Shown: positions 1-63,621 of the stretch, in pieces | Numbering within the stretch: the stretch's first letter is position 1 | Layout: every line of letters starts with the position of its first letter | Assembly (NCBI GenBank): GCA_016192705.1 | Contig: JACPTQ010000007.1 | Coordinates: 1-63,621 of the forward strand | Source: Deltaproteobacteria bacterium | GTDB taxonomy: Bacteria > Myxococcota > JACPTQ01 | DNA length: 63,621 nucleotides | Reading direction: 5' to 3' | Made by a program: the position numbers and the translations under genes | The notes under the pieces: generated by a model | What the model was told of the DNA's origin: nothing | The model's input: the letters and a program-made list of their open reading frames with translations, nothing else | Databases searched by the model: none

Positions 1-106
1 GACTCACATTTCATGTCAGACCCGAGGACTTTCGCGAGCCGGAGCGAGCCCAAACCCCGCCCGTACCACGCAAAACTTGCCCGTTATTCGGGAATCAGGG
101 TCAATA

Positions 107-913
107 TTACGGGCTAAACGAGCAAGCGCTTGGGTCGGTGTCCCCGACGAGCGTGATGGAGGCGTCTTGCGCCTGAAATCGAGACCGGGCAAACGTTTTG
201 AGCGTTGCGAAGTGAGGCCCGGCGTCCCTCGGCGCGTAAACAAGGTCGAGAAACCCGCGGTCGCCCGGACCAAGAAACGCGCCGGTCCCCCCATCGACTC
301 GGAACTCGGCGGCGTTGGTCCCGCTGAGCTCGACGCGCTCGACGACCATCGATTCGCTGCCAAGGTTCGAAAACCACAACTTTGTGCTGTTCGCCGCGGT
401 CGAATCGCACCGCAGTAACCCGACCGAGCGGTCGACCGCGAAGTCGCCGGTCGCGCTGGCTGTTGAACCTTGACCGAGCCCAATCATAGTCATCGTGGAA
501 CTCCGATAACTTCCGCCCGCGTCGGGTACCGTGTACATCACATCCACGTTCGCAACAAAAACCCCGCGACCCGGCGATTTGAACTGGACGCCGAGCGTCG
601 TCGTCTCATTCGGCTGCAGCGTTATCGGATAATTGCCGACAAACGTGAATGGGTCGACACGGCCCAGGGCGGCGGCCGATGTGATCGTGGCGCCCGTAAC
701 CATTTCAGCGCGATTGCCCGTGTTTCGAACCGTGAACGTCTTTGTAAACGTTCCGTCCAGGCGAGTCAGTGGAAACGCAACCTCCAAAGTCCCGGTGCTC
801 AACCCCAGTTGGTCTGCGATCGACAAGCCGGTGCCGCACCCAGCGCCGCCGAGAATCGCCAAAACCAACGCACCACCAAGAACAATTCGTCGTGCCATCC
901 ATTTCTCGAGCAT
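107..913 (-). CDS. Secreted lipoprotein with choice-of-anchor/ASH-like domains
   Basis: About 268 aa. The N terminus is basic, then hydrophobic, and ends in a lipobox (L-G-G-A-G-C), so the mature protein is probably lipid-anchored. The body has repeating beta-rich segments with the pattern of FTKTFTVRNTGN and TTTLGVQFKSPGRG, typical of choice-of-anchor D / ASH immunoglobulin-like modules. These modules bind or scaffold, and no catalytic motif is visible. Three consecutive start codons occur (GTG 919, ATG 916, ATG 913). I chose 913 because a GGAG lies 5 nt upstream. It is divergent from the radical SAM gene at 1036. The 106 bases to its left show nothing recognisable. Confidence 0.75.
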   Translation of the reverse strand: MLEKWMARRIVLGGALVLAILGGAGCGTGLSIADQLGLSTGTLEVAFPLTRLDGTFTKTFTVRNTGNRAEMVTGATITSAAALGRVDPFTFVGNYPITLQPNETTTLGVQFKSPGRGVFVANVDVMYTVPDAGGSYRSSTMTMIGLGQGSTASATGDFAVDRSVGLLRCDSTAANSTKLWFSNLGSESMVVERVELSGTNAAEFRVDGGTGAFLGPGDRGFLDLVYAPRDAGPHFATLKTFARSRFQAQDASITLVGDTDPSACSFSP

Positions 914-1023
914 CATCACTCCACCCCGGCCATCGTTCGTACGCTATACAGAAAGTAGCATAAACTTCCGGCAAACTCTGGGCCGGGTCCGCCTGGCGCT
1001 TGCCTCCGTCGATGAACCTCCTG

Positions 1024-1029
1024 TAATCT
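1024..1029 (+). promoter_or_regulatory. Candidate -10 (TAATCT) placing a leaderless start
   Basis: TAATCT lies 6 nt before the ATG at 1036, with TTGCCT at 1000-1005 as a possible -35 (18-nt spacer). There is no Shine-Dalgarno before the ATG. If this is the promoter, transcription begins at or next to the start codon. Confidence 0.4.
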
Positions 1030-1035
1030 CACGAG

Positions 1036-2544
1036 ATGCCCAAGGATGGCTTTGACCAGCGCGAGGTTGCAAAACGAAGGCTTGCCGGCGAGCGCGGTTT
1101 CGTCGCGCCGACGGATGCGCCGACCCGCATTTGCCTCGGATACCCGAGCCCGTACGCCGTCGCGATGTCGTCGCTTGGGTTCCAGACGATTTTTCGGGAG
1201 CTCGGCGCACGCGACGACGTTTTGGTCGATCGCGCGTTTCTTCCAGATGACCGCGCGGCGATCGACGCCCTCAAGGCCGCGAGAGAACCGCTCGTGTCGT
1301 ACGCAACCCTACGCCGCGTCGCCGATTTTCCAATCGTCGCGCTGTCGTTCGCTTACGAGCTTGAGATCGGTGGACTCATTGATTTCCTTACGCTGTCTGG
1401 GATTCCCGTTCTTTCGACCGACCGCCGAAAGGGCGATCCGATCGTCGTCATCGGTGGTCCCATCACGTTCTCGAACCCGATCCCCCTTTCACCGTTTGCC
1501 GACGCCATTGTTTTCGGCGAGGCGGATCAGGCGATACACGGCGTTGTGGCTGCTGCGCAGTCGGGCGAATCACGCAACGCGAAGCTTGGTGCGCTCGCGA
1601 GGGTGCCTGGCGTTTTTATCCCCGCAAGGGGCCTGGTTCCGCCGCCCTGCCTCGCGGCCGATGATGCGCGGCTTCCCGCCTTCGCGTCGATCGTCACCGA
1701 CGAAACGGAACTCGCGGGGATGTTCCTTATCGAAGCCGAACGCGGCTGCCATCGCGGCTGCACGTATTGCGTCATGCGACGATCCACAAACGGCGGGATG
1801 CGCCTCGTCGCGCCCGAGCGCATCCTCGGGCTCATCCCGTGCGACGCGCGGCGCGTCGGTCTCGTGGGCGCTGCGGTTTCCGACCACCCGCGCATCTGCG
1901 ACATTTTGCGCGGCGTCGTCGATGCGGGTCGCGAGGTGAGCCTCTCGTCGCTTCGCGCGGATCGGTTGAACGCCGAATTCGTCGGCCTTCTCGCAAAGGG
2001 CGGCCACAAGACGCTCACGGTTGCTTCGGACGCGGCGAGCGAACGCCTCCGCGAAACGATTCAGCGCAAAATTCACGAGCGACATCTCATCCGCGCGGCA
2101 ACGCTGGCGCGCGACGCGAAAATGACGCGCCTCAAGACGTACATGATGGTGGGGCTCCCGGGCGAAACGCACGATGACATTGACGAACTCGTTCGCTTCA
2201 CTCGAGAGCTCGCGAAAATCCTTCCAGTCGCCATGGGGATCGCACCGTTTGTCGCGAAGCGAAACACACCTCTCGATGGTGCGCCGTTTGAGGCGATCGA
2301 CGCGATCGAAGAAAAACTCGCGACGATTCGGCGTGGACTCGCGGGGATCGCCGAGGTGCGCCCCACATCCGCACGCTGGGCTTACGTTGAATATCGCCTC
2401 GCGCAAGGAGGCCCCGAGGCGGGTCTCGCGGCGATGCGCGCGCACCAGGCCGGTGGCTCGTTCGCCGCGTACCGAAGTGCCTTTGACGAAAACTCGATCG
2501 CCGCACCGCGTCCCTTGCGTGTCGTGGGCGGGCGGTTAGAGTAG
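1036..2544 (+). CDS. B12-binding-type radical SAM protein
   Basis: 502 aa. The N-terminal part (about 30-190) contains the segment CLGYPSPYAVAMSSLGFQ, resembling the cobalamin-type Rossmann region of the B12-binding/radical SAM family (TIGR03960/YgiQ-like). The radical SAM core carries the 4Fe-4S motif C238-x3-C242-x2-C245 (ERGCHRGCTYC) and a later MVGLPGE segment typical of methylthiotransferase-like enzymes. It would cleave S-adenosylmethionine reductively; the substrate is not evident. The stop at 2544 is 4 bp before the next gene, so the two are probably cotranscribed. The family is clear but the reaction is not. Confidence 0.85.
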   Translation: MPKDGFDQREVAKRRLAGERGFVAPTDAPTRICLGYPSPYAVAMSSLGFQTIFRELGARDDVLVDRAFLPDDRAAIDALKAAREPLVSYATLRRVADFPIVALSFAYELEIGGLIDFLTLSGIPVLSTDRRKGDPIVVIGGPITFSNPIPLSPFADAIVFGEADQAIHGVVAAAQSGESRNAKLGALARVPGVFIPARGLVPPPCLAADDARLPAFASIVTDETELAGMFLIEAERGCHRGCTYCVMRRSTNGGMRLVAPERILGLIPCDARRVGLVGAAVSDHPRICDILRGVVDAGREVSLSSLRADRLNAEFVGLLAKGGHKTLTVASDAASERLRETIQRKIHERHLIRAATLARDAKMTRLKTYMMVGLPGETHDDIDELVRFTRELAKILPVAMGIAPFVAKRNTPLDGAPFEAIDAIEEKLATIRRGLAGIAEVRPTSARWAYVEYRLAQGGPEAGLAAMRAHQAGGSFAAYRSAFDENSIAAPRPLRVVGGRLE

Positions 2545-2548
2545 GCGT

Positions 2549-3535
2549 ATGAAAACGCTCGTTTCCGGTTTCGTTCACACGCCCGGCCTTCATTGCGGGT
2601 CGACGGCGATGGCCGACCTTCTAAACTTCAAGGGGATTGCCGTCTCGGAACCGATGGCGTTTGGTCTCGGAAGCGGCGCCGACTTTTATTATTTCGACAC
2701 ACCCGGTATGAAGCCGTCTGCGTGGCTGTCGGGGCGCAGCGGATCATTCGAAGACGACCTCTGCGCAACGCTCGGCCTGGCCTACCGCGAGTTTTTTGAC
2801 AAGAGCTCGGATGCCGCCTGGGAACGCGCGCGCGCGCGCATCGACGCCGGTGAGCCGCTCTCCGTGCAGGCGGACGTGCGCTACCTCGACTACTACGCGA
2901 CGGACACGCACTTCAACGGGCACCGCCTCATTCTCGCGGGGTACGACGACGACGGGGTGTACGTTGCCGATACACACTTCGAAGGGCTTCAGCGGCTCCC
3001 GAAAGAGTCGTTTGCCAAGGCGCGTGGCTCGCGCGTCCCGCCATCGTTCGGCGGCCCAAACGCGTGGTGGGAAGTCGAAACGCCCGCCGCACCCCTTGCC
3101 ATTACGCGAGAACACGTCGCGCGCGCTGTGCACCATGCCGCGGCGCGTTTCTTTGAAGGCCCAACGGGTTTCAACGGTGAGCCCGGATTTAGCCTGTTCA
3201 TCGCCGGGCTTCCGAATTGGACCGCGCTCCCGGACGCCGCGTGGTGCGCGCGGTTCGCGTATCAGTGCATTGAAAAGCGCGGCACGGGCGGCGGCTGTTT
3301 TCGAACGCTTTACGCGCGGTTCCTTGACGAAGCCGCGATGAATTTCAACGACCGCGATTTCCAGCGTCTCGCCGCGCTCGCCCACGAAGCCTCGGCCAAA
3401 TGGACTCTGCTCGCGCGCGCCTTCAAATCCGCGTCAGAAGAGACGTCACCCGATTTCGCGGCGCTCGTCCCGCACGCCCGCGCCATGTTCGACGCCGAGC
3501 GCAAACTCGCCGACCTGTCGCTCACGACCAGATAA
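2549..3535 (+). CDS. BtrH N-terminal / DUF4872 protein
   Basis: 328 aa. The first about 135 residues match the BtrH N-terminal (papain-like cysteine peptidase/acyltransferase fold) family. The candidate nucleophile Cys16 lies in the segment LHCGSTAMADLL, and a later HRLILAGYDDDGVYVADTH could supply the histidine and acid. The C-terminal half fits DUF4872. BtrH in butirosin biosynthesis transfers an acyl group from a carrier protein; proteins with this pair of domains in other genomes are mostly uncharacterised. It follows the radical SAM gene by 4 bp and ends 12 bp from the convergent kamA-like gene. Confidence 0.75.
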   Translation: MKTLVSGFVHTPGLHCGSTAMADLLNFKGIAVSEPMAFGLGSGADFYYFDTPGMKPSAWLSGRSGSFEDDLCATLGLAYREFFDKSSDAAWERARARIDAGEPLSVQADVRYLDYYATDTHFNGHRLILAGYDDDGVYVADTHFEGLQRLPKESFAKARGSRVPPSFGGPNAWWEVETPAAPLAITREHVARAVHHAAARFFEGPTGFNGEPGFSLFIAGLPNWTALPDAAWCARFAYQCIEKRGTGGGCFRTLYARFLDEAAMNFNDRDFQRLAALAHEASAKWTLLARAFKSASEETSPDFAALVPHARAMFDAERKLADLSLTTR

Positions 3536-3547
3536 AACTGGAATGCC

Positions 3548-4870
3548 TCAACGCGCGGCGGCGTTGAGCGCGTCGGCGATCATGATGCGCTGCTCATCGG
3601 GGCTCGCCCAGCGCTTTTGCCCCTCGTCGCCAAGCAAATGAATCGGATCGAAATAGATGAAGTGTCTCCCCGGTCGAACGGTTGGGCTTGAGTAAACCGA
3701 AATCCCCGTCGCGCGATCGTAGAACTCATACGAGTGGACGTCGCGCTTCCCGCCGCCACCCGGCGCGTCGACCGCGAAGATCGGCGTGTTGAAGCCGCCC
3801 GTCGTTCCGCGCACGTGCTTTTCGAGCCGAACCGCCGCGGAAACCGTTGTCCGCAAATCCTCGACACCGCGCACAAGATCGTGAACGTAGACGTAATACG
3901 GATGGACGTTCATGAAGGCGAGCTTCTTAATGAGAAGCTGCATCGTGTCGACGGAGTCGTTCACGCCGCGTTGCAACACCGATTGATTGCGGACGACGAT
4001 GCCGCGCTCAAAGAGCCTGTCCATCGCTGCGCGCGAAATCGCTGTGATTTCGTTCGGATGATTGAAGTGCGTGTGCACGACGACGTCTTTATGAATCTTT
4101 CGCCCCGCGTCCACGACGCGCGTGAGCGCATCGACCCATTCGGTGTCACTCAGGATTTTCTGCGGCATCACGGCCGGCCCCTTCGTCGCGAACCGCATCC
4201 GCCGAATGTTCTCCATCCCGAGAAGCGTCATCCCGATCCGCTCAAGGTCGCGCGCGCGCAAGTTAAACGCGTCACCGCCCGAAATCACGATGTCCTCAAG
4301 CGCGGGTGTTCGCGCAATGTAATCGAACGCCTTTTGCCACCGCTCTTCGTCGAGCCCCAGCGGAACTTTTTCGACCTCCTCCGTGTCGATGCCGACCGCG
4401 TAACTCCGCGTGCAAAAGCGGCAATAAACCGGGCACGTGTTGAGCGGCAAAAAAAGCGCCTTGTCGGGATATCGGTGCGTGAGCCCCGGAACGGGCGCGT
4501 CGGCCTGCTCGTTCAGCGAATCGAGCCCGAGTTTCGGGTGGTCGGGACGCATGCGCGATTTTACGGGGACAAACTGGATGCGGAGCGGGTCGTCGTAAGG
4601 CGCGTCCCAGTTGATGAGGCTCAAAATGTACGGCGAAACGCGAATGCTCATGGTCGAGCGCAGAAGGCCGTCGCGAACATCGGCGATGAACGCTTCCGAC
4701 ACGACGCCCTTGAGGGTCGCGAAGAGTTTTTCGCTGTTTGTGACCGAGTTTTTCGCTTGCCACCGGTAATCCAAAAAGTCGCTCTCGCGCACATCGCGGT
4801 ACGCCGGGATTTTTTGCCAAAAGGGGCCCTCGAGAAACTCGCGATGCGCCAAGAGGTTTCGATTGTTCAT
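3548..4870 (-). CDS. kamA: KamA-family radical SAM aminomutase (lysine 2,3-aminomutase-like)
   Basis: 440 aa. It carries the KamA-family 4Fe-4S motif CPVYCRFC (C-x3-C-x2-C near residues 145-152), then SGGDAF, and the HTHFNHPNEIT block typical of PLP-dependent lysine 2,3-aminomutases. The usual reaction moves the alpha-amino group of lysine to the beta carbon; glutamate 2,3-aminomutase is an alternative. EpmB is shorter and less likely. The start at 4870 (MNNRN) was chosen over the GTG/ATG at 4912 because the preceding 14 codons are not family-like. No beta-lysine acetyltransferase (AblB) or EF-P gene lies next to it. Confidence 0.85.
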   Translation of the reverse strand: MNNRNLLAHREFLEGPFWQKIPAYRDVRESDFLDYRWQAKNSVTNSEKLFATLKGVVSEAFIADVRDGLLRSTMSIRVSPYILSLINWDAPYDDPLRIQFVPVKSRMRPDHPKLGLDSLNEQADAPVPGLTHRYPDKALFLPLNTCPVYCRFCTRSYAVGIDTEEVEKVPLGLDEERWQKAFDYIARTPALEDIVISGGDAFNLRARDLERIGMTLLGMENIRRMRFATKGPAVMPQKILSDTEWVDALTRVVDAGRKIHKDVVVHTHFNHPNEITAISRAAMDRLFERGIVVRNQSVLQRGVNDSVDTMQLLIKKLAFMNVHPYYVYVHDLVRGVEDLRTTVSAAVRLEKHVRGTTGGFNTPIFAVDAPGGGGKRDVHSYEFYDRATGISVYSSPTVRPGRHFIYFDPIHLLGDEGQKRWASPDEQRIMIADALNAAAR

Positions 4871-4908
4871 CGAAAAAAAGCTACCACAACGCGGCGACGT
4901 AAAACATG

Positions 4909-5250
4909 TCAACGAACATACGTAATCGGCTCAACGATCGCGGCGGCGTATTCGTCGCCCGCGGACTTGACGGCCGAAAGGAGCGCCGCGCGCGAAACCC
5001 GCTCTTTGCGCCCCACGAGCACGGTTGCAATCTTTTTTGTGAGGTCGACGTGCGCAAAACCAACACCCGAAACCTCGCGCAGCGACTTCGTGAGTTTCCC
5101 GACGCAGACCGCGCACGTCATTCCGGTCACCTGAAGTTCGATTTTCGCGGGGCCCGTTATTTCGTCGGGCGTCGTTTCTTTCGGACAGGCCGCGAAGACA
5201 AGGGCGAGCGCCGCCAAAATCGACGCACCGATGTGAACAACACGTCTCAT
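4909..5250 (-). CDS. HMA-domain lipoprotein (heavy-metal-binding)
   Basis: 113 aa. It has a short signal ending in A-L-V-F-A-A-C (lipobox), then one heavy-metal-associated domain with the metal-binding motif GMTCAVC and the usual beta-alpha-beta continuation (SGVGFAHVDLTKKIATV). Such domains bind Cu(I), Zn(II) or Hg(II) through the two cysteines. Lipid anchoring places it in the cell envelope rather than in a P-type ATPase. The start ATG at 5250 overlaps the stop of the upstream gene by 4 bp (ATGA), so it is the third gene of a DUF4159 / VWA / HMA operon. Confidence 0.8.
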   Translation of the reverse strand: MRRVVHIGASILAALALVFAACPKETTPDEITGPAKIELQVTGMTCAVCVGKLTKSLREVSGVGFAHVDLTKKIATVLVGRKERVSRAALLSAVKSAGDEYAAAIVEPITYVR

Positions 5251-7502
5251 GCGAGCGCGTGCCTCCGCCGAAGCGTCCACTCGCCGGCGAGCGCGCCGAT
5301 GATGATGAGGAGAACGACGATGTTGTCCCAAAGGTCAATGCGCTCCTCGCGTTCGATGCGCGTCACGCGCGGTGGCACACGGGGAAACGACGCGGGAAGC
5401 GAATCGCCGGCCCGAAGCGCAAGGCCTCCCGTCTCGGCCGCGAGGGCGGTAAGAAGCGCGGCGTTCGCTCGCGTTTCAGCCATCTCGTCGCCAAGCGACG
5501 CCACAACAAACGCCGTTTCAGCCGATTCACCGGCGACATCGGTCGACGTTGCGACGACACGACACGCGCCCTCGGGCAGCGCGCCAAGGTCTATTTCCGC
5601 TTGACCCGACTCTTTGGTCACCGCGTCGTGCATGATCTTTCGCGCCCCGCACGTGACATCGACGTGCGCAGCGCCGCGTTTCATCGGTGCGTGCGATTCA
5701 TCAAAAAGCCGAACGTTCACGCGCACGGCCGAACCGGGATTCACGGTGTCCTCAGGAACTTCGACCTGGATTCGTTTGAGCGTCGGGTCTTTCGTGAGCC
5801 ACCGGAGTGCGTTTGACCAAAAGCCGACGTAAGCGCTTCGGGCCTGCGCGCGCTCCGACGCGAGAAAATCCCACTGCCACGTCGAATCGGTCGCGATGGC
5901 GAGAACACGACCGCGCTTCGCTTCGCCCGCAACAACGATGGGGCGCCGCGTCGCTCCGTGCTCGGCCACAACGATGCCACCCGGCTTGGCCGTCACGAAG
6001 TTCAGCCCCTCGAGTCCCGGCAGCGCATCCCAGAGCGCGGCGTTTTGCTGCGGGTCAACGACGACGCGCATGAGCGGGTGTCGCCGCCCCTCGAGCGTCA
6101 AACGCGCCTTCACCTCCGCGACATCATACGTCGCGCTCGGCGCCGTGCCGTTTTGCATCGCGACCGGCATCACCTCTTCGATCGGCGTCCCCGCGTAACC
6201 GCCCGCGCCAAAACTTTGATCACCGCCCATCATCACAAACGCTCCGCCCTCAAGAATAAACGATCGAATCCGCGGCAAATAGCGCTGCATATCGTATGGC
6301 CGAAAATCAAAATTCTGAAAAACGACGATGTCGAACGATTTGAGCGCCGTCGTGAACAGCTCGTCGGTTGGAAACGGAATGAGCGAAAGCTCGTTGGGCG
6401 GTGCAAGTTGTAAGTCGGTCGGCGTTCGCAAAATAAAAAAAGAAATGAGGTCGATGCTCGGGTTTTGTTTCATGAGTTGGCGAAAGAAGCGCTCGTCCCA
6501 CGAGGGACGCCCGGCGACTTGAAGCAATCGAATCTTGTCGCGGACGACGCGCACGGCAAACGTATGTGTGTTGTTTGTCGTGACCGATTCGCCACGCAGC
6601 TTCGAGACGTCGACGGTGTAAAGCGAAACACCAACGGCCGACGGCGCAATCGTGAACTTGACGGTCTCGCGGCTTGCACCCGCCTTCAGCGTGAGCACGC
6701 GTTCGCCGGCGAGTCGCCCATCGTGCGTCAGGGTCACGCGCAACGTTGTTTTCGGAATCGCGGTTGCCGACACGTCGACTTCGACCGTCGCCTCGTTGTG
6801 AACAAAAAGGAGCGGGTCGCGGCGAACCGCGGCGATGGCGAGGTCGGGCGTGTCGTTCGATTCGGCCACGTTGACCGTTGTCACGGGCGCGCCAAGCGAT
6901 TTCAGGAAATCGACCGACTCGGCATCCAACTTCGCGTCGACGACGGCCTTCCAGTCCGCGTTGTCGCGCCCATCGGACACGAGAATCACGGCCGCAAGCG
7001 GTGCGCGTTCATGCCCCTCGCGCAGCTTTGACAGCGCATGGCGAATTCGCGTCCGGCGGCCCTTGGGTTCGACCAGGCGAACCCTTTCGTCGGTTGACGG
7101 CGCGAGCTCCTCTGAAAACGTGAAGTACTCCGTTCGAACGTCCGGCGCGAGCGCGGCGAGAGTCCCGTGCGCACGGCCGAGAAACGAACGCGCCTTTTCG
7201 ATTCGACGGTCGATGGCGAGACTTTCGGACGAATCGACAAGAATCGCGATAACCCCCGGCGTTCGCGCAACGCTTTGGCGCGCGAGCGTCGGCTGAAACA
7301 CCAAGACGACCGCGCCAACGATCGCCACAAATCGCAGCGCGAAGAGCGCGCCCCGCATCCGCGACGAAAGCCGCCGCGAGCCACGAAGGTTAAGCGCCAA
7401 AACCGCGATCGCGACGATGACGACAAGGGCGATGGCCCAGGGCGGCAAATCGGCGCCCAGCCGCAGCGTCGATTCCTTGACGATTTGCGGCGCCGTTGTC
7501 AT
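5247..7502 (-). CDS. Large membrane protein with VWA-like and glutamine-amidotransferase-like domains
   Basis: 751 aa. Two N-terminal transmembrane helices (about 18-36 and 52-72) are followed by a VWA-like domain starting near residue 82 (GVIAILVDSSES, a MIDAS-like DxSxS). A class I glutamine-amidotransferase-like fold follows, with FVMMGGDQSFGAGGY near 420-435, beta-sandwich segments and a C-terminal helix. The amidotransferase nucleophile is not evident, so the domain is probably structural. This architecture usually sits in BatA/DUF58/MoxR gene sets. The start at 7502 overlaps the DUF4159 stop by 4 bp and excludes 51 low-quality upstream codons. Confidence 0.8.
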   Translation of the reverse strand: MTTAPQIVKESTLRLGADLPPWAIALVVIVAIAVLALNLRGSRRLSSRMRGALFALRFVAIVGAVVLVFQPTLARQSVARTPGVIAILVDSSESLAIDRRIEKARSFLGRAHGTLAALAPDVRTEYFTFSEELAPSTDERVRLVEPKGRRTRIRHALSKLREGHERAPLAAVILVSDGRDNADWKAVVDAKLDAESVDFLKSLGAPVTTVNVAESNDTPDLAIAAVRRDPLLFVHNEATVEVDVSATAIPKTTLRVTLTHDGRLAGERVLTLKAGASRETVKFTIAPSAVGVSLYTVDVSKLRGESVTTNNTHTFAVRVVRDKIRLLQVAGRPSWDERFFRQLMKQNPSIDLISFFILRTPTDLQLAPPNELSLIPFPTDELFTTALKSFDIVVFQNFDFRPYDMQRYLPRIRSFILEGGAFVMMGGDQSFGAGGYAGTPIEEVMPVAMQNGTAPSATYDVAEVKARLTLEGRRHPLMRVVVDPQQNAALWDALPGLEGLNFVTAKPGGIVVAEHGATRRPIVVAGEAKRGRVLAIATDSTWQWDFLASERAQARSAYVGFWSNALRWLTKDPTLKRIQVEVPEDTVNPGSAVRVNVRLFDESHAPMKRGAAHVDVTCGARKIMHDAVTKESGQAEIDLGALPEGACRVVATSTDVAGESAETAFVVASLGDEMAETRANAALLTALAAETGGLALRAGDSLPASFPRVPPRVTRIEREERIDLWDNIVVLLIIIGALAGEWTLRRRHALA

Positions 7503-8272
7503 GGGGCGTATGGGGTTCGGCGTTTCAAAATGAGCGGCACGTGGACCTGATCGCGTTTGTAGTCGAGGCAAAGCGCGTACATGACGACGTTGACGCCGAA
7601 ACGAAACGCCATTTCGCGTTGACGGTCGCCGCCGGGGACAACGTCGAACATCCATCGCCCAACGTTGTCGCGCGACCAGGCGCCCCCCGCATCGTTTCGG
7701 GAGTAAACAACAACGGTGCGTTCGTCGATGTCGACGCCATAAAGCTCGGGGTCGGTGTCGACGCGGCCAACCGCGTTATTCAATAAATAAAACGACTTAT
7801 ACATAACGTGATCGCGCGGCAGCGCGGTGAGCGGATGATCGGGATTAAAGACGCGCTTAAGCTCGCGACGGACCGAAGCGTCAAACGCGCTGTCTTGCGT
7901 CCCCGTTGCGTCGTCGACGAAGAGAAACCCGCCGCGCGATAAGTAGCGTCGCAAGTTTGCGACTTCATCGCTCGACCACGGCGTAAACGCGTCGTCGCCC
8001 GTGAGGTAAAGAAACGGCGTTCGAAAAAGCGCCGCGTCGCGGAGCGTGACAACCGGCTCCTTCGCGCGCGATTCGATGCTCGTGCGCTTCGTGACTTCCC
8101 ACAAGAGCCGCCGCGCCGCAAGCGGCCGCACGTCCCAGTTGCCGCCCGCGTATCGCAGGCGCGCCATCGAAAACTTCGCGCCATCGCCGAGCGCCGCCGC
8201 GCGTCGCGCAACCACAAACGCGAGACCAGCCGCCGACCCCGCAAGAAACCCGCGCCGCGACAGTTCCCACAT
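7499..8272 (-). CDS. DUF4159 protein with Tat signal
   Basis: 257 aa from the chosen start. It opens with a twin-arginine signal (SRRGFLAGSAAG), so it is exported folded. The remainder matches DUF4159 (RYAGGNWDVRP, then FLYLTGDDAF and GGFLFVDDATG), a flavodoxin/GATase-like domain usually encoded beside BatA/VWA membrane proteins. That is the case here, with a 4-bp overlap to the next gene. Starts at 8284 and 8281 also exist; 8272 is preferred because TATGAT lies 7 nt upstream and would leave the mRNA leaderless. It is first in the three-gene operon. The function is unknown. Confidence 0.8.
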   Translation of the reverse strand: MWELSRRGFLAGSAAGLAFVVARRAAALGDGAKFSMARLRYAGGNWDVRPLAARRLLWEVTKRTSIESRAKEPVVTLRDAALFRTPFLYLTGDDAFTPWSSDEVANLRRYLSRGGFLFVDDATGTQDSAFDASVRRELKRVFNPDHPLTALPRDHVMYKSFYLLNNAVGRVDTDPELYGVDIDERTVVVYSRNDAGGAWSRDNVGRWMFDVVPGGDRQREMAFRFGVNVVMYALCLDYKRDQVHVPLILKRRTPYAP

Positions 8273-8302
8273 CGCCCACATCATACCGCGACAGCCCGGG
8301 GT

Positions 8303-8331
8303 TTGACGTATCGATCGCTGACCCTGATAAT
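8303..8331 (+). promoter_or_regulatory. Sigma-70-type promoter for the outer-membrane barrel gene
   Basis: TTGACG (8303-8308) and GATAAT (8326-8331) are separated by exactly 17 nt, each matching consensus at five of six positions. The predicted transcription start is near 8338, leaving a leader of about 15 nt with GGAGG at 8343-8347 before the ATG at 8353. Confidence 0.65.
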
Positions 8332-8352
8332 CACGTCTAAATGGAGGCTCGC

Positions 8353-9258
8353 ATGATTTTTACGCTGCGCCTGATTCCGCTGTCGCTCCTTTTCGTGACC
8401 GGTCTATCGTTTGCGCAGGAGACAAAACCGACGCCCGCGCCCGGTTTGCCGCCGTCGGCAACGCCCGAAACAAAACCGGACGAGAAAAAGCCCGAAGAAA
8501 AAAAAGAAGCGGCAGCGACGCCAGCCGTGAAACCAGAGGAGAAGAAACCCGAGACCAAGCCGGAAGAAAAGGAAGAACCGAAAAAGAAAAAAGAGGAAGA
8601 CAAAGACTACTCGTCGATTATCGGCCTCGCCGGGTATTTCGGTTTCCAAGTCCCGCTTTCGGCGTACATCAATGACCTCAAGAATTTGCCGACCGACACC
8701 GCCGGATCGACGTACACCATCACCGACCTAAAAAATAAAATCGGCTTCGCGATGACGCTCGCCCTGAAGTTGTCCAACTGGGAATTTCAGTACAACTGGC
8801 TCGTTGCGCCGCTCGACACCCTCAACTTCACGCCCTCGCCCGTCACGGTGAACGGCACCACGTACACGTCGCCCAAAGACATGTCGGCCGAAGACGCGTA
8901 TCAATTCCATTCATTCACGGCGGCCTACAAAATCTATTTTACGAGCGGCCAAGTTCGCCCCTACCTTTCGCCACACCTCGGCATCGCTTTCGTAAAACCG
9001 GGCGCCAAGGCGTCGACGTTCTTACCCGGAGCCGAATTCGGCATGGGGCTCGGCACCGACATCCACTTGACGAAGGGCGTCGCGCTTTCCCTCATCATTC
9101 GTTACCGCTTCTTCATCACGCGTAACCCGAACGAGTCCGAAGCGCAAAACGCCTTTTTGTCGAGTGGAACGATCCCGACCGCCAATGACATCTTCTCAAG
9201 CTTCATTGAGACGGGCTCTTTCTTGACGATCCAGGCCGGTCTCGCCTTCCAGCTGTAG
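8353..9258 (+). CDS. Outer-membrane beta-barrel protein with Lys/Glu/Pro-rich linker
   Basis: 301 aa. A signal peptide (LSLLFVTGLSFA-QE) is followed by a low-complexity linker of about 65 residues rich in K, E, P and T (roughly 25-85). A barrel-like domain then has alternating hydrophobic strands and ends in LTIQAGLAFQL, with a C-terminal aromatic/hydrophobic strand as in outer-membrane proteins. The charged linker could span the periplasm or touch peptidoglycan. Start: ATG 8353 has GGAGG at ideal spacing, while the upstream ATG at 8341 contains that GGAGG inside its own codons. The specific function is not recognised. Confidence 0.75.
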   Translation: MIFTLRLIPLSLLFVTGLSFAQETKPTPAPGLPPSATPETKPDEKKPEEKKEAAATPAVKPEEKKPETKPEEKEEPKKKKEEDKDYSSIIGLAGYFGFQVPLSAYINDLKNLPTDTAGSTYTITDLKNKIGFAMTLALKLSNWEFQYNWLVAPLDTLNFTPSPVTVNGTTYTSPKDMSAEDAYQFHSFTAAYKIYFTSGQVRPYLSPHLGIAFVKPGAKASTFLPGAEFGMGLGTDIHLTKGVALSLIIRYRFFITRNPNESEAQNAFLSSGTIPTANDIFSSFIETGSFLTIQAGLAFQL

Positions 9259-9271
9259 TTCGCGTGGCGTC

Positions 9272-9280
9272 TGCTATACT
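9272..9280 (+). promoter_or_regulatory. Extended -10 (TGCTATACT) of the adenosine deaminase gene
   Basis: TGC-TATACT ends 9 nt before the ATG at 9290. No Shine-Dalgarno is present between them (tagttttta), so the transcript probably starts within about 3 nt of the start codon. No convincing -35 is visible, as expected for an extended -10. Confidence 0.5.
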
Positions 9281-9289
9281 TAGTTTTTA

Positions 9290-10339
9290 ATGAAACCCGA
9301 AAACGTTCCCGCCGTCACCAGCCAGCAGATTGCGCGCCTTCCCAAAACCGACCTGCACGTTCACCTCGACGGGTCGCTTCGCGTCGAGACGATTCTCGAC
9401 CTCGCCGCGAAACAAGGGGTCTCGCTCCCCGCGACAACGCCCGACGGCCTCGCGAGAGCGATTCATATGGGCGAAGTGTGCGCCGATTTGAACGACTACC
9501 TACGCGCGTTCGACATCACGCTGTCGATCCTGCAGGAGCCCGACGCGCTTTATCGCGCGGCGTATGAACTCGCCGAAGACAACGCAAAAGAAAACGTTTG
9601 GTATATGGAAGTGCGGTATTCGCCCATCCTCCACCTCAAGAAGGGGATGAAGATCACGACGGCGGTCGAGTCGGTCTTAGCGGGGCTTCGCGACGCGCAA
9701 CGCGATTTTGGAATTCGCACGGGCGTTATCATTTGCGGGATTCGCAATATCAATCCCGAGACGTCCTTGCGGTTGGCCGAGCTTGCGGTCGCGTACAAGA
9801 ACAAGGGGATCGTCGCGTTCGATCTCGCGGGCGCCGAAGTTAATTTTCCGGCGAAAGACCACAAAGACGCGTTTTATCTCATCCTCAAAAACAACGTTAA
9901 CTGCACCTGCCATGCGGGCGAGGCGTACGGCCCCGAATCGATCCACCAGGCGCTCCACTACTGCGGGTCGCACCGCATCGGCCACGGGACGCGGCTGCGC
10001 GAAGATGGCGACCTTTTAAACTACGTCAACGACCACCGAATCCCGGTCGAGGCGTGCGTTTCCTCGAACGTTCAAACGCGTGCCGTGTCGGACTACGCGT
10101 CGCATCCGCTAAAATTCTATTACAACTTCGGCCTTCGCGTGACGATCAACACCGACAACCGCCTCATCACCGACACGACGGTCACGAAAGAGATCGAGCT
10201 TGCCGTGAAATACGGCGACTTCACGCTCGAGGATCTCAAGGAAATCATGATTAACGGCTTTAAGAGCGCGTTTTTGCCGTTTCGCGATAAGCAGGCCTTG
10301 CTTCGCGATGTGACCGCCGAGCTCGCGCAGATTCACTAA
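9290..10339 (+). CDS. add: Adenosine deaminase
   Basis: 349 aa, the usual length. It has the metal ligands of the amidohydrolase/adenosine deaminase family: HVH in KTDLHVHLDGSL near residues 22-24, HAGEAYGP (His and the catalytic Glu) near 206, HRIGHGTRL near 230, and INTDNR (metal-binding Asp) near 285. It hydrolyses adenosine or deoxyadenosine to inosine and ammonia in purine salvage in the cytoplasm; closely related adenine or aminofutalosine deaminases cannot be excluded. It is monocistronic and converges on the antiporter gene with a 4-bp stop overlap (CTAA). Confidence 0.9.
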   Translation: MKPENVPAVTSQQIARLPKTDLHVHLDGSLRVETILDLAAKQGVSLPATTPDGLARAIHMGEVCADLNDYLRAFDITLSILQEPDALYRAAYELAEDNAKENVWYMEVRYSPILHLKKGMKITTAVESVLAGLRDAQRDFGIRTGVIICGIRNINPETSLRLAELAVAYKNKGIVAFDLAGAEVNFPAKDHKDAFYLILKNNVNCTCHAGEAYGPESIHQALHYCGSHRIGHGTRLREDGDLLNYVNDHRIPVEACVSSNVQTRAVSDYASHPLKFYYNFGLRVTINTDNRLITDTTVTKEIELAVKYGDFTLEDLKEIMINGFKSAFLPFRDKQALLRDVTAELAQIH

Positions 10340-11406
10340 GGGACGAAGTAAAACGTCACACCGAGGATCGCGTAAACCGCGAGGAGCATGAGACCGTCGA
10401 GCCAATCGGAGCGGCCGTCCTGCGCGGTCAGCGTCACCGCCCCAACGGAAACACCGATCGCGATGACCTCGAGATGCGTGAATTCGAGCGTCATCGGTTG
10501 GCCAATCGCGGCGCCGAGAAGCACGAGAACGGGCGCGACGAAAAGCGCGATCTGTTTCGACGATTCAATTGCAATTGTGAACGACAGGTTCATTCGATCC
10601 TTCGCGGCCATCATCACGGCGGTCGAATGCTCCGCCGCGTTTCCGACGGTCGCGATGACGACGAGACCGATAAACGTTTCCGAAAGGCCGAACGACTTGT
10701 TCGCGTCTTCAATGGCGTGCACGAGGAACTCCGCGACAACCGCCGTCGCCACGGTCGCGACGAGCAAAATGACGACGGCCTTGCGTACAGACCCGTGCCC
10801 CTCTTCGGCGACCGCGTGATCATCGGTGTAAAGGTGAGCATGCGTTCGAATCGTAAAAAGGAGCGACGCGCCGTAAACGACGAGCATCACGACCGCGATG
10901 CCAATCGAGAGTGGTTGAACGATTTTTGCCGCGGACGACGGCCCAACCGACAGCGCGAAAAAGTCGGGGATCGCGATGGCGACGAGCGCGAGGTACATGA
11001 GTGAAATCCCGGCGAGCGCCGCCGTTTTGTTGAAATTCTGTTTCTCGCGCCGAAGCCCCCCGACCAACATCGAGAGCCCCAAAATGAGGAGGAGATTCCC
11101 GATGATGGCCCCCGTGATCGACGCTTTCACAATCTGAAGTTTTCCGGCCCGAAGCGCCGAAATCGCCAAGATGAGTTCCGCGGCGTTTCCAAACGTCGCG
11201 TTCATGAGACCGCCAAGCCCGCTTCCCAAGCGGTGCGAAATCGTTTCGGTCGCGGACCCCATAAACCGCGCAAGCGGCAAAATTGCGACGCTGCACAAAA
11301 CGAAAGTCGCCGTGCCCGACCAAGCGAAGTGCGAAATCACCGCAAGCGGCAAAAACACCGTCGCCGCAACGACGAACAGCGCTTCGCCTCTGAGCCGCTT
11401 TATCAT
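10336..11406 (-). CDS. cax: Calcium/proton antiporter (CaCA family)
   Basis: 356 aa with about 11 hydrophobic helices. It shows the two inverted alpha repeats of CAX exchangers: GLGGLMNATFGNAAELIL in the first half and GLVVIATVGNAAEHSTAVM in the second, each with GNxxE residues that coordinate Ca2+. It would export Ca2+ (or Mn2+) from the cytoplasm in exchange for protons at the inner membrane. It lies 49 bp downstream of dnaN on the same strand and could be read through from it. A position right after dnaN is unusual, since recF is the common neighbour. Confidence 0.9.
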   Translation of the reverse strand: MIKRLRGEALFVVAATVFLPLAVISHFAWSGTATFVLCSVAILPLARFMGSATETISHRLGSGLGGLMNATFGNAAELILAISALRAGKLQIVKASITGAIIGNLLLILGLSMLVGGLRREKQNFNKTAALAGISLMYLALVAIAIPDFFALSVGPSSAAKIVQPLSIGIAVVMLVVYGASLLFTIRTHAHLYTDDHAVAEEGHGSVRKAVVILLVATVATAVVAEFLVHAIEDANKSFGLSETFIGLVVIATVGNAAEHSTAVMMAAKDRMNLSFTIAIESSKQIALFVAPVLVLLGAAIGQPMTLEFTHLEVIAIGVSVGAVTLTAQDGRSDWLDGLMLLAVYAILGVTFYFVP

Positions 11407-11455
11407 TTTTCGAGCGGTCGAAACGACAAGCTGCGTAAAATCGACCGGCGCGCTT

Positions 11456-12574
11456 TCAAATCCTCATCGGCATCACGATCGCCGCGGTGTCGTCGTCGAC
11501 CTTTTCGCCGTGCGGCCGCATCAGACACGGCGACAGCTCGTCGTTGAACTCGAGCTGAACCGCGTCGCATTCAAACGACGCGAGCGCATCGATGAGGTAA
11601 CGCGCGTTGAACCCAATCTGCAGTTTTCGCCCCGTGTACTCCGCCGGAATCTCTTCCTTCGCCTCGCCCGCGTCGGGATTCGACACCACGAACCGAATCG
11701 CGCCCTTCTCAAGCTCAACGCGCGTCGTCGTTGCCGACTCCGACGACAAAATCGACACGCGCTTCAAAGCCCCAACGAGTGGCGCCCGCTCCGCAACAAC
11801 CTTCCACTCCGACGCCGCCGGAATCACTTGATTGTAATCGGGGTATTTCCCCTCAATAAGTCGCAACATCAAAACGACGTTGCCACAACGCACAAGCCCC
11901 GCGCGATCGCTAAAGCCGATTTCGCACTCGCCTTTTTCGCCATCGAGCAACCGCCGAAGCTCGTTCATCGCCTTTCGCGGCACGATGACCTTTTCCTTCA
12001 GCGCACCTTTCGGCGCCTTCTTAATCGTGCCGTCCGCCTTCGCCAATCGATGCCCGTCCGCTGCCACAATCCGAAGTCTTCCTTGGACGCCCTCGAACAT
12101 CACGCCGTTCAAATTCGGCCGCGAATCGTCCTGAAGCGCCGCATACACCGTTCTTTGGCAAAGCCGCGAAAGCTCACCGACGGTTATTGAAAACGTTTCA
12201 ACGCCGCCCAACTGCGGCAACCCCGGGAAATCGGCCGCGGGCAAACAAATGAGCTTCCACTCGGATCGCCCCGCCTTAACTTCAAGCTCGCCGCCCTCGC
12301 GCGATCGAAGCTGGACATCCTCGCCCGTGACGCTCCTCGTTATTTCGAAAAGCGACCGCGCCGAAACGAGAACCTTGCCCGGCTCGTCGACCTTCGCCGC
12401 ATAATCACCCGTGATCGCGATTTCGAGATCCGTCGCCGAAATCCGCACAACGCCTTCTTTGAGCGCCTCAACGAGAACGTGGCTGAGCGCCGGGGTTGTG
12501 CTCTTCCGCTCGGCAACCCCCTGAACGCGATAGAGCGCCGACGCCAAAACTTCCTTCTTAACCGCAAGCTTCAT
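11456..12574 (-). CDS. dnaN: DNA polymerase III beta subunit (sliding clamp)
   Basis: 372 aa, the usual length. It begins MKLAVKKEVLASALYRVQG and has the family segments KSTTPALSHVLVEA, ISATDLEIAI, and the C-terminal MLMRPHGEKV-like motif here seen as CLMRPHGEKVDDD, ending IVMPMRI. It forms the ring that tethers the replicative polymerase to DNA. The start at 12574 was chosen because the 23 codons upstream do not resemble DnaN. It follows dnaA in the same orientation but across a 258-bp spacer containing three inverted repeats. recF is not downstream. Confidence 0.96.
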   Translation of the reverse strand: MKLAVKKEVLASALYRVQGVAERKSTTPALSHVLVEALKEGVVRISATDLEIAITGDYAAKVDEPGKVLVSARSLFEITRSVTGEDVQLRSREGGELEVKAGRSEWKLICLPAADFPGLPQLGGVETFSITVGELSRLCQRTVYAALQDDSRPNLNGVMFEGVQGRLRIVAADGHRLAKADGTIKKAPKGALKEKVIVPRKAMNELRRLLDGEKGECEIGFSDRAGLVRCGNVVLMLRLIEGKYPDYNQVIPAASEWKVVAERAPLVGALKRVSILSSESATTTRVELEKGAIRFVVSNPDAGEAKEEIPAEYTGRKLQIGFNARYLIDALASFECDAVQLEFNDELSPCLMRPHGEKVDDDTAAIVMPMRI

Positions 12575-12832
12575 CCCCAATCCTCCGTCTCTCTCTGGTC
12601 GTTCATACACACAGGGTCTTTCTTTCATATGAATTAATAACAAAAGATCTTCTTATTTCGAAGAAGAAGTAAGAGCTGTTGGTTCTGTGAGTTGGTTCGC
12701 AACTTCTTGATACGGTTGCGAAATCAAAATCAACAAGTTGTGGAAAACAGGGGCGAAGAATCTGTGTTGTTCTTCGCAGGCATTTGGTCCCACTGTCCGG
12801 CCACAGCGGGTAAAGGGTTTTTGAACAGCTTG
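12575..12832. other. Structured dnaA-dnaN spacer with three inverted repeats
   Basis: 258 bp without a gene. It contains three perfect inverted repeats: 12648-12667 (7-bp arms, TCTTCTT/AAGAAGA), 12696-12722 (8-bp arms, TTCGCAAC/GTTGCGAA) and 12753-12777 (8-bp arms, GCGAAGAA/TTCTTCGC). At 12739-12747 there is TGTGGAAAA, an 8/9 match to a DnaA box on the opposite strand. It is AT-richer than its neighbours. It could hold a terminator or attenuator, the dnaN promoter, or part of oriC. Confidence 0.6.
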
Positions 12833-14230
12833 TCACGAGAGGCTCTTTTCGATCGATTCGACCGTTGACCGGAGCGCCGAATCACCCATCAGCATCCGCT
12901 GAATCTTCTTGCACGCAAACATGACCGTCGAGTGATCGCGGTTCCCGAAGCGCTGCCCAATCTCGGGAAAACTGCATCCGGTATGCTTTCGCGCGAGATG
13001 CATCGCAATCATGCGCGGGAACGCGATGCTTTTCGTGCGACGCTCCGATTTCATATCGGCGACGCGAACGTTGTAGTAGTTCGACACAATTTTCTGAATC
13101 GTCTCGACCGAGACCTTTTCGCCGCGATTTTGAAAAAGGTCGCTCAAAACTTCACGGCCCATATCGAGCGACATTTCGCGCCGCGTGAGCGAGGCGAACG
13201 CCTGAAGCCGAATCAGCGACCCCTCGAGCTCGCGCACGTTCGACGAGACGTGCGTCGCGAGAAAAAGCGCGACGTCGTTCGGCAAAAAGAACCCTTCGAC
13301 CTCCGACTTTTTCTTGAGAATGGCGATCCGCGTCTCGAGCTCCGGCGGCTTGATGTCGGCGACGAGCCCCCACTGAAATCGCGACGACAATCGCTCTTCG
13401 AGCCCTTGGATTTCATTCGGAACCTTGTCGCTCGTGACGACGATCTGCCGGTGCGTTTCGTAGAGGGAGTTGAACGTGTGGAAAAACTCCTCCTGTGTTC
13501 GGTCCTTACCGGCGATAAATTGAATATCGTCGATGAGAAGCACGTCGCAGCTCGACCGGTATTTCGCGCGGAACGTGTCCATCTTGTCGAACCGAAGCGA
13601 ATTGATGAGGTCGTTCATAAACTCTTCGCTCGACAGATAAAAGATTCTTGCGTCGGGGTTGCGCGAGCGTATGTGGTTTCCGATGGCGCTCAAAAGGTGA
13701 GTCTTCCCGAGGCCGACGCCGCCGTAAATAAAGAGTGGGTTGTAGTTGTGACCGGGCAAATCGGCGACCGCAAAGGCCGCCGCGTGCGCGAACTGATTCG
13801 ACGGCCCGACGACAAAATTCTCGAACGAGAGTTTTGGATTGAGCCGCTTTCCGTTGAAGGGCGTCGGCTCGGCGCGTGGTGCGGCGCCGTTTGGGCTTCC
13901 GGCCGTTTCCTTTTTCGGAGTCTCGGGCGGTCCCCAAGGGGCGCTTATCGACTCGGCTGAGACCACGCGACGCGCGACATCTCGCGGGGGACCATCGTTC
14001 ACCTCGAAAAGGACATCGATGCCGATTCCAGTTTGCGTGCGAAGCTCCGCCTCGATGGCCGGGAGAAATCGGTCGGCGATAAAATCTCGCTCGAACTTGT
14101 TCGGGACCTCGATGACAACGCTCGATTCGGTGATGCGGCGGCAGTTGACGCGCGTAATGAGTTGACCAAAGCTCGGATCGGCGATCCGGCCCTTAAGCGA
14201 ATTGACCGCCGACTGCCAATCGAGATCCAT
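12833..14230 (-). CDS. dnaA: Chromosomal replication initiator DnaA
   Basis: 465 aa. It has all four domains: the N-terminal domain (1-85), a short linker (about 86-130), the AAA+ module (about 130-345) with Walker A GGVGLGKTH and Walker B LLIDDIQFIAGK, and the C-terminal DNA-binding domain with the DnaA signature RDHSTVMFACKKI. It binds DnaA boxes and opens oriC. It is transcribed leftward, away from gyrB. The start ATG at 14230 gives MDLDWQSAVNSLK, a normal domain I beginning. The 384-bp spacer upstream holds a perfect DnaA box and is the better origin candidate. Confidence 0.97.
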   Translation of the reverse strand: MDLDWQSAVNSLKGRIADPSFGQLITRVNCRRITESSVVIEVPNKFERDFIADRFLPAIEAELRTQTGIGIDVLFEVNDGPPRDVARRVVSAESISAPWGPPETPKKETAGSPNGAAPRAEPTPFNGKRLNPKLSFENFVVGPSNQFAHAAAFAVADLPGHNYNPLFIYGGVGLGKTHLLSAIGNHIRSRNPDARIFYLSSEEFMNDLINSLRFDKMDTFRAKYRSSCDVLLIDDIQFIAGKDRTQEEFFHTFNSLYETHRQIVVTSDKVPNEIQGLEERLSSRFQWGLVADIKPPELETRIAILKKKSEVEGFFLPNDVALFLATHVSSNVRELEGSLIRLQAFASLTRREMSLDMGREVLSDLFQNRGEKVSVETIQKIVSNYYNVRVADMKSERRTKSIAFPRMIAMHLARKHTGCSFPEIGQRFGNRDHSTVMFACKKIQRMLMGDSALRSTVESIEKSLS

Positions 14231-14258
14231 GAATCCTCCAAACTTACAAACAGGCGCG

Positions 14259-14267
14259 TGTGGATAA
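14259..14267 (-). promoter_or_regulatory. Perfect DnaA box
   Basis: TGTGGATAA, the reverse complement of TTATCCACA, 29 bp upstream of the dnaA start codon. It could serve origin recognition or dnaA autoregulation. Confidence 0.6.
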
Positions 14268-14522
14268 AAAACAATTTAATAACAAATAGTTATTAGACCT
14301 TCACTCGGAGGTTCTTAACAGGTTATTCAACAACTTTCCGATCGCTGTGATAACGAAAAGACAACTCGCGACGTTTAACAGGCCAGAAGGCTCTTCGGCA
14401 AGCGAAATTTTTTTCCAGTTTTTCTTGGGAATTTGAAATTCGGGCGGACGCCATGGGTCATCGGGTACGACCGCGAAGCGCCGGGCGCTGACCCAAGATA
14501 TAAGGCTATACAAGTTATTATG

Positions 14523-14541
14523 TACCTATATATTGTAGGTA
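14523..14541. repeat. Inverted repeat upstream of gyrB
   Basis: The arms TACCTA and TAGGTA flank a 7-nt AT-rich spacer, about 74 bp before the gyrB start. It could be an operator or a promoter-associated structure; no regulator is implied by the sequence alone. Confidence 0.4.
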
Positions 14542-14575
14542 AAGGATGGTTGTGTGGCTTGTCAAAAACTGGTAA

Positions 14576-17074
<2,499 letters not shown>

Positions 17075-17093
17075 ATGAGGGGAGGATCTCGCG

Positions 17094-18095
17094 ATGGGCA
17101 TTGAGCGATCGGCGATTTTGGGAATGGGTTTTTATGTTCCGCCGAAGGTGGTGACGAACGAGGAGCTCGCGCGTCTCATGGATACGTCCGATGAGTGGAT
17201 TCGCGAGCGCACGGGGATCGTCGAACGCCACTACATCGAGGGCGAGGTGGGTGTTGCCGACCTTGCGCTTCCAGCGGCGAAAAAGGCGATTGAGCGCGCC
17301 GGAATCACGAAAGACGACATCGACCTCATCGTGTTTGGAACGCTGTCGCCCGATTACGAATTTCCGGGGAGTGGGGTGCTTTTGCAGGCGATGCTTGGCC
17401 GCCCGGGCATTCCGGCGATCGACATCCGGCAACAGTGCACGGGGTTCATTTACGGGCTTTCGATCGCGGATCTTTATGTGCGTGCGGGGATCGCGCGAAA
17501 CGCGCTCGTTGTGGGCGCTGAAGTGCATTCGACCGGCCTCGATTTCACGACGCGCGGTCGCGATGTGACGGTTATTTTTGGCGATGGCGCTGGTGCCGCG
17601 GTCGTGGGGGCGCCGCGCGTGGCGGACCAGGGGATTTTATCGTGCGCGCTTCACTCGGACGGGTCATACGCGAAGGAGCTTTGGTGCGATAAGCCGGGGT
17701 CACGCTATCACCCGCGGATCACGGCGGCCGACTTGGAGCGTGGCGATCATTTTCCCGCGATGAAGGGGCGCACGGTTTTTAAACACGCGGTGACGAAAAT
17801 GCCGGCGGTTTTGGACGAAGCGCTGAAGAGTGCGGGTGTGGCGCTCCAAGACCTCGACATCATCGTTCCGCACCAGGCGAACTTGAGGATATCGGAGTTC
17901 GTCCAGGGCGCGCTGAAGATCCCGGCGGAAAAAATGGTGAACAACATTCAGCGCTACGGAAACACAACCGCTGCGTCGATTCCGATTGCGCTTTGCGAGG
18001 CGTGGGAAGAGGGGCGCGTGAAGCCGGGTGCGCTCGTGGCGCTCGTTGCGTTTGGCGCAGGGTTCACCTGGGCGAGCACCATCATTCGCTGGTGA
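17094..18095 (+). CDS. fabH: 3-oxoacyl-ACP synthase III (KAS III)
   Basis: 333 aa. It has the thiolase-fold catalytic triad of KAS III: Cys115 in QQCTGF, His in PHQANLRI near 261, and Asn in RYGNTTAASIP near 291. FabH condenses acetyl-CoA (or a branched starter) with malonyl-ACP to start fatty-acid synthesis; some related enzymes make other beta-keto acids, so substrate choice is uncertain. An AGGGGAGG-like ribosome site precedes the ATG at 17094. It is probably cotranscribed with gyrB (19 bp) and overlaps the next gene by 4 bp (GTGA). Confidence 0.9.
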   Translation: MGIERSAILGMGFYVPPKVVTNEELARLMDTSDEWIRERTGIVERHYIEGEVGVADLALPAAKKAIERAGITKDDIDLIVFGTLSPDYEFPGSGVLLQAMLGRPGIPAIDIRQQCTGFIYGLSIADLYVRAGIARNALVVGAEVHSTGLDFTTRGRDVTVIFGDGAGAAVVGAPRVADQGILSCALHSDGSYAKELWCDKPGSRYHPRITAADLERGDHFPAMKGRTVFKHAVTKMPAVLDEALKSAGVALQDLDIIVPHQANLRISEFVQGALKIPAEKMVNNIQRYGNTTAASIPIALCEAWEEGRVKPGALVALVAFGAGFTWASTIIRW

Positions 18096-19459
18096 ACGGC
18101 GCCGCTCGCGTTTCGGTCGTTTTTCTTTTGCTTGTGGGCGCAAGGGACGCTCGCGCGGCCGAGCAGGTGGATCTCGGGAGTTTTGGTGTCACGGGCGGCG
18201 AGCGCGCGCAGGGGTTCGTCGATTGGATTTTCGCGTCGAGCCTTTGCGAGACCGTCGAACGTGGGTCGGCGATAAAGGCCGCGTGTCTCGCGTCGCTCGA
18301 TTGGAAACGGTGGCGCCTCAACTGGACAAAAAACGTCGCCGCGACGAGTCGCCTCGCGCCCGCGGTTATTCGCGATTGGGTGGTTGTCGATACGGCCGAG
18401 CGGGTCGTTTCGGTGTTTGAACGCGAGACAGGGCGACCGTATTGGGAGGTTGAGCTTGAGGATTTCGTCGCGGGACGCCTCGACGAATTGGGCGGCCTGC
18501 TCGGCGTGCAGGATGGCGACCGGTCGTACTGGGCGCTCGACCTCCAGCAGCGAAAGCGCGCCTGGGTATATCGATCAGAGACGCGGATCCGAGGCCCCGT
18601 CGCGTTTTCCGAGGGGCATGTTTTTTTCCAGACCGAGGGGGGGCTGGTCGCGGTCGGGCACACGAAAGGCGAACGCGTCTGGTCGCGCCCCGAGGCAACC
18701 GGCGATTTTGTGGCGGCCGAAGGCGTTGTTTACGCGGTCGCGCCCGATGACGCGCAGAAGAGACTGGAGCTGCTCGCGATCTCCGTTGTCAATGGCGCCG
18801 TTCTTTGGCGCGTCGCAACGGCGCAGAGCGAGACGATTCCAGCGCGCATCTGTCTTGCCAAGGGGGGCGCGATGCTTTTTGCGGCCGGCGTCGTTTATGG
18901 TCTTTCGGCGACGACGGACGAGGCGCCCGGGGGCCAGATCCGATTTCGGCACGAGCTAAAACCCAACGCCCACGTCGTCGCGTGCGACCGCGTGCGTGCG
19001 ATCGCCATTGAGGAGGAGGCGAACAAGGCGCGGCTGTCGATTGTGCAGTGGGATGGCGTTTCGCCGATTGAGGGTGCGGCGCTGCGCGGCCAGGCCAGCG
19101 AGAACGATGCACGTGCTTTGGCGGCCGACGTCGCGTTTACCACGAGCTCCGCGGGGTTTTCGCGTCAGCTCGTCGTCGTGAATACGGCGAAACGAGAGGC
19201 GTGGCAGATTCCAGTTGGCGCGCGCGCGAGCGTGTGGGCGATAACGCCGGAGCTGATTTGGTTACGCGAGGCCGGTGATTTTGTTGCGTACGACCGCGCA
19301 ACGAAGGAGCAGGTTGTTCGGCGGTCGAGCCGGTTATCGCGGGGAGGCGGCGAGTGGTCGCGCGGTGTTCGTTACATCGTTTATCTGGCGCCGCCCGGGC
19401 TCATCGCGATCGGCTTTCTCATCCATTTCGCGCGGCGGCGTGCGCGGAGTTACCTGTAG
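18092..19459 (+). CDS. Exported PQQ-like beta-propeller protein with C-terminal membrane anchor
   Basis: 455 aa from GTG 18092, which overlaps the fabH stop (GTGA). The first about 22 residues form a signal peptide (VVFLLLVGARDARA). Repeated segments of the type RYWE/YWALD, GGLVAVGHTKGERVWSR and VVNGAVLWRVAT look like PQQ-like (BamB/alcohol dehydrogenase) propeller blades. A terminal helix (LAPPGLIAIGFLIHFARRR) with basic flank anchors it in the membrane. Such propellers bind ligands or scaffold; no catalytic residues are seen. Its end overlaps the convergent next gene by 41 bp. Confidence 0.75.
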   Translation: MNGAARVSVVFLLLVGARDARAAEQVDLGSFGVTGGERAQGFVDWIFASSLCETVERGSAIKAACLASLDWKRWRLNWTKNVAATSRLAPAVIRDWVVVDTAERVVSVFERETGRPYWEVELEDFVAGRLDELGGLLGVQDGDRSYWALDLQQRKRAWVYRSETRIRGPVAFSEGHVFFQTEGGLVAVGHTKGERVWSRPEATGDFVAAEGVVYAVAPDDAQKRLELLAISVVNGAVLWRVATAQSETIPARICLAKGGAMLFAAGVVYGLSATTDEAPGGQIRFRHELKPNAHVVACDRVRAIAIEEEANKARLSIVQWDGVSPIEGAALRGQASENDARALAADVAFTTSSAGFSRQLVVVNTAKREAWQIPVGARASVWAITPELIWLREAGDFVAYDRATKEQVVRRSSRLSRGGGEWSRGVRYIVYLAPPGLIAIGFLIHFARRRARSYL

Positions 19460-20132
19460 CTCCAGGCCGATGGGCGGGCGCGGCGTCTTTTCGGTAAGCG
19501 ACGAGCGCCGCGTCGCGACGGCGCGCGCCAACGGAGACGCCACGGAGCGTTCGGAGCTCGAACCACAAAACAGCGCCAGATGAATCGGTCTGCGCGATGA
19601 ACGTATCGCCTGCGTGTGAATCAGCGGCGTCGAAAACCGTAACGAGCGATCGCACGAGTCCCCGAATTTCGTTTTGTGAAATCCCCATGCGGCGAAGCGC
19701 GGCCTCGAGCCGCTCGCCGGGAAGGATTTCACCGCGCCGAATTCCCGATGCGGCTCCGCGCGGCGATGCGTCGGGCCGCGACGAAACCACCGATGGAGTC
19801 GCCATCGTTGGTGCGCCCCGAAGCACCGGTGAACCCACGCGGGTCGACGTCGTTTCGACGCGTTTGTTCGCTTGGTTTGGCGCGATGGCCGAGGGCGTCG
19901 CGATTTTCGCAGACGACGTAACAGTCGACGCCGCATCGGTCGGCGGCCCGCCCCAAAGAACCGCGCCCCCGTAAGCAAACGCCCCTGCGATTAGAACAAG
20001 AACCGCGACGAGCGGGAATCTCGACTTGCGTTTGCGACGGTTTCTCGTGGTGCGGCCAACCCGGAGTCGTGCGGTGGTGTTGTACGGGCGCGCGTAGGGC
20101 TTCAAGTTGAAGAGACCGTACCATCGGACCAA
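19419..20132 (-). CDS. Membrane-anchored OapA/M23 N-terminal-like protein lacking a peptidase domain
   Basis: About 237 aa. It has a basic stretch (RNRRKRKSRF), one transmembrane helix (PLVAVLVLIAGAFAYGGAVLW), then a Ser/Thr/Pro/Ala-rich linker. The C-terminal segment (ILPGERLEAALRRMGIS through GDTFIAQTDSSGAVLWFELR) resembles the N-terminal OapA/LysM-like domain of M23 endopeptidases. The catalytic M23 domain is absent because the frame stops soon after. The start is uncertain: TTG 20132 is given because the upstream codons look non-coding, but GTG 20297 opens the same frame. It may be a truncated peptidase or a regulator. Confidence 0.55.
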   Translation of the reverse strand: MVRWYGLFNLKPYARPYNTTARLRVGRTTRNRRKRKSRFPLVAVLVLIAGAFAYGGAVLWGGPPTDAASTVTSSAKIATPSAIAPNQANKRVETTSTRVGSPVLRGAPTMATPSVVSSRPDASPRGAASGIRRGEILPGERLEAALRRMGISQNEIRGLVRSLVTVFDAADSHAGDTFIAQTDSSGAVLWFELRTLRGVSVGARRRDAALVAYRKDAAPAHRPGATGNSAHAAARNG

Positions 20133-20463
20133 AAAGGTGTCAAAAAACGAGCGGTCATGCGCCCATGAAGTTTTCTCTTTACAAGGCCGAGAGCGAGCGG
20201 TAAAGTATTCATGGAAAAGTTTGGTACGCCTATATTGGGTGGCGTCGGATTTCGTTGGTTGTCTCCCCCCCCAAACAACCGCGAGCCTCGGCGTCACCCT
20301 TTTTTATCTTCTTTCCTTGGAAAGTTGATGCTCCGAGGACCCCGTGGTAATTAAGAAAAAGCTAAGCGAAACAGGGATCCTATTCGGTCGGGTCGCTTTT
20401 TAGGGATCGGATTGAATAGATTCGCTCGGCGTACGTCTATCTATATGAACGGGGAGCGGCCGG

Positions 20464-21051
20464 TTGGATAAAGACCGAGCCCTGGTACGAAGGTGTAAAC
20501 GGGGCGACCGCTCGGCGTTCAAGGAATTGGTGGAACTTTATCAAAAGAAGGTTTTCGTGGTGGCTTACGGGATGGTGCATAACGCGGACGACGCGATGGA
20601 TATCGCGCAGGAGGCGTTCGTCAAGATTCACCGCAACCTTCGGCGATTCAAGGGGACGAGCAGCTTCTACACTTGGATTTACCGCATCGTTCTTAATCTG
20701 AGCATCGATTTTTTGCGACGCGAGGGGCGTCTGCCGACGGTCGATTTTGACGACACGATGTCGCACGACCAGGTTGCGGATGGTGGCGACTTCGCGTTCA
20801 CGCACGCGACGGAAGACCCCGGAATGGGAATCGACAAGCGTCGAATGAGCGCGATCCTTCATCGCGCGATCGACGATCTGTCGGCGAACCACCGCGCGGC
20901 GATTGTGCTCCGCGAAATTGAGGGGCTGTCGTATTCGGAGATCGCGAAGATTATGGATTGCTCGGAGGGGACCGTTATGTCGCGACTGCATCATGCGCGG
21001 CTTCGGTTGCAAAGCGCGTTGAAGGGATTTGTGGAGAAGGGAGAGGCGTAG
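20464..21051 (+). CDS. ECF RNA polymerase sigma factor (RpoE-like)
   Basis: 195 aa. The sigma-70 region 2 segment (LVRRCKRGDRSAFKELVELYQKKVF through DAMDIAQEAFVKIHRNLRRF) and region 4 (DLSANHRAAIVLREIEGLSYSEIAKIMDCSEGTVMSRLHHAR) are both clear, with nothing between them, so it is a group IV factor. It redirects RNA polymerase to stress or envelope promoters. The start is TTG 20464 with GGGGAG about 9 nt upstream. The anti-sigma gene follows 2 bp after the stop. The 330 bases upstream show no clear second promoter. Confidence 0.93.
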   Translation: MDKDRALVRRCKRGDRSAFKELVELYQKKVFVVAYGMVHNADDAMDIAQEAFVKIHRNLRRFKGTSSFYTWIYRIVLNLSIDFLRREGRLPTVDFDDTMSHDQVADGGDFAFTHATEDPGMGIDKRRMSAILHRAIDDLSANHRAAIVLREIEGLSYSEIAKIMDCSEGTVMSRLHHARLRLQSALKGFVEKGEA

Positions 21052-21053
21052 CC

Positions 21054-21578
21054 GTGTTGACTTGCAATAGTGTTCGGATGGAGCTCGAGCGGTTTGTCGA
21101 CGGCGAGCTCAAGGAACGTGAGAGGCTTGAAATCGAGTCGCACCTCCTGACGTGTGCCGGGTGTGAGGCGCAGATCGAGGGGATTCTTGCGCTTCGCGAG
21201 GCGTATCGCGATACGGTTCGTGCGGCGGTCAATGAGGTGAGTTTTGATTCGCTGTGGTCGAAGGTCGAAACCGAGATCGATCGGCCGCGCTCGCTCACGC
21301 TGTGGCAACGGTTTGTTGAGCGGATCGATTTGGCGTACGCGCGTTTTGCGCCGACGCTCGTGCCGGCGGCGGCGATTGTGGGCGCGGTGCTCCTCGTTTG
21401 GGCGTTCGTTGGGCCGCAGAAGCAAAACGGCGCGATCGATAACGGCGCCGAGGTTGTGAAGATTTTGAAGGTCGACCCGGGCGATTTTATGGCGGTGGAA
21501 ATTTCGCCGGGTGACACGAAGGTTGTTGTGTTCATCGATGATCCACCGGGACCACCCACTGTGAGCGGCCCGCACTAG
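21054..21578 (+). CDS. Zinc-binding anti-sigma factor, single transmembrane helix
   Basis: 174 aa from GTG 21054. The zf-HC2 pattern H-x3-C-x2-C (ESHLLTCAGC, near residues 31-38), plus an early cysteine in LTCNSV, marks a ZAS-type anti-sigma domain. A transmembrane helix (LVPAAAIVGAVLLVWAFVG) lies near residue 105, and a short extracytoplasmic domain ends in a proline-rich tail. It would hold the adjacent ECF sigma factor at the inner membrane until a signal inactivates it. It starts 2 bp after the sigma gene; the following exported protein starts 9 bp after its stop. Confidence 0.88.
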   Translation: MLTCNSVRMELERFVDGELKERERLEIESHLLTCAGCEAQIEGILALREAYRDTVRAAVNEVSFDSLWSKVETEIDRPRSLTLWQRFVERIDLAYARFAPTLVPAAAIVGAVLLVWAFVGPQKQNGAIDNGAEVVKILKVDPGDFMAVEISPGDTKVVVFIDDPPGPPTVSGPH

Positions 21579-21587
21579 GAAACGACC

Positions 21588-22121
21588 ATGGGACGCAACT
21601 TGTTCAAATTGCTTTTCTCGACGGCCGCGGCGCTCGCGTTGAGTGTTTCGGTGTCGGCGCAAGAGAAGGACAAGGGCAAAGACAAGGATAAAGAAAAGGG
21701 TGGCGGCGCGACGACGGCAAGCACCGGTCAGGCGGCGTCGGCGGCCGATTCGGCGACGCTCCATATGTTGGTGGTCGAGGCCGAACCGAGTGGCACGTTC
21801 GATCCCAAGCTCGACAGTCTGAAGGCGCGGTTCACGGAGCTTTTCAAGGGGCTCAAGGGATTTCGGCGATCGGCTGAGCATGCGCTGAAGTTTGAGGTTG
21901 GCAAGGAAGTTTCGATCGAGCTGCCGCACAAGCTCATCGCGCGCCTTGTGCTTCGAAAAGTCGTTGGGAAAAAAGCGGAAGTCGATTTCACGCTGGTCAA
22001 AAAGCCGGAGCGAAAGACGGGGCTCACTCAAATCGTGCTCCCGAACGGCAAAGAGTTTTTCCACGTCTATAAGCGCGGCGATTTGCACGTGATCCTCGTC
22101 CTCAAGGTTCGGCTGAAGTAG
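21588..22121 (+). CDS. Exported protein of the sigma/anti-sigma operon
   Basis: 177 aa. A signal peptide (LLFSTAAALALSVSVSA-Q) is followed by a Lys/Asp/Glu repeat (about 25-40) and a single domain ending GKEFFHVYKRGDLHVILVLKVRLK. I do not recognise the family. The third position in a sigma/anti-sigma operon suggests an envelope role or the sensed target, but that is inference. The lysine-rich stretch may interact with the cell surface. Confidence 0.65.
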   Translation: MGRNLFKLLFSTAAALALSVSVSAQEKDKGKDKDKEKGGGATTASTGQAASAADSATLHMLVVEAEPSGTFDPKLDSLKARFTELFKGLKGFRRSAEHALKFEVGKEVSIELPHKLIARLVLRKVVGKKAEVDFTLVKKPERKTGLTQIVLPNGKEFFHVYKRGDLHVILVLKVRLK

Positions 22122-22130
22122 CCACCAGGG

Positions 22131-22214
22131 GCCGACAGCCAACAGTTCAGAGTTTTTAGTTAAGATCTTTGGAAGCGCTTCGAGGTTCCTAGCTCTCGAC
22201 TGTTAACTGTCGAC
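22131..22214. repeat. Long inverted repeat in the intergenic space
   Basis: The 16-bp arms at 22131-22146 and 22199-22214 are reverse complements with 13 of 16 matches and a 52-nt loop. They lie between the exported protein and the aminotransferase. It could be a bidirectional termination structure or a dispersed palindromic element; only one copy was noticed here. Confidence 0.5.
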
Positions 22215-22283
22215 TTCTTTCGCCTGTCCGTTTACTTCGCGCGGAATCGCGGGTAATATCCGTGTCTTTCGTGGAGGCCGTTT

Positions 22284-23465
22284 ATGGAAGTTGTGGCGTC
22301 GAAGCGCATTCGGAATCTGACCGGCTACGCGTTTGCCGAGGTTGACCGGCAGGTCGAGAAGTTGCGCGAGGCGGGCGTTCGCTGCATCGACTTCGGTGTC
22401 GGCGACCCAACGATTCCAACACCAGTGGCGATCCGCGAAGCGTGTAAGCGCGGCGTCGATGAGCGCGCGCGGTCGGGTTACCCAAGCTACGTCGGCGCGA
22501 AAGAGTATCGCGACGCGGTTGCCGCGTGGATGAAACGCCGATTTGGCGTTGTTGTCGACCCGGCGACCGAGATCTGTTCGACGATCGGCTCAAAGGAAGC
22601 GGTCTTTCATTTTGCGGAGGCGTTTGTCGATCCGGGCGACGTGGTGCTCATTCCGTCGCCAGGGTATCCACCGTTTTCGCGCGGGACGCTGTTCGCGGAG
22701 GGGCGGCCGTATTTTTATCCGCTCTTGGCGAAGAATCGTTTTTTACCCGACTTGGCCGCGATTCCGCGCGACGTCGCGCGCACCGCAAAGGTCATGTGGG
22801 TCAACTACCCAAACAACCCGACGGGGGCGACGGCGCCCGTCACGTTTTTCAAAGAGGTCGTCGCGTATTGCGCGGAGAACAACATCATCCTGTGCAGCGA
22901 CGAAGCGTACACCGAGCTTTATTACGGCGAGGCGCCGCGCTCGGCGCTTGAGTTTGGGCGCGATGGGGTCGTCGCGTTTCACTCGCTGTCGAAACGAAGC
23001 GCGATGACCACGTACCGCGTTGGATTTGTGGCCGGAGACAAACGAATCGTCGACGCGTTTAAGAAGGTAAAAACGAATATCGATTCGGGGACGGCGACGT
23101 TTGTGCAGGACGCGGCGGTTGCGGCGCTGGCGGACGAGACGCATGTCGCCGAAATGCGCGCCGATTATCGCGCGAAGCGGGACGTGCTCGTCGGGGCGCT
23201 CAAGGGGATTGGGCTTGCCGATGCCGCGCCCGACGCGACGCTCTACGTATGGCAGCCGGTGCCGCGGGGGATGACGTCGGTGGAATTTGCGAAGCGATTG
23301 TTGGCGCCGGAGGTCGCGCTTGTCACGACGCCGGGTGCGTGGGTGAGCGATGTCACGGCCGAAGGCCTTAATCCGGGCGAAGGTTTTGTGAGGTTCGCGC
23401 TCGTGCCGTCGATGGAAGAGACGCGCGAGGCGGCCGAGCGGTTGAAGAGGGTGGTGCTGAAATGA
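22284..23465 (+). CDS. Class I/II PLP aminotransferase (LL-diaminopimelate aminotransferase/DapC-like)
   Basis: 393 aa. It has the fold-type I motifs YPSYVGAKEYRDAVAAW, NYPNNPTGA, the CSDEAYTELYYG Asp/Tyr pair, the Schiff-base lysine in HSLSKRSAMTTYRVGFVAG (near 240), and an Arg-containing C-terminal FVRFALVPSMEE. It transfers an amino group between glutamate and a keto acid. DapC/DapL-type enzymes of lysine and peptidoglycan precursor synthesis are the closest pattern, but alanine or aspartate aminotransferase is possible. GGAGG precedes the ATG. The stop overlaps the OmpA-family gene start by 4 bp. Confidence 0.85.
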   Translation: MEVVASKRIRNLTGYAFAEVDRQVEKLREAGVRCIDFGVGDPTIPTPVAIREACKRGVDERARSGYPSYVGAKEYRDAVAAWMKRRFGVVVDPATEICSTIGSKEAVFHFAEAFVDPGDVVLIPSPGYPPFSRGTLFAEGRPYFYPLLAKNRFLPDLAAIPRDVARTAKVMWVNYPNNPTGATAPVTFFKEVVAYCAENNIILCSDEAYTELYYGEAPRSALEFGRDGVVAFHSLSKRSAMTTYRVGFVAGDKRIVDAFKKVKTNIDSGTATFVQDAAVAALADETHVAEMRADYRAKRDVLVGALKGIGLADAAPDATLYVWQPVPRGMTSVEFAKRLLAPEVALVTTPGAWVSDVTAEGLNPGEGFVRFALVPSMEETREAAERLKRVVLK

Positions 23466-25414
23466 CGCGGATGTTGTTGAAGCTCTCTTGTGCGGCGGCG
23501 TTGGGTTTGTGGGCGGGCGGTGGCGTTGCAGGAGCACAGGAGGCCGGCGTCGCGAAGGGCGCAGGGGCGAAGGGAGCCGAGGAATCGAACGTTCGGTACG
23601 CGCCGACGCCCGCGGGGTTTGTGGGAACGTACCGAACGCTCGCGGCCGATTCGGCGCCGGGTGGGACGTTTCGGATCGGCGTTTTGAACGAGTTTTTCAA
23701 GGTATCGAATTTTCTCGTGTCGGGAGATTCGAACACGCGGTTCACGGGGAATCTCATTTTGAACGTGACGCCGATCGAGCACTTCGAAACGTTTTTGAAG
23801 TTGTCGATGCAGTCCAACGAGAATTCGACGTCATCGCCGAAACTGATTCAAGTCTTGGGCGACATGACCATCGGTTTTAAAGGGTATTTTGCGCCGATTC
23901 CGGCGCTGACGCTCGGTGCGTCGACGCAGATTCGTTTTCTGAATTCCACGGGTGAGGCGAGCTTTGCGGGCAGCGCGACGAGCGTCCTTTTACATCTGCT
24001 TGCCACATTCGATGCGACAAAGCTCGCGCGAAAGTTCCCGCTTCGCGCGCACTTCAACTTCGGCGGCCACATCGACAATTCCGACAACTTGATGACAACG
24101 CAGATTTCGTCGTCGGCGGTTTATCGATACGCGCTTCGCATCAACGAAACGAGTCGCCTCATTCTCGCGCTGGGCTTCGATTTCCCGCTTCCATACGTGA
24201 CGCCGTTTCTCGACTGGAATTTCGAGATCCCCGTCACGCTGGGGCGCTCCAATCCGAACGGAGCGAGTGCGTTTCCGAATACCCTCACCATCGGATCGCG
24301 GGTGCATCCGTGGCGTGACCTTGGGCTCTTCGTTGGGATCGACATTGGGCTCACGTCCGCAGGGACGCTCGGAATTCCCGCGGTTCCAGGGTGGAATCTT
24401 CTTTTCGGCGTGACGTACAACTTCGATCCAGGGCGCTCAAAGGTGGTCGAGAAGATCGTTGAGAAGCGGGTTGCGTTTGCGCCGCCTGCGACGACCGGAA
24501 TTATCGTCGGAAAGGTGACCGATAAGGCGAGTGGAAAGCCGATCGAAGGCGTCATCGTTTCGTTTCCGGCGCGGGATACAGCGCGGTGCGCGACGACGGC
24601 GGATGGCGTGTTCAATACGTTTGAGATCGCCGCCGGGAAGATTCAAACGCGGGTTGCGAAGAGTGGCTATAAGGCTGAAGACTGGGATGTGGTTGTGCCG
24701 GCGGGCGGGGCGGCGACGCTGACCGTCGCGCTGACGGCCGTTGAACCGCCGGTCGTGGATGGCGGCGTTCGGGGGAATGTCGTCGATGACGCGGGGAAAC
24801 CCGTCGCGGGGGCGACGGCGGAACTCAAGGCGCCTGGCGTCGACACCGTTAACGCGAAGGTCGATGAGGCGACGGCGGCTTTCGCGGTGAAGGCGAAACC
24901 CGGAAAGTACACGCTCGCGGTGAGCGCGAACGGTTTTGTGGGCGTCGAGCGCGCGGTTGAGTTTGGCAGTGGCGAGACGGTTTTGCTGGATTTTGCGCTG
25001 AAGCGGCTGGCGGCTCCGGCGGTGGCGGCGACGAGCGCGCAACCGAGCGGTGGAGCGTCGGTTGAGGGGAATCGGGTCGTCACGAAAGACAAGGTTCAGT
25101 TTGCGGGGAACTCCACGCGCGTTTCACCCAAGATGCGAGCATCGCTCGACGACGTTGTCGCGCTCCTGAAGGCGAACGCGCAGATTAAGAAGGTGAGAAT
25201 CGAGGCGCACACCGACAATCGCGGCGGGCCTAAGCGCGCGACGCGAACGACGCAGCGGCAGGCGGATGCCGTCAAGAAGCACTTGGTCGATGCGGGTGTC
25301 GCGGCAGAGCGACTGGAGGCGAAGGGGCTCGGGTCGTCGAAGCCGCTTGTGCCGAACCTCACAAATCGCGATCGTGAAAAAAATCGGCGCGTGGAGCTTG
25401 TCATCGTCGAATGA
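23462..25414 (+). CDS. OmpA-family outer-membrane protein with barrel and carboxypeptidase-regulatory-like domains
   Basis: 650 aa. Signal peptide; barrel-like region (about 50-320) of alternating strands; two CarboxypepD_reg-like beta-sandwich repeats (about 346-430, GKVTDKASGKPIEGVIVSF; about 434-520, GNVVDDAGKPVAGATAEL); then an OmpA C-terminal peptidoglycan-binding domain (about 539-650) with IEAHTDNRGGPKRA, AAERLEAKGLG and NRDREKNRRVELVIVE. It would link the outer membrane to the peptidoglycan wall. The start overlaps the aminotransferase stop (ATGA), an odd operon partner unless that enzyme feeds peptidoglycan precursors. Confidence 0.88.
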   Translation: MTRMLLKLSCAAALGLWAGGGVAGAQEAGVAKGAGAKGAEESNVRYAPTPAGFVGTYRTLAADSAPGGTFRIGVLNEFFKVSNFLVSGDSNTRFTGNLILNVTPIEHFETFLKLSMQSNENSTSSPKLIQVLGDMTIGFKGYFAPIPALTLGASTQIRFLNSTGEASFAGSATSVLLHLLATFDATKLARKFPLRAHFNFGGHIDNSDNLMTTQISSSAVYRYALRINETSRLILALGFDFPLPYVTPFLDWNFEIPVTLGRSNPNGASAFPNTLTIGSRVHPWRDLGLFVGIDIGLTSAGTLGIPAVPGWNLLFGVTYNFDPGRSKVVEKIVEKRVAFAPPATTGIIVGKVTDKASGKPIEGVIVSFPARDTARCATTADGVFNTFEIAAGKIQTRVAKSGYKAEDWDVVVPAGGAATLTVALTAVEPPVVDGGVRGNVVDDAGKPVAGATAELKAPGVDTVNAKVDEATAAFAVKAKPGKYTLAVSANGFVGVERAVEFGSGETVLLDFALKRLAAPAVAATSAQPSGGASVEGNRVVTKDKVQFAGNSTRVSPKMRASLDDVVALLKANAQIKKVRIEAHTDNRGGPKRATRTTQRQADAVKKHLVDAGVAAERLEAKGLGSSKPLVPNLTNRDREKNRRVELVIVE

Positions 25415-25448
25415 GCGGCGGGTCCGGTCCGCGCGGAATCGGCCTGTA

Positions 25449-25457
25449 TGGTATATT
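25449..25457 (+). promoter_or_regulatory. Extended -10 (TGGTATATT) 6 nt before a start codon
   Basis: TGG-TATATT ends 6 nt before the ATG at 25464, and no Shine-Dalgarno intervenes (cccgtc), predicting a leaderless transcript. Confidence 0.45.
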
Positions 25458-25463
25458 CCCGTC

Positions 25464-26720
25464 ATGTTGTACGGGATGATCTTTTTCGCAGCGACGTCGA
25501 CTTTTTCGGCCGACGAAGTTTTGCTGGAGGCCGAGCTTGAGGACCGCCGAGCCGCTGCGTGGCGCGATTTTGCGACGCTTGAGGCGCAGGCGAAATATCG
25601 GCAGGCGATGGGACCGTGCGCGCGCGACGACCGCGAAATTGACGATTCGATAAGGGATTGCGCGAAGCTGCTCGATGAATGCATCGATGGCATCGAGCGC
25701 GTCGTAAAAAAAGAGCCGAAGCATCCGGTGAAACTTGCGCCGGGCAACGTGATTTCAGCGGAGGAACTTTTGCGACGATGCCGAGCCGACCGGGAGAAAG
25801 TTCGGCGGCTCAAGGATCTCGTGGGCGTCAAGTTTTTCTCCGATGGTGATTCGACTTGTTTTGATTCGAACAACTGCGTCACGCGCGATTGGCACAAAGT
25901 CGAGGAGGACGACACGACGATGTCGCGCGTTGTGGTGACGTTTCGAACGCGGCTCCTCACGCAGCGCGAGCGCGATTATGCTTTTCGCGCCGTCAAGGCG
26001 CCGTTTGCGTTTCGGCAGACAAAGCCAAGCGAAGAGGGGGGGAAGGTGGGCGCCGAGCCGATTAAGATCCTTGCGCGGATCGTTCACTTCACGGGGCAGC
26101 GGACGAAAACGTACGTCTCGGACGTGACGTACGTGGGGCCTGTGTGCAAGGCGCAATATATCGCGCTGACGGCCGATGGGATTCTGATTCTCGTTGACGG
26201 GAGCGAGCTGACACTGTCACCGCCCGCGCCGGCGCGGTGGCGCGCGATGCCGATGCGCGCTGAGCGGCCGTGGGGGAGCATTGGCGAGCTTCAGCACAAG
26301 GCGTTTCGGGTGTTGCCGCGGGATACCGTTGAGGAGACGCTTTTCTCCGAGACGTTTTTGTCGCTCGAGGAGTTTGAAAAGGGGTGCATCAAGGTTGCGC
26401 ACGCGAAAGCGGTTGAGAAGATTCGGGAAGCCGGGTTCATGCCGGATGCGGTCTTTAATGACCTTTTCAAAGAGAAGCCGCAAACACGCGAGACGGTCGA
26501 GGCGTCGTCGCCGCTGTTTACGATTAAGAAGGCGTTCGATGGGGCGGCGGCGAAGTGTGTCGACGAAAGAAATGCTCGGTACGAAAAATTTATTTTGCCG
26601 TGGCAACGGCTCTTCACGAAGCGTTACCGCGAAAACATTGCATGGGCGGGGAAAGAGCAGTTTCAGCCGCGCCTTAAGGAGACCATCGGAGCGGAGGATC
26701 TGCCGGCGTTTTGCAAATAA
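25464..26720 (+). CDS. Uncharacterised exported protein
   Basis: 418 aa. It begins with a short hydrophobic signal-like stretch (MLYGMIFFAATSTFSA). The rest is charged and rich in cysteine pairs (CARDDREIDDSIRDC, CFDSNNCVTRD), without repeats or a family I recognise. Two cysteine-rich patches suggest disulfides in the periplasm. It stands alone between the OmpA gene and the convergent glycosyltransferase. Codon composition is like its neighbours. Confidence 0.6.
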   Translation: MLYGMIFFAATSTFSADEVLLEAELEDRRAAAWRDFATLEAQAKYRQAMGPCARDDREIDDSIRDCAKLLDECIDGIERVVKKEPKHPVKLAPGNVISAEELLRRCRADREKVRRLKDLVGVKFFSDGDSTCFDSNNCVTRDWHKVEEDDTTMSRVVVTFRTRLLTQRERDYAFRAVKAPFAFRQTKPSEEGGKVGAEPIKILARIVHFTGQRTKTYVSDVTYVGPVCKAQYIALTADGILILVDGSELTLSPPAPARWRAMPMRAERPWGSIGELQHKAFRVLPRDTVEETLFSETFLSLEEFEKGCIKVAHAKAVEKIREAGFMPDAVFNDLFKEKPQTRETVEASSPLFTIKKAFDGAAAKCVDERNARYEKFILPWQRLFTKRYRENIAWAGKEQFQPRLKETIGAEDLPAFCK

Positions 26721-26722
26721 GG

Positions 26723-27463
26723 TTAACTGGCTTTTGCGGCGAGGCGGTGCTTCTGGTGCACCGAGAAACGAATTTGCCAGACGCGAAGAAGCGCTTCGAA
26801 GAAAATCCCTTTCGACATTTTTGATTTTCCGGCGGTGCGATCGGGGAAGACGATCGGAACTTCGGCGAGTCGAAACCCGAGGCGCGAGGCGCGATACTTC
26901 ATCTCGATTTGAAACGCGAATCCCTTGGAGCGAACGTCGTTAAGGTCAATGGCCAGAAGGGTTTCGCGGCGCCACGCGTTGAATCCGCCCGTGAAGTCGC
27001 GAATCTTCATGCCGAGCACGATGCGCGTGTAGAGGCTTCCGCCCTGTGAGATGAAGCGGCGCATGAGGCCCCAGTTTTCGGTGCCGCCGCCTTTCACGTA
27101 GCGCGAGCCGAGAACAAGATCGTTGGATTGAAGCGCCTCGTAAATCGCGGGAAGGTATTTGGGATTGTGCGAAAGGTCGGCGTCCATTTGGATGATGAAT
27201 GACGCAGGGTGCGTCGCGAGAACGTGCTTGAAAGCGTGAACGTACGCGGCGCCGAGACCTTCTTTTTTCTCGCGGTGAAGGACGGCGATGCCACCCCGAC
27301 GTTTTGAAATCTCTTCGGCGAGTGCGCCTGTGCCGTCGGGGGAGTTGTCGTCGACGACGAGGAAGTCCGCACCGGGAAAGGCGGCGTCGACCGCTGCGAC
27401 GAAGCGCTCGAGGTTCTCGCGCTCATTGTACGTCGGGACGATGATCAGCGTTTTTGCAGCCAT
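26723..27463 (-). CDS. Polyprenol-phosphate mannosyltransferase-like glycosyltransferase (GT2)
   Basis: 246 aa, the size of a catalytic dolichol-phosphate mannosyltransferase (DPM1/Ppm1) without membrane tail. Motifs: IIVPTYNERENLERF at the N terminus, DDNSPDGTG for nucleotide binding, QMDADLSHNP (the metal-binding DxD), and RDFTGGFNAWRRE. It transfers a hexose from GDP- or UDP-sugar to polyprenyl phosphate at the cytoplasmic face of the membrane. It starts inside the end of the PAP2 gene (19-bp overlap), so it is the last gene of the transglycosylase-PAP2-GT2 unit. Confidence 0.88.
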   Translation of the reverse strand: MAAKTLIIVPTYNERENLERFVAAVDAAFPGADFLVVDDNSPDGTGALAEEISKRRGGIAVLHREKKEGLGAAYVHAFKHVLATHPASFIIQMDADLSHNPKYLPAIYEALQSNDLVLGSRYVKGGGTENWGLMRRFISQGGSLYTRIVLGMKIRDFTGGFNAWRRETLLAIDLNDVRSKGFAFQIEMKYRASRLGFRLAEVPIVFPDRTAGKSKMSKGIFFEALLRVWQIRFSVHQKHRLAAKAS

Positions 27464-28017
27464 CGAAGGTTCTCCATGCGGGTGTTGAGGCCGGAGCGTT
27501 TCAAAAAATAGTGCGTCGCGACGACAAACGCGGTGCCGACGGCAAATCCGGCAAGAACGTCAGCGGGATAATGGGCGCCGACGTAGATGCGTGAGTAACC
27601 CGAGATGAGGGCGACGGCGATGAGGGGAATGCGCCAACGCGGAAAGATGAGGGCGAGCGAGAGCCAGACCGTGGCGGCGACGGTCGCGTGGCCCGACGGG
27701 AGAGCGCGCTCAAAAACCGGCTTTCCAACGACGTGGACCGTGGCCGCACCGAGCGCAGCAAGCGGGCGTGCGCGGTTGATGGCGTGCTTGGCGACCATCG
27801 TGACGACGGATGCGGAGGCGGTCGCGATTGCGACAAGCGCGAATCGTGGCGCGAACTTCGCTCGGTTCACAAAGAAAAGGAGCGCGAGAACAAGGGGCGC
27901 GAGGACGATCGCGTCGCCAAGCCACGTAAAGATTTGCATCACGGCGTCGAGTGCCGCGCCGCCGTCGCCGTTGAGCGCTAGAAAAATCGACCGGTCGAGA
28001 TTAGCGATCGCTTCCAT
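27445..28017 (-). CDS. PAP2-family membrane phosphatase
   Basis: 190 aa with about six hydrophobic helices. The PAP2 signature is complete: KHAINRARP (K-x6-RP), PSGHATVAAT, and SRIYVGAHYPADVLAG (SR-x5-H-x3-D). Members dephosphorylate lipid pyrophosphates such as undecaprenyl pyrophosphate, or phosphatidic acid. Location between a lytic transglycosylase and a polyprenyl-phosphate sugar transferase favours recycling of the undecaprenyl carrier, an inference. Start 28017 (MEAIAN) overlaps the transglycosylase end by 17 bp; 44 upstream codons are excluded as non-family. Confidence 0.85.
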   Translation of the reverse strand: MEAIANLDRSIFLALNGDGGAALDAVMQIFTWLGDAIVLAPLVLALLFFVNRAKFAPRFALVAIATASASVVTMVAKHAINRARPLAALGAATVHVVGKPVFERALPSGHATVAATVWLSLALIFPRWRIPLIAVALISGYSRIYVGAHYPADVLAGFAVGTAFVVATHYFLKRSGLNTRMENLRWLQKR

Positions 28018-29407
28018 ATTTTTCGACGGTGACGCCGTCGTGAAGATCCGCGGTCGGCGTTGCGCCGTAAAGTTGCGTGTACGCCTCGCTTCCGCCGAGC
28101 ACGCGCTGGACGTAAAGACGCGTATCCGCGAACGGAATCGAATCGACAAACCGGTCTAAGTTGACGCTCGGGTGGACGATTTTTCGCCCCGGGACACGGC
28201 GCACCCGGAGCCACCGGTCGACCGTCCCTTGTCCGGCGTTGTACGCCGCAACGGCAAGCGGGACGCGTCCTTCGTAGTACCGAATGAGCCACGCGAGGAA
28301 GCGCGCTCCGAGGCGCGTGTTGAGGCGCGGTTCGAAGAGCGCCGTTCGCGTGATGCGTTTCGTGATTCCGACGGCGCGCGCCATGTCGCCGGCCGTCGCG
28401 ATAAGGAGCTGTGTTAAGCCGAGCGCGTCGGAAACCGAGACGGCGCGTGGGTTGAACGAACTCTCTTCCCGGATGAGTGAGTAAAAAAGCGATGTCGGTA
28501 GTCCGTACTCATTTGCGCTCGATTCGATTTCTTTTACGTGGCGTCGCGGATACGCAATCTGCAGGAGGCGTTCGCGCAGGGCTTTATCGCGCATTCGGGG
28601 AAGGCTGATGGTGCGGAGGCGAAGCGCCCAGTGCGCGCGGCGCGTGTCGCCCATGTCGGCGTAAATGCGCGCGAGGTGGATGAACGTTGCCTCCGACGGG
28701 CGGACGTCGAGCTCCACGGCGCGAAACTCGCGGAGCGCTTCGTCGCGGTGGCTGAGCCGAAGCCAGCCGACGCCGGCTTCGATTCGTGGGTCGGAAAATG
28801 CGGCCGGGGCGAAGCTCGGTTCGGGGGGATCGGGAGTCGCGGACGCGGTGGACGATGGAAGCGGCATAAAGGGTGTTGCGCCGACCGACGTGAGGAGCGC
28901 GACCGTGCGATGCCGGCGCTGGGTTGCTTGGCGGGCGCGGTGAGCGAGAAAGGAAAATGGATGATCGGATACGACCGCCTCGAATGCGCCACTCCTATAG
29001 AGGCGTCGCCGTTCGGCATCGGCCGCACGAAGTTCGGCGCCGTAGCCCTCGGTGCGCAAAAGGCGGCACTTGACGCCGAGCTTTTTCGCTTTGAAGCAGA
29101 CGCGGGCGAACGGAAGACTGAGCGGCCGCACGCGGGCGTAGTGCGTGCGCGCTTCGTCGATTCGCTTAGCGCTCCAGGCGATGTCGCCGAGGGCTGCGTT
29201 GAAGTGATCCGCGAGCTCTGGCAGACGATCGAGGGCGCGTCGAAGGATCGGCTCCGCAGACGCGTGCTGACCAGCGCGAAAGAGCCTGAAGCCGCGCGTG
29301 ATCTCCTGGGCCTCGTGGATTTTGGAAAGGTCGCCAAGACGACGTACGCCATCCGAGAGGGGGACGGTGCTCGCAATGACGGTTACGACAATCGGTGCGA
29401 CGATCAC
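28001..29407 (-). CDS. slt: Soluble lytic transglycosylase
   Basis: 468 aa. The N-terminal half (about 30-290) is alpha-helical, with TPR-like superhelix character as in Slt70. The C-terminal lytic transglycosylase domain has the catalytic Glu in SLIREESSFNPRAVSVSDALGLTQL and the AVAAYNAGQGTVDRW motif. It cleaves the MurNAc-GlcNAc bond of peptidoglycan with formation of 1,6-anhydroMurNAc. The GTG start at 29407 follows a hydrophobic stretch (IVAPIVVTVIAST) that could be a signal. TAGAAG lies 6 nt upstream. It lies 79 bp after the RqcH-like gene on the same strand. Confidence 0.88.
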   Translation of the reverse strand: MIVAPIVVTVIASTVPLSDGVRRLGDLSKIHEAQEITRGFRLFRAGQHASAEPILRRALDRLPELADHFNAALGDIAWSAKRIDEARTHYARVRPLSLPFARVCFKAKKLGVKCRLLRTEGYGAELRAADAERRRLYRSGAFEAVVSDHPFSFLAHRARQATQRRHRTVALLTSVGATPFMPLPSSTASATPDPPEPSFAPAAFSDPRIEAGVGWLRLSHRDEALREFRAVELDVRPSEATFIHLARIYADMGDTRRAHWALRLRTISLPRMRDKALRERLLQIAYPRRHVKEIESSANEYGLPTSLFYSLIREESSFNPRAVSVSDALGLTQLLIATAGDMARAVGITKRITRTALFEPRLNTRLGARFLAWLIRYYEGRVPLAVAAYNAGQGTVDRWLRVRRVPGRKIVHPSVNLDRFVDSIPFADTRLYVQRVLGGSEAYTQLYGATPTADLHDGVTVEKYGSDR

Positions 29408-29486
29408 GCGGCACTTCTACCATGTGGCCCGTGGTGTCTCAACCCAAGAGTCGCGCAAATCCGCGTCGGAGGCGGCGCGCCGGGTG

Positions 29487-30893
29487 TTACGTGTCGCGCG
29501 ATCGGTCGACGAGGGCTCGCACGGCATCGGCGTCGACCCGCACGGTGATTGTGCGCGCGCGGGCGACGCTGACGAGCCCGGGTTTTGCGCCGCGCGATTT
29601 TGAAACGTGCTTTCGCTCGGTCAGCGTGACGTCGACGACTTTCTCGCCTTTAGCGCCGCTGAAGTGCGCTGCGAGGAGCGCCGCTTCGCGAAGGGTCGCG
29701 TCCGACGTGCTCGCGCCGCGTCGGACCGGAATGACGACGTGCGAGCCCGGGTAATCGCGCGCGTGCATCCAAACGTCGTTTCCGTTGGCGTGGCGAAAGG
29801 TGAGCGCGTCGTTTTCTTTGGCGCCGCGGCCGACGCGGATTTCGCTGCCGTCGGTCGCCGTGTACGATTTATACGGCTTTTTTTCGTCGGGCGTTCGCGC
29901 GCGGTCTTTGCGGTGCCCGGTGATGGCGCGCGGCGCGCTCGCGGGGTGGCCGAGGGAATCGAAGTTGTCGATCGACACGACTTGCTGTATCGAACGTTCA
30001 CGCTCCACAAGATGGACGAGGACGGCATCGCACCGCGCTATTTCAGCGGCGATGATGGCGCGCGACCGATCGAGGCGGCGCGCGAGCTTGAACGCGCGGA
30101 GGGCGGTGCCCTTGGGGCCAAGTCGCGGGTCGATGTTGATTTCGATGGGTGCGCCGCCGGGATCGTGGAGGTCGTCGACGGTCACGCGTGTTGCGCCGGG
30201 CGGCAGCGTGCGAAGGTGCGCGAGGAGGAGACCCGCGTCGCGTCGGAGCTTGGGAGCGTCATCGGCGCGAGCGAGTTCGGCGACGAGCTTCTCGCGTTTT
30301 TTTTCGGCGCGTTTTTTTTCTGCGCGCACGGGGGTGAGCGCGGCTCGCTTCGCGGCGTCGAGTGCGGCGGCGTCGACGCGCGGCTCGTATGTGCTGGCGA
30401 TGGCGCAGCTTGGTGCGTCGCCGAATCGGGGCTGCGGTTCAGCGGTGCGCGCGTGGTCGACCACCGTGTGCAGAGTGCCAATGCGTTTCGCGTGCTGCGG
30501 AAGGAGCGCGTGCGTAACGATCCGCGCCGCGTCGACGACGAACAATCCCCCGCGTCGGCCGAACAGCTCAGCGACGAGGCCCCCCGCGTCTCCAAAGTCG
30601 AAGCGAACAATGCGGTCTCCGTCCACCTGCACAAGCGTCGCGAGGCGCCGACCTTCAAAACGTTTTCGAACGGCCCCACAAAAATCGTCGGCTGGTTTCG
30701 TTCGGGGGCGACGGCTCGCGCGGTGGATGCGCGCGCATTCGGTCGCGGTTGCAAGAACGATTTCCGTTCGGCCAAACTCAAGCAGAAGCCCAGGCTCGTC
30801 CGCGAGCGGCTTCGCGTCGGTCAAGCGGTGCCCCACGCAATCGGACTCGACTTCAACGAGAACCAGTGCGATTTCGGTTGCGGTCAGGCTCAC
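29487..30893 (-). CDS. rqcH: Rqc2/RqcH-FbpA family NFACT protein
   Basis: 468 aa from GTG 30893. The N-terminal NFACT-N domain (about 1-200) contains a DR pair (D93-R94, in DGDRIVRFDF), at the place where the RqcH DR motif that contacts tRNA-Ala is known. A coiled coil (about 200-300, AEKKRAEKKREKL) follows, then the NFACT-R domain with YKSYTATDGSEIRVGRGAKEND, FRHANGNDVWMHARDYPGSHVVI. RqcH adds alanine tails to peptides stalled on 50S subunits. Its GTG start shares one base with the upstream stop (TAGTG), so it is translationally coupled to the envelope genes. Confidence 0.88.
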   Translation of the reverse strand: MSLTATEIALVLVEVESDCVGHRLTDAKPLADEPGLLLEFGRTEIVLATATECARIHRASRRPRTKPADDFCGAVRKRFEGRRLATLVQVDGDRIVRFDFGDAGGLVAELFGRRGGLFVVDAARIVTHALLPQHAKRIGTLHTVVDHARTAEPQPRFGDAPSCAIASTYEPRVDAAALDAAKRAALTPVRAEKKRAEKKREKLVAELARADDAPKLRRDAGLLLAHLRTLPPGATRVTVDDLHDPGGAPIEINIDPRLGPKGTALRAFKLARRLDRSRAIIAAEIARCDAVLVHLVERERSIQQVVSIDNFDSLGHPASAPRAITGHRKDRARTPDEKKPYKSYTATDGSEIRVGRGAKENDALTFRHANGNDVWMHARDYPGSHVVIPVRRGASTSDATLREAALLAAHFSGAKGEKVVDVTLTERKHVSKSRGAKPGLVSVARARTITVRVDADAVRALVDRSRDT

Positions 30894-31912
30894 TAAAAGT
30901 GTCCCGTGACGCCGATTCCAATCGGCAACAACAACGAGCGGCGCACGGTGCCCTGGACGCTCGCAACAACCAAGTCGGCCCCCATCGTGAGCACAAGCGA
31001 AATGTGTGGGTGAATCAAAACACCAACCGCGCCCTCCACGCGCGCCAAGAATCCGGTTGCGGCGAGGCCTGGCGACACACTCGTTCGCGCAACGCCAAGA
31101 CCACCACTGGCTGCAAGCGTGAGGCGGCCGAACGTCCAATCGAGGCGCGCAATTGCGGCGACATTCAGAGCGGAGACGTTGCGGGCGAGCGCTGTCAACT
31201 CCGCAAATGAGAAGTAGTTGAACGTCACGCCCGCGGAAAAGTTTCGAACGATGCGGGCGGCTGCGGCGACGCCAAACCCAACGCCATTTTGCAGGGCCGT
31301 GGCGTCGTCGCCAAACGTGAAGCCAAAGCAGAACGTCGAGCCGATCGAAAATGGAAAGGGATCAGCGGGAAGCGGTTTCGCGAACGCGACGAGAGGCGGC
31401 GTGTGGGGGTCGGTGCGCTCGATGGGGAGCGGCGGGTCGAGGGGGATCGGGGGAGGTTGTTGCGGCACGACGACGCGTGGGTCTCCGTTCGTGGGCGATG
31501 GCGCGACATCTTTTTGGGCGAGGTCGAACGCTTCGCGAAGGCGCGGCGCGACGGGGGCTAATTCCATGCGGTAGTCAGGAATTTTTCGGAGGAGGGCGCG
31601 AAACGTAGCCCGCGCGAGATCGAGTTTCCCGAGCGCGACTTCAACCTCGGCGAGGTTTCGGTGCACCCAAATGAAGAGCGCGCGGTTGGTTTCGGCGCGA
31701 ACGAGCGAACGCGCATCAGACAGGGCGCGGGCCGCGCACGTGTAATTGAGTGCATCGAGGCATTTTCTTGCGCGTAGGGAGAGATCGCCAAGGCGGGCGT
31801 CGTTTGCGCGTGCGGCACCCAGCGCCAGCGTTAGCACAAGTCCGACGGCGGTTCCGAAAGCGGCGGCGCGACCGGTCCGGGCGTTTCGAAAAAAGGCGAG
31901 GGCGCGCATCAC
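30893..31912 (-). CDS. Exported TPR-like and beta-barrel protein
   Basis: 339 aa. A signal peptide (AFGTAVGLVLTLALGAARA-N) is followed by a helical, TPR-like segment (about 40-130, LNYTCAARALSDARSLV and LGKLDLARATFRALLRKIPDYR). A proline-rich hinge (about 140-175) comes next, then a barrel-like domain with alternating strands, ending GIGVTGHF. The architecture recurs in envelope proteins of deltaproteobacteria; the specific function is unknown. It starts within the stop of the preceding lipoprotein gene (ATGA). Confidence 0.7.
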   Translation of the reverse strand: MMRALAFFRNARTGRAAAFGTAVGLVLTLALGAARANDARLGDLSLRARKCLDALNYTCAARALSDARSLVRAETNRALFIWVHRNLAEVEVALGKLDLARATFRALLRKIPDYRMELAPVAPRLREAFDLAQKDVAPSPTNGDPRVVVPQQPPPIPLDPPLPIERTDPHTPPLVAFAKPLPADPFPFSIGSTFCFGFTFGDDATALQNGVGFGVAAAARIVRNFSAGVTFNYFSFAELTALARNVSALNVAAIARLDWTFGRLTLAASGGLGVARTSVSPGLAATGFLARVEGAVGVLIHPHISLVLTMGADLVVASVQGTVRRSLLLPIGIGVTGHF

Positions 31913-32292
31913 AGCCCTACGATTTGAAAAGGCCCGCTCGCCTCGACGCAGCAGGCGCCGTTGACGCGCACTTTGAGCTTCAGCGAGAGCGTGCTGGTTG
32001 GGGCGCCGCCCACGATGAGAATCTTCATTTCAAGGCGACTGGTCGACGCGTTGAATTGAAACGATTCGAGTTCAACGTCGTTCGTCGGAAACGTGTACCC
32101 AACGAGCTCGACGGTTTTTTCGGCGGTTTTGTCGAACGTCGAAAACGCGACTTGAACCGTGGCCGATTCCCCAGCGGACGCGAAGCTCGGCAGGAACGTG
32201 ATGTCCGTCGCGAGAAGCGAGGAGAGCTCGTCGCCGCAACCTTGTGCGAGGGCGAGAGCGACCATCAAGGAAAACGGCCCGGACCGCTTCAC
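31909..32292 (-). CDS. Small lipoprotein
   Basis: 127 aa from GTG 32292, which overlaps the MurU-like stop (GTGA). The signal ends in a lipobox-like A-L-A-Q-G-C. The mature part is a small beta-rich domain with strands such as VQVAFSTFDKTAEKTVELVGYTF, and a CC pair near the C terminus. No known family. An upstream in-frame start at 32367 would lie wholly inside the nucleotidyltransferase gene and is rejected. Confidence 0.65.
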   Translation of the reverse strand: MKRSGPFSLMVALALAQGCGDELSSLLATDITFLPSFASAGESATVQVAFSTFDKTAEKTVELVGYTFPTNDVELESFQFNASTSRLEMKILIVGGAPTSTLSLKLKVRVNGACCVEASGPFQIVGL

Positions 32293-33197
32293 GCGGTCAC
32301 TGTACCATGCGGCGTTGCGATCGCTCGAACGAGGCGCGCGCCTTTCGGCACGACGGTTCCGGCCCAAACGACCGACTCGATGATCGTCGCCCCATCGCCG
32401 ACCGTCGCGCTCGGGTGAACGTACGAACGCTCGATTCTCACGCGGCCGGTTGCCCCACCCGATTTCACGAACGCCGCGTCTTCGCCTCCGAGGAGCGAAA
32501 GATTCGCGTCGATGTAGTTTTTCGCGGTCTCGACCGCCGCCCAGCGACCCGCGTGCAGCGCTGCGCCGAGACGCTCACCGTCCCCGAGCGCGGGCTCGTA
32601 ACCTTGTCTCACGATGCACGACGCGCCCTCGGGCAGCCGATCCAAAACGCGCGGTTCGATGAGGTGGACCCCAGTGAACATGGCGCGGTGGCCCGGTTCG
32701 GCGTTGCCACCAAACCCCACGACCCGAAGCGCGGCTTTATCCACAGCGGTTCTAATCGCCGTGTAAGGGTCGTCGTCCCGAACGCGTCGAAGGAGAAGCG
32801 TCGCCGCATCGCGCGTTCCGTCGTGCTCATGTGTCCACGCAAGGTCACCGAGGTCGACGTCGATTTTTCCGTTAACGACAAGAACCGCGCGCTTTCCCCA
32901 GTAACGGCGCGCATTTCGAACGCCGCCGCCTGTTCCGAGAAGCGCGGCTTCGTCAACGTAGCGAACGCGAACCCCCTCGCATTTCGCCCCAAGCGCCGCG
33001 CGAAATTTTGCGCCGAGGTGCCACAGGTTCATAACGACTTCATCGACGCCGAGTCGCCCCAGCTGTCGAAGCGTGCGAACCACGATCGGCTCGCCGAGAA
33101 TCGGGAAGAGCGGCTTAGGGACGTGGTCCGTGAGCGGCCGCAATCGCTCGCCACGACCGGCCGCGAGAATCATGACGGCGAACGTTGGCGCGCTCAC
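32289..33197 (-). CDS. murU: MurU-like nucleotidyltransferase (NTP transferase)
   Basis: 302 aa. The nucleotidyltransferase signature is intact (LAAGRGERLRPLTDHVPKPL), followed by GTGGGVRNARRYWG and VVNGKIDVDLG (the metal-binding Asp region). In Pseudomonas, MurU converts MurNAc-1-phosphate to UDP-MurNAc. Assignment here rests on adjacency to the AmgK-like kinase with a 4-bp overlap; without that, mannose-1-phosphate guanylyltransferase would be an equally good call. A C-terminal left-handed-helix-like segment (SYVHPSATVGDGATIIESVVWAG) is longer than in typical MurU and resembles other sugar nucleotidyltransferases. Confidence 0.75.
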   Translation of the reverse strand: MSAPTFAVMILAAGRGERLRPLTDHVPKPLFPILGEPIVVRTLRQLGRLGVDEVVMNLWHLGAKFRAALGAKCEGVRVRYVDEAALLGTGGGVRNARRYWGKRAVLVVNGKIDVDLGDLAWTHEHDGTRDAATLLLRRVRDDDPYTAIRTAVDKAALRVVGFGGNAEPGHRAMFTGVHLIEPRVLDRLPEGASCIVRQGYEPALGDGERLGAALHAGRWAAVETAKNYIDANLSLLGGEDAAFVKSGGATGRVRIERSYVHPSATVGDGATIIESVVWAGTVVPKGARLVRAIATPHGTVTA

Positions 33198-34225
33198 CCG
33201 GCGAGCTCGGGCGTCGTCTCGGCCAAGGCGCTTTGAAGCTCCCGAAACTCGGGAAGCTCGGAGAACGCCGCGCGCACGTAGGCGACCGATGGCTCAAAGT
33301 AGGGCAAAAACGACGGGTTTTTCTTGATTCGGTCGATGTAAACGAAGCGCCCCGCGTCCTTCAGCTTGCGCTGAACGGTTTGGATATGGAAGAGGCGCGT
33401 TGTTTCATCGAGCGAAAACAGGTCGCGGCGTCGCACATAATGCCCGAGCATTTCGCCAACAAAATCGTCCGAATGCGTCACGTAGGAGTCGCGAAGGAGT
33501 GCGACGAGGTCGTAAACGAAGGGCCCCATGAGCGCGTCCTGAAAATCGATGACCCGGAGACGGCCGTGCGTGATGATAAGGTTTCGGCTTTGAAAATCGC
33601 GGTGCACGAACGTTTCGGGCGCGGCGGCCAGAATCTCAGCGATTTTGTTGAATCCACGGTCGATTGTCGACTGCGCGGCGGCCGACGGCGTTTTTCCCGT
33701 GCGCCCCGTTACCCCCCATTCAATAAAGTGGTCGAGCTCCCACCGAAGGAGCGCCGGGTCGAAGCGCCGCGAAAAGGCGATGCACGAACCATCGCGATGC
33801 CCGTCCGCGTACCGCTGCAAATCGGCAACGACGTCAATGGCGATGCGGTAAATCGCGCGCCGCGAATCAACATCCGCGTTTCGGACGAGCGTCTCAACCA
33901 AATCGTCGCCCAAATCCTCCAAGAAAACGAGGCCCTCGCGTTCGTTGGTGGCGTAAATGTTCGGCACCGCAACGCCGGCTGTCGTGAGGTAGCGGGCGAC
34001 GTTTAAAAATGGGAGTTCCGTGGGCGCCGCACCCGACGTCGCTTCGTCGCTCGCCTTGGCGTTTGCCGGGAGCTGCATGACGATGATCGACGGGATCGAC
34101 CCGGTTCGGGGACGAAGGCGCCAGTAGATTCGGCTCGACGCGTCGCCCCGGAGCTTTTCGACTGAGAAGGCGGTATCGGACGGGGTCCCGAGGTCTTTCA
34201 AAAACGCGCGGATCGCATGGTCCAT
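33194..34225 (-). CDS. amgK: AmgK-like sugar kinase (aminoglycoside phosphotransferase fold)
   Basis: 343 aa. APH-fold kinase motifs are clear: the Brenner motif HRDFQSRNLI (catalytic Asp near 215) and the IDFQDALMGPFVYDLVALL metal-binding motif. AmgK phosphorylates the anomeric hydroxyl of MurNAc/GlcNAc, feeding MurU in peptidoglycan recycling. The pair AmgK-MurU is diagnostic in known genomes; the kinase alone would not be specific. It is first in the run of overlapping genes leading to rqcH. TATGTT 11 nt before the start is a possible -10. Confidence 0.78.
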   Translation of the reverse strand: MDHAIRAFLKDLGTPSDTAFSVEKLRGDASSRIYWRLRPRTGSIPSIIVMQLPANAKASDEATSGAAPTELPFLNVARYLTTAGVAVPNIYATNEREGLVFLEDLGDDLVETLVRNADVDSRRAIYRIAIDVVADLQRYADGHRDGSCIAFSRRFDPALLRWELDHFIEWGVTGRTGKTPSAAAQSTIDRGFNKIAEILAAAPETFVHRDFQSRNLIITHGRLRVIDFQDALMGPFVYDLVALLRDSYVTHSDDFVGEMLGHYVRRRDLFSLDETTRLFHIQTVQRKLKDAGRFVYIDRIKKNPSFLPYFEPSVAYVRAAFSELPEFRELQSALAETTPELAG

Positions 34226-34320
34226 CGTGGGTCAGCAACATATGGGGGGTCGATTTCAAGTGTCAAGACGAGGGCGCCCCGGTGTGTGATCAAATGAGGC
34301 GAAGCGGAACGCCGTGAGGT

Positions 34321-34356
34321 CCGACCGGATGGTCTGGGATTGGACCATTTGGTCGG
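34321..34356. promoter_or_regulatory. Hairpin/operator-like inverted repeat upstream of the acyl-AMP ligase
   Basis: Arms 34321-34334 and 34343-34356 pair over 12 of 14 positions across an 8-nt loop. It is immediately followed by the perfect 12-bp palindrome GAATTGCAATTC (34356-34367). Both lie upstream of a sigma-70-like promoter (34410-34438), the right arrangement for an operator, although the hairpin could also end a transcript. Confidence 0.55.
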
Positions 34357-34409
34357 AATTGCAATTCGCCTTGAATTTATTGGGTTTTTAATGGGCGCCC
34401 CCCGCTTAG

Positions 34410-34438
34410 TTGACATTGTTTACGGTGCTCGGCATCAT
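34410..34438 (+). promoter_or_regulatory. Sigma-70-type promoter of the fatty acyl-AMP ligase gene
   Basis: TTGACA (34410-34415, six of six) and CATCAT (34433-34438, four of six) are 17 nt apart. Transcription would start near 34445, about 29 nt before the GTG start. Confidence 0.6.
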
Positions 34439-34473
34439 GCTGAATCTTCAAAGCAAAAAAAAGGGGTTGAACG

Positions 34474-36270
34474 GTGGCGAAGAAAACGATGAAAACGCTG
34501 GTTGATGCGCTGAATGCGGTTCGTGACAATCAAAAAGCGGGGTATACGTTCATCAATGAGACCGGCCCCGAACGGAAATACACGTATGCTGAGGTTTGCG
34601 CCCGAACGGAGCGTCTCGCCGCGTGGTTTGCGGCACAAGGGTTTGAGAAGGGGGACCGCATTTCGCTCATCCTCCCAGAGGCTGAAGATTTTGTCTTTTC
34701 GTTTCTTGCGTGCCTTCGTCTCGGGGTCGTCGCCGTGCCAATGTATCCACCTGTCAACATCGGTCGGCTCGACAACTACTTAAAGACGTCGTCGCACATC
34801 CTGCAGTCCGCGGGCGCCCGCGCCATCGTGACGCGCGCCCAGGTTCGGCGCGTGCTCGGGACGTTGCTCGATTCGGTCTCGTCGCTTCGCGAGATTGTGA
34901 CACTCGAGGAGATGCCGACGGCCGGCGTGTCGCTCGCGTGCCCCGACCGTCACGTGCGTCCCGAGGACCTCGCCTTCTTGCAGTTCACGTCGGGGTCGAC
35001 GTCGCAACCGAAGGGCGTCGCGCTCACGCATGCGAATCTCGTCGCGAACATCACGCTCCTCATGGAGAAGGGGCTCGAGGTTCGTGAGGGCGACGTCGGT
35101 GTGTCTTGGCTGCCGCTTTACCACGACATGGGGCTCATTGGGTTCGTGCTCGCGCCGCTCTGTTGCCGAATTCCGGTTGTCTATCTGCCGCCTCTTCTTT
35201 TCTTGAAGAAGCCGGCGCGGTGGCTCAAGGCGATGAGTGACCACAAAGGGACCATCGCGTTTGCGCCGAATTTTGCGTACGGCCTCTGCACGGCGCGAAT
35301 CCGTGACGACGAGTTGGACGGGATCGATTTGTCGGCGTGGCGCGTGGCGGGCTGCGGGGCGGAGCCGATCCGCGCCGAGACGTTGCGCGGGTTTATCGCG
35401 AAGTTTTCGCGCGTCGGGTTTAAGGACGGCACGTTCATGACGGCGTATGGGATGGCCGAGGCGTCGCTCGCGATTTCGTTTGGGGCGTGGGGGAAGCCGT
35501 TTCGGACCGATACGGTGGCGATCAAGGCGCTCGCGGAAGAAGGGCGGGCGATGCCGACAGACCGCGCGGACGTTGAGACGACGACGATGGTGTCGTGCGG
35601 GAAGTCGTTCCCGGGGCAAGAGGTTCGGGTGGTCGACGCGGAGGGGCGGCCGCTCCCGGATCGGAGCGTGGGCGAGCTTGTGCTCAAGGGGCCGTCGGTG
35701 ATGTCGGGATACTACGGACAGCCGGAGGCGACGGCGCGAACGATTCGGGATGGCTGGCTGCACACGGGCGATCTCGGCTACATGGTGGGCGGCGAGGTTT
35801 ACGTTTGCGGGCGCCACAAGGACCTCATTATCTTCAACGGGAAAAACTACTATCCGCAAGATCTTGAGGCGGCGGCGTCGGCGCTTAAGTCGGTGCGAAA
35901 AGGGAACGTCGCGGCGTTTAGTGTGAACGGTGGCGAGCGCGATCGCGAAAAGGTTGTTGTGGTGATTGAGCGGCGCGACACGGAAGAGCCGAACGAAATG
36001 TTGCAGGCGGCGGTGCGCGACGAAGTTCTGGCGGTGACGGGGCTTCGTGTTGATGAGGTCGTGGTGGTTGGTGCGGGGATGCTGCCGAAAACGTCGTCGG
36101 GCAAGTTGCAGCGGTCGAAGACGCGCGATCTTTACGTGCGCGGTGAGCTCACGGTGAGCGCGCCGGGGTCGCGGTTTTCGAGTGCCGTCAAGGTCGCGCG
36201 TCAGGTCGCGGCGTCGCAGTGGAGTCTTTTGAAGTCGCGCGTCACCCGCGCGGTGTCGCCTTACAAATGA
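34474..36270 (+). CDS. Fatty acyl-AMP ligase (FAAL)
   Basis: 598 aa, starting GTG 34474 with AAGGGG upstream. ANL-superfamily motifs: LQFTSGSTSQPKGVALTH (P-loop), YGMAEASLAIS (A5), WLHTGDLGYM (A7), GRHKDLIIFNGKNYYPQDLE (A8, hinge) and PKTSSGKLQRSKTRDLY (A10 lysine). The segment SWLPLYHDMGLIG is typical of FAALs. It activates fatty acids as acyl-AMP for loading on an acyl carrier protein. No ACP, PKS or NRPS gene lies within about 10 kb, so its acceptor is elsewhere. It ends 29 bp inside the convergent membrane-protein gene. Confidence 0.9.
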   Translation: MAKKTMKTLVDALNAVRDNQKAGYTFINETGPERKYTYAEVCARTERLAAWFAAQGFEKGDRISLILPEAEDFVFSFLACLRLGVVAVPMYPPVNIGRLDNYLKTSSHILQSAGARAIVTRAQVRRVLGTLLDSVSSLREIVTLEEMPTAGVSLACPDRHVRPEDLAFLQFTSGSTSQPKGVALTHANLVANITLLMEKGLEVREGDVGVSWLPLYHDMGLIGFVLAPLCCRIPVVYLPPLLFLKKPARWLKAMSDHKGTIAFAPNFAYGLCTARIRDDELDGIDLSAWRVAGCGAEPIRAETLRGFIAKFSRVGFKDGTFMTAYGMAEASLAISFGAWGKPFRTDTVAIKALAEEGRAMPTDRADVETTTMVSCGKSFPGQEVRVVDAEGRPLPDRSVGELVLKGPSVMSGYYGQPEATARTIRDGWLHTGDLGYMVGGEVYVCGRHKDLIIFNGKNYYPQDLEAAASALKSVRKGNVAAFSVNGGERDREKVVVVIERRDTEEPNEMLQAAVRDEVLAVTGLRVDEVVVVGAGMLPKTSSGKLQRSKTRDLYVRGELTVSAPGSRFSSAVKVARQVAASQWSLLKSRVTRAVSPYK

Positions 36271-36736
36271 CCAGCAAATAACGAAGGAAAACAATCCACG
36301 CAGCTGTGAGGACGACGCCGCACGTGACGAGCCCTGGGAGGAGGCTCGACTCGAAGAGGTGCGGGAGCGGGAGCGCGGCGTGAAAGTGCGCGTACAGGCC
36401 GACGCGAAAAAGGCGGCCGCCGATGAGCGAGAACGCGGCGATGGCGATGAGCGCGAGGGCCGCGGGGGCGATGGACGCGAGGCGACCGAAACGCCTGGCG
36501 ATGCGGGCGGTTACGATGAAGCCGAGGACGGTCGCGATTGGGTAAAGCGCGAGCACGGCGGGGATGAGGGGCGTCGAGAGGTCGGACGCGGGCACGAAGT
36601 ACATGAAGCTCCAGTCGGGCGCGGCGAGAAGGAAGTACGCGCCCATGGGAAGGAAGACGAGGACGTCGAAGAGGAGCGCGGCGAAAAACGCGCGGCGATG
36701 CGCGGCGTTGTGGTGACTCACAATGAGCGCGGGCAC
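36242..36736 (-). CDS. Small four-helix membrane protein
   Basis: 164 aa with about four hydrophobic segments (FFAALLFDVLVFLPMGAYFLL, LIPAVLALYPIATVLGFIVTA, APAALALIAIAAFSLIGG, LLPGLVTCGVVLTAAWIVFL). No family recognised. It is convergent with the acyl-AMP ligase (29-bp overlap) and divergent from the selenoprotein candidate. GTG start at 36736. Confidence 0.55.
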   Translation of the reverse strand: MPALIVSHHNAAHRRAFFAALLFDVLVFLPMGAYFLLAAPDWSFMYFVPASDLSTPLIPAVLALYPIATVLGFIVTARIARRFGRLASIAPAALALIAIAAFSLIGGRLFRVGLYAHFHAALPLPHLFESSLLPGLVTCGVVLTAAWIVFLRYLLVICKATPRG

Positions 36737-36890
36737 GGCGCCAAATAGGAAGGAGAGGGCTGTGTCGATCGGGACTGTTGGCGGCCTCCGTTTCGAGTGG
36801 ATCCAAAGTAATGGTGTCGTGCGCGGGGGTCAATGGCAGCGCCATCGCGCTCGGTGCGGCGATTTGATAGAAGGTACGGCGCGAGGGAAA

Positions 36891-37370
36891 ATGGCGGACA
36901 AAAAAGGACCAGCGGTTGGCGAATATGCAGTTCCGTTCGAGCTTGCGGACGCGTTTGGGGTTGTTTATCGGTCGTCAGAAATTCTGAGTCGCGCGAAGAT
37001 GTGCGTGGTTTTTCAGCGCGGGACGTGGTGACCGAACTGCGTGAAGCAACTCGCGCAGTTGCGCGAGCGGATGGACGATATCAAGGCGCGTGGATTCGAG
37101 GTGGTGGTGGTGGTGGCGCAAGCGCGAGACGCGGTGAGGGCGTGGCTCGAAAAAAACCCGCATCCGTTTCCGATTCTGTCGGACGAGACGCGGGAGACGA
37201 TCAAGGCGTATGGCGTCTACCACGCGCTTGGGTTTGACGCGTTTCGAATCGCGCGGCCAGCGGTCGTGCTTGTGGCGAAGTCGGGCGAGGTGCGGTTTCG
37301 CGCCGTGGCGTCGACGCAGTTTGGGTGGCTGCGGGGCGATGCGCTTGTTGCGGAGATGGGGCGCGTTTAA
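36891..37370 (+). CDS. Peroxiredoxin-like selenoprotein (in-frame TGA = selenocysteine, UxxC motif)
   Basis: 159 aa if TGA 37029-37031 is read as selenocysteine. The N-terminal part (MADKKGPAVGEYAVPFELAD) and the part after the TGA (VKQLAQLRERMDDIKARGFEV, then FPILSDETRETIKAYGVY and ARPAVVLVAKSG) form one continuous AhpC/TSA-redoxin domain in a single frame. The TGA falls exactly at the first cysteine of the redox motif: QRGTW-[TGA]-PNC, expected W-C-P-x-C. This gives U47-P-N-C50. A hairpin begins 3 nt after the TGA. AGGG lies 4-7 nt before the ATG. The stop TAA overlaps the next start (TAATG). A nonsense mutation is the alternative. Confidence 0.8.
37029..37060 (+). promoter_or_regulatory. 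Candidate bacterial SECIS hairpin after the UGA
   Basis: The TGA (37029-37031) is followed after 3 nt by a 9-bp stem: AACTGCGTG (37035-37043) pairs with CGCGCAGTT (37052-37060), one G-T wobble included, closing an 8-nt loop AAGCAACT. Without the two inner pairs it is a 7-bp stem and a 12-nt loop with G in position 2, matching the known preference for a G early in the apical loop of bacterial SECIS elements. Such elements must lie within the coding sequence just 3' of the UGA, as here. Confidence 0.65.
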
Positions 37371-38311
37371 TGGGAATGCCGTACGCGGTTGTTGGCGCGG
37401 GTTATTGGGGGCAGCGGCACGCGGATCGGGCGCGCGAGGTGGATGGGGTTGACGTCGCGTTCGTCGTTGATCGGGACCGGTCGCGGGCGGAGGCGCTGGC
37501 GGCGCGGGTGGGGGCGGCGGCACCCGATGATGTGCGGCGACTCGCGGGGCGCGTCACAGCGGCTGCGGTGGCGGTGCCGGCGAGTGAGCACCGGGCGGTT
37601 GCGTGCGCGCTGCTGGAGGCGGGCATTGCCGTTTTGCTGGAAAAGCCGCTCGCGCCGACGTTGGCCGAAGTCGATGCGTTGCTCGAGGCGGCGCGGCGGA
37701 CGGGGGTTTTGCTCCAAGTCGGGCATTTGGAGCGGTTCAACCCGGCCGTCGTTGCGGCGCGTGGCGTCGTGCGAAATCCGCGGTTCATCGAGGTTCACCG
37801 GATTGGTCCGTTTTCGGGGCGTGCGTCGGATGTCGATGTGGTGCTCGATTTGATGATTCACGACCTCGACCTCGTGCTCGATTTTGTGGGAGCGAAGGTC
37901 GTCGAGGTTCGCGCCGCGGGAGCGCCCGTGTTGTCGGGACAAATCGATATTGCGAACGCACGACTTGAGTTCGCGAATGGAGCGGTTGCGAACGTCACGG
38001 CGAGTCGCGCGTCGCTCAAGGAGGAGCGGAAACTTCGGGTTTTTCACAACGATGGGTACACGGCGATCGATTTTGCGCGCCAAGAAGTTGTGTCGGTCGA
38101 GCGCCGCATCGACACGCGCGGCGAGGTGACGATAGAGGCGCGGCTGCTCGATGTCGCGACGTCCGATCCGCTGCGAGACGAGATCCGTTCGTTTGTGCGC
38201 GCGGTGAAGGGCGAGGCGGCCGATGTGCCACCGCTTGATGTGGCGCGCGAGGCGATTGCGCTTTCTCAGCAGATCCGCGGAGATATCCAGCGTCGCCTCG
38301 AGAATTGCTAA
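37370..38311 (+). CDS. Gfo/Idh/MocA-family oxidoreductase
   Basis: 313 aa. An N-terminal Rossmann fold (GAGYWGQRHADRAREV) binds NAD(P); EKPLAP near 90 contains the conserved catalytic-site lysine. The C-terminal alpha/beta domain has LDLMIHDLDLVLDFVG, with the usual HDLD motif. Family members oxidise or reduce sugars and related compounds; the substrate cannot be told. The ATG at 37370 overlaps the stop of the selenoprotein gene (TAATG), so the two are translationally coupled. ATG 37376 is an alternative start. Confidence 0.85.
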   Translation: MGMPYAVVGAGYWGQRHADRAREVDGVDVAFVVDRDRSRAEALAARVGAAAPDDVRRLAGRVTAAAVAVPASEHRAVACALLEAGIAVLLEKPLAPTLAEVDALLEAARRTGVLLQVGHLERFNPAVVAARGVVRNPRFIEVHRIGPFSGRASDVDVVLDLMIHDLDLVLDFVGAKVVEVRAAGAPVLSGQIDIANARLEFANGAVANVTASRASLKEERKLRVFHNDGYTAIDFARQEVVSVERRIDTRGEVTIEARLLDVATSDPLRDEIRSFVRAVKGEAADVPPLDVAREAIALSQQIRGDIQRRLENC

Positions 38312-38341
38312 AAGGGTGGTGAAGGCGCCGACAGCCGACGC

Positions 38342-38791
38342 TTACGTCGCGGGGCGCAGCTTCTCGGATGAGAACACGCGGTCGAGTGACAAACGTCCAA
38401 CGACGCCGAGAGGCGTTCGCGCGACGGCCGTGAGAAAGCTCGCCGCGTCCGAGCCGACGTTGTGCGGAACGGTTTCAAACGACTCATCGGCGATCTCGAT
38501 GGTGCCGTGCACACTGGACGTGAGAATGCCGGCGACACGCTCACCGAGGCATGCGACGACGATTCGTTTGTGGTCGGGGATTTCGGCGGGGGGAATGCCG
38601 AGGAGCCGCCCGATTTCAAGGACGGGGAAAATCTCGCCGCGCACTTGAATGAGCCCGCGGATCGTCGGCGGCATCCGGTAAACAGGTGTGATGGGGCGAA
38701 GCTGCAAGGTTTCGCGGACTTCGGACACCGGGAGGATGCAGGTGGTGCGGCCGATCGCGAAAGGGATATAGGGCTTGGTGTCCGACGCCAT
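38342..38791 (-). CDS. cheW: CheW-like chemotaxis adaptor
   Basis: 149 aa. The CheW beta-barrel fold is recognisable: the N-terminal FAIGRTTCILPVSEVRETL, IRGLIQVRGEIFPVLEIGRLLGI (the canonical core), RIVVACLGERVAGILTSSV, and a C-terminal LSLDRVF. CheW couples receptors to CheA kinase. No receptor, CheA or CheY gene is next to it; instead it is divergent from a Ser/Thr kinase. The start at 38791 was chosen over a start 62 codons upstream because that extension overlaps the divergent gene. TAGAAT lies 8 nt before it. Confidence 0.85.
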   Translation of the reverse strand: MASDTKPYIPFAIGRTTCILPVSEVRETLQLRPITPVYRMPPTIRGLIQVRGEIFPVLEIGRLLGIPPAEIPDHKRIVVACLGERVAGILTSSVHGTIEIADESFETVPHNVGSDAASFLTAVARTPLGVVGRLSLDRVFSSEKLRPAT

Positions 38792-38799
38792 CGGGCGTG

Positions 38800-38825
38800 A
38801 TTCTAGCGTGGATCGCCGGTACAAT
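38800..38825. promoter_or_regulatory. Back-to-back -10 elements for cheW and the Ser/Thr kinase gene
   Basis: In the 42-bp divergent spacer, TAGAAT (minus strand, 38800-38805) sits 8 nt before the cheW ATG and TACAAT (38820-38825) sits 8 nt before the kinase GTG at 38834. Neither gene has a Shine-Dalgarno. The -35 region of each promoter would overlap the other promoter or gene, so the two are probably mutually constrained. Confidence 0.5.
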
Positions 38826-38833
38826 CGATTGTT

Positions 38834-40504
38834 GTGAACGCAGCGTCCGAAGCGGGGATTCGCGTTGAGCTCCTGAACCGAATTGCGGTCGGTGGGATGG
38901 CGGAAATCTTTGAGGGGCGTGTCATCGGCGCCGCGGGGTTTTCGAAGCGCGTCGCGGTCAAGCGATTGTTGCCGCACCTCGCCGAGAACGACGAGTTTGT
39001 CGCGATGTTCCTCGATGAGGCGCGTATCGCGTCACAGCTCACCCATCCAAACGTCGTGCAGATTTACGAACTCGGCCGCGTGGGCCAGGGTTACTTCATT
39101 GTGATGGAGTTCATCGATGGGATCGACCTTCGATCGCTGATGCGGCGCGACGAGTCGCCGATGTCGATTGGGGCCGCGACCGCCATCATCGCGGAAACGT
39201 TGTTGGGGCTTGGGTATGCGCACGAACGCTTGGGTGATGACGGTGAGCCGCTTGGCATCGTTCATCGCGACGTGAGCCCAGCCAACATTCTCATTGCGCT
39301 GGATCGGGCGGGCGCCGGGGTCGTGAAAATCACCGACTTTGGGGTTGCGAAGGCGCGGCAGAAATCGTCGCGAACCGTGGCGGGGCTGCTCAAGGGGAAG
39401 CTCGCGTACATGTCACCCGAGCAAGCGCGCGGGTTGCCCGTCGATGTGCGGAGCGATCTGTTTTCGGCGAGCGTGATTTTGCATGAGCTTTTGGTCGGGC
39501 GGCCGCTCTTTGAGGGAGCGACCGATTTCGAGACGCTGGAGCGACTCCGATCGCTTGAGCCGCCCCGTGTGGCGAAGCTGCGGAACGAGACGCCCGTGGG
39601 CCTTGATGAGCTTGTGTCGGCTGGCTTATCGCGCGATCCGGCGGGGCGACCGACATCGGCGCGCGAGATGCGCGAGCGACTGTTGCCGTTTGCGAGTGAC
39701 GTCGAGTTGGCGTCCGTGCTTGCGGGTGAACGTGCGAAACGCGGCGGATTGGGCGCCGCTGCCTCGGACGCTCAGGAGTCGCGTTCGCCGGTGCGCCCGA
39801 TCGCGGGTGCGCGAGAGACGTTGGTGTTTGCGCCTACGGTCGTGGTTCGGAGGGCGAATCGGATGTCGTGGGCACGCCTTAGCGCAGTGGTCGCTGGGCT
39901 TGGGGCTTTAGCGGCGATTGGGTTCGCGGTTTTTCCTGCCGGTCGACCTGCGCCTCGCGAGGTTTCGCTGGAGCCGTCGATGTCGCCGCGTCGCGAAGCT
40001 GCGACGGCGGTTGAATTGCCTCCAGACGTGGCTCGTCCAAATGAAGGTGTGGCGACAAATGGTGTGCGGACGGGTGACGCGCCGCGAAGCGCGTTGCTTG
40101 TGGCGGTGCGCGCGGGGGAAGGTGGTCGTGGCGCGGAGGTGCGTGGAGTTGCCTCGACGCCACGGGCGAGTGCAGAACGCGTGCGCAGAGCGGCGGCGGC
40201 GAGTCGCGGTGGCCGCGAGGCGCGGCGCGATGGGCTTGACGCACGGGCCGTTGGCGAGAAAATGGGAACGCTCACGCTGCAGTCAAAGCCTTATTGGGGG
40301 AAGATTTATTTGGATGGTCATAAGTGGCCGGGGAAGGCTGAGACACCCGCGTATCGAGTACCGCTTCCGGCTGGGACGTATCGCGTGCGCGTTGTTTATG
40401 AGCCCGAGAACCTTGAGGCGACGGCGATGGTGACGATTGTCGAAGGGAAAGAGACGGTGAGAGTCGTGTCGTTTCCGGTGCACGCCGAGGGAGCGGTTCG
40501 ATGA
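38834..40504 (+). CDS. Ser/Thr protein kinase with transmembrane helix and PEGA-like domain
   Basis: 556 aa, GTG start. Kinase domain (about 14-290): KRVAVKRLLPH (VAxK lysine), HRDVSPANIL (catalytic loop), KITDFGVAKA (DFG), GKLAYMSPEQARG (APE-like). A transmembrane helix (about 345-366, ARLSAVVAGLGALAAIGFAVF) follows, then an Ala/Arg-rich linker, and a C-terminal PEGA-like domain (about 477-556, GKIYLDGHKWPGKAETP). It probably senses envelope state and phosphorylates cytoplasmic targets. The stop overlaps the TPR gene start (ATGA). Confidence 0.9.
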   Translation: MNAASEAGIRVELLNRIAVGGMAEIFEGRVIGAAGFSKRVAVKRLLPHLAENDEFVAMFLDEARIASQLTHPNVVQIYELGRVGQGYFIVMEFIDGIDLRSLMRRDESPMSIGAATAIIAETLLGLGYAHERLGDDGEPLGIVHRDVSPANILIALDRAGAGVVKITDFGVAKARQKSSRTVAGLLKGKLAYMSPEQARGLPVDVRSDLFSASVILHELLVGRPLFEGATDFETLERLRSLEPPRVAKLRNETPVGLDELVSAGLSRDPAGRPTSAREMRERLLPFASDVELASVLAGERAKRGGLGAAASDAQESRSPVRPIAGARETLVFAPTVVVRRANRMSWARLSAVVAGLGALAAIGFAVFPAGRPAPREVSLEPSMSPRREAATAVELPPDVARPNEGVATNGVRTGDAPRSALLVAVRAGEGGRGAEVRGVASTPRASAERVRRAAAASRGGREARRDGLDARAVGEKMGTLTLQSKPYWGKIYLDGHKWPGKAETPAYRVPLPAGTYRVRVVYEPENLEATAMVTIVEGKETVRVVSFPVHAEGAVR

Positions 40505-42396
40505 CGCGGACAGGGCGCGGTGGAATCGCGATGGTCATCGCTCTGTTGGGGTTAACGACGAGCGGGACGACGTCGGTTGCCGCTGAGAACGCGGCTGGGC
40601 GTGCGTCACGGTTGTTTCGGGATGCTGGGGACCGAGCGGCGCGCGGCGACGTTGATGGCGCGCTTGCGGGGTATGCCGAGGCGTCGGCGGCGCTGCCCCA
40701 TTGGTATTTGCCGTATCTCGAGCGAGCGGCGCTCGGACTGCGAAAGAAAAAACTGACGCCTGACGCGGTGTTCACCGATTTAACGCGGGCCCTCGAGATT
40801 AAGCCCGATGCGCCCGAGGTGCATTTTTTTCTCGGACTTGCGGAGCGTGCGGGCGGCCGAGCGCGTGAGGCGCTCCGCCACTTTGAGCGAACGTTTGTTC
40901 TGGCACCGGCGTACGCAGGCCTGAAGGAGGCGCTTGTCGACGCGCGGGCGGCGGTTGCGCGACTCGCGGACGAGGAGAAAGCGGCGCGCCGGCAAGCGGA
41001 GAAGGCGGCGCGGCGACGAGCGGGCGCTCGGATAAAAGCGCCGACAGGGGGAATTTCAGAAAGCCCCAAGACCGAAACGCCGGCCGCCGAGGAGGGGTGT
41101 GGCGAAACGCCCGAGGCGCAAAGGACGCTGACGCCCGCTCCGATCCCCGCGCCGTCGTCGCTGTCAGAGCGGCGTGGTCGCGCGGACGCGGCGTTGGCGC
41201 TTGTGCAGCGAGGCGCGGCGTGCCTTGGCCGTCGGCGCATTGACGATGCGGCGTTCGCGTTTGCGCGCGCGGCGATGCTTTTGCCGCACTGGGTTGTTCC
41301 GCATGCGGCGCTCGCGGAAGTTTTGCTTGAGAACGACCGGTCACCCGAGCGTGCTGACGCGGCGCTTCGAGAGGTCGTTCGGCTGAAGCCCGATAGCGCG
41401 GGCCTCGAGTTTCAGCTTGCCCTCGTCGCCGAGCGGCGCGGGCGCCTCGATGAGGCGCGGGACCGGTACCGAGCCCTGTTGAAAAAGAGTCCGTCGGATC
41501 GGCGCGTGGCGGAGCGGCTATCGATCGTCGAAACGGCGCGCGGGTTCGAATTCGACCCCGAGGTTCGCGGTGACGCACGGTCGGACGACAAGGCAGTTGA
41601 GACGAACGGACCCGGGGTGGGACCATCGATTGGAGTCGCGACGGAATCGACGAACGGCGCGGCCATGCCGATGGTCGAGCCGCCGCTGCCACCCCCGCGG
41701 TCGGTCTCTGAACGTCACGCGCGGGCCCGGGAAGCGCAAGCCGCGTTTTTGAGGGCGCAGGATCTTTTGCAAATCAAGGCGGCCGATGCGGTTCATTTTC
41801 TTCGTCGCGCGGTGCAGCTTGCGCCGCACTGGGCGCTTCCGCACGTGGAGCTCGGGATTCTTCTCGTGAAGCTCGGGCAGCACCCGGAACGGGCTGAGGC
41901 CGAGCTGGTGCGCGCGATTTCAATCGCGCCCGCGAACGCACTCGCGCACAGGACGCTGGCGCTTATGGCGGACGCGTCGGGGCGAGATGCGCTCGCGTAC
42001 GTCCATCTCAGGAAGGCGTTTGCGTTGGACGGCTCCGACGCGACGATCGCGGCGCGGCTTGCGCTGAAGGAGGTTGCGCGCGGAAATCGCGACGCGGCGC
42101 GCGCGGCGTTTGAGCGTGTCGTCGAGATCAAGCCCGATGACGCAGCGGCGTGGTCGAACCTCGCACAGCTTTACGAACAGACGGGTCGAGGCGCCGACGC
42201 CGAGCGGGCGCTGCTCTCGGTGGTGCGCATATATCCAAAAATCCCAACGCCGCTTCTTGAGCTCGGACGGTTTTATGAGCGGCAGCGCGATTTTGTGAAG
42301 GCGAAGCGCGCGTTCGCGGATGCCGCGCGACTCGACAAATCGAAACCGACGCCAGTGAAACCGCGTAAAAAGCGCGCGATGCGACCGCTCCGGTAA
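40501..42396 (+). CDS. TPR-repeat protein partnering the Ser/Thr kinase
   Basis: 631 aa. Signal peptide-like N terminus (MVIALLGLTTSGTTSVAAE). Three blocks of TPR-type helices: about 30-160 (DGALAGYAEASAALPHWYLPYLERAALGL), about 225-345 and about 410-600 (AAAWSNLAQLYEQTGRGADAERALLSVV). Charged linkers with coiled-coil character separate them. TPRs bind partner proteins. It starts in the stop of the kinase gene, so it is probably its scaffold or substrate, an inference. It ends 9 bp from the convergent zinc-ribbon gene. Confidence 0.8.
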   Translation: MTRTGRGGIAMVIALLGLTTSGTTSVAAENAAGRASRLFRDAGDRAARGDVDGALAGYAEASAALPHWYLPYLERAALGLRKKKLTPDAVFTDLTRALEIKPDAPEVHFFLGLAERAGGRAREALRHFERTFVLAPAYAGLKEALVDARAAVARLADEEKAARRQAEKAARRRAGARIKAPTGGISESPKTETPAAEEGCGETPEAQRTLTPAPIPAPSSLSERRGRADAALALVQRGAACLGRRRIDDAAFAFARAAMLLPHWVVPHAALAEVLLENDRSPERADAALREVVRLKPDSAGLEFQLALVAERRGRLDEARDRYRALLKKSPSDRRVAERLSIVETARGFEFDPEVRGDARSDDKAVETNGPGVGPSIGVATESTNGAAMPMVEPPLPPPRSVSERHARAREAQAAFLRAQDLLQIKAADAVHFLRRAVQLAPHWALPHVELGILLVKLGQHPERAEAELVRAISIAPANALAHRTLALMADASGRDALAYVHLRKAFALDGSDATIAARLALKEVARGNRDAARAAFERVVEIKPDDAAAWSNLAQLYEQTGRGADAERALLSVVRIYPKIPTPLLELGRFYERQRDFVKAKRAFADAARLDKSKPTPVKPRKKRAMRPLR

Positions 42397-42405
42397 CGGC
42401 GCGCG

Positions 42406-43890
42406 TCAACGACTGAGCGCGCGGTACTTATCCATCGCCTTTTTCGCGGCCTCGTCGTTACCAAGCGCTTGCTGCGCGCGAGCTTCTCCGAGATACGCCT
42501 CCGGCATATTCTTATAGGTCTCTTGCAGCTCTCGAAACTCGACGAGGGCCCGCTGCGGATTCGTCTTTAGAAAACTGTTCGCGCGCGCGAGAAGATCTTG
42601 GCGCCTGAACTTCTCGTTGATTCGCGCCGCTTCTTTTTTTCGACCCGTCGCGTCGTAAGCCTTCGCGAGCAGCTTGAGGAGACCTCGGTTGTTGTGAATC
42701 GACGCCTTTGCAAACTCGAGGAAGCGCACGACGTCAGACCACTGTTTGATCTCGGCGAGTTTTTTTGCCGCGTCGAAGGCCTTGTGCGCGTCCTTGGGAA
42801 TGGGAAGCTCGGGCGGGCCCGTGCGGGACACGACTCCGGCGTCGGCTGCGTCGGCGAGTTGCGCGCGCAGGCCTCCGTCGAGGCTCTTGGTGGCACCCGC
42901 ATCGGCGGCAAGTGACAGACCGGCGTCCGTCGCCGCCACGAGTGGAACACCCGGTTGCGTTGCACGCTGCCCGGCGTCGTCCAACGCTCCCACGGTCCGC
43001 ACGCGTTGCCCCGCGCGTGCGTCGTTTCCGGCTGTCCTTGCGACCGCCGTTGGGCGGGCTTGGTGCTTGGGTGGCTTTGGGTCGAGCCACGGGAAAACGG
43101 ACGACAAGTCGGCAACGTCCGTGAAGTGAAGAACATGCGCGCCAACAGCGGAGCCAGCGACGAAGCCAAGAAAAAGCACGGCCCACGTTTTTTTTTGTTT
43201 GCGGTCAGCCTTTTTCTTAAGACCGATTTTCCCGGAGACTGCGATTACCGCGCCCGGTGGGGGCGTGGGAATGCTGGGCGCGACGAGCGGCTTTGAGCCG
43301 AGGTCGGCGAGAACAGGTCGAGCCGGTGGCGTTGCAACGTCCGACAAAGCCGCAACACCTTTCCACGTCACGTTGTCGCGGCTGACTTGATAACCTTCGG
43401 TGTCGTTCCGACCGTGGAGCCACGCCTGGAGTGCGGCCAGCGATTCGAATCGATGCGTCTCGCCCGACTCGGTTCGCAGATGCCACGCACCGCCCGTTGC
43501 CGTTGCGCCCGCGCCCGCAGCACCGCCAGGCGAATCGAGCGCCGGACCCGACCTTCGCGATTGAATCGACGCGGGACGAACGGGTTCCTGCCGCGATTCC
43601 GGCAGCGACAGGTCATCAAAAAGTTGCTCGGCGAGAGACGACGCGCGCACGGGCGCGGGTCCCGGTGTCGGTGTTCGGCGATCGGAGTCGTCCAGTCCGT
43701 TCGAACTCCGTGGCGGCGGCGCGCCAATGGGTCGACTTAGCGGCGGTCCCGACGCACCGTCCGCGACTTGCGGTCGTTTCACCACGAATGCGGTTTGGCA
43801 TTTCGGGCAACGGATCTGCGCGCCTTGCGCCGGTATTTTTTCGTCCCGAACGCTATAAGTCGAGCGACAGCCCGGGCAGACCGCGAGCAA
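42406..43890 (-). CDS. MJ0042-type zinc-ribbon protein with GYF-like domain, transmembrane helix and TPR tail
   Basis: 494 aa. An N-terminal MJ0042 zinc ribbon (CPGCRSTYSV, then IRCPKCQTAFVV: four cysteines) is followed by a low-complexity linker, a GYF-2/DUF4339-like domain (WHLRTESGETHRFESLAALQAWL), a transmembrane helix (KKTWAVLFLGFVAGSAVGAHVL), an acidic linker, and a TPR-like C terminus (DAAKKLAEIKQWSDVVRFLEFAKASI). The architecture recurs in myxobacterial FrzS-like and AglZ-like signalling proteins. The start is TTG 43890 with AGGAGG 5-6 nt upstream; GTG 43905 is inside this ribosome site. Confidence 0.75.
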   Translation of the reverse strand: MLAVCPGCRSTYSVRDEKIPAQGAQIRCPKCQTAFVVKRPQVADGASGPPLSRPIGAPPPRSSNGLDDSDRRTPTPGPAPVRASSLAEQLFDDLSLPESRQEPVRPASIQSRRSGPALDSPGGAAGAGATATGGAWHLRTESGETHRFESLAALQAWLHGRNDTEGYQVSRDNVTWKGVAALSDVATPPARPVLADLGSKPLVAPSIPTPPPGAVIAVSGKIGLKKKADRKQKKTWAVLFLGFVAGSAVGAHVLHFTDVADLSSVFPWLDPKPPKHQARPTAVARTAGNDARAGQRVRTVGALDDAGQRATQPGVPLVAATDAGLSLAADAGATKSLDGGLRAQLADAADAGVVSRTGPPELPIPKDAHKAFDAAKKLAEIKQWSDVVRFLEFAKASIHNNRGLLKLLAKAYDATGRKKEAARINEKFRRQDLLARANSFLKTNPQRALVEFRELQETYKNMPEAYLGEARAQQALGNDEAAKKAMDKYRALSR

Positions 43891-43993
43891 AGAGAACCTC
43901 CTCACCCTGACATCAAAAACGCGACTCCAGTGTAAACAGGTCTGCGCTGCGTCGCAATTCGACGAACGAACGTCTTAAACATCGCGTTTGCGT

Positions 43994-45205
43994 TTACGAT
44001 TGGACCGATAAAACGGCCGGTAGCTCAACGACGACACGGGTGCCGGTCTGCGCCGAATTGTCGGAGCTTCCAGGGTTTTCCGCCCAAATCTCGCCGTGGT
44101 GCGCGTCGACGATGCGGCGTGCGATCGACAGCCCAATCCCAGCGCCGTCAAACCGGCGCGTCGTTGAGCCGTCCACTTGATAAAAGAGGTCGAACACGCG
44201 GTCGAGCTCGGCGCTCGGAATGCCGATGCCGCTGTCTTCAAACGAGAATCGCACGCGGTTGTCGACCGACTCGGCGCGAATGCGCACGCGACCGCCGGGC
44301 GGCGTGAATTTCGCGGCGTTGTGAAGAATCTGTTGAAACACTTGAACGAGGAGCGCCTGGTCGCCATCAATCGCCAAGTTTTCCGGGATTTCACATTCAA
44401 GGGAAATCCCCTTCGACTCGAAATCGTGCCCGACGAGCTTTCTTGATTCTGCGACAACGGCGGCCACCGGAAGGCTCTCGTGTTTGAGGTGAATGTTCCC
44501 GAGTTGGATGCGCGTGACCGAGAGCAAGTTGTTGATGAGAAGCTGCAATCGGTGGACGGCGCTCGAAATCCCGTCGAGACACTTCTCCTGCTTTTGCGTC
44601 AAAGTTCCCATTTGGCGATTGCGGATGATTTTGAGATAGCCGACGAGTGGGGTGAGCGGCGTCGCAAGCTCGTGTGTGACGTTCTGGACGAACTGGTTCT
44701 TGAGGCGATCGAGCTCTTCGAGTTGCTCGTTGGCGCGAATCAGCTCGGAGACTTTTTGCTCGAGCTTTTCGACGAGTGTCTTGTTGTAACGGCGAAGCGT
44801 GTCGCGCTCGACCGCGCTGTCGACCGAATCGTGGCGGCCATCAAGGTACGTTTGGATGAGCGCCGGGAACGAATCGATGTCGATCGGTTTTTCTATGAAG
44901 CCGTCGCAACCCGCGGTGAGCGACAGGTCGCGATCGCCGGATGCCGTGAGCGCGATGATCGGCGTCTTCGTGAAGTTGTTGTCCAGGCGGATGCGCGTCG
45001 CGACCTCGTAACCGTCCATGTCGGGCAAGTTGAGGTCGACGAGGATGAGGTCGGGGCGACGGGACAGCGCGGTCTGAATGCCGGTCATTCCCGAAATTGC
45101 GGTGACGACGTCAAACCCGCGGCGCGTCAGCACGGCGCGCACGAGCTCTCGGTTTTCGCGGCTGTCTTCGATGTAAAGAACCGTTTGTCGCGACATGGCC
45201 GTCAT
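43994..45205 (-). CDS. Receiver-histidine kinase hybrid
   Basis: 403 aa. An N-terminal receiver domain (phosphoacceptor Asp in LILVDLNLPDMDG, Lys in ALTASGD region) is followed by a coiled coil (KLEQKVSELIRANEQLEELDRLKN), the HisKA H-box (FVQNVTHELATPLTPLVGYL, phosphorylatable His) and HATPase_c with the N box (HNAAKFTPPGG), G1 (EDSGIGIP) and G2 (GAGIGLSIARR). No membrane helix; it is cytoplasmic. The ATG at 45205 is used because TATACT lies 8 nt upstream; the ATG at 45196 is an alternative. It is near, but not adjacent to, the NtrC-type regulator. Confidence 0.88.
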   Translation of the reverse strand: MTAMSRQTVLYIEDSRENRELVRAVLTRRGFDVVTAISGMTGIQTALSRRPDLILVDLNLPDMDGYEVATRIRLDNNFTKTPIIALTASGDRDLSLTAGCDGFIEKPIDIDSFPALIQTYLDGRHDSVDSAVERDTLRRYNKTLVEKLEQKVSELIRANEQLEELDRLKNQFVQNVTHELATPLTPLVGYLKIIRNRQMGTLTQKQEKCLDGISSAVHRLQLLINNLLSVTRIQLGNIHLKHESLPVAAVVAESRKLVGHDFESKGISLECEIPENLAIDGDQALLVQVFQQILHNAAKFTPPGGRVRIRAESVDNRVRFSFEDSGIGIPSAELDRVFDLFYQVDGSTTRRFDGAGIGLSIARRIVDAHHGEIWAENPGSSDNSAQTGTRVVVELPAVLSVQS

Positions 45206-45213
45206 CCAAGCGC

Positions 45214-45219
45214 AGTATA
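45214..45219 (-). promoter_or_regulatory. -10 (TATACT, extended) 8 nt before the hybrid kinase start
   Basis: TG-T-TATACT on the minus strand, 8 nt before the ATG at 45205, with no Shine-Dalgarno between. Confidence 0.5.
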
Positions 45220-45294
45220 ACACGCGGCGGTGTTGACCTTTAACGACGCTTCAACGAACATGCGCCGTGTGAAACAGAACGGGATGCGGAACAA

Positions 45295-45921
45295 ATGACG
45301 AGACATCGGTCCGAAGAAGAGCGGCGCACGCAGATTTTGGGTGCGGCGCGCAAGGCGTTTATTCGACGCGGGTATTTTTCGACGTCGGTCGAGGATATTG
45401 CGGATGTTGCGGGGTTGTCGAAGGGCGGAATTTATTTTCGTTTTAAGGCAAAGGGCGACATCATGAAGTCGATCGTCGACGGCGAATATGGGCAGTCGAT
45501 GACGTTTTTTAAGTCGATCGTGAACTCAACCGACACCGCGCGGCAAAAGATCGAGTTGCTGACGACTTTCTTTGTGCAGGCGTTTGTTTCGGATAAAGAC
45601 TCGCCCCGGTTCTCGCTGGTGCGGACCGAGTGTGCGCTTCGCGACGACAAATTGCGACGCGCGCTCCTCAAGATGCAGCGGCAGTACATCGACAGCATGG
45701 TGACAATCCTCGAGGCCGGCGTGGCGAGCGGCGAGTTTCGAAAGGTCGACATGGAGCCGACCGCCATCGTGCTGAAAGCCATCATGGACGGCATTGAGGG
45801 GGCACTTGCGCTCGGGCTCGAAGTCGATCCGACGCGGCTTGTGAAAGCGGGGCTCGAGCTGGTCGTGCATGGGCTCGGGGTCGAGACGGACAGCGAGGCC
45901 AAGGTAACGGCGAAACGTTAG
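45295..45921 (+). CDS. TetR/AcrR-family transcriptional regulator
   Basis: 208 aa. The N-terminal helix-turn-helix is typical (ILGAARKAFIRRGYFSTSVEDIADVAGLSKGGIYFRFKAKGDIM). The C-terminal ligand-binding half is helical and family-specific. Such proteins usually repress their own or neighbouring genes and respond to small hydrophobic ligands. It ends with a TTAG shared with the NtrC-type gene stop (4-bp overlap). The regulated genes cannot be deduced; no efflux pump is adjacent. Confidence 0.88.
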   Translation: MTRHRSEEERRTQILGAARKAFIRRGYFSTSVEDIADVAGLSKGGIYFRFKAKGDIMKSIVDGEYGQSMTFFKSIVNSTDTARQKIELLTTFFVQAFVSDKDSPRFSLVRTECALRDDKLRRALLKMQRQYIDSMVTILEAGVASGEFRKVDMEPTAIVLKAIMDGIEGALALGLEVDPTRLVKAGLELVVHGLGVETDSEAKVTAKR

Positions 45922-47318
45922 ATTGGAGAGTCGGGCGGCTGTTCGCCCGGTGGCGTCTCCTCTTGCGACAGCTTCTTCCAAAGCGTCGTTCGATTAATCC
46001 CCAGGAGCTGCGCGGCACGCGTGCGGTTGCCGCTGACTTTGTCGAGCGTGTGTTCGATGTGGCGACGCTCGACCTCTTCAAGCGACATCCCCTCAAACGG
46101 GTAAACGCCGTCCGCGCGCCGAGGTGAGAGCCCGCCGCCCACCTTGTCGGCGAAATCGCGCGGCACGAGGAGATCGTTCGACGACAAAATCAGTGCGCGT
46201 TCGATGGCGTTTTCGAGCTCGCGGACGTTGCCCGGCCACGGGTAACGCATGAGCATGTCGAGCGCTTCGGGCGTGATTCCGCGGACGCGCGACGCGGTGC
46301 GCGAGGTGTAGCGTTGGATGAAGCGATCGACGAGAAGTGGAATGTCCTCGCGGCGCTCGCGAAGCGGCGGGACGTAAAGGTTGATGACGTGGAGGCGGTA
46401 GTAAAGGTCTTCGCGGAAGCGGCCCGTCGCCACGTCTTCTTTGAGGTCGCGATTCGTTGCGGCGATAACGCGCACGTCGACCTTGAGCGTGTCGACGCCA
46501 CCAACCTCTTTGATTTCGCCCTCTTGCAAAACGCGAAGGAGTTTTGGCTGAAGCGCCGTCGACAGGTCTCCGATTTCGTCCATGAAGAACGAGCCGGTGT
46601 TTGCGAAAAGGAAAAGCCCGCTCTTTCGGCTTGTCGCGCCGGTGAAGGCGCCTTTGACGTGGCCAAACAGCTCGCTTTCAAGGAGCGTATCGACCAGCGC
46701 GCCGCAATTGACGGTGACGAAGTTTTTTTCGCGACGCATCGACAGCGTGTGAATCGCGCGCGCGATAAGCTCTTTGCCGGTGCCGCTTTCGCCTTGCACG
46801 AGCACCGTCGAGTCGGTGGGCGCGACCTTCGCGACCATCGCGAGCAGCTTGCGCATGACGCCGCTCTTGCCGATGATGTTGTCGAGTCCGAATTTCTCGG
46901 CGAGCTCGGATCGCAGGAGCTCGTTTTCGCGTCGCAGGCGCCGGTGTTCAAGCGACTTCTTGAGCGTGATGCGGAGCGTGTCGGGCGTAAACGGCTTCGT
47001 GAGGTAGTCGCTCGCGCCCTCCTTGATGCCCATAACGGCGTTTTCGATCGATGGGTAGCCGGTCATGAGAACCACGGCGACCTGCGGGTCGGTTTCTTTG
47101 ATGCGGCGCGTAAGCTCAATACCGTCCATTGGCGTCATCGAAATATCGGCAAGAACGAGATCGAATGGCGTCCGCTCGAGAAGATTTAGCGCCGACGGGC
47201 CGTCGTGTACGGCAGTTGTGGTGTAGCCCGAGCGCGACAACAAATCTTGCAAGAATATACGGACACCGGCTTCGTCGTCGACAATCAGAACACGTTCGCG
47301 ATCTTCTGTGTTGGACAT
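45918..47318 (-). CDS. Sigma-54-dependent NtrC-family response regulator
   Basis: 466 aa. Receiver domain (1-120; phosphoacceptor Asp in LVLADISMTPMDG), AAA+ sigma-54 interaction domain (about 145-385) with Walker A GESGTGKELIAR, the GAFTGA loop (KGAFTGATSRKSG) that contacts sigma-54, and FMDEIGDLS; then a Fis-type helix-turn-helix (GNRTRAAQLLGINRTTLWKKL). It drives open-complex formation at sigma-54 promoters. Its cognate kinase may be the receiver-kinase hybrid 2 kb away, but no linkage proves this. Confidence 0.93.
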   Translation of the reverse strand: MSNTEDRERVLIVDDEAGVRIFLQDLLSRSGYTTTAVHDGPSALNLLERTPFDLVLADISMTPMDGIELTRRIKETDPQVAVVLMTGYPSIENAVMGIKEGASDYLTKPFTPDTLRITLKKSLEHRRLRRENELLRSELAEKFGLDNIIGKSGVMRKLLAMVAKVAPTDSTVLVQGESGTGKELIARAIHTLSMRREKNFVTVNCGALVDTLLESELFGHVKGAFTGATSRKSGLFLFANTGSFFMDEIGDLSTALQPKLLRVLQEGEIKEVGGVDTLKVDVRVIAATNRDLKEDVATGRFREDLYYRLHVINLYVPPLRERREDIPLLVDRFIQRYTSRTASRVRGITPEALDMLMRYPWPGNVRELENAIERALILSSNDLLVPRDFADKVGGGLSPRRADGVYPFEGMSLEEVERRHIEHTLDKVSGNRTRAAQLLGINRTTLWKKLSQEETPPGEQPPDSPI

Positions 47319-47390
47319 CTCAACATCATGATGACGGCATGCGCACGCGTCGTCAAGATGTGCAACGAAAAAGTGGCCACGTAGCTATTG

Positions 47391-47828
47391 TCAACGCGTC
47401 GTGGAGACAGGACTTCGCATTGACGCTGCTGTTATCGGCGTCGGTTTGAAGGTGAGGTGAAACACGCCGGCCGCGACGAAATCGGCACCGCCCGCAATGA
47501 CGAGCCAGAGGCCGACGCCGACGTCAACGCGAACCTGTGTGAGCTGCAGTACTCCCAAGCCGGCGCCCGCGAGACCAACAAGAATCGTCGACAAGCCAGC
47601 CGCGGCGCCGAGTTTTCGCGACACCAAGTTCGCGACGGCGATGGCCGCGCCAATGGCGCCCGTGCAAATAACGAAGAAGCCGGCGCTCCCGACGAAGCCG
47701 TCCATGCCCTCAAACCCCTTGAGCACCATCCCTTTCGACGACGCCCACGGCAAAAACGTTCCGACGATGAGCGCGACCGCGCCTGCAAACGAACCGATGG
47801 ACCCGGGGAGTGAAGCGTGAGGCGGCAA
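47391..47828 (-). CDS. Small membrane protein, four helices
   Basis: About 145 aa from TTG 47828. Four hydrophobic segments (AGAVALIVGTFLPWASS, GSAGFFVICTGAIGAAIAVANLV, GAAAGLSTILVGLAGAGLGVL, GVGLWLVIAGGADFVAAGVF). No family name; the segment with LPWASSKG resembles small uncharacterised membrane proteins. The gap to the DUF362 gene stop is 2 bp, so the two are cotranscribed. The longer upstream frame lies over the DUF362 gene and is rejected. Confidence 0.6.
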   Translation of the reverse strand: MPPHASLPGSIGSFAGAVALIVGTFLPWASSKGMVLKGFEGMDGFVGSAGFFVICTGAIGAAIAVANLVSRKLGAAAGLSTILVGLAGAGLGVLQLTQVRVDVGVGLWLVIAGGADFVAAGVFHLTFKPTPITAASMRSPVSTTR

Positions 47829-47830
47829 GG

Positions 47831-48841
47831 TTACGAAACCGTCACTTCCTTGGGCGCGAGTTTTTTGTAGTCGGCGACACCCAGTCCGCGTTTTTCGCCG
47901 AGGGCAAGGTAGGGCAGTGCGTCGGGCGTTAGGCCGAGAAGCGACGCGCCAAACGAATCGGCCGCGACCTCGTCGGTTGTGGCGAAAACAATTCCTTTCG
48001 GTACGACGTCGCGGAGTGAGCCGCCCTGCGGGCCGTTGCGAATGATGACGCGCGTTGCGTCGACAACGGTGAGCGTCGGGCGCACGAATGTCGCGAGGTC
48101 TGCGATCGACAAGTCGATCGCTTGGTGAAGCTGATTGCGGGTGCCGCCCAAGATGCCGTACCAATTCTTCATGGCGCCGGTGAATTTCGTGAGGTTGTGG
48201 TGTTTCGCGACCGGCACGTTGATCACTTTGTCGGCTTCGACGAGCGGCGTGAAGATCGGCCAGCGCTTCAGGACTTCGGTGTCGCGCATTTTCATCTCTT
48301 TGAAGCGTCGCGGGCTCGAAGGTTCGATGACCAGCGCGTCGGCCTTGAGCGCGGCCTCTTTGATTCCGCTGCGCGAAAAACAGATTTTGTAGTCGTTGCA
48401 CGAGACGTCGGTGACGACGACCCGCTTTGCGCCGGCGTCGAGGCACATCCGAACAACCTCGCCGACAACGCCCGGATGAGTGTTCGCACCGAGCTGCGGC
48501 AAACTTGCCCATCCGATGTTGGGTTTAACGACGACGACATCGCCGCGCGAGATGAACCGCTTCATCCCGCCGAGTGCTTCAACGGCGGCTTTCGTCAGCG
48601 CTTCGGCCGACGTTGCCGCCTCACCGCCTGGAGTCGCGAGACGTCCGCGGGCAATCGCCATCTTCACCGCGTCAACGGGCGGATTCTTGAGCATAAAATC
48701 CTTGACGACCCCTTGAAGTGTGTCGCTTGGAACGGTGTCTCGGTTATGGAGCCAAACCGCGAGCCCAGCCGCAGCGCCGGCGTACGCACCGAGCGCGCCC
48801 GTACGGGCCAAAAACTCGCGTCGCGAGATCGAAGACGACAT
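47831..48841 (-). CDS. DUF362 protein with Tat signal
   Basis: 336 aa. An N-terminal twin-arginine signal (SRREFLARTGALGAYAGAAAG) is followed by DUF362, with KPNIGWAS, GAKRVVVTDVSCNDY, and VAKHHNLTKFTGAMKNWYGILGG. DUF362 proteins are often paired with ferredoxin domains, which are absent here. The function is unknown. The start at 48841 is 6 nt downstream of TAATCT; a GTG at 48847 is alternative. Confidence 0.82.
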   Translation of the reverse strand: MSSSISRREFLARTGALGAYAGAAAGLAVWLHNRDTVPSDTLQGVVKDFMLKNPPVDAVKMAIARGRLATPGGEAATSAEALTKAAVEALGGMKRFISRGDVVVVKPNIGWASLPQLGANTHPGVVGEVVRMCLDAGAKRVVVTDVSCNDYKICFSRSGIKEAALKADALVIEPSSPRRFKEMKMRDTEVLKRWPIFTPLVEADKVINVPVAKHHNLTKFTGAMKNWYGILGGTRNQLHQAIDLSIADLATFVRPTLTVVDATRVIIRNGPQGGSLRDVVPKGIVFATTDEVAADSFGASLLGLTPDALPYLALGEKRGLGVADYKKLAPKEVTVS

Positions 48842-48894
48842 GAACACAGATTAACACCGTGGCTCGTCATACAGCAAGAACGCGGCTTTCAGAC

Positions 48895-50331
48895 TCAATC
48901 GACCCAGACGTCGAAAACCTCGGGGGCGTCGGGCGCAAACGGAACGACGAAGTAACGGAGCGGCCCTTTGTCGAACGTGACGGCGCCGGCTGAGGACATG
49001 ATGCCGACGCGGTATTCGACGGTTGCACCGCGCGCGGCGTTGAACGCGAGGCCGGGCTGACGGGGCGCGACGAGGATTCCTGCGGGCGCGCGCGTGCGGT
49101 CGATCGTGAGTTTGACGCGCGCAACGCCGTCGGCGAATCCGTATTTTGCGGCGGTGAAAGCTGGGTCGTAGCGGCGAAGCAGCGTCAGAAACGCGCCTTC
49201 GTAACGCGCAACAATCGGTGCGGACGATGTTTCGATGACATTCTCATAGTTGTCGTACGCCGCGCCGTTCGTCCAGTTGAACGACCCCGTGAAAACGCGC
49301 GACGCGTCGATGATGACGTATTTGTTGTGCATATGCGGATCGCGGCCGAGCGTTGGGCGCACGCGGAGCACCGTGCCGCCGGCTTGCGCGATCGCCTCGT
49401 CGTCGTCGGTCGATTGCGACAAGTCGAAGTCGGTGACCCAGATGACGCGAACACCGCGGGAGACCGCTCGTTTGAGCGCGTCGCGAAGGCCGTTGTGCGT
49501 TGCGTGGTAGAGCGCGAGGTGAATCGATGTTTGCGCGACGTTCAACCGCGCGACGATCTTGTCGGCGATCGCGTCGACGGGCGAGAAGAGCGCGGCGAGT
49601 GGAGCGACTGCATTGTACGTCCCGCGCGGGATCGACGCGGTGCGCATCCCGCTCCACACGGCGGCGAAGCGTTGCGCGATGGCGGCGTTATCAATTGTGA
49701 CGAGGTTCTCGTCGTTCGTGTCGAATCCTGTGTACGTCCAGTTTACGGAGCCGGTTGCGACGCGGGCATCGTCGACGACGACAAACTTGTTGTGCTGGAT
49801 GGCGTTCGCGCTGTGTCGGTTGTCGATGAGCGTCGGTTCGATGCCGGCGGCGCGGAGCAAGGCGGCGGCTTGCGGTGTGCCGTCCTGCTTCGAATCGATG
49901 AGGACGTCGACCGCGACGCCGCGCGCTTTCGCCAGCGCCAGCCGGGTTATGGTTGATGCGTCAGAGAGCGTGAAGACAGCGACTTTCAGCGATTGGCGCG
50001 CCGAGTCGATGAGTGCGTGGAGTGGGGCGCGAAGGTTGTCTTGCCGAGAGAAGTAAGCGTTGAGGCCAAGAGCTGGGTCTTGTCGCGGCGACGGTCCGCG
50101 AGCGGGTGTTGGCTCCGGCGTTGTGCCCGCGTCGGCGCCTCCGTCCACGGCGTTTCCGTGCGCGGCACCTGCATCAGATTCACCCGCGTTGGAGCCGGCG
50201 CGCGCGCCTGCGTCGCGGATGCCGCCTGTGTTTGCGGGTGGCCCGGTCGGTGCTTCGTTTGGGCCGATGGGCTCCGACGGTGCGGCACCACAAGCCGATA
50301 CGACAAGCGCGATGGTGATAATTCGTCGCAT
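48895..50331 (-). CDS. Phospholipase D-like lipoprotein with two HKD motifs
   Basis: 478 aa. Lipobox A-L-V-V-S-A-C, then an Ala/Gly/Asp-rich linker (about 20-80). Two PLD repeats: first with QHNKFVVVDD and GSVNWTYTG (near 175-200), second with MHNKYVIIDAS and GSFNWTNGAAYDNYEN (near 330-360). Each has H-x-K and a distal N/D; the GSxNW motif is typical of the PLD superfamily. It may hydrolyse phosphodiesters (lipids or nucleic acids) outside the cell or act as a toxin. No immunity gene is recognisable. A C-terminal beta domain ends at the stop. Confidence 0.82.
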   Translation of the reverse strand: MRRIITIALVVSACGAAPSEPIGPNEAPTGPPANTGGIRDAGARAGSNAGESDAGAAHGNAVDGGADAGTTPEPTPARGPSPRQDPALGLNAYFSRQDNLRAPLHALIDSARQSLKVAVFTLSDASTITRLALAKARGVAVDVLIDSKQDGTPQAAALLRAAGIEPTLIDNRHSANAIQHNKFVVVDDARVATGSVNWTYTGFDTNDENLVTIDNAAIAQRFAAVWSGMRTASIPRGTYNAVAPLAALFSPVDAIADKIVARLNVAQTSIHLALYHATHNGLRDALKRAVSRGVRVIWVTDFDLSQSTDDDEAIAQAGGTVLRVRPTLGRDPHMHNKYVIIDASRVFTGSFNWTNGAAYDNYENVIETSSAPIVARYEGAFLTLLRRYDPAFTAAKYGFADGVARVKLTIDRTRAPAGILVAPRQPGLAFNAARGATVEYRVGIMSSAGAVTFDKGPLRYFVVPFAPDAPEVFDVWVD

Positions 50332-50418
50332 TCGAAGCCGGGGAACATACCAACAAACGACGTCGAAGTTCCATTGAAATCGTTGACGCGAGACGGGCGC
50401 GCCCCTACGCTCGTTGCG

Positions 50419-51867
50419 ATGGTGGCGTGCGCGGAGTGTGGATTCGATTCGACGGACACGGCGTTTTGCGATCGCTGCGGACGAGCGTTCGCGTCGGTCG
50501 TTCGACCTGCTTCTGCGGAATCGGCGCTGGCCGCGATTCCAGAAGGGTTCGCGCGACTCTCCGATCGCTTTCGGCAACCCGCGATCGAATGGACCGAAGC
50601 GCTGCTCGTCGCTGAGGCACTGGTGGCGGCACTTGAGCCGATTCATCGCGAGGGGCGCGTCCATGCGCGACTCGATCCGCACGAAATCGCGGAGGGTCCC
50701 GCGCGCGAAATGCGCCTCTTGCGCGTTAACGATTTGTCGCCGAACGGAACGCTGGCAAATGGTCGCGTTGTCGTGCCGGGTTACTCGGCGCCCGAGGTTT
50801 TTGGGCGCGGTGCGGGGCGTCTCGTTCCGGCCACGGACGTTTTTTCAATCGGCGCGATCTTGTGGCGGCTCGTGACGGGACGCGACCCTTTTTCCGACTT
50901 CGATGATTTGTCGCTCGCATACCCGTCGCCGCGACTCGTCGCGTCGGTACCGTTTGAGCTCGATTCTTTTGTGGCGCGCTCGGTTGCGCTTCTCGCGCAG
51001 GAACGCTTTCAGTCGCTTGACGATTTTCGTGTCGCACTTCGTCGCACGCGCGCGCGGGTGTACGCGCGTGAGCACGGGACGGCGGCGACACGGCTCGAAG
51101 CCGCAAGCGCAACGGACATCGGTCGCGCGAAGGGTGCGGCTCACCCGGTCAATCAAGATGCGATCATTTGCGACGCGGGCGCCGACGGTTCTCTTTTTGC
51201 GGCGATCGACGGTGTCACGCACGCCGACGTGGGTTCGGGTGGGGCGGCCGCCGCCATCACCCGCGAGGTTCTCGTTTCGCGGCGCGAATGGCCAGTTGTC
51301 GCTCGCTTGTCCGTCGCAAACGCGGCGGTCGTAGAGGCGACAAAGGTGCTCGCGCCCAGTTACGACGGCGATCCGAGCGGCATCATGGGTGCAGTGGTTG
51401 TGGCTGCCGAATGGCGCGTGGGGATTCTTTCATTGGCGTGGCTTGGCGATGCGCGCGTCTACCTCTTGCGCGATGGCGACCTCGTGCAACTCACAATTGA
51501 CCACGATGCCGCGACGGATGCCCTGCGGAGCGGGGCCTCGCCAAAGCTTGCGCGTGAACTTTCGGCGGGCGGCCGCCTCACGCGCGCGGTCGGCGCCGCG
51601 GTACGCGACGACGCGGGCCACCTCGTCGCTGCCGACGTATCGCCTGACGCTCTCGACGTAAAACTCCTTCCCGGCGATCGTGTCGTCTTAACGACCGACG
51701 GAATCCCAGACTGGATTTCAAGCGACGAACGGCGTTCGGCGCCTTCCATTGCCGCCATTCTCGCCGAGGCGCCAAGCCCCGACGCTGCGGCCCGACGTCT
51801 CGTCGATGCCGCAAACGAAGGCGGTGGTGGCGACAACCTCTCGTGCATCGTTCTCTTTGCGTTTTAG
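50419..51867 (+). CDS. Zinc ribbon - degenerate kinase - PP2C phosphatase fusion
   Basis: 482 aa. Zinc ribbon (CAECGFDSTDTAFCDRCG, residues 4-21), then a kinase C-lobe-like region (about 60-215) with HARLDPHEI where HRDxKPxN is expected, VNDLSPNG in the DFG position, and SIGAILWRLVTGRDPFSD as in the alpha-F region. There is no glycine loop and no VAxK lysine. From about 234 to the end is a PP2C phosphatase: NQDAIICDAG, AAIDGVTHADVGSGG, LGDARVYLLRDGD, TTDGIPDWIS and GGGGDNLSCIVLF. It should dephosphorylate Ser/Thr targets; the pseudokinase may regulate it. TACGCT is 7 nt before the start. Confidence 0.82.
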   Translation: MVACAECGFDSTDTAFCDRCGRAFASVVRPASAESALAAIPEGFARLSDRFRQPAIEWTEALLVAEALVAALEPIHREGRVHARLDPHEIAEGPAREMRLLRVNDLSPNGTLANGRVVVPGYSAPEVFGRGAGRLVPATDVFSIGAILWRLVTGRDPFSDFDDLSLAYPSPRLVASVPFELDSFVARSVALLAQERFQSLDDFRVALRRTRARVYAREHGTAATRLEAASATDIGRAKGAAHPVNQDAIICDAGADGSLFAAIDGVTHADVGSGGAAAAITREVLVSRREWPVVARLSVANAAVVEATKVLAPSYDGDPSGIMGAVVVAAEWRVGILSLAWLGDARVYLLRDGDLVQLTIDHDAATDALRSGASPKLARELSAGGRLTRAVGAAVRDDAGHLVAADVSPDALDVKLLPGDRVVLTTDGIPDWISSDERRSAPSIAAILAEAPSPDAAARRLVDAANEGGGGDNLSCIVLFAF

Positions 51868-52337
51868 CGATTGACCAGCCGAATCGCGTCGCCAACGCGA
51901 ATCGCGCCGCCACGAACAATCTGCGCGCGAAGACCGCCGCGGTGGACGAGCGCTTCACGAACTCCCTTTTTCGTAAGGAGCTCGAGGTGAGCGCAAGGCT
52001 CGCACAACTTTACGCCGCGGAGCACAACGTCGCCGCCGACGCTAAATTCAACGCCCACCAAGTGATTGAGCGGAACTCCGCGCGTCATCAAGTTTCGCCG
52101 CGCGTCCGCGGGCGAGAGCGCGATGGCACTCTCCTCGGCCACCGCTTCTATCGCTTCCACTTCAATGAGCGTCACTTCGCGCCCCTCGGCGCCCGGCTTT
52201 GAAAACGTTCCCTCCGCGGCCGCGTACCGATCGCCTTCAATTCCACGCCCCAAAACGGCCAGAGCCTCATCGACCGCGCGAAGCGGCGCACCTTTCCGCG
52301 CCGTGACGAAAATCCCGACAAGGCTCCCGTCGAACAT
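51864..52337 (-). CDS. MOSC-domain protein
   Basis: 157 aa, one MOSC domain: GIEGDRYAAAEG, TLIEVEAIEAVAEE, RRNLMTRGVPLNHLVGVEF and a conserved Cys in VKLCEPCAHLELL, the position associated with molybdenum-cofactor sulfur chemistry. MOSC proteins handle or transfer sulfur or bind molybdopterin. TTAAAT is 6 nt before the ATG. The stop is shared with the PP2C fusion (TTAG, 4 bp). Confidence 0.85.
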   Translation of the reverse strand: MFDGSLVGIFVTARKGAPLRAVDEALAVLGRGIEGDRYAAAEGTFSKPGAEGREVTLIEVEAIEAVAEESAIALSPADARRNLMTRGVPLNHLVGVEFSVGGDVVLRGVKLCEPCAHLELLTKKGVREALVHRGGLRAQIVRGGAIRVGDAIRLVNR

Positions 52338-52384
52338 TCAGCGATTTAAGCGTTCTTGGTTCCGGCGCGCAACGGGTCACGTGA

Positions 52385-53116
52385 TTAAGTGCGACTTGGC
52401 GCTTCGCACGAGCCGTTCCACGCGCCGCCGCCGCCTTGTGTCGAGGCCCACGACCCCCTGAGGCTTCGGCCGTCCCTGGCGATCTCGAATCGCACGCGCC
52501 CTTTTCCCGATGAGTCGCTGTAAGTTCCCTCGAAAACGCGTCCAACGACTTTACCCTCAAGTCGCCCAGCCCACGTCGGGTACGTCGCCGTTGCCCGGGT
52601 TCCCGTAACCGCGAACGTCACGGGCCCGTAATCGGTTTTCCATGTGCCCGCGAGACCGCCCGCACAAATCGCTGCGCGTTCTGTCGCCTCGCGAATCGCC
52701 GCCGCCTGGCCGTTCGCATCGCACTGCCCATTCCAAATACCGCTCGCTCCCGTCGACGACACCCAGCTTCCAAAAAAGCGCCGCCCATCGCGCGACAAAA
52801 CAAGCCGCACCCCGCCCTTTCCCGAGCGGTCTTGGTAGTCGGCCTCAATGACTTTGCCGTCGAGCGACCCACTCAAACGCCCGTTGTAGTTGACGTACGT
52901 CGCGCTCACCTTACCGCTCTCGACGCGAATCGACACCGGACCGTACGTCGTAAGCCAATCGCCGGCAAAAGAACCGTTGCAGCGTGTGGCGGATGGCGCG
53001 GGCCGCACCGCATAAATTGGTGTTTCCGCGCGCGCGCTCGATGTGCGCGATCCCGCAACCGACGCGAGTCCGACTCCGGCCAAGCAAATCGCGACAATTC
53101 TCACTGTTTTTTTCAT
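52385..53116 (-). CDS. Exported protein with two tandem repeats
   Basis: 243 aa. Signal peptide (VAICLAGVGLASVAGS), then two repeats of about 85 residues (about 45-133 and 150-236). Each has the series W-T-x-YGPV, Y-x-x-x-GRL-x-G, D-x-SGKG-x-V-R and GSW-x-S-T-x-x-x-x-WNG-x-C. Each ends in a cysteine, so a disulfide could be shared. Unrecognised family; lipocalin-like or avidin-like beta structure is conceivable. AAGGAG lies upstream of the ATG. It precedes the MOSC gene by 47 bp. Confidence 0.65.
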   Translation of the reverse strand: MKKTVRIVAICLAGVGLASVAGSRTSSARAETPIYAVRPAPSATRCNGSFAGDWLTTYGPVSIRVESGKVSATYVNYNGRLSGSLDGKVIEADYQDRSGKGGVRLVLSRDGRRFFGSWVSSTGASGIWNGQCDANGQAAAIREATERAAICAGGLAGTWKTDYGPVTFAVTGTRATATYPTWAGRLEGKVVGRVFEGTYSDSSGKGRVRFEIARDGRSLRGSWASTQGGGGAWNGSCEAPSRT

Positions 53117-53234
53117 CGATTTCTCCTTCGGATGTTCTATGGAATTGGACGCTCGACGGGCGGCGCCGATCTGCGCGAATTGGCGGCGAGATTCGGGTTT
53201 GAAAAAGGGAAGGGAGATGATTCTGGTTACGTCG

Positions 53235-54023
53235 CTATTTGCGAATAAAGGTCGATCCTCCTTCCTTGACTGCGAAGTCCTCTTCAGCGTCACAGCCGGC
53301 GAAAGGAAAAACATCGACGAGTCGGGGCGCCTCCTTGATGCCAAGGACCGCTAGATGTTTCGCCCCAACCTCCAAGCATTGCGTCGCGATCGATTTGTTA
53401 CCAGATCCGTGGACCTCCGCACTCGGAAATACGTGGCATGGGTAGGTCCACACGTAGCCGCGCTTGCGATCAAGGCGAACGCCGCCATCCGCTGTTATCG
53501 CAAGTCGCTTTCCGGAGCGATCGACGTATTGCCCACGCAGCCATCGAAGGCGTTTCCGACTAATCTTGTACTTGATGGGATCAACGAGCTCCTTGAAGGA
53601 CTTTTTCGACGCCACGAGGATTACATTGGATAGGTGAGTAAAATCAGAGCCTTCTGGGAGAAAGATGTTTGTCGTGGCGCGCACGGGTGAAAGCCACTTC
53701 CACGAACGCTTAATTATATCGCCCTCACAAGACAACGTCAGGATTTGCGTCGCCCCGCTTCCCGCGGTTGTAAATCTGCATTTCTCATCGGAGTGACCGT
53801 ACGCGACACGCAGCAATCCCCGCCCCACGATTCCCACGAGCGGTGGCTCGAAGGTAAGATCGCTCTTCCTGCGCAGTTTCCCGGAACGGACTTTTTCGAT
53901 GAAGCTCGCCTCGTAGAACGTCGTACCGACGGGGAAGTCAGAAAGAGAGGGGGAAGCGGTCGCGTTGCTGCCCCCCAAACCACCAAGTAAGAGCATTACC
54001 GCCGTGAAGCGCGGCCCTGGCAA
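53235..54023 (-). CDS. Uncharacterised exported protein
   Basis: 262 aa from TTG 54023. A signal peptide (TAVMLLLGGLGGSNATA) is followed by a basic domain with several cysteines (CRFTTAGSG, LSCEGDI, YPCHVFPSAE, TQCLEVGAKH, AGCDAEED). No family recognised. Base composition is a little lower in G+C than its neighbours, and the upstream space holds a 13-bp direct repeat. It may be a recent acquisition, but the evidence is thin. Confidence 0.55.
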   Translation of the reverse strand: MPGPRFTAVMLLLGGLGGSNATASPSLSDFPVGTTFYEASFIEKVRSGKLRRKSDLTFEPPLVGIVGRGLLRVAYGHSDEKCRFTTAGSGATQILTLSCEGDIIKRSWKWLSPVRATTNIFLPEGSDFTHLSNVILVASKKSFKELVDPIKYKISRKRLRWLRGQYVDRSGKRLAITADGGVRLDRKRGYVWTYPCHVFPSAEVHGSGNKSIATQCLEVGAKHLAVLGIKEAPRLVDVFPFAGCDAEEDFAVKEGGSTFIRK

Positions 54024-54086
54024 GAACGCCCCGAAAACTCTAGATACGTTGCTCGTCGCCCACTCCTCACGCGGTTCGTTTTGTCA

Positions 54087-54130
54087 CTGAATCAGACGAC
54101 CGATCAGCTACGGCGATCTGAATCAGACGA
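54087..54130. repeat. Direct repeat (CTGAATCAGACGA, two copies, 31-bp period)
   Basis: Copies at 54087-54099 and 54118-54130 are identical over 13 bp. The following bases are partly similar (GAT...GCTAC). It lies between the PEP mutase stop and the exported-protein start, so could be a regulator-binding array or a small duplication. Confidence 0.55.
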
Positions 54131-54139
54131 GTGATTTCG

Positions 54140-55810
54140 CTACTTCCTAAGTGTCGCCCAGGCGTTCTTGTAGTCGTCAAACGTGTCGATTTCCATCCAC
54201 CCCTTATAGATGTCGACCGCCGCGACCTTCTCGCCGCGCGCGACGAGCTCCTGGACGAGGTCGGTGAACGATGCCTTATCGATCGACTCCGCCTCGTGAA
54301 ATCGCTTGCCGCCGCCCTTCAGACCGGCGTCTCGATACGTCTCGCGCAAGACGCGCGCGCCCCGCTCGGAAAGCATCGCCATGCCGATGAATTCGCCGTG
54401 CGCCTCTTTCCACGGCAGCTTCTCGCCGATGCGTACGACGCGCGCTGAAACCTCACTCGGCAAGTAGCGATACCCAGCCGCGGGCGCCGGATCGAGCGCG
54501 ACGAGATCGCCCTGCCGTACGGGGGCTGTCCCGTTTGCGCCGTGCAGGTCGTACCAAGCGCGGTCGACGACGAGTGAAACGTCGGCCTCCGACTGCAAAA
54601 GTTTTTCGAGAATCGACTTATCGAAAATGATATCGCCATACAGCAAAATCACTTTGCCGACGATCTCACTCTCCGCGCGGAACAAGCTCGCGAGTTCGCA
54701 CCCTTCGTCAACGCGGTCGCTGTCGTAAAAGCGCAGGTTCGGCAAATTGATCTTCTCTTTCTTGTACCCGCGCACAACGACGATGTCTTTGATGTTGCAC
54801 GCGTTCAGGTTGTCGATTTGGCGCTCGAGAATCGTCTTGCCCTTGATGTCGAGCATCCCCTTCGGCTTGTCTTCAACGAGCGGCATCAGCTCCTTCTCGA
54901 AACCGGCCGCGAGGATGATTGTCTTTACGCTCCCCGCGCCAACGGGCAGATATTTTTTCTCGTTCGAGTTGAGCGACGAAACGCCCACGAGCTCGTAAAC
55001 TTCTTCGAGCGAAACGACGCGGTCTTCAACCGACGCGGCCTTTTCTTCTTTTCGCAGCACCGCGAGCGTCTCGCGCATCGCCTTAATCGCCGAGCGGAGG
55101 CCATGGTTCGCGAAAATCACCATCTTGAACCCGGCCTTCTGAAGGTCGGTGACCGACGTCTCCTTATAGATGGTTGGCACCGACACAAGCGGAACGTCGC
55201 TCGTCCAGTTCCTCGCAAACTCCAAGATTTCGTCGGCCTTTTTCGATTTCGAGTGAATGAGAATCATGTCGGCGCCAGCCTCCGCGTACATTCGCGCGCG
55301 CTTCAAGGCCTCTTCCATCCCCCAGCCCGCGATGAGCGCCTCGGTGCGCGCAATGACGACGAAATCGCGCGTCGCTTGAGCCTCTTTCGCCGCGCGGATC
55401 TTCCCCGCGTGCTCCTCGGGCAGGACGAGCTCGCGCTTGACGCCCGCATAGAAGCTGCACCGCTTCGGGAAAATGTTGTCCTCGATGCAAATCCCCGCGA
55501 TCCCCGCCTTCTCGTACTCTTCGACCGTGCGCATCACGTTGATCGCGTTGCCGTACCCGTTGTCGCAATCGGCGATAACTGGGATTCCAACCGCGTCGCT
55601 GATCTGCTTCGCGACCGCGAGGTTCTCGGTGGCCGTTAAGATGTTCGCGTCCGGCAGCGCGAACGACGCGCTGATCTCAAACCCCGACGCCCAGATCGCG
55701 TCGTACCCGGCCCGCTCGACGAGCTTTCCCGAGAGCGCGTTGTGCGCCCCGGCGACGACAATCGGTTTCGACCCCCGCAACGCTTCGCGAAGCTTCGCTG
55801 CCTTGTTCAT
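54140..55810 (-). CDS. pepM: PEP mutase-nucleotidyltransferase fusion
   Basis: 556 aa with two domains. 1-290 is a PEP mutase/isocitrate-lyase fold: D54, D81 and D83 (VIADCDNGYGN), the gating-loop segment EDNIFPKRCSFY (residues 110-121) and R155 (VVIARTEALIAGWG). 294-556 is a nucleotidyltransferase fold, with LAAGFEKELMPLVEDKPKGML in the NTP-binding site. PEP mutase makes phosphonopyruvate from PEP, the entry to phosphonates. Two signature residues are changed (N for K in EDK, C for N in NS), and the nucleotidyltransferase lacks the G-x-G-x-R-L. No phosphonopyruvate decarboxylase or transaminase gene adjoins it. AGGAG is present before the start. Confidence 0.8.
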   Translation of the reverse strand: MNKAAKLREALRGSKPIVVAGAHNALSGKLVERAGYDAIWASGFEISASFALPDANILTATENLAVAKQISDAVGIPVIADCDNGYGNAINVMRTVEEYEKAGIAGICIEDNIFPKRCSFYAGVKRELVLPEEHAGKIRAAKEAQATRDFVVIARTEALIAGWGMEEALKRARMYAEAGADMILIHSKSKKADEILEFARNWTSDVPLVSVPTIYKETSVTDLQKAGFKMVIFANHGLRSAIKAMRETLAVLRKEEKAASVEDRVVSLEEVYELVGVSSLNSNEKKYLPVGAGSVKTIILAAGFEKELMPLVEDKPKGMLDIKGKTILERQIDNLNACNIKDIVVVRGYKKEKINLPNLRFYDSDRVDEGCELASLFRAESEIVGKVILLYGDIIFDKSILEKLLQSEADVSLVVDRAWYDLHGANGTAPVRQGDLVALDPAPAAGYRYLPSEVSARVVRIGEKLPWKEAHGEFIGMAMLSERGARVLRETYRDAGLKGGGKRFHEAESIDKASFTDLVQELVARGEKVAAVDIYKGWMEIDTFDDYKNAWATLRK

Positions 55811-55872
55811 GACTCTTCTCCTGTTCCTGTTTCCCTGTTTTTCTGATCAAAATCTTTTCGAGTATTTCCTGG

Positions 55873-57648
55873 CTAGGTTTCCGCTTGCAATCGCCCGCGC
55901 CGCGCGGCCTGGTAGTGTCGCATGCAAAGCGCTCGGGCAACGCGCTTTCGCGGGCAATCGACGACCCGGCATTTCTCTTCGCCGGTCGACGTCTGTGCGT
56001 CGTCATCGGGGTCCGCGAGCTCAATCGATTCGCGGCGCGCGAGCGGCTCAACGATGGTGCCATGCTCGTCGCGTGGGAGTGAGCGGATGGCGACTTCGGG
56101 CTGAAGTCCGCGCAGCTCAAGGAGCTTTCGCACCTTTGATTCCGCGCCTTCTTTGACGACGAGGAGCGTTGGTCCGAGCGTCGCCGCGAGGTACGGGCGA
56201 ATTCGCTGGTCGTGGAGCACGCTCGCCGCGGTCGCCTCGTCGCGGCACATGAGGAGGGTCGCGCGCATGAAGTAAAGGAGGCCGTAATCGCCCGCCCATT
56301 CGCGGAGCGTCAGCGCAACGTTGGGTGGGAGCGGCCGCTCCAGGTTTTCGGCAAACAGCTTGAGCACGTGGTCGACCGATTCGCCGACCTTGAGGCCGCG
56401 AAACACGGTGCTTTTAGAGAGGCGGTAGGTCATGACCGGCCCGCGGCTCGTGCGATCGGCGACCGACAGGAGCTGCCAATGGAGAGAAAGCGGCGCATTT
56501 TCGGGGCAGTGCACTTCGAAGCTCGGTAAGACGAGAAGTTTTCCGCCATGCGTGGCCGCGCGCTCGTGACCGAGCAGAAGCTCAGCGCCCGACGAAGTCA
56601 GCGAGACGAACTCGAATCGCCCGTTCTCGTCGCCGTCGCCTGCGCGCAAAAGGCCGATCCGGACCATCCACGACAACAAAAGGTCGGTCGTGAAGTCGTT
56701 GTACGAATTGTCTTTCGACGTTTCGGGGCGCCGCGCGATGTAAAGCGCGACCGCCGCGCGCGACCACCAAACGGGGCGCGAGTCGTGCGCGAAAAACTCT
56801 TGGACGCCCCGCAAAATCGGCCGAATGAAGCCACCGTTCGCCGCCCAAACGAGCGCGTCGCGTCGAAGCTGCGCGCGTCGTCGCGAAAGCCACGCCGTCG
56901 CCGCCTCGTCTTCGCAGACAAGAACGCCGTCACGGTTTGCAATGAGGCCGGACGACAACGCGAATCGAAGCAACGCGCTCACGTATTGAAGGAGCGGCGC
57001 CATCGGACGCGAGTCGTAAGGATCGGGCGGGAGCACCGACTGATCGAGAAGCCCCTGGAGCCGCTTCAAATCGTGAATGTGAAGCGATGTGTCGCGCGTG
57101 AGGCGCGCGGTCTGCGTGCGCGCGAGTGCGAGGAGCGCGACGACGTCGTGCAAGAACGCATCGCCAAGCTCAACGATTTGCGTCGGCGCCGTTTCGACCG
57201 GAGGCCCGACGAGCGCCCAGCGATTTTCTTCGATGAGCGGTCGAAGCTCCGTCAAAAGGTCGCGCGGCACCACGTAGCGATAACCCGGCGCGCCGATGAG
57301 CTCGATGAGAATTCCGCGCCGCGTGAGCGAATCGAACGCCGCCTTCATTTCGTCGTGAAGTTGCCCGGGCTTCGCCTGCGCCGCAAGCAGGCTCCGCGCC
57401 GTCTGGATCGGGTTCGACGTGCGCCCCTCGCTCGCATACAAAAACGCCTCAACCAAGCACCGCTCGCCACGCGTCAGCCCGTCCCAAATCTTCTTAACCT
57501 TCTCAGGCCCAACCAGCTCCTTGCGCATCATCTCGGCAAACGCCGTCCGGCTGAGGCCACGCGGCGAATAGCCATAGCGCTTCGCCCAGTTGAGCAACTC
57601 CTTGCGCTCAACGCGCTGTACGATCTCGTTTAACGTCGGTACATTCAT
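55873..57648 (-). CDS. Helicase-associated (Helicase_C_3/XPB-partner) protein with C-terminal zinc-finger-like motif
   Basis: 591 aa. The body matches the Helicase_C_3/XPB-associated family that, in mycobacteria and others, is encoded next to an XPB helicase: winged-helix-like N-terminal half (LLNWAKRYGYSPRGLSRTAFAEMMRKEL), and the block LVLPSFEVHCPENAPLSLHWQLLSVADRTSRG. The C terminus (about 560-591) adds CRVVDCPRKRVARALCMRHYQAARRGR, a C-x4-C-x8-C-x2-H-type zinc-finger motif. It probably assists XPB loading or strand separation. It starts 20 bp after the XPB stop. Confidence 0.8.
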   Translation of the reverse strand: MNVPTLNEIVQRVERKELLNWAKRYGYSPRGLSRTAFAEMMRKELVGPEKVKKIWDGLTRGERCLVEAFLYASEGRTSNPIQTARSLLAAQAKPGQLHDEMKAAFDSLTRRGILIELIGAPGYRYVVPRDLLTELRPLIEENRWALVGPPVETAPTQIVELGDAFLHDVVALLALARTQTARLTRDTSLHIHDLKRLQGLLDQSVLPPDPYDSRPMAPLLQYVSALLRFALSSGLIANRDGVLVCEDEAATAWLSRRRAQLRRDALVWAANGGFIRPILRGVQEFFAHDSRPVWWSRAAVALYIARRPETSKDNSYNDFTTDLLLSWMVRIGLLRAGDGDENGRFEFVSLTSSGAELLLGHERAATHGGKLLVLPSFEVHCPENAPLSLHWQLLSVADRTSRGPVMTYRLSKSTVFRGLKVGESVDHVLKLFAENLERPLPPNVALTLREWAGDYGLLYFMRATLLMCRDEATAASVLHDQRIRPYLAATLGPTLLVVKEGAESKVRKLLELRGLQPEVAIRSLPRDEHGTIVEPLARRESIELADPDDDAQTSTGEEKCRVVDCPRKRVARALCMRHYQAARRGRLQAET

Positions 57649-57668
57649 CTCTCACTCACCCACAACCT

Positions 57669-59507
57669 TCATCCCGCAACCGGCCCCGCCTCTGTCGCCG
57701 CAACCGCCTCCGGCTCCGCCGCCGCGTCCGCTCCCGCATCTTTTTTCCTAATTTGTTTTTCTTCTCCCTCAGATCTCGGTGCCTCGGTGTCTCTGTGGTT
57801 TCTCCTATCTTCGAACGCCGGCGCATCGCGCTCGCAAATAATGTCGTATCGATAACCTTGCTCACACAAAAAGAGCTGCCGCTTTTGCGCAAACTCCTGC
57901 TCGTTCGTGTCCTGCGTCACGACCGAATAAAACCGCGCGATCGTCCCGTCCGCCTTCGGTCGCAAGATTCGCCCGAGCCGCTGCGCCTCTTCCTGGCGCG
58001 ACCCAAACGTCCCCGAAATCTGCACCGCGACGTTCGCATCAGGCAGGTCGATCGCGAAGTTCGCGACTTTCGAAACGACAAGAAGGCGCAAATCACCGCA
58101 CTTGAATTTCGCGTAAAGCTCGTCGCGCACCTTGTTCGGCGTTCGCCCCGTGATGATCGGCGCCCCCGTGCGCCGCGACACCTCCTCGAGCTGATCGATG
58201 TACTGCCCGATCACGAGGACGTGCGCGTCCGGGTGTTTTTCAAGAATGGCGTCGATGACGCCGAGCTTCGCGGGGTTCTCGCTCGCGACCCGAAACTTCT
58301 CCTTCTGCTCGGCCGTCGCGTACTTCATGCGCAGCACGTCATCCGCAAACGGGACGCGGATTTCCGCGCACTCGGCCGTCGCAATCCATCCCTCGCGCTC
58401 GAGCGTTTTCCACGGTACGTCGTGACGCTTGGGTCCGATGAGCGAAAAAACATCGTCCTCGTGGCCATCTTCACGGATGAGCGTCGCCGTGAGCCCAAGT
58501 CGCCGCCGCGCTTGCAACTCCGCCGTCGCGCGAAAAACGGGCGCCGGCAACAGATGCACCTCGTCGTAAATGATGAGGCCCCAATCTTGGTGGTTGAAAA
58601 GCCCAAAGTGCGTGAACTGCTCCTCACGCGCCTTTCGGTACGTCAAGATTTGGTACGTCGTGAGTGTCACCGGCCGAATCTCTTTCGCCTCGCCGGAATA
58701 CTCGCCGATGAGCGCCGGGTCGATCGACGTTTTGTCGATGAGTTCCGAACGCCACTGATGGAGCGCCGTGATGTTTGTCGTCAAGATGAGCGTGTGCGTT
58801 TTGACCTTCGACATGACGCCCATGCCGACGATGGTTTTGCCCGCGCCGCAAGGGAGCACGATGACACCCGCGCCGCCGCGCGATGAACCGTCGAGATGAA
58901 ACGCGTTCACCGCGTCCCATTGGTACTTGCGAAGCGCAAACGCGCGCCCCGACAGCGCCCCCTCGCGAAGCGTGAGGTCAAGCGCCGCACCGTCGACGTA
59001 GCCCGCGAGGTCCTCGACGGGCCAACCGACCTTGATGAGCGCCTGCTTGATGTGGCCGCGCATCCCGGTCTTGACGAGGATTCGCGTCCGGTCGAGCCGC
59101 GTTTCGATAAACGGCATCACCGACTTCATGTGGACGATGTCGGTCACGAGGATGTCGTCGTCGGACGCGAGAACGAGCGAACCGTCGACCTCCTTGACGA
59201 GCCGAATCTTCCCGTAGCGCCCCATCTGCTGGCGCACGTCGGACGCGACATTGGCCGGGACTTCGTACTTTGCGAATTCATCAAGCGCGCGTAAAACGTC
59301 GTCGGCGGTCATGCCGGCGGCGCTCGCGTTCCATAGGGAAAGCGGCGAAATGCGGTAGGTGTGGATATATTCTGGGCTTTTTACGAGCTCCGCGAAGGGG
59401 GCGAGGGCGTCGCGCGCGGCTTCGTAACGCGGGCCGCCAGTCTCAAGGAGAATAGATCGGTCCGACTGAACGACGACGGGGTTATCGCTGCGAAAAGCCT
59501 TATTCAT
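57669..59507 (-). CDS. XPB/Ssl2-like DNA repair helicase
   Basis: 612 aa, superfamily 2. N-terminal damage-recognition-like region (about 1-190); helicase lobes with motif I VLPCGAGKTIVGMGV (near 218), motif II DEVH (near 312, IIYDEVHLLP), motif III TATL and motif VI EAQRLGRILRPK. XPB enzymes unwind DNA at damage. A helicase-thumb segment lies between. The Ala/Glu/Asp-rich C-terminal tail is low-complexity. ATG 59507 has GGTGGAAG upstream; GTG 59519 is 4 codons earlier. Confidence 0.9.
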   Translation of the reverse strand: MNKAFRSDNPVVVQSDRSILLETGGPRYEAARDALAPFAELVKSPEYIHTYRISPLSLWNASAAGMTADDVLRALDEFAKYEVPANVASDVRQQMGRYGKIRLVKEVDGSLVLASDDDILVTDIVHMKSVMPFIETRLDRTRILVKTGMRGHIKQALIKVGWPVEDLAGYVDGAALDLTLREGALSGRAFALRKYQWDAVNAFHLDGSSRGGAGVIVLPCGAGKTIVGMGVMSKVKTHTLILTTNITALHQWRSELIDKTSIDPALIGEYSGEAKEIRPVTLTTYQILTYRKAREEQFTHFGLFNHQDWGLIIYDEVHLLPAPVFRATAELQARRRLGLTATLIREDGHEDDVFSLIGPKRHDVPWKTLEREGWIATAECAEIRVPFADDVLRMKYATAEQKEKFRVASENPAKLGVIDAILEKHPDAHVLVIGQYIDQLEEVSRRTGAPIITGRTPNKVRDELYAKFKCGDLRLLVVSKVANFAIDLPDANVAVQISGTFGSRQEEAQRLGRILRPKADGTIARFYSVVTQDTNEQEFAQKRQLFLCEQGYRYDIICERDAPAFEDRRNHRDTEAPRSEGEEKQIRKKDAGADAAAEPEAVAATEAGPVAG

Positions 59508-59612
59508 CGACACTTCCACCCACTAAACCGATCTCAACATAGCCGCATAAACTAACACCGTGTGTAGATGCCCGTCAACAGCGAAGAGGAAAAACCAAAG
59601 GAGGAAAGACGA

Positions 59613-60635
59613 TTAGAGCTGTTTCGCGAGCGGGCAAACGCCCGTGTCGGTTTGGTCCGAAAGGTTGATCGAGAGCACATTCGCCTGACCGGATGTCACC
59701 GTAACATTCGACTTGGCGAAGAAGTCGCAATGCTCCCATGTTGTCCAACTGTTGTTTTCCGCCGAGAGCATCTGCGCCTCAAGCGTACAGTTCCCCGACC
59801 CCGTGAACGCCCTCGGCGCAAGCACCGTCGGCGACGACGCGCAAAGCGTGACTTGCTCGGCCATCGACCCCGTCGTGTTTTTCAGCTCGCTCGCGCCGCA
59901 GGAGAGCTTGTACCTAAGCCCGCGGACAAGATCCGACGCGCCGGCCGTTCCCGACAAGTCGGCATTTGTGCATGACGGGTCCGCCGCACGGCCAAACGTG
60001 AAGCCGATCGTCACCGTTGTTCCTTCACAACGTGGCTCCGTGACGGTTCCGCGATCGCAGACGTACGAGCCGTTATTGCAGCGTTCGGATCCGAGCACCT
60101 TGAGCTGGTGGTCTTGGCATCCGTAGCAGGTGCGTGGTGCGCCCCAACAGGTCGACGTCGGGCAGTCGCTCGCCTTGACCCCGACAGCGCAAATCCACGT
60201 CGAACCGTTGCAAGTCGCCCGTTCGCGGATCCAGTCTGACCCGCAGCGGTCAAAGCACTCGGGTGCGTTTCCAGCACAGAGCACGGGACATGACAAAGGG
60301 CGCGGAGGGCACTCCCAGCGGCGATTCACGCAGACCGGCTGCGCGATGCCACCACAGTAGTGGTCGCAGATGAGCTTCGACGGCGGCGGACCTCCGCAGA
60401 GTGACGTGCAAGTCGATTCTTCCACAGTGCCGGTGGGACATACCCACGAGGCGCCGCTGCACGTGGCGTAATGGCCGACACCACTCTCGCAGTCGACGCA
60501 GGACGGTCGTTCGGCGTCGCAACCGGTTTTCTCGGCGGGAGGCTCCGAGCCTGGAGGTTCCGATCCGCACGACACGACCGCGCCGATGGCGAGCGCCAAT
60601 CCGAAGCCAAGGGCGGTTTTCTCGATTCGGCCCAT
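59613..60635 (-). CDS. Cysteine-rich lipoprotein
   Basis: 340 aa. Lipobox-like I-G-A-V-V-S-C. The mature N-terminal two thirds (about 20-215) is cysteine-rich, with about 28 Cys in the pattern of small disulfide modules (CVDCESGVGHYATCSGASWVC and similar). The C-terminal part (about 220-340) is a beta domain with fewer cysteines. Probably a surface-exposed binding protein; similar Cys-rich lipoproteins are common in Myxococcota. Start 60635 was chosen over 60665 since the extra codons precede a normal signal peptide. It is divergent from the SBBP-repeat gene. Confidence 0.7.
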   Translation of the reverse strand: MGRIEKTALGFGLALAIGAVVSCGSEPPGSEPPAEKTGCDAERPSCVDCESGVGHYATCSGASWVCPTGTVEESTCTSLCGGPPPSKLICDHYCGGIAQPVCVNRRWECPPRPLSCPVLCAGNAPECFDRCGSDWIRERATCNGSTWICAVGVKASDCPTSTCWGAPRTCYGCQDHQLKVLGSERCNNGSYVCDRGTVTEPRCEGTTVTIGFTFGRAADPSCTNADLSGTAGASDLVRGLRYKLSCGASELKNTTGSMAEQVTLCASSPTVLAPRAFTGSGNCTLEAQMLSAENNSWTTWEHCDFFAKSNVTVTSGQANVLSINLSDQTDTGVCPLAKQL

Positions 60636-60833
60636 CTTTCGAATAAACTGCACGCGCTGCGCCAAGGGAAGTGCGCAACAAATCCAAAGAGAAACGCAGG
60701 AACGAGCCGTTGCTTTTCTGGGCGGTGGTGACGAACGTTGACGACTGCCGATCGGAGGAGACCGCGGCGATTTCGTCTCGACTTTCTTCCACGTCGTCTG
60801 TACACTACGTGGCCTTGTTTGGGAGGGGGGACG

Positions 60834-62555
60834 ATGTCGTCAGTGAAAAGCAACCGGGCTGCGGTTTGGGGTCTTCTTGTTTTGTCATGCGGGACCAACG
60901 CGCCAAACCAATCGGTCGATCCCGCGCGAGAAAATCCGCCGGCCGCCCCAGTGGCTGACGCTGGGGGGTCGCCGCAATTCCGAGTCGACGCTGGAAGCCC
61001 CAATCCCACGACGCCTCTCTTTCTTCTTTCGACGTCGCCCCGAAGCGGCGCCACGCTTGTCTACGCTGAGACGCCGTTCGTGGCCACGTTCAGCGAACCA
61101 CTCGACCCGACGTCCGCGAATCCAACTTCCGTCCGTGTTTCGCTCGAACCCGCAGCGGGCGCGCCCGTTCCCGTGGCTGTAACCATCGCCGCGGCGGCTG
61201 CCACGCTCACCGTAACGCCGGTTGTTCCGTTCGAAACGAACGCCGTTTTTTCCGTGACGATAACGACCGCGATACGCGGGCAAAGCGGCGCGACACTCGC
61301 GCGAGACGCACGCTCGTCGTTCACGACGCGGCCGTGGACGATTCAGACTGGGACGGAGTACGGCGATAACGGGATTGGCGTCGCTGTCGACGCCATCGGG
61401 AACGTCTTTCTCGGAGGTGGCACGAGCGGGAACCTTCACGGACTCACTTTGCACGAAACCCCAGGCGAAAACGCCGGCGATGGCTTTCTCTCGAAGTACA
61501 AGCCAAGCGGCGAGCGAGAATGGACGCGGCTCGTAGGCTCATCGAGCGGCGACGGGATCGGCGCCGTTGCGGTAACGCCGTCGGGTGAAATCGTCATCGC
61601 GGGGACCACGAGCGGTCCCGTCGATGCGCAACCCCATTCGGGCGGATACGACGTTGTCGTCGCGAAGTTCGATACAAATGGGAGTCGGCTCTGGACCAAG
61701 CAGTTCGGCTCGGAGGTTAACGATTACGGCAGCGCCGTCGCGGTCGACGCGAACGGAAACGTCTTGGTCGCGGTCGAAACATCCGGGAGCATCGGCGATC
61801 AGCGAAACTTAGGAATTAGCGACATAGCTGTTGTGAAACTGAGTCCGGCGGGCGCGTGGTTGTGGGCGAAGCAACTCGGTTCAGCGTACGACGAAATAGG
61901 AGGAGCCATCGCCACCGATTCGGCGGGGAATGTTTTTGTCGCCGCCATCACCTTTGGGACCTTTCCCGGCCAGCGCCTTTTTGGCGACATGGATGCGGTT
62001 CTCGCGAAACTCGATTCATCGGGGAACTTGACATGGGCACGACAGCTCGGAACACCGCAGAAGGATGTCGCCGTCGGGGTTGCGGTCGATTCGGCGGGAG
62101 CGGCCTACCTTTCTGGGTGGACGCTGGGCGGACTGGATGGCCACCCAAGCGCGGGCGATTCCGATACGTTTGTTGTCAAATACGGGGCGACCGGGGCCAA
62201 ACTTTGGTCGCGTCAATTCGGCACAACGCGCGGCGATTCGGCATCGATGGGCGGTATCGCCATCCGCCGAAACGGTGGCGTCGTCGTGACCGGCGTAACC
62301 TATGGATCGCTCGATGGGACAACTCGCCAAACCGCCGGAGATGGCTACCTCGTTGCGTTCGATTCGGACGGTACGCAGCTCTGGTTGCGGCAGTTTGGGA
62401 CGACGCAACACGATTACCCGGCGGCGCTCGCGACATCGGCGGACGGGTCTTTCTTCGTCACCGGGTATACCTACGGCACGTTTTCCGGGAACAGTGGAAT
62501 GGGTGACACAGACGCGTTTCTGATGAAATTAAATCCAGACGGCATTCCTCGATAA
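60834..62555 (+). CDS. SBBP-repeat beta-propeller lipoprotein with Ig-like N-terminal domain
   Basis: 573 aa. Signal with lipobox L-L-V-L-S-C. An Ig-like (Big_5/SbsA-type) domain (about 60-165) begins with TSPRSGATLVYAETPFVATFSEPLD. Then about seven SBBP repeats of about 50 residues (about 170-570), each with GNVFLGGGTSGN-like, FLSKYKPSGEREWTRLVGS-like and DYGSAVAVDANGNV-like segments. It ends at a phylogenetically common SBBP propeller. GGAGGGGGG lies before the ATG. It is probably a surface or secreted binding protein. Confidence 0.82.
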   Translation: MSSVKSNRAAVWGLLVLSCGTNAPNQSVDPARENPPAAPVADAGGSPQFRVDAGSPNPTTPLFLLSTSPRSGATLVYAETPFVATFSEPLDPTSANPTSVRVSLEPAAGAPVPVAVTIAAAAATLTVTPVVPFETNAVFSVTITTAIRGQSGATLARDARSSFTTRPWTIQTGTEYGDNGIGVAVDAIGNVFLGGGTSGNLHGLTLHETPGENAGDGFLSKYKPSGEREWTRLVGSSSGDGIGAVAVTPSGEIVIAGTTSGPVDAQPHSGGYDVVVAKFDTNGSRLWTKQFGSEVNDYGSAVAVDANGNVLVAVETSGSIGDQRNLGISDIAVVKLSPAGAWLWAKQLGSAYDEIGGAIATDSAGNVFVAAITFGTFPGQRLFGDMDAVLAKLDSSGNLTWARQLGTPQKDVAVGVAVDSAGAAYLSGWTLGGLDGHPSAGDSDTFVVKYGATGAKLWSRQFGTTRGDSASMGGIAIRRNGGVVVTGVTYGSLDGTTRQTAGDGYLVAFDSDGTQLWLRQFGTTQHDYPAALATSADGSFFVTGYTYGTFSGNSGMGDTDAFLMKLNPDGIPR

Positions 62556-62692
62556 CGCTATAATGTGACGATAGAAACAGAACTTGTGACTTCATGAAAC
62601 ATGTTTATAGCTGGATTACTTATATGAATAACGTCACATGAATATAATGTAGAAGGACACGCTTCTATCTTAGTGTCACGCGACTATAGCTG
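62556..62692. other. AT-rich intergenic block
   Basis: 137 bp of unusually AT-rich DNA containing TATAATGT twice and the inverted repeat ATGTGACG/CGTCACAT (62563-62570 and 62632-62639). It separates two genes with convergent ends. It may hold bidirectional termination; no gene was found. Confidence 0.45.
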
Positions 62693-63499
62693 TCAGTCTG
62701 GCGGTGTCCCGTTTGTTTTGGTAGCTGTCGGTGGTGCGGTCGCGCCCGTCTTGTTCGCCCGCGAACGGCGCTTTCTCTCGACCACATATCGGCTTCGGAA
62801 CGCCGCGAGCCAATCGGGGCGGTTCTCGTTTCGAAGGACGTAGAGCCCGGCTCCGCGAATTTCCGCCAGGGCTTCGTCGACCCAAGTGAAGGCGCGGTTC
62901 CGCACCCGTTTCGCGTCGCTCATTGACGTCTGGGCGGCGGCGTTATCGGCCGCGGCGACGGCGTGCGCTTTGAGCAGTTCTTCGCGCATCGCCAGCACTT
63001 GGTCGCATATCGCGAGGTCGTAGCCGACCGCTTCGAATGCCGGGCGGTTATCGTCGTAGAGGGCGGCGAGGTCGCTCAAGTCTTGCGCGAGGTCGGCTGT
63101 CGTTCTGCCTTCACGAATCGCCGACAGCCGTTTTTGCATCGCCTGATCATTGCGAAAGGCGTATCCGGCCGTTGCAAGAAGTTCCGCGCGAAGCGCACGT
63201 GCCCGTGCGACAAGGTCACGAAAGGCAGGCGAACGGCCGGCCTCTCGGGACGCACGCCAGTGGGCCTGCGCTTCGATGAGCGCCTGGGCGCCGTCCTCGG
63301 CTTGCGCGAACCATTTTTCAGGGAAGTTGATCGCCTCGAAGCGGGGTCTGTGCGTGCGCGCGGCGGCGAGCGTGCTCAATACTTCCCCGACATACACGTC
63401 GATCGGCATCGTCGGCGCGCGAACTTTGTCGGCCGGGATAGCGAGCAGCGTCCGCCGAATCTTGTCGAGCATCGACTTGTTGTCTTTGGGCTTTTCCAT
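62693..63499 (-). CDS. Uncharacterised alpha-helical protein
   Basis: 268 aa from ATG 63499. Almost wholly helical, with coiled-coil character (FRDLVARARALRAELLATAGYAFRN, then ALAAIRGAG). The C terminus is basic and ends in a Thr/Pro-rich tail. No family recognised. The upstream gene end lies 32 bp away on the same strand. Confidence 0.6.
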   Translation of the reverse strand: MEKPKDNKSMLDKIRRTLLAIPADKVRAPTMPIDVYVGEVLSTLAAARTHRPRFEAINFPEKWFAQAEDGAQALIEAQAHWRASREAGRSPAFRDLVARARALRAELLATAGYAFRNDQAMQKRLSAIREGRTTADLAQDLSDLAALYDDNRPAFEAVGYDLAICDQVLAMREELLKAHAVAAADNAAAQTSMSDAKRVRNRAFTWVDEALAEIRGAGLYVLRNENRPDWLAAFRSRYVVERKRRSRANKTGATAPPTATKTNGTPPD

Positions 63500-63531
63500 G
63501 GGATTTCGGTAACGCTTGCGCGCAGGGGACG

Positions 63532-63621
63532 TCAAGGCGGTCGGCGCATCCGCCAATCGAAGTCCATGCGAAGCCAGAGGCTGGCGATCACGGCCACGCC
63601 CGCGACCGTGCCGAGCGCGAC
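63532..63621 (-). CDS. Partial membrane protein (C-terminal end, cut by window edge)
   Basis: The last 29 residues of a frame that enters from the right edge: a hydrophobic segment (LGTVAGVAVIASLWL) followed by RMDFDWRMRRPP and TGA. It looks like a C-terminal membrane helix with basic tail. The gene cannot be named. Confidence 0.4.
   Translation of the reverse strand, partial: VALGTVAGVAVIASLWLRMDFDWRMRRPP

Follow-up and report, generated by a model that had tools for sequence, protein, structure and literature searches.

Peroxiredoxin-like selenoproteins with a UxxC motif were catalogued as 'Prx-like protein' in work on the Sargasso Sea (PMC1088965), and the same type was found to be abundant in the Global Ocean survey, where it was named 'Prx-like 1' and comprised 225 marine sequences (PMC2398784). 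Table 1 of a 2026 catalogue includes a 'Prx-like thiol:disulfide oxidoreductase, UxxC, PF00578' (PMC13188914) and also a 'Redoxin family protein, UxxC, PF08534' (PMC13188914), the latter being the 'Prx-like 3' of the ocean survey (PMC2398784). These three sources bear out the statement, made in the original prediction for the locus described here, that UxxC redoxins are an established type of bacterial selenoprotein.

The locus lies in a stretch of 63,621 nucleotides (the window) and had been put forward as a probable new selenoprotein. This holds for the sequence, which is new and well supported, but not for the type, which is the one already described in the studies cited above. The redoxin is, on good evidence, an added sequence of a catalogued UxxC selenoprotein type, and selenoprotein knowledge in general is unchanged by it. 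With high confidence, as judged from sequence and predicted structure, we read the gene as encoding a cytoplasmic UxxC redoxin with a thioredoxin-like active site on a peroxiredoxin-type fold, in which UGA 47 would be decoded as selenocysteine (Sec) by SelB and Sec-tRNA(UCA) under the direction of a SECIS hairpin. The coordinates of the features are collected in Table 1.

Table 1. Features of the redoxin locus, with positions numbered along the window.
Feature	Position	Strand	Basis
Sec-containing redoxin gene	36891..37370	+	159 residues, ATG to TAA, one in-frame TGA; Pfam across the TGA, codon statistics, AlphaFold
TGA = predicted selenocysteine 47, first residue of UxxC	37029..37031	+	C/UxxC homologues have either TGA or TGC/TGT as the aligned codon; the genome encodes the Sec machinery
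TGC = Cys50, resolving cysteine of UxxC	37038..37040	+	Invariant in the 32-sequence alignment A2
Alternative hairpin of the original prediction	37035..37060	+	Folds in silico; excludes the SECIS hairpin and vice versa
Probable bacterial SECIS hairpin CUCGCGC-AGUU-GCGCGAG	37050..37067	+	bSECIS constraints, compensatory changes, synonymous recoding
Gfo/Idh/MocA family oxidoreductase gene	37370..38311	+	Pfam PF01408, 7.9e-26; start overlaps the redoxin stop (TAATG)

The single frame interrupted by one TGA was found as predicted, and its translation, which reads ...FQRGTWUPNCVKQ... around this codon, agrees. The codon-usage log-likelihood was 0.30 per codon before the TGA and 0.42 after it, the neighbouring genes giving values of 0.15-0.40 (n = 8 genes), and none of the other five frames at the locus scored above 0.14 per codon. 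The Pfam domain AhpC-TSA (PF00578) spans the TGA (residues 9-136, 9.6e-23), with a score of 80.9 bits against a cut-off of 26, and so does the Redoxin domain (PF08534, 7.6e-20). Because both domains cross the TGA and the codon statistics are gene-like, the region corresponds to one gene and not to two chance frames, and the AhpC/TSA-type redoxin is continuous on both sides of the TGA, as had been claimed. Standard gene callers would truncate or drop this gene, in line with the original prediction that they would split or drop it; a conventional caller would see one frame of 102 codons that stops at the TGA and another of 109 codons from GTG 37041 onwards. A scan of the window by codon statistics for further genes with TGA readthrough returned for the most part shadow frames and the true ends of genes.

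The TAATG overlap noted in the original prediction is real, and the oxidoreductase that follows belongs to the Gfo/Idh/MocA family; the overlap suggests that the two genes may be co-transcribed. In the homologue loci searched, where the flanks covered were only ~1.5-2.5 kb long, no matches to the neighbour genes of the redoxin were found, Gfo/Idh/MocA included. As this gene was unmatched in those flanks, its link with the redoxin is probably not conserved.

The host genome (5.21 Mb, 88 contigs, 96.7% complete, phylum Myxococcota) belongs to a lineage for which no close relative of the same family or genus was present among the genomes searched. A search for selA, selB, selC and selD revealed all four: a tRNA-Sec (selC, 76 bits) with anticodon UCA according to ARAGORN, a SelB of 648 residues that includes the C-terminal SelB winged-helix domain, a SelA (467 bits) and a SelD (368 bits). 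Together with the Cys/TGA homologues described below, this full Sec set supports the proposal that the host decodes UGA as selenocysteine.

The host SelD (L050, G000:C70:50295-51221, minus strand) is by sequence a selenoprotein too: its frame contains a TGA at the usual site (GUACK), and downstream of it lies an 8-bp hairpin whose loop is GCG. A second Sec redoxin of the host (L018, G000:C53:32794-33147, minus strand) is a TxxU-type peroxiredoxin, AFTSGUTREL, with the TGA at the peroxidatic position and a 7-bp hairpin downstream; in both hairpins a G is found within the first two loop positions. In the host lineage, UGA very probably encodes selenocysteine in at least three genes, namely those of the redoxin, SelD and the TxxU peroxiredoxin. 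TGA is also an ordinary stop in this genome, where it ends five of the eight neighbouring genes checked. The reading of TGA as tryptophan was ruled out by this usage and by the homologues, which have Cys and not Trp at the site.

Homologues were gathered from 195 genomes of the phylum, 58 relatives and 84,980 GTDB species. In those with a C/UxxC motif, the codon aligned to position 47 was either TGA (21 distinct sequences) or TGC/TGT (26 distinct Cys sequences), and the sequence downstream was intact, with no sign of decay; in the codon table, the weak two-Sec relative L088 is off by one residue in the alignment. The TGA thus occupies the place of the first cysteine of WCPxC, giving WUPNC with the second cysteine kept, as had been proposed. 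The TGA form was found in Chloroflexota, Acidobacteriota, Planctomycetota, Actinomycetota and Myxococcota. More distant peroxiredoxins had Thr at the position aligned to 47 and Cys or Sec at that aligned to 50. Two in-frame TGA codons (ULPU) were seen in the Chloroflexota homologues L091, L099 and probably L088, which are UxxU proteins resembling the SelL kind, and two peroxiredoxin-like proteins from Gemmatimonadales (L093, L097) are of the TxxU type, YPGNDTPGUNRQ, with the TGA at the peroxidatic position.

A nonsense mutation that truncated a former Cys redoxin and left a pseudogene would be in keeping with TGA being a normal stop in the host, but the 112 codons after the TGA keep gene-like codon usage, family conservation runs to the end of the protein (for example, 41% identity to L062), and the TGA coincides precisely with the catalytic position, a site at which TGA is found in five phyla. 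We regard this explanation as extremely improbable.

SelB was present in all 14 TGA-bearing genomes tested, above the cut-off in 13 and, in the remaining one, split into two pieces below it. These pieces (G077:C115:1151-3065) cover profile positions 1-71 and 135-580, and the split is possibly due to a frameshift or a sequencing error. As most Cys genomes hold SelB too, its presence does not discriminate between TGA and Cys genomes.

The best match among all the sequences searched was a protein from a Ktedonobacterales MAG, 41% identical and with the TGA present (FRGTQUPNC), followed by Cys proteins from Armatimonadota and Myxococcaceae. In the tree, the window protein and the Ktedonobacterales TGA protein were paired (94/86), adjoining nine Cys proteins that form a clade of their own (99/93). 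Eight Sec/Cys changes are required over the whole tree, and its well-supported branches make at least four of them unavoidable. With TGA and Cys forms side by side in one clade, the former followed by hairpins and the latter mostly not, the group is a tidy case of natural Cys/Sec exchange. It is conceivable, though doubtful, that the window protein makes up a small Sec subfamily with its relative from Ktedonobacterales, distinct from the neighbouring Myxococcaceae/Armatimonadota Cys clade; the two would record a Cys/Sec switch or an interphylum transfer and would differ in substrate range from the catalogued Prx-like selenoproteins.

In the published model of the bacterial SECIS, the loop has 3-9 nt and the stem 4-16 bp, a G occupies one of the first two loop positions, the distance from the UGA is 16-37 nt and the MFE is at most -7.5 kcal/mol (PMC13188914 Fig. 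2). Each of these constraints is satisfied by the probable SECIS hairpin, in which 37050-37056 pairs with 37061-37067 (7 bp) around an AGUU loop (37057-37060) located 25 nt from the TGA, with an energy of -12.0 kcal/mol for the hairpin alone. When the window gene was recoded synonymously, this energy was reached by 2.0% of 20,000 recodings. In five related sequences, the hairpin was paired in 97% of cells and compensatory changes were found at four of the seven pairs, although the test leans towards this structure because the five sequences were chosen for having hairpins in the same register. A comparison of unselected homologues, in which the best model-like hairpin of each sequence was taken with loops of up to 14 nt, pointed in the same direction, with a mean energy of -8.2 kcal/mol after TGA vs -2.3 after Cys codons (Mann-Whitney p 8e-8, a value that overstates the difference because the rows are related and not independent).

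The hairpin that was singled out in the original prediction, which begins 3 nt past the TGA, does exist, with 37035-37044 paired to 37051-37060 (10 bp including one G-U) and its loop only 13 nt from the TGA. However, the conserved hairpin is the other one: of the hairpin first noted, only 66% of cells were paired in the five related sequences, no better than with shuffled columns. Rfam detected no SECIS or other RNA family over the window at gathering scores, and loose thresholds gave only a chance match near the redoxin gene. Among the homologues, the Acidobacteriota TGA sequences L067 and L069-L073 share a SECIS-like hairpin, UCCGCC-AGUU-GGCGGA, with the same AGUU loop as in the window gene, but three codons nearer to the TGA.

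The TGA of the host lineage was seen in a single draft assembly, it lies one base apart from TGC, and the nearest relatives within the phylum (Myxococcaceae) carry Cys, so an error of sequencing or assembly could have turned a true TGC, TGT or TGG codon of an ordinary Cys redoxin into TGA. Against this, the closest sequence relative carries TGA as well, downstream of the TGA there is a covarying SECIS hairpin with the expected geometry, while the Cys relatives mostly lack such a hairpin, and the genome decodes Sec, with at least two more genes having TGA at a known Sec site. Such an error is very improbable.

The AlphaFold model of the redoxin had a mean pLDDT of 95, and its top fold matches were Bcp/PrxQ- and AhpC-type peroxiredoxins, the best PDB entry being Bcp4 (3hjp, TM 0.88). 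In the alignment to 2cx3, the P, S, C and R of the peroxiredoxins correspond to R43, U47, C50 and P123, so that the peroxiredoxin PxxxT/SxxC motif and conserved Arg are absent and only the peroxidatic Cys position is kept (C50). The nearly invariant P123, aligned with the peroxiredoxin catalytic arginine, may be a thioredoxin-type cis-proline, and with WUPNC it forms the active-site layout of thioredoxin-like disulfide oxidoreductases. Inspection of the N-terminus by eye revealed no obvious signal peptide. Since WUPxC, and a proline where thioredoxin has its cis-proline, take the place of the peroxiredoxin motif residues, a role as thiol:disulfide oxidoreductase appears likelier than that of a classical peroxidase.

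Sec is a good peroxide nucleophile, and this, along with the AhpC/TSA domain and the peroxiredoxins among the best fold matches, would fit a selenoprotein acting mainly as a peroxidase on H2O2 or organic peroxides. In contrast, the replacement of the peroxiredoxin Pro, Ser/Thr and Arg and the thioredoxin/TlpA layout of a UxxC with an adjacent proline speak against it, and we consider a mainly peroxidatic role unlikely, though it deserves some weight, peroxide reduction as such being possible. Most likely, the protein acts in the cytoplasm as a thiol:disulfide oxidoreductase whose nucleophile is Sec47. In the mechanism that we propose, SelB with Sec-tRNA(UCA) would decode the UGA at codon 47, the SECIS hairpin would direct the insertion, and the protein would adopt a peroxiredoxin-type thioredoxin fold in which a helix begins with W-Sec-Pro-Asn-Cys and P123 takes the position of the thioredoxin cis-proline. 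Sec47 would then attack a disulfide (or peroxide) substrate, Cys50 would resolve the selenyl-sulfide and a thiol reductant would recycle the enzyme.

No close named representative was found. The best NCBIfam match of the window protein was the SelL-related redox protein NF040769 (E 9.6e-13), but the score of 48.1 bits is far below the cut-off of 120 and the motif is UxxC, in contrast to L091 and similar proteins, which have UxxU. The fold and Pfam family are shared with the Sec peroxiredoxin TxxU PF00578, of which the host also has one (L018), but there Sec is the second residue of the motif, whereas in the window protein it is the first. The Redoxin UxxC PF08534 family has the same motif, and Redoxin is the second Pfam match of the window protein; however, AhpC-TSA scores higher, and the two Pfam models overlap. 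With the Prx-like thiol:disulfide oxidoreductase UxxC family (catalogue representative WP_010940744.1), compared by its catalogue description, the window protein shares PF00578, a Sec-first UxxC with TGA and widespread Cys homologues, a bacterial SECIS directly downstream and a host with SelA, SelB, SelC and SelD.
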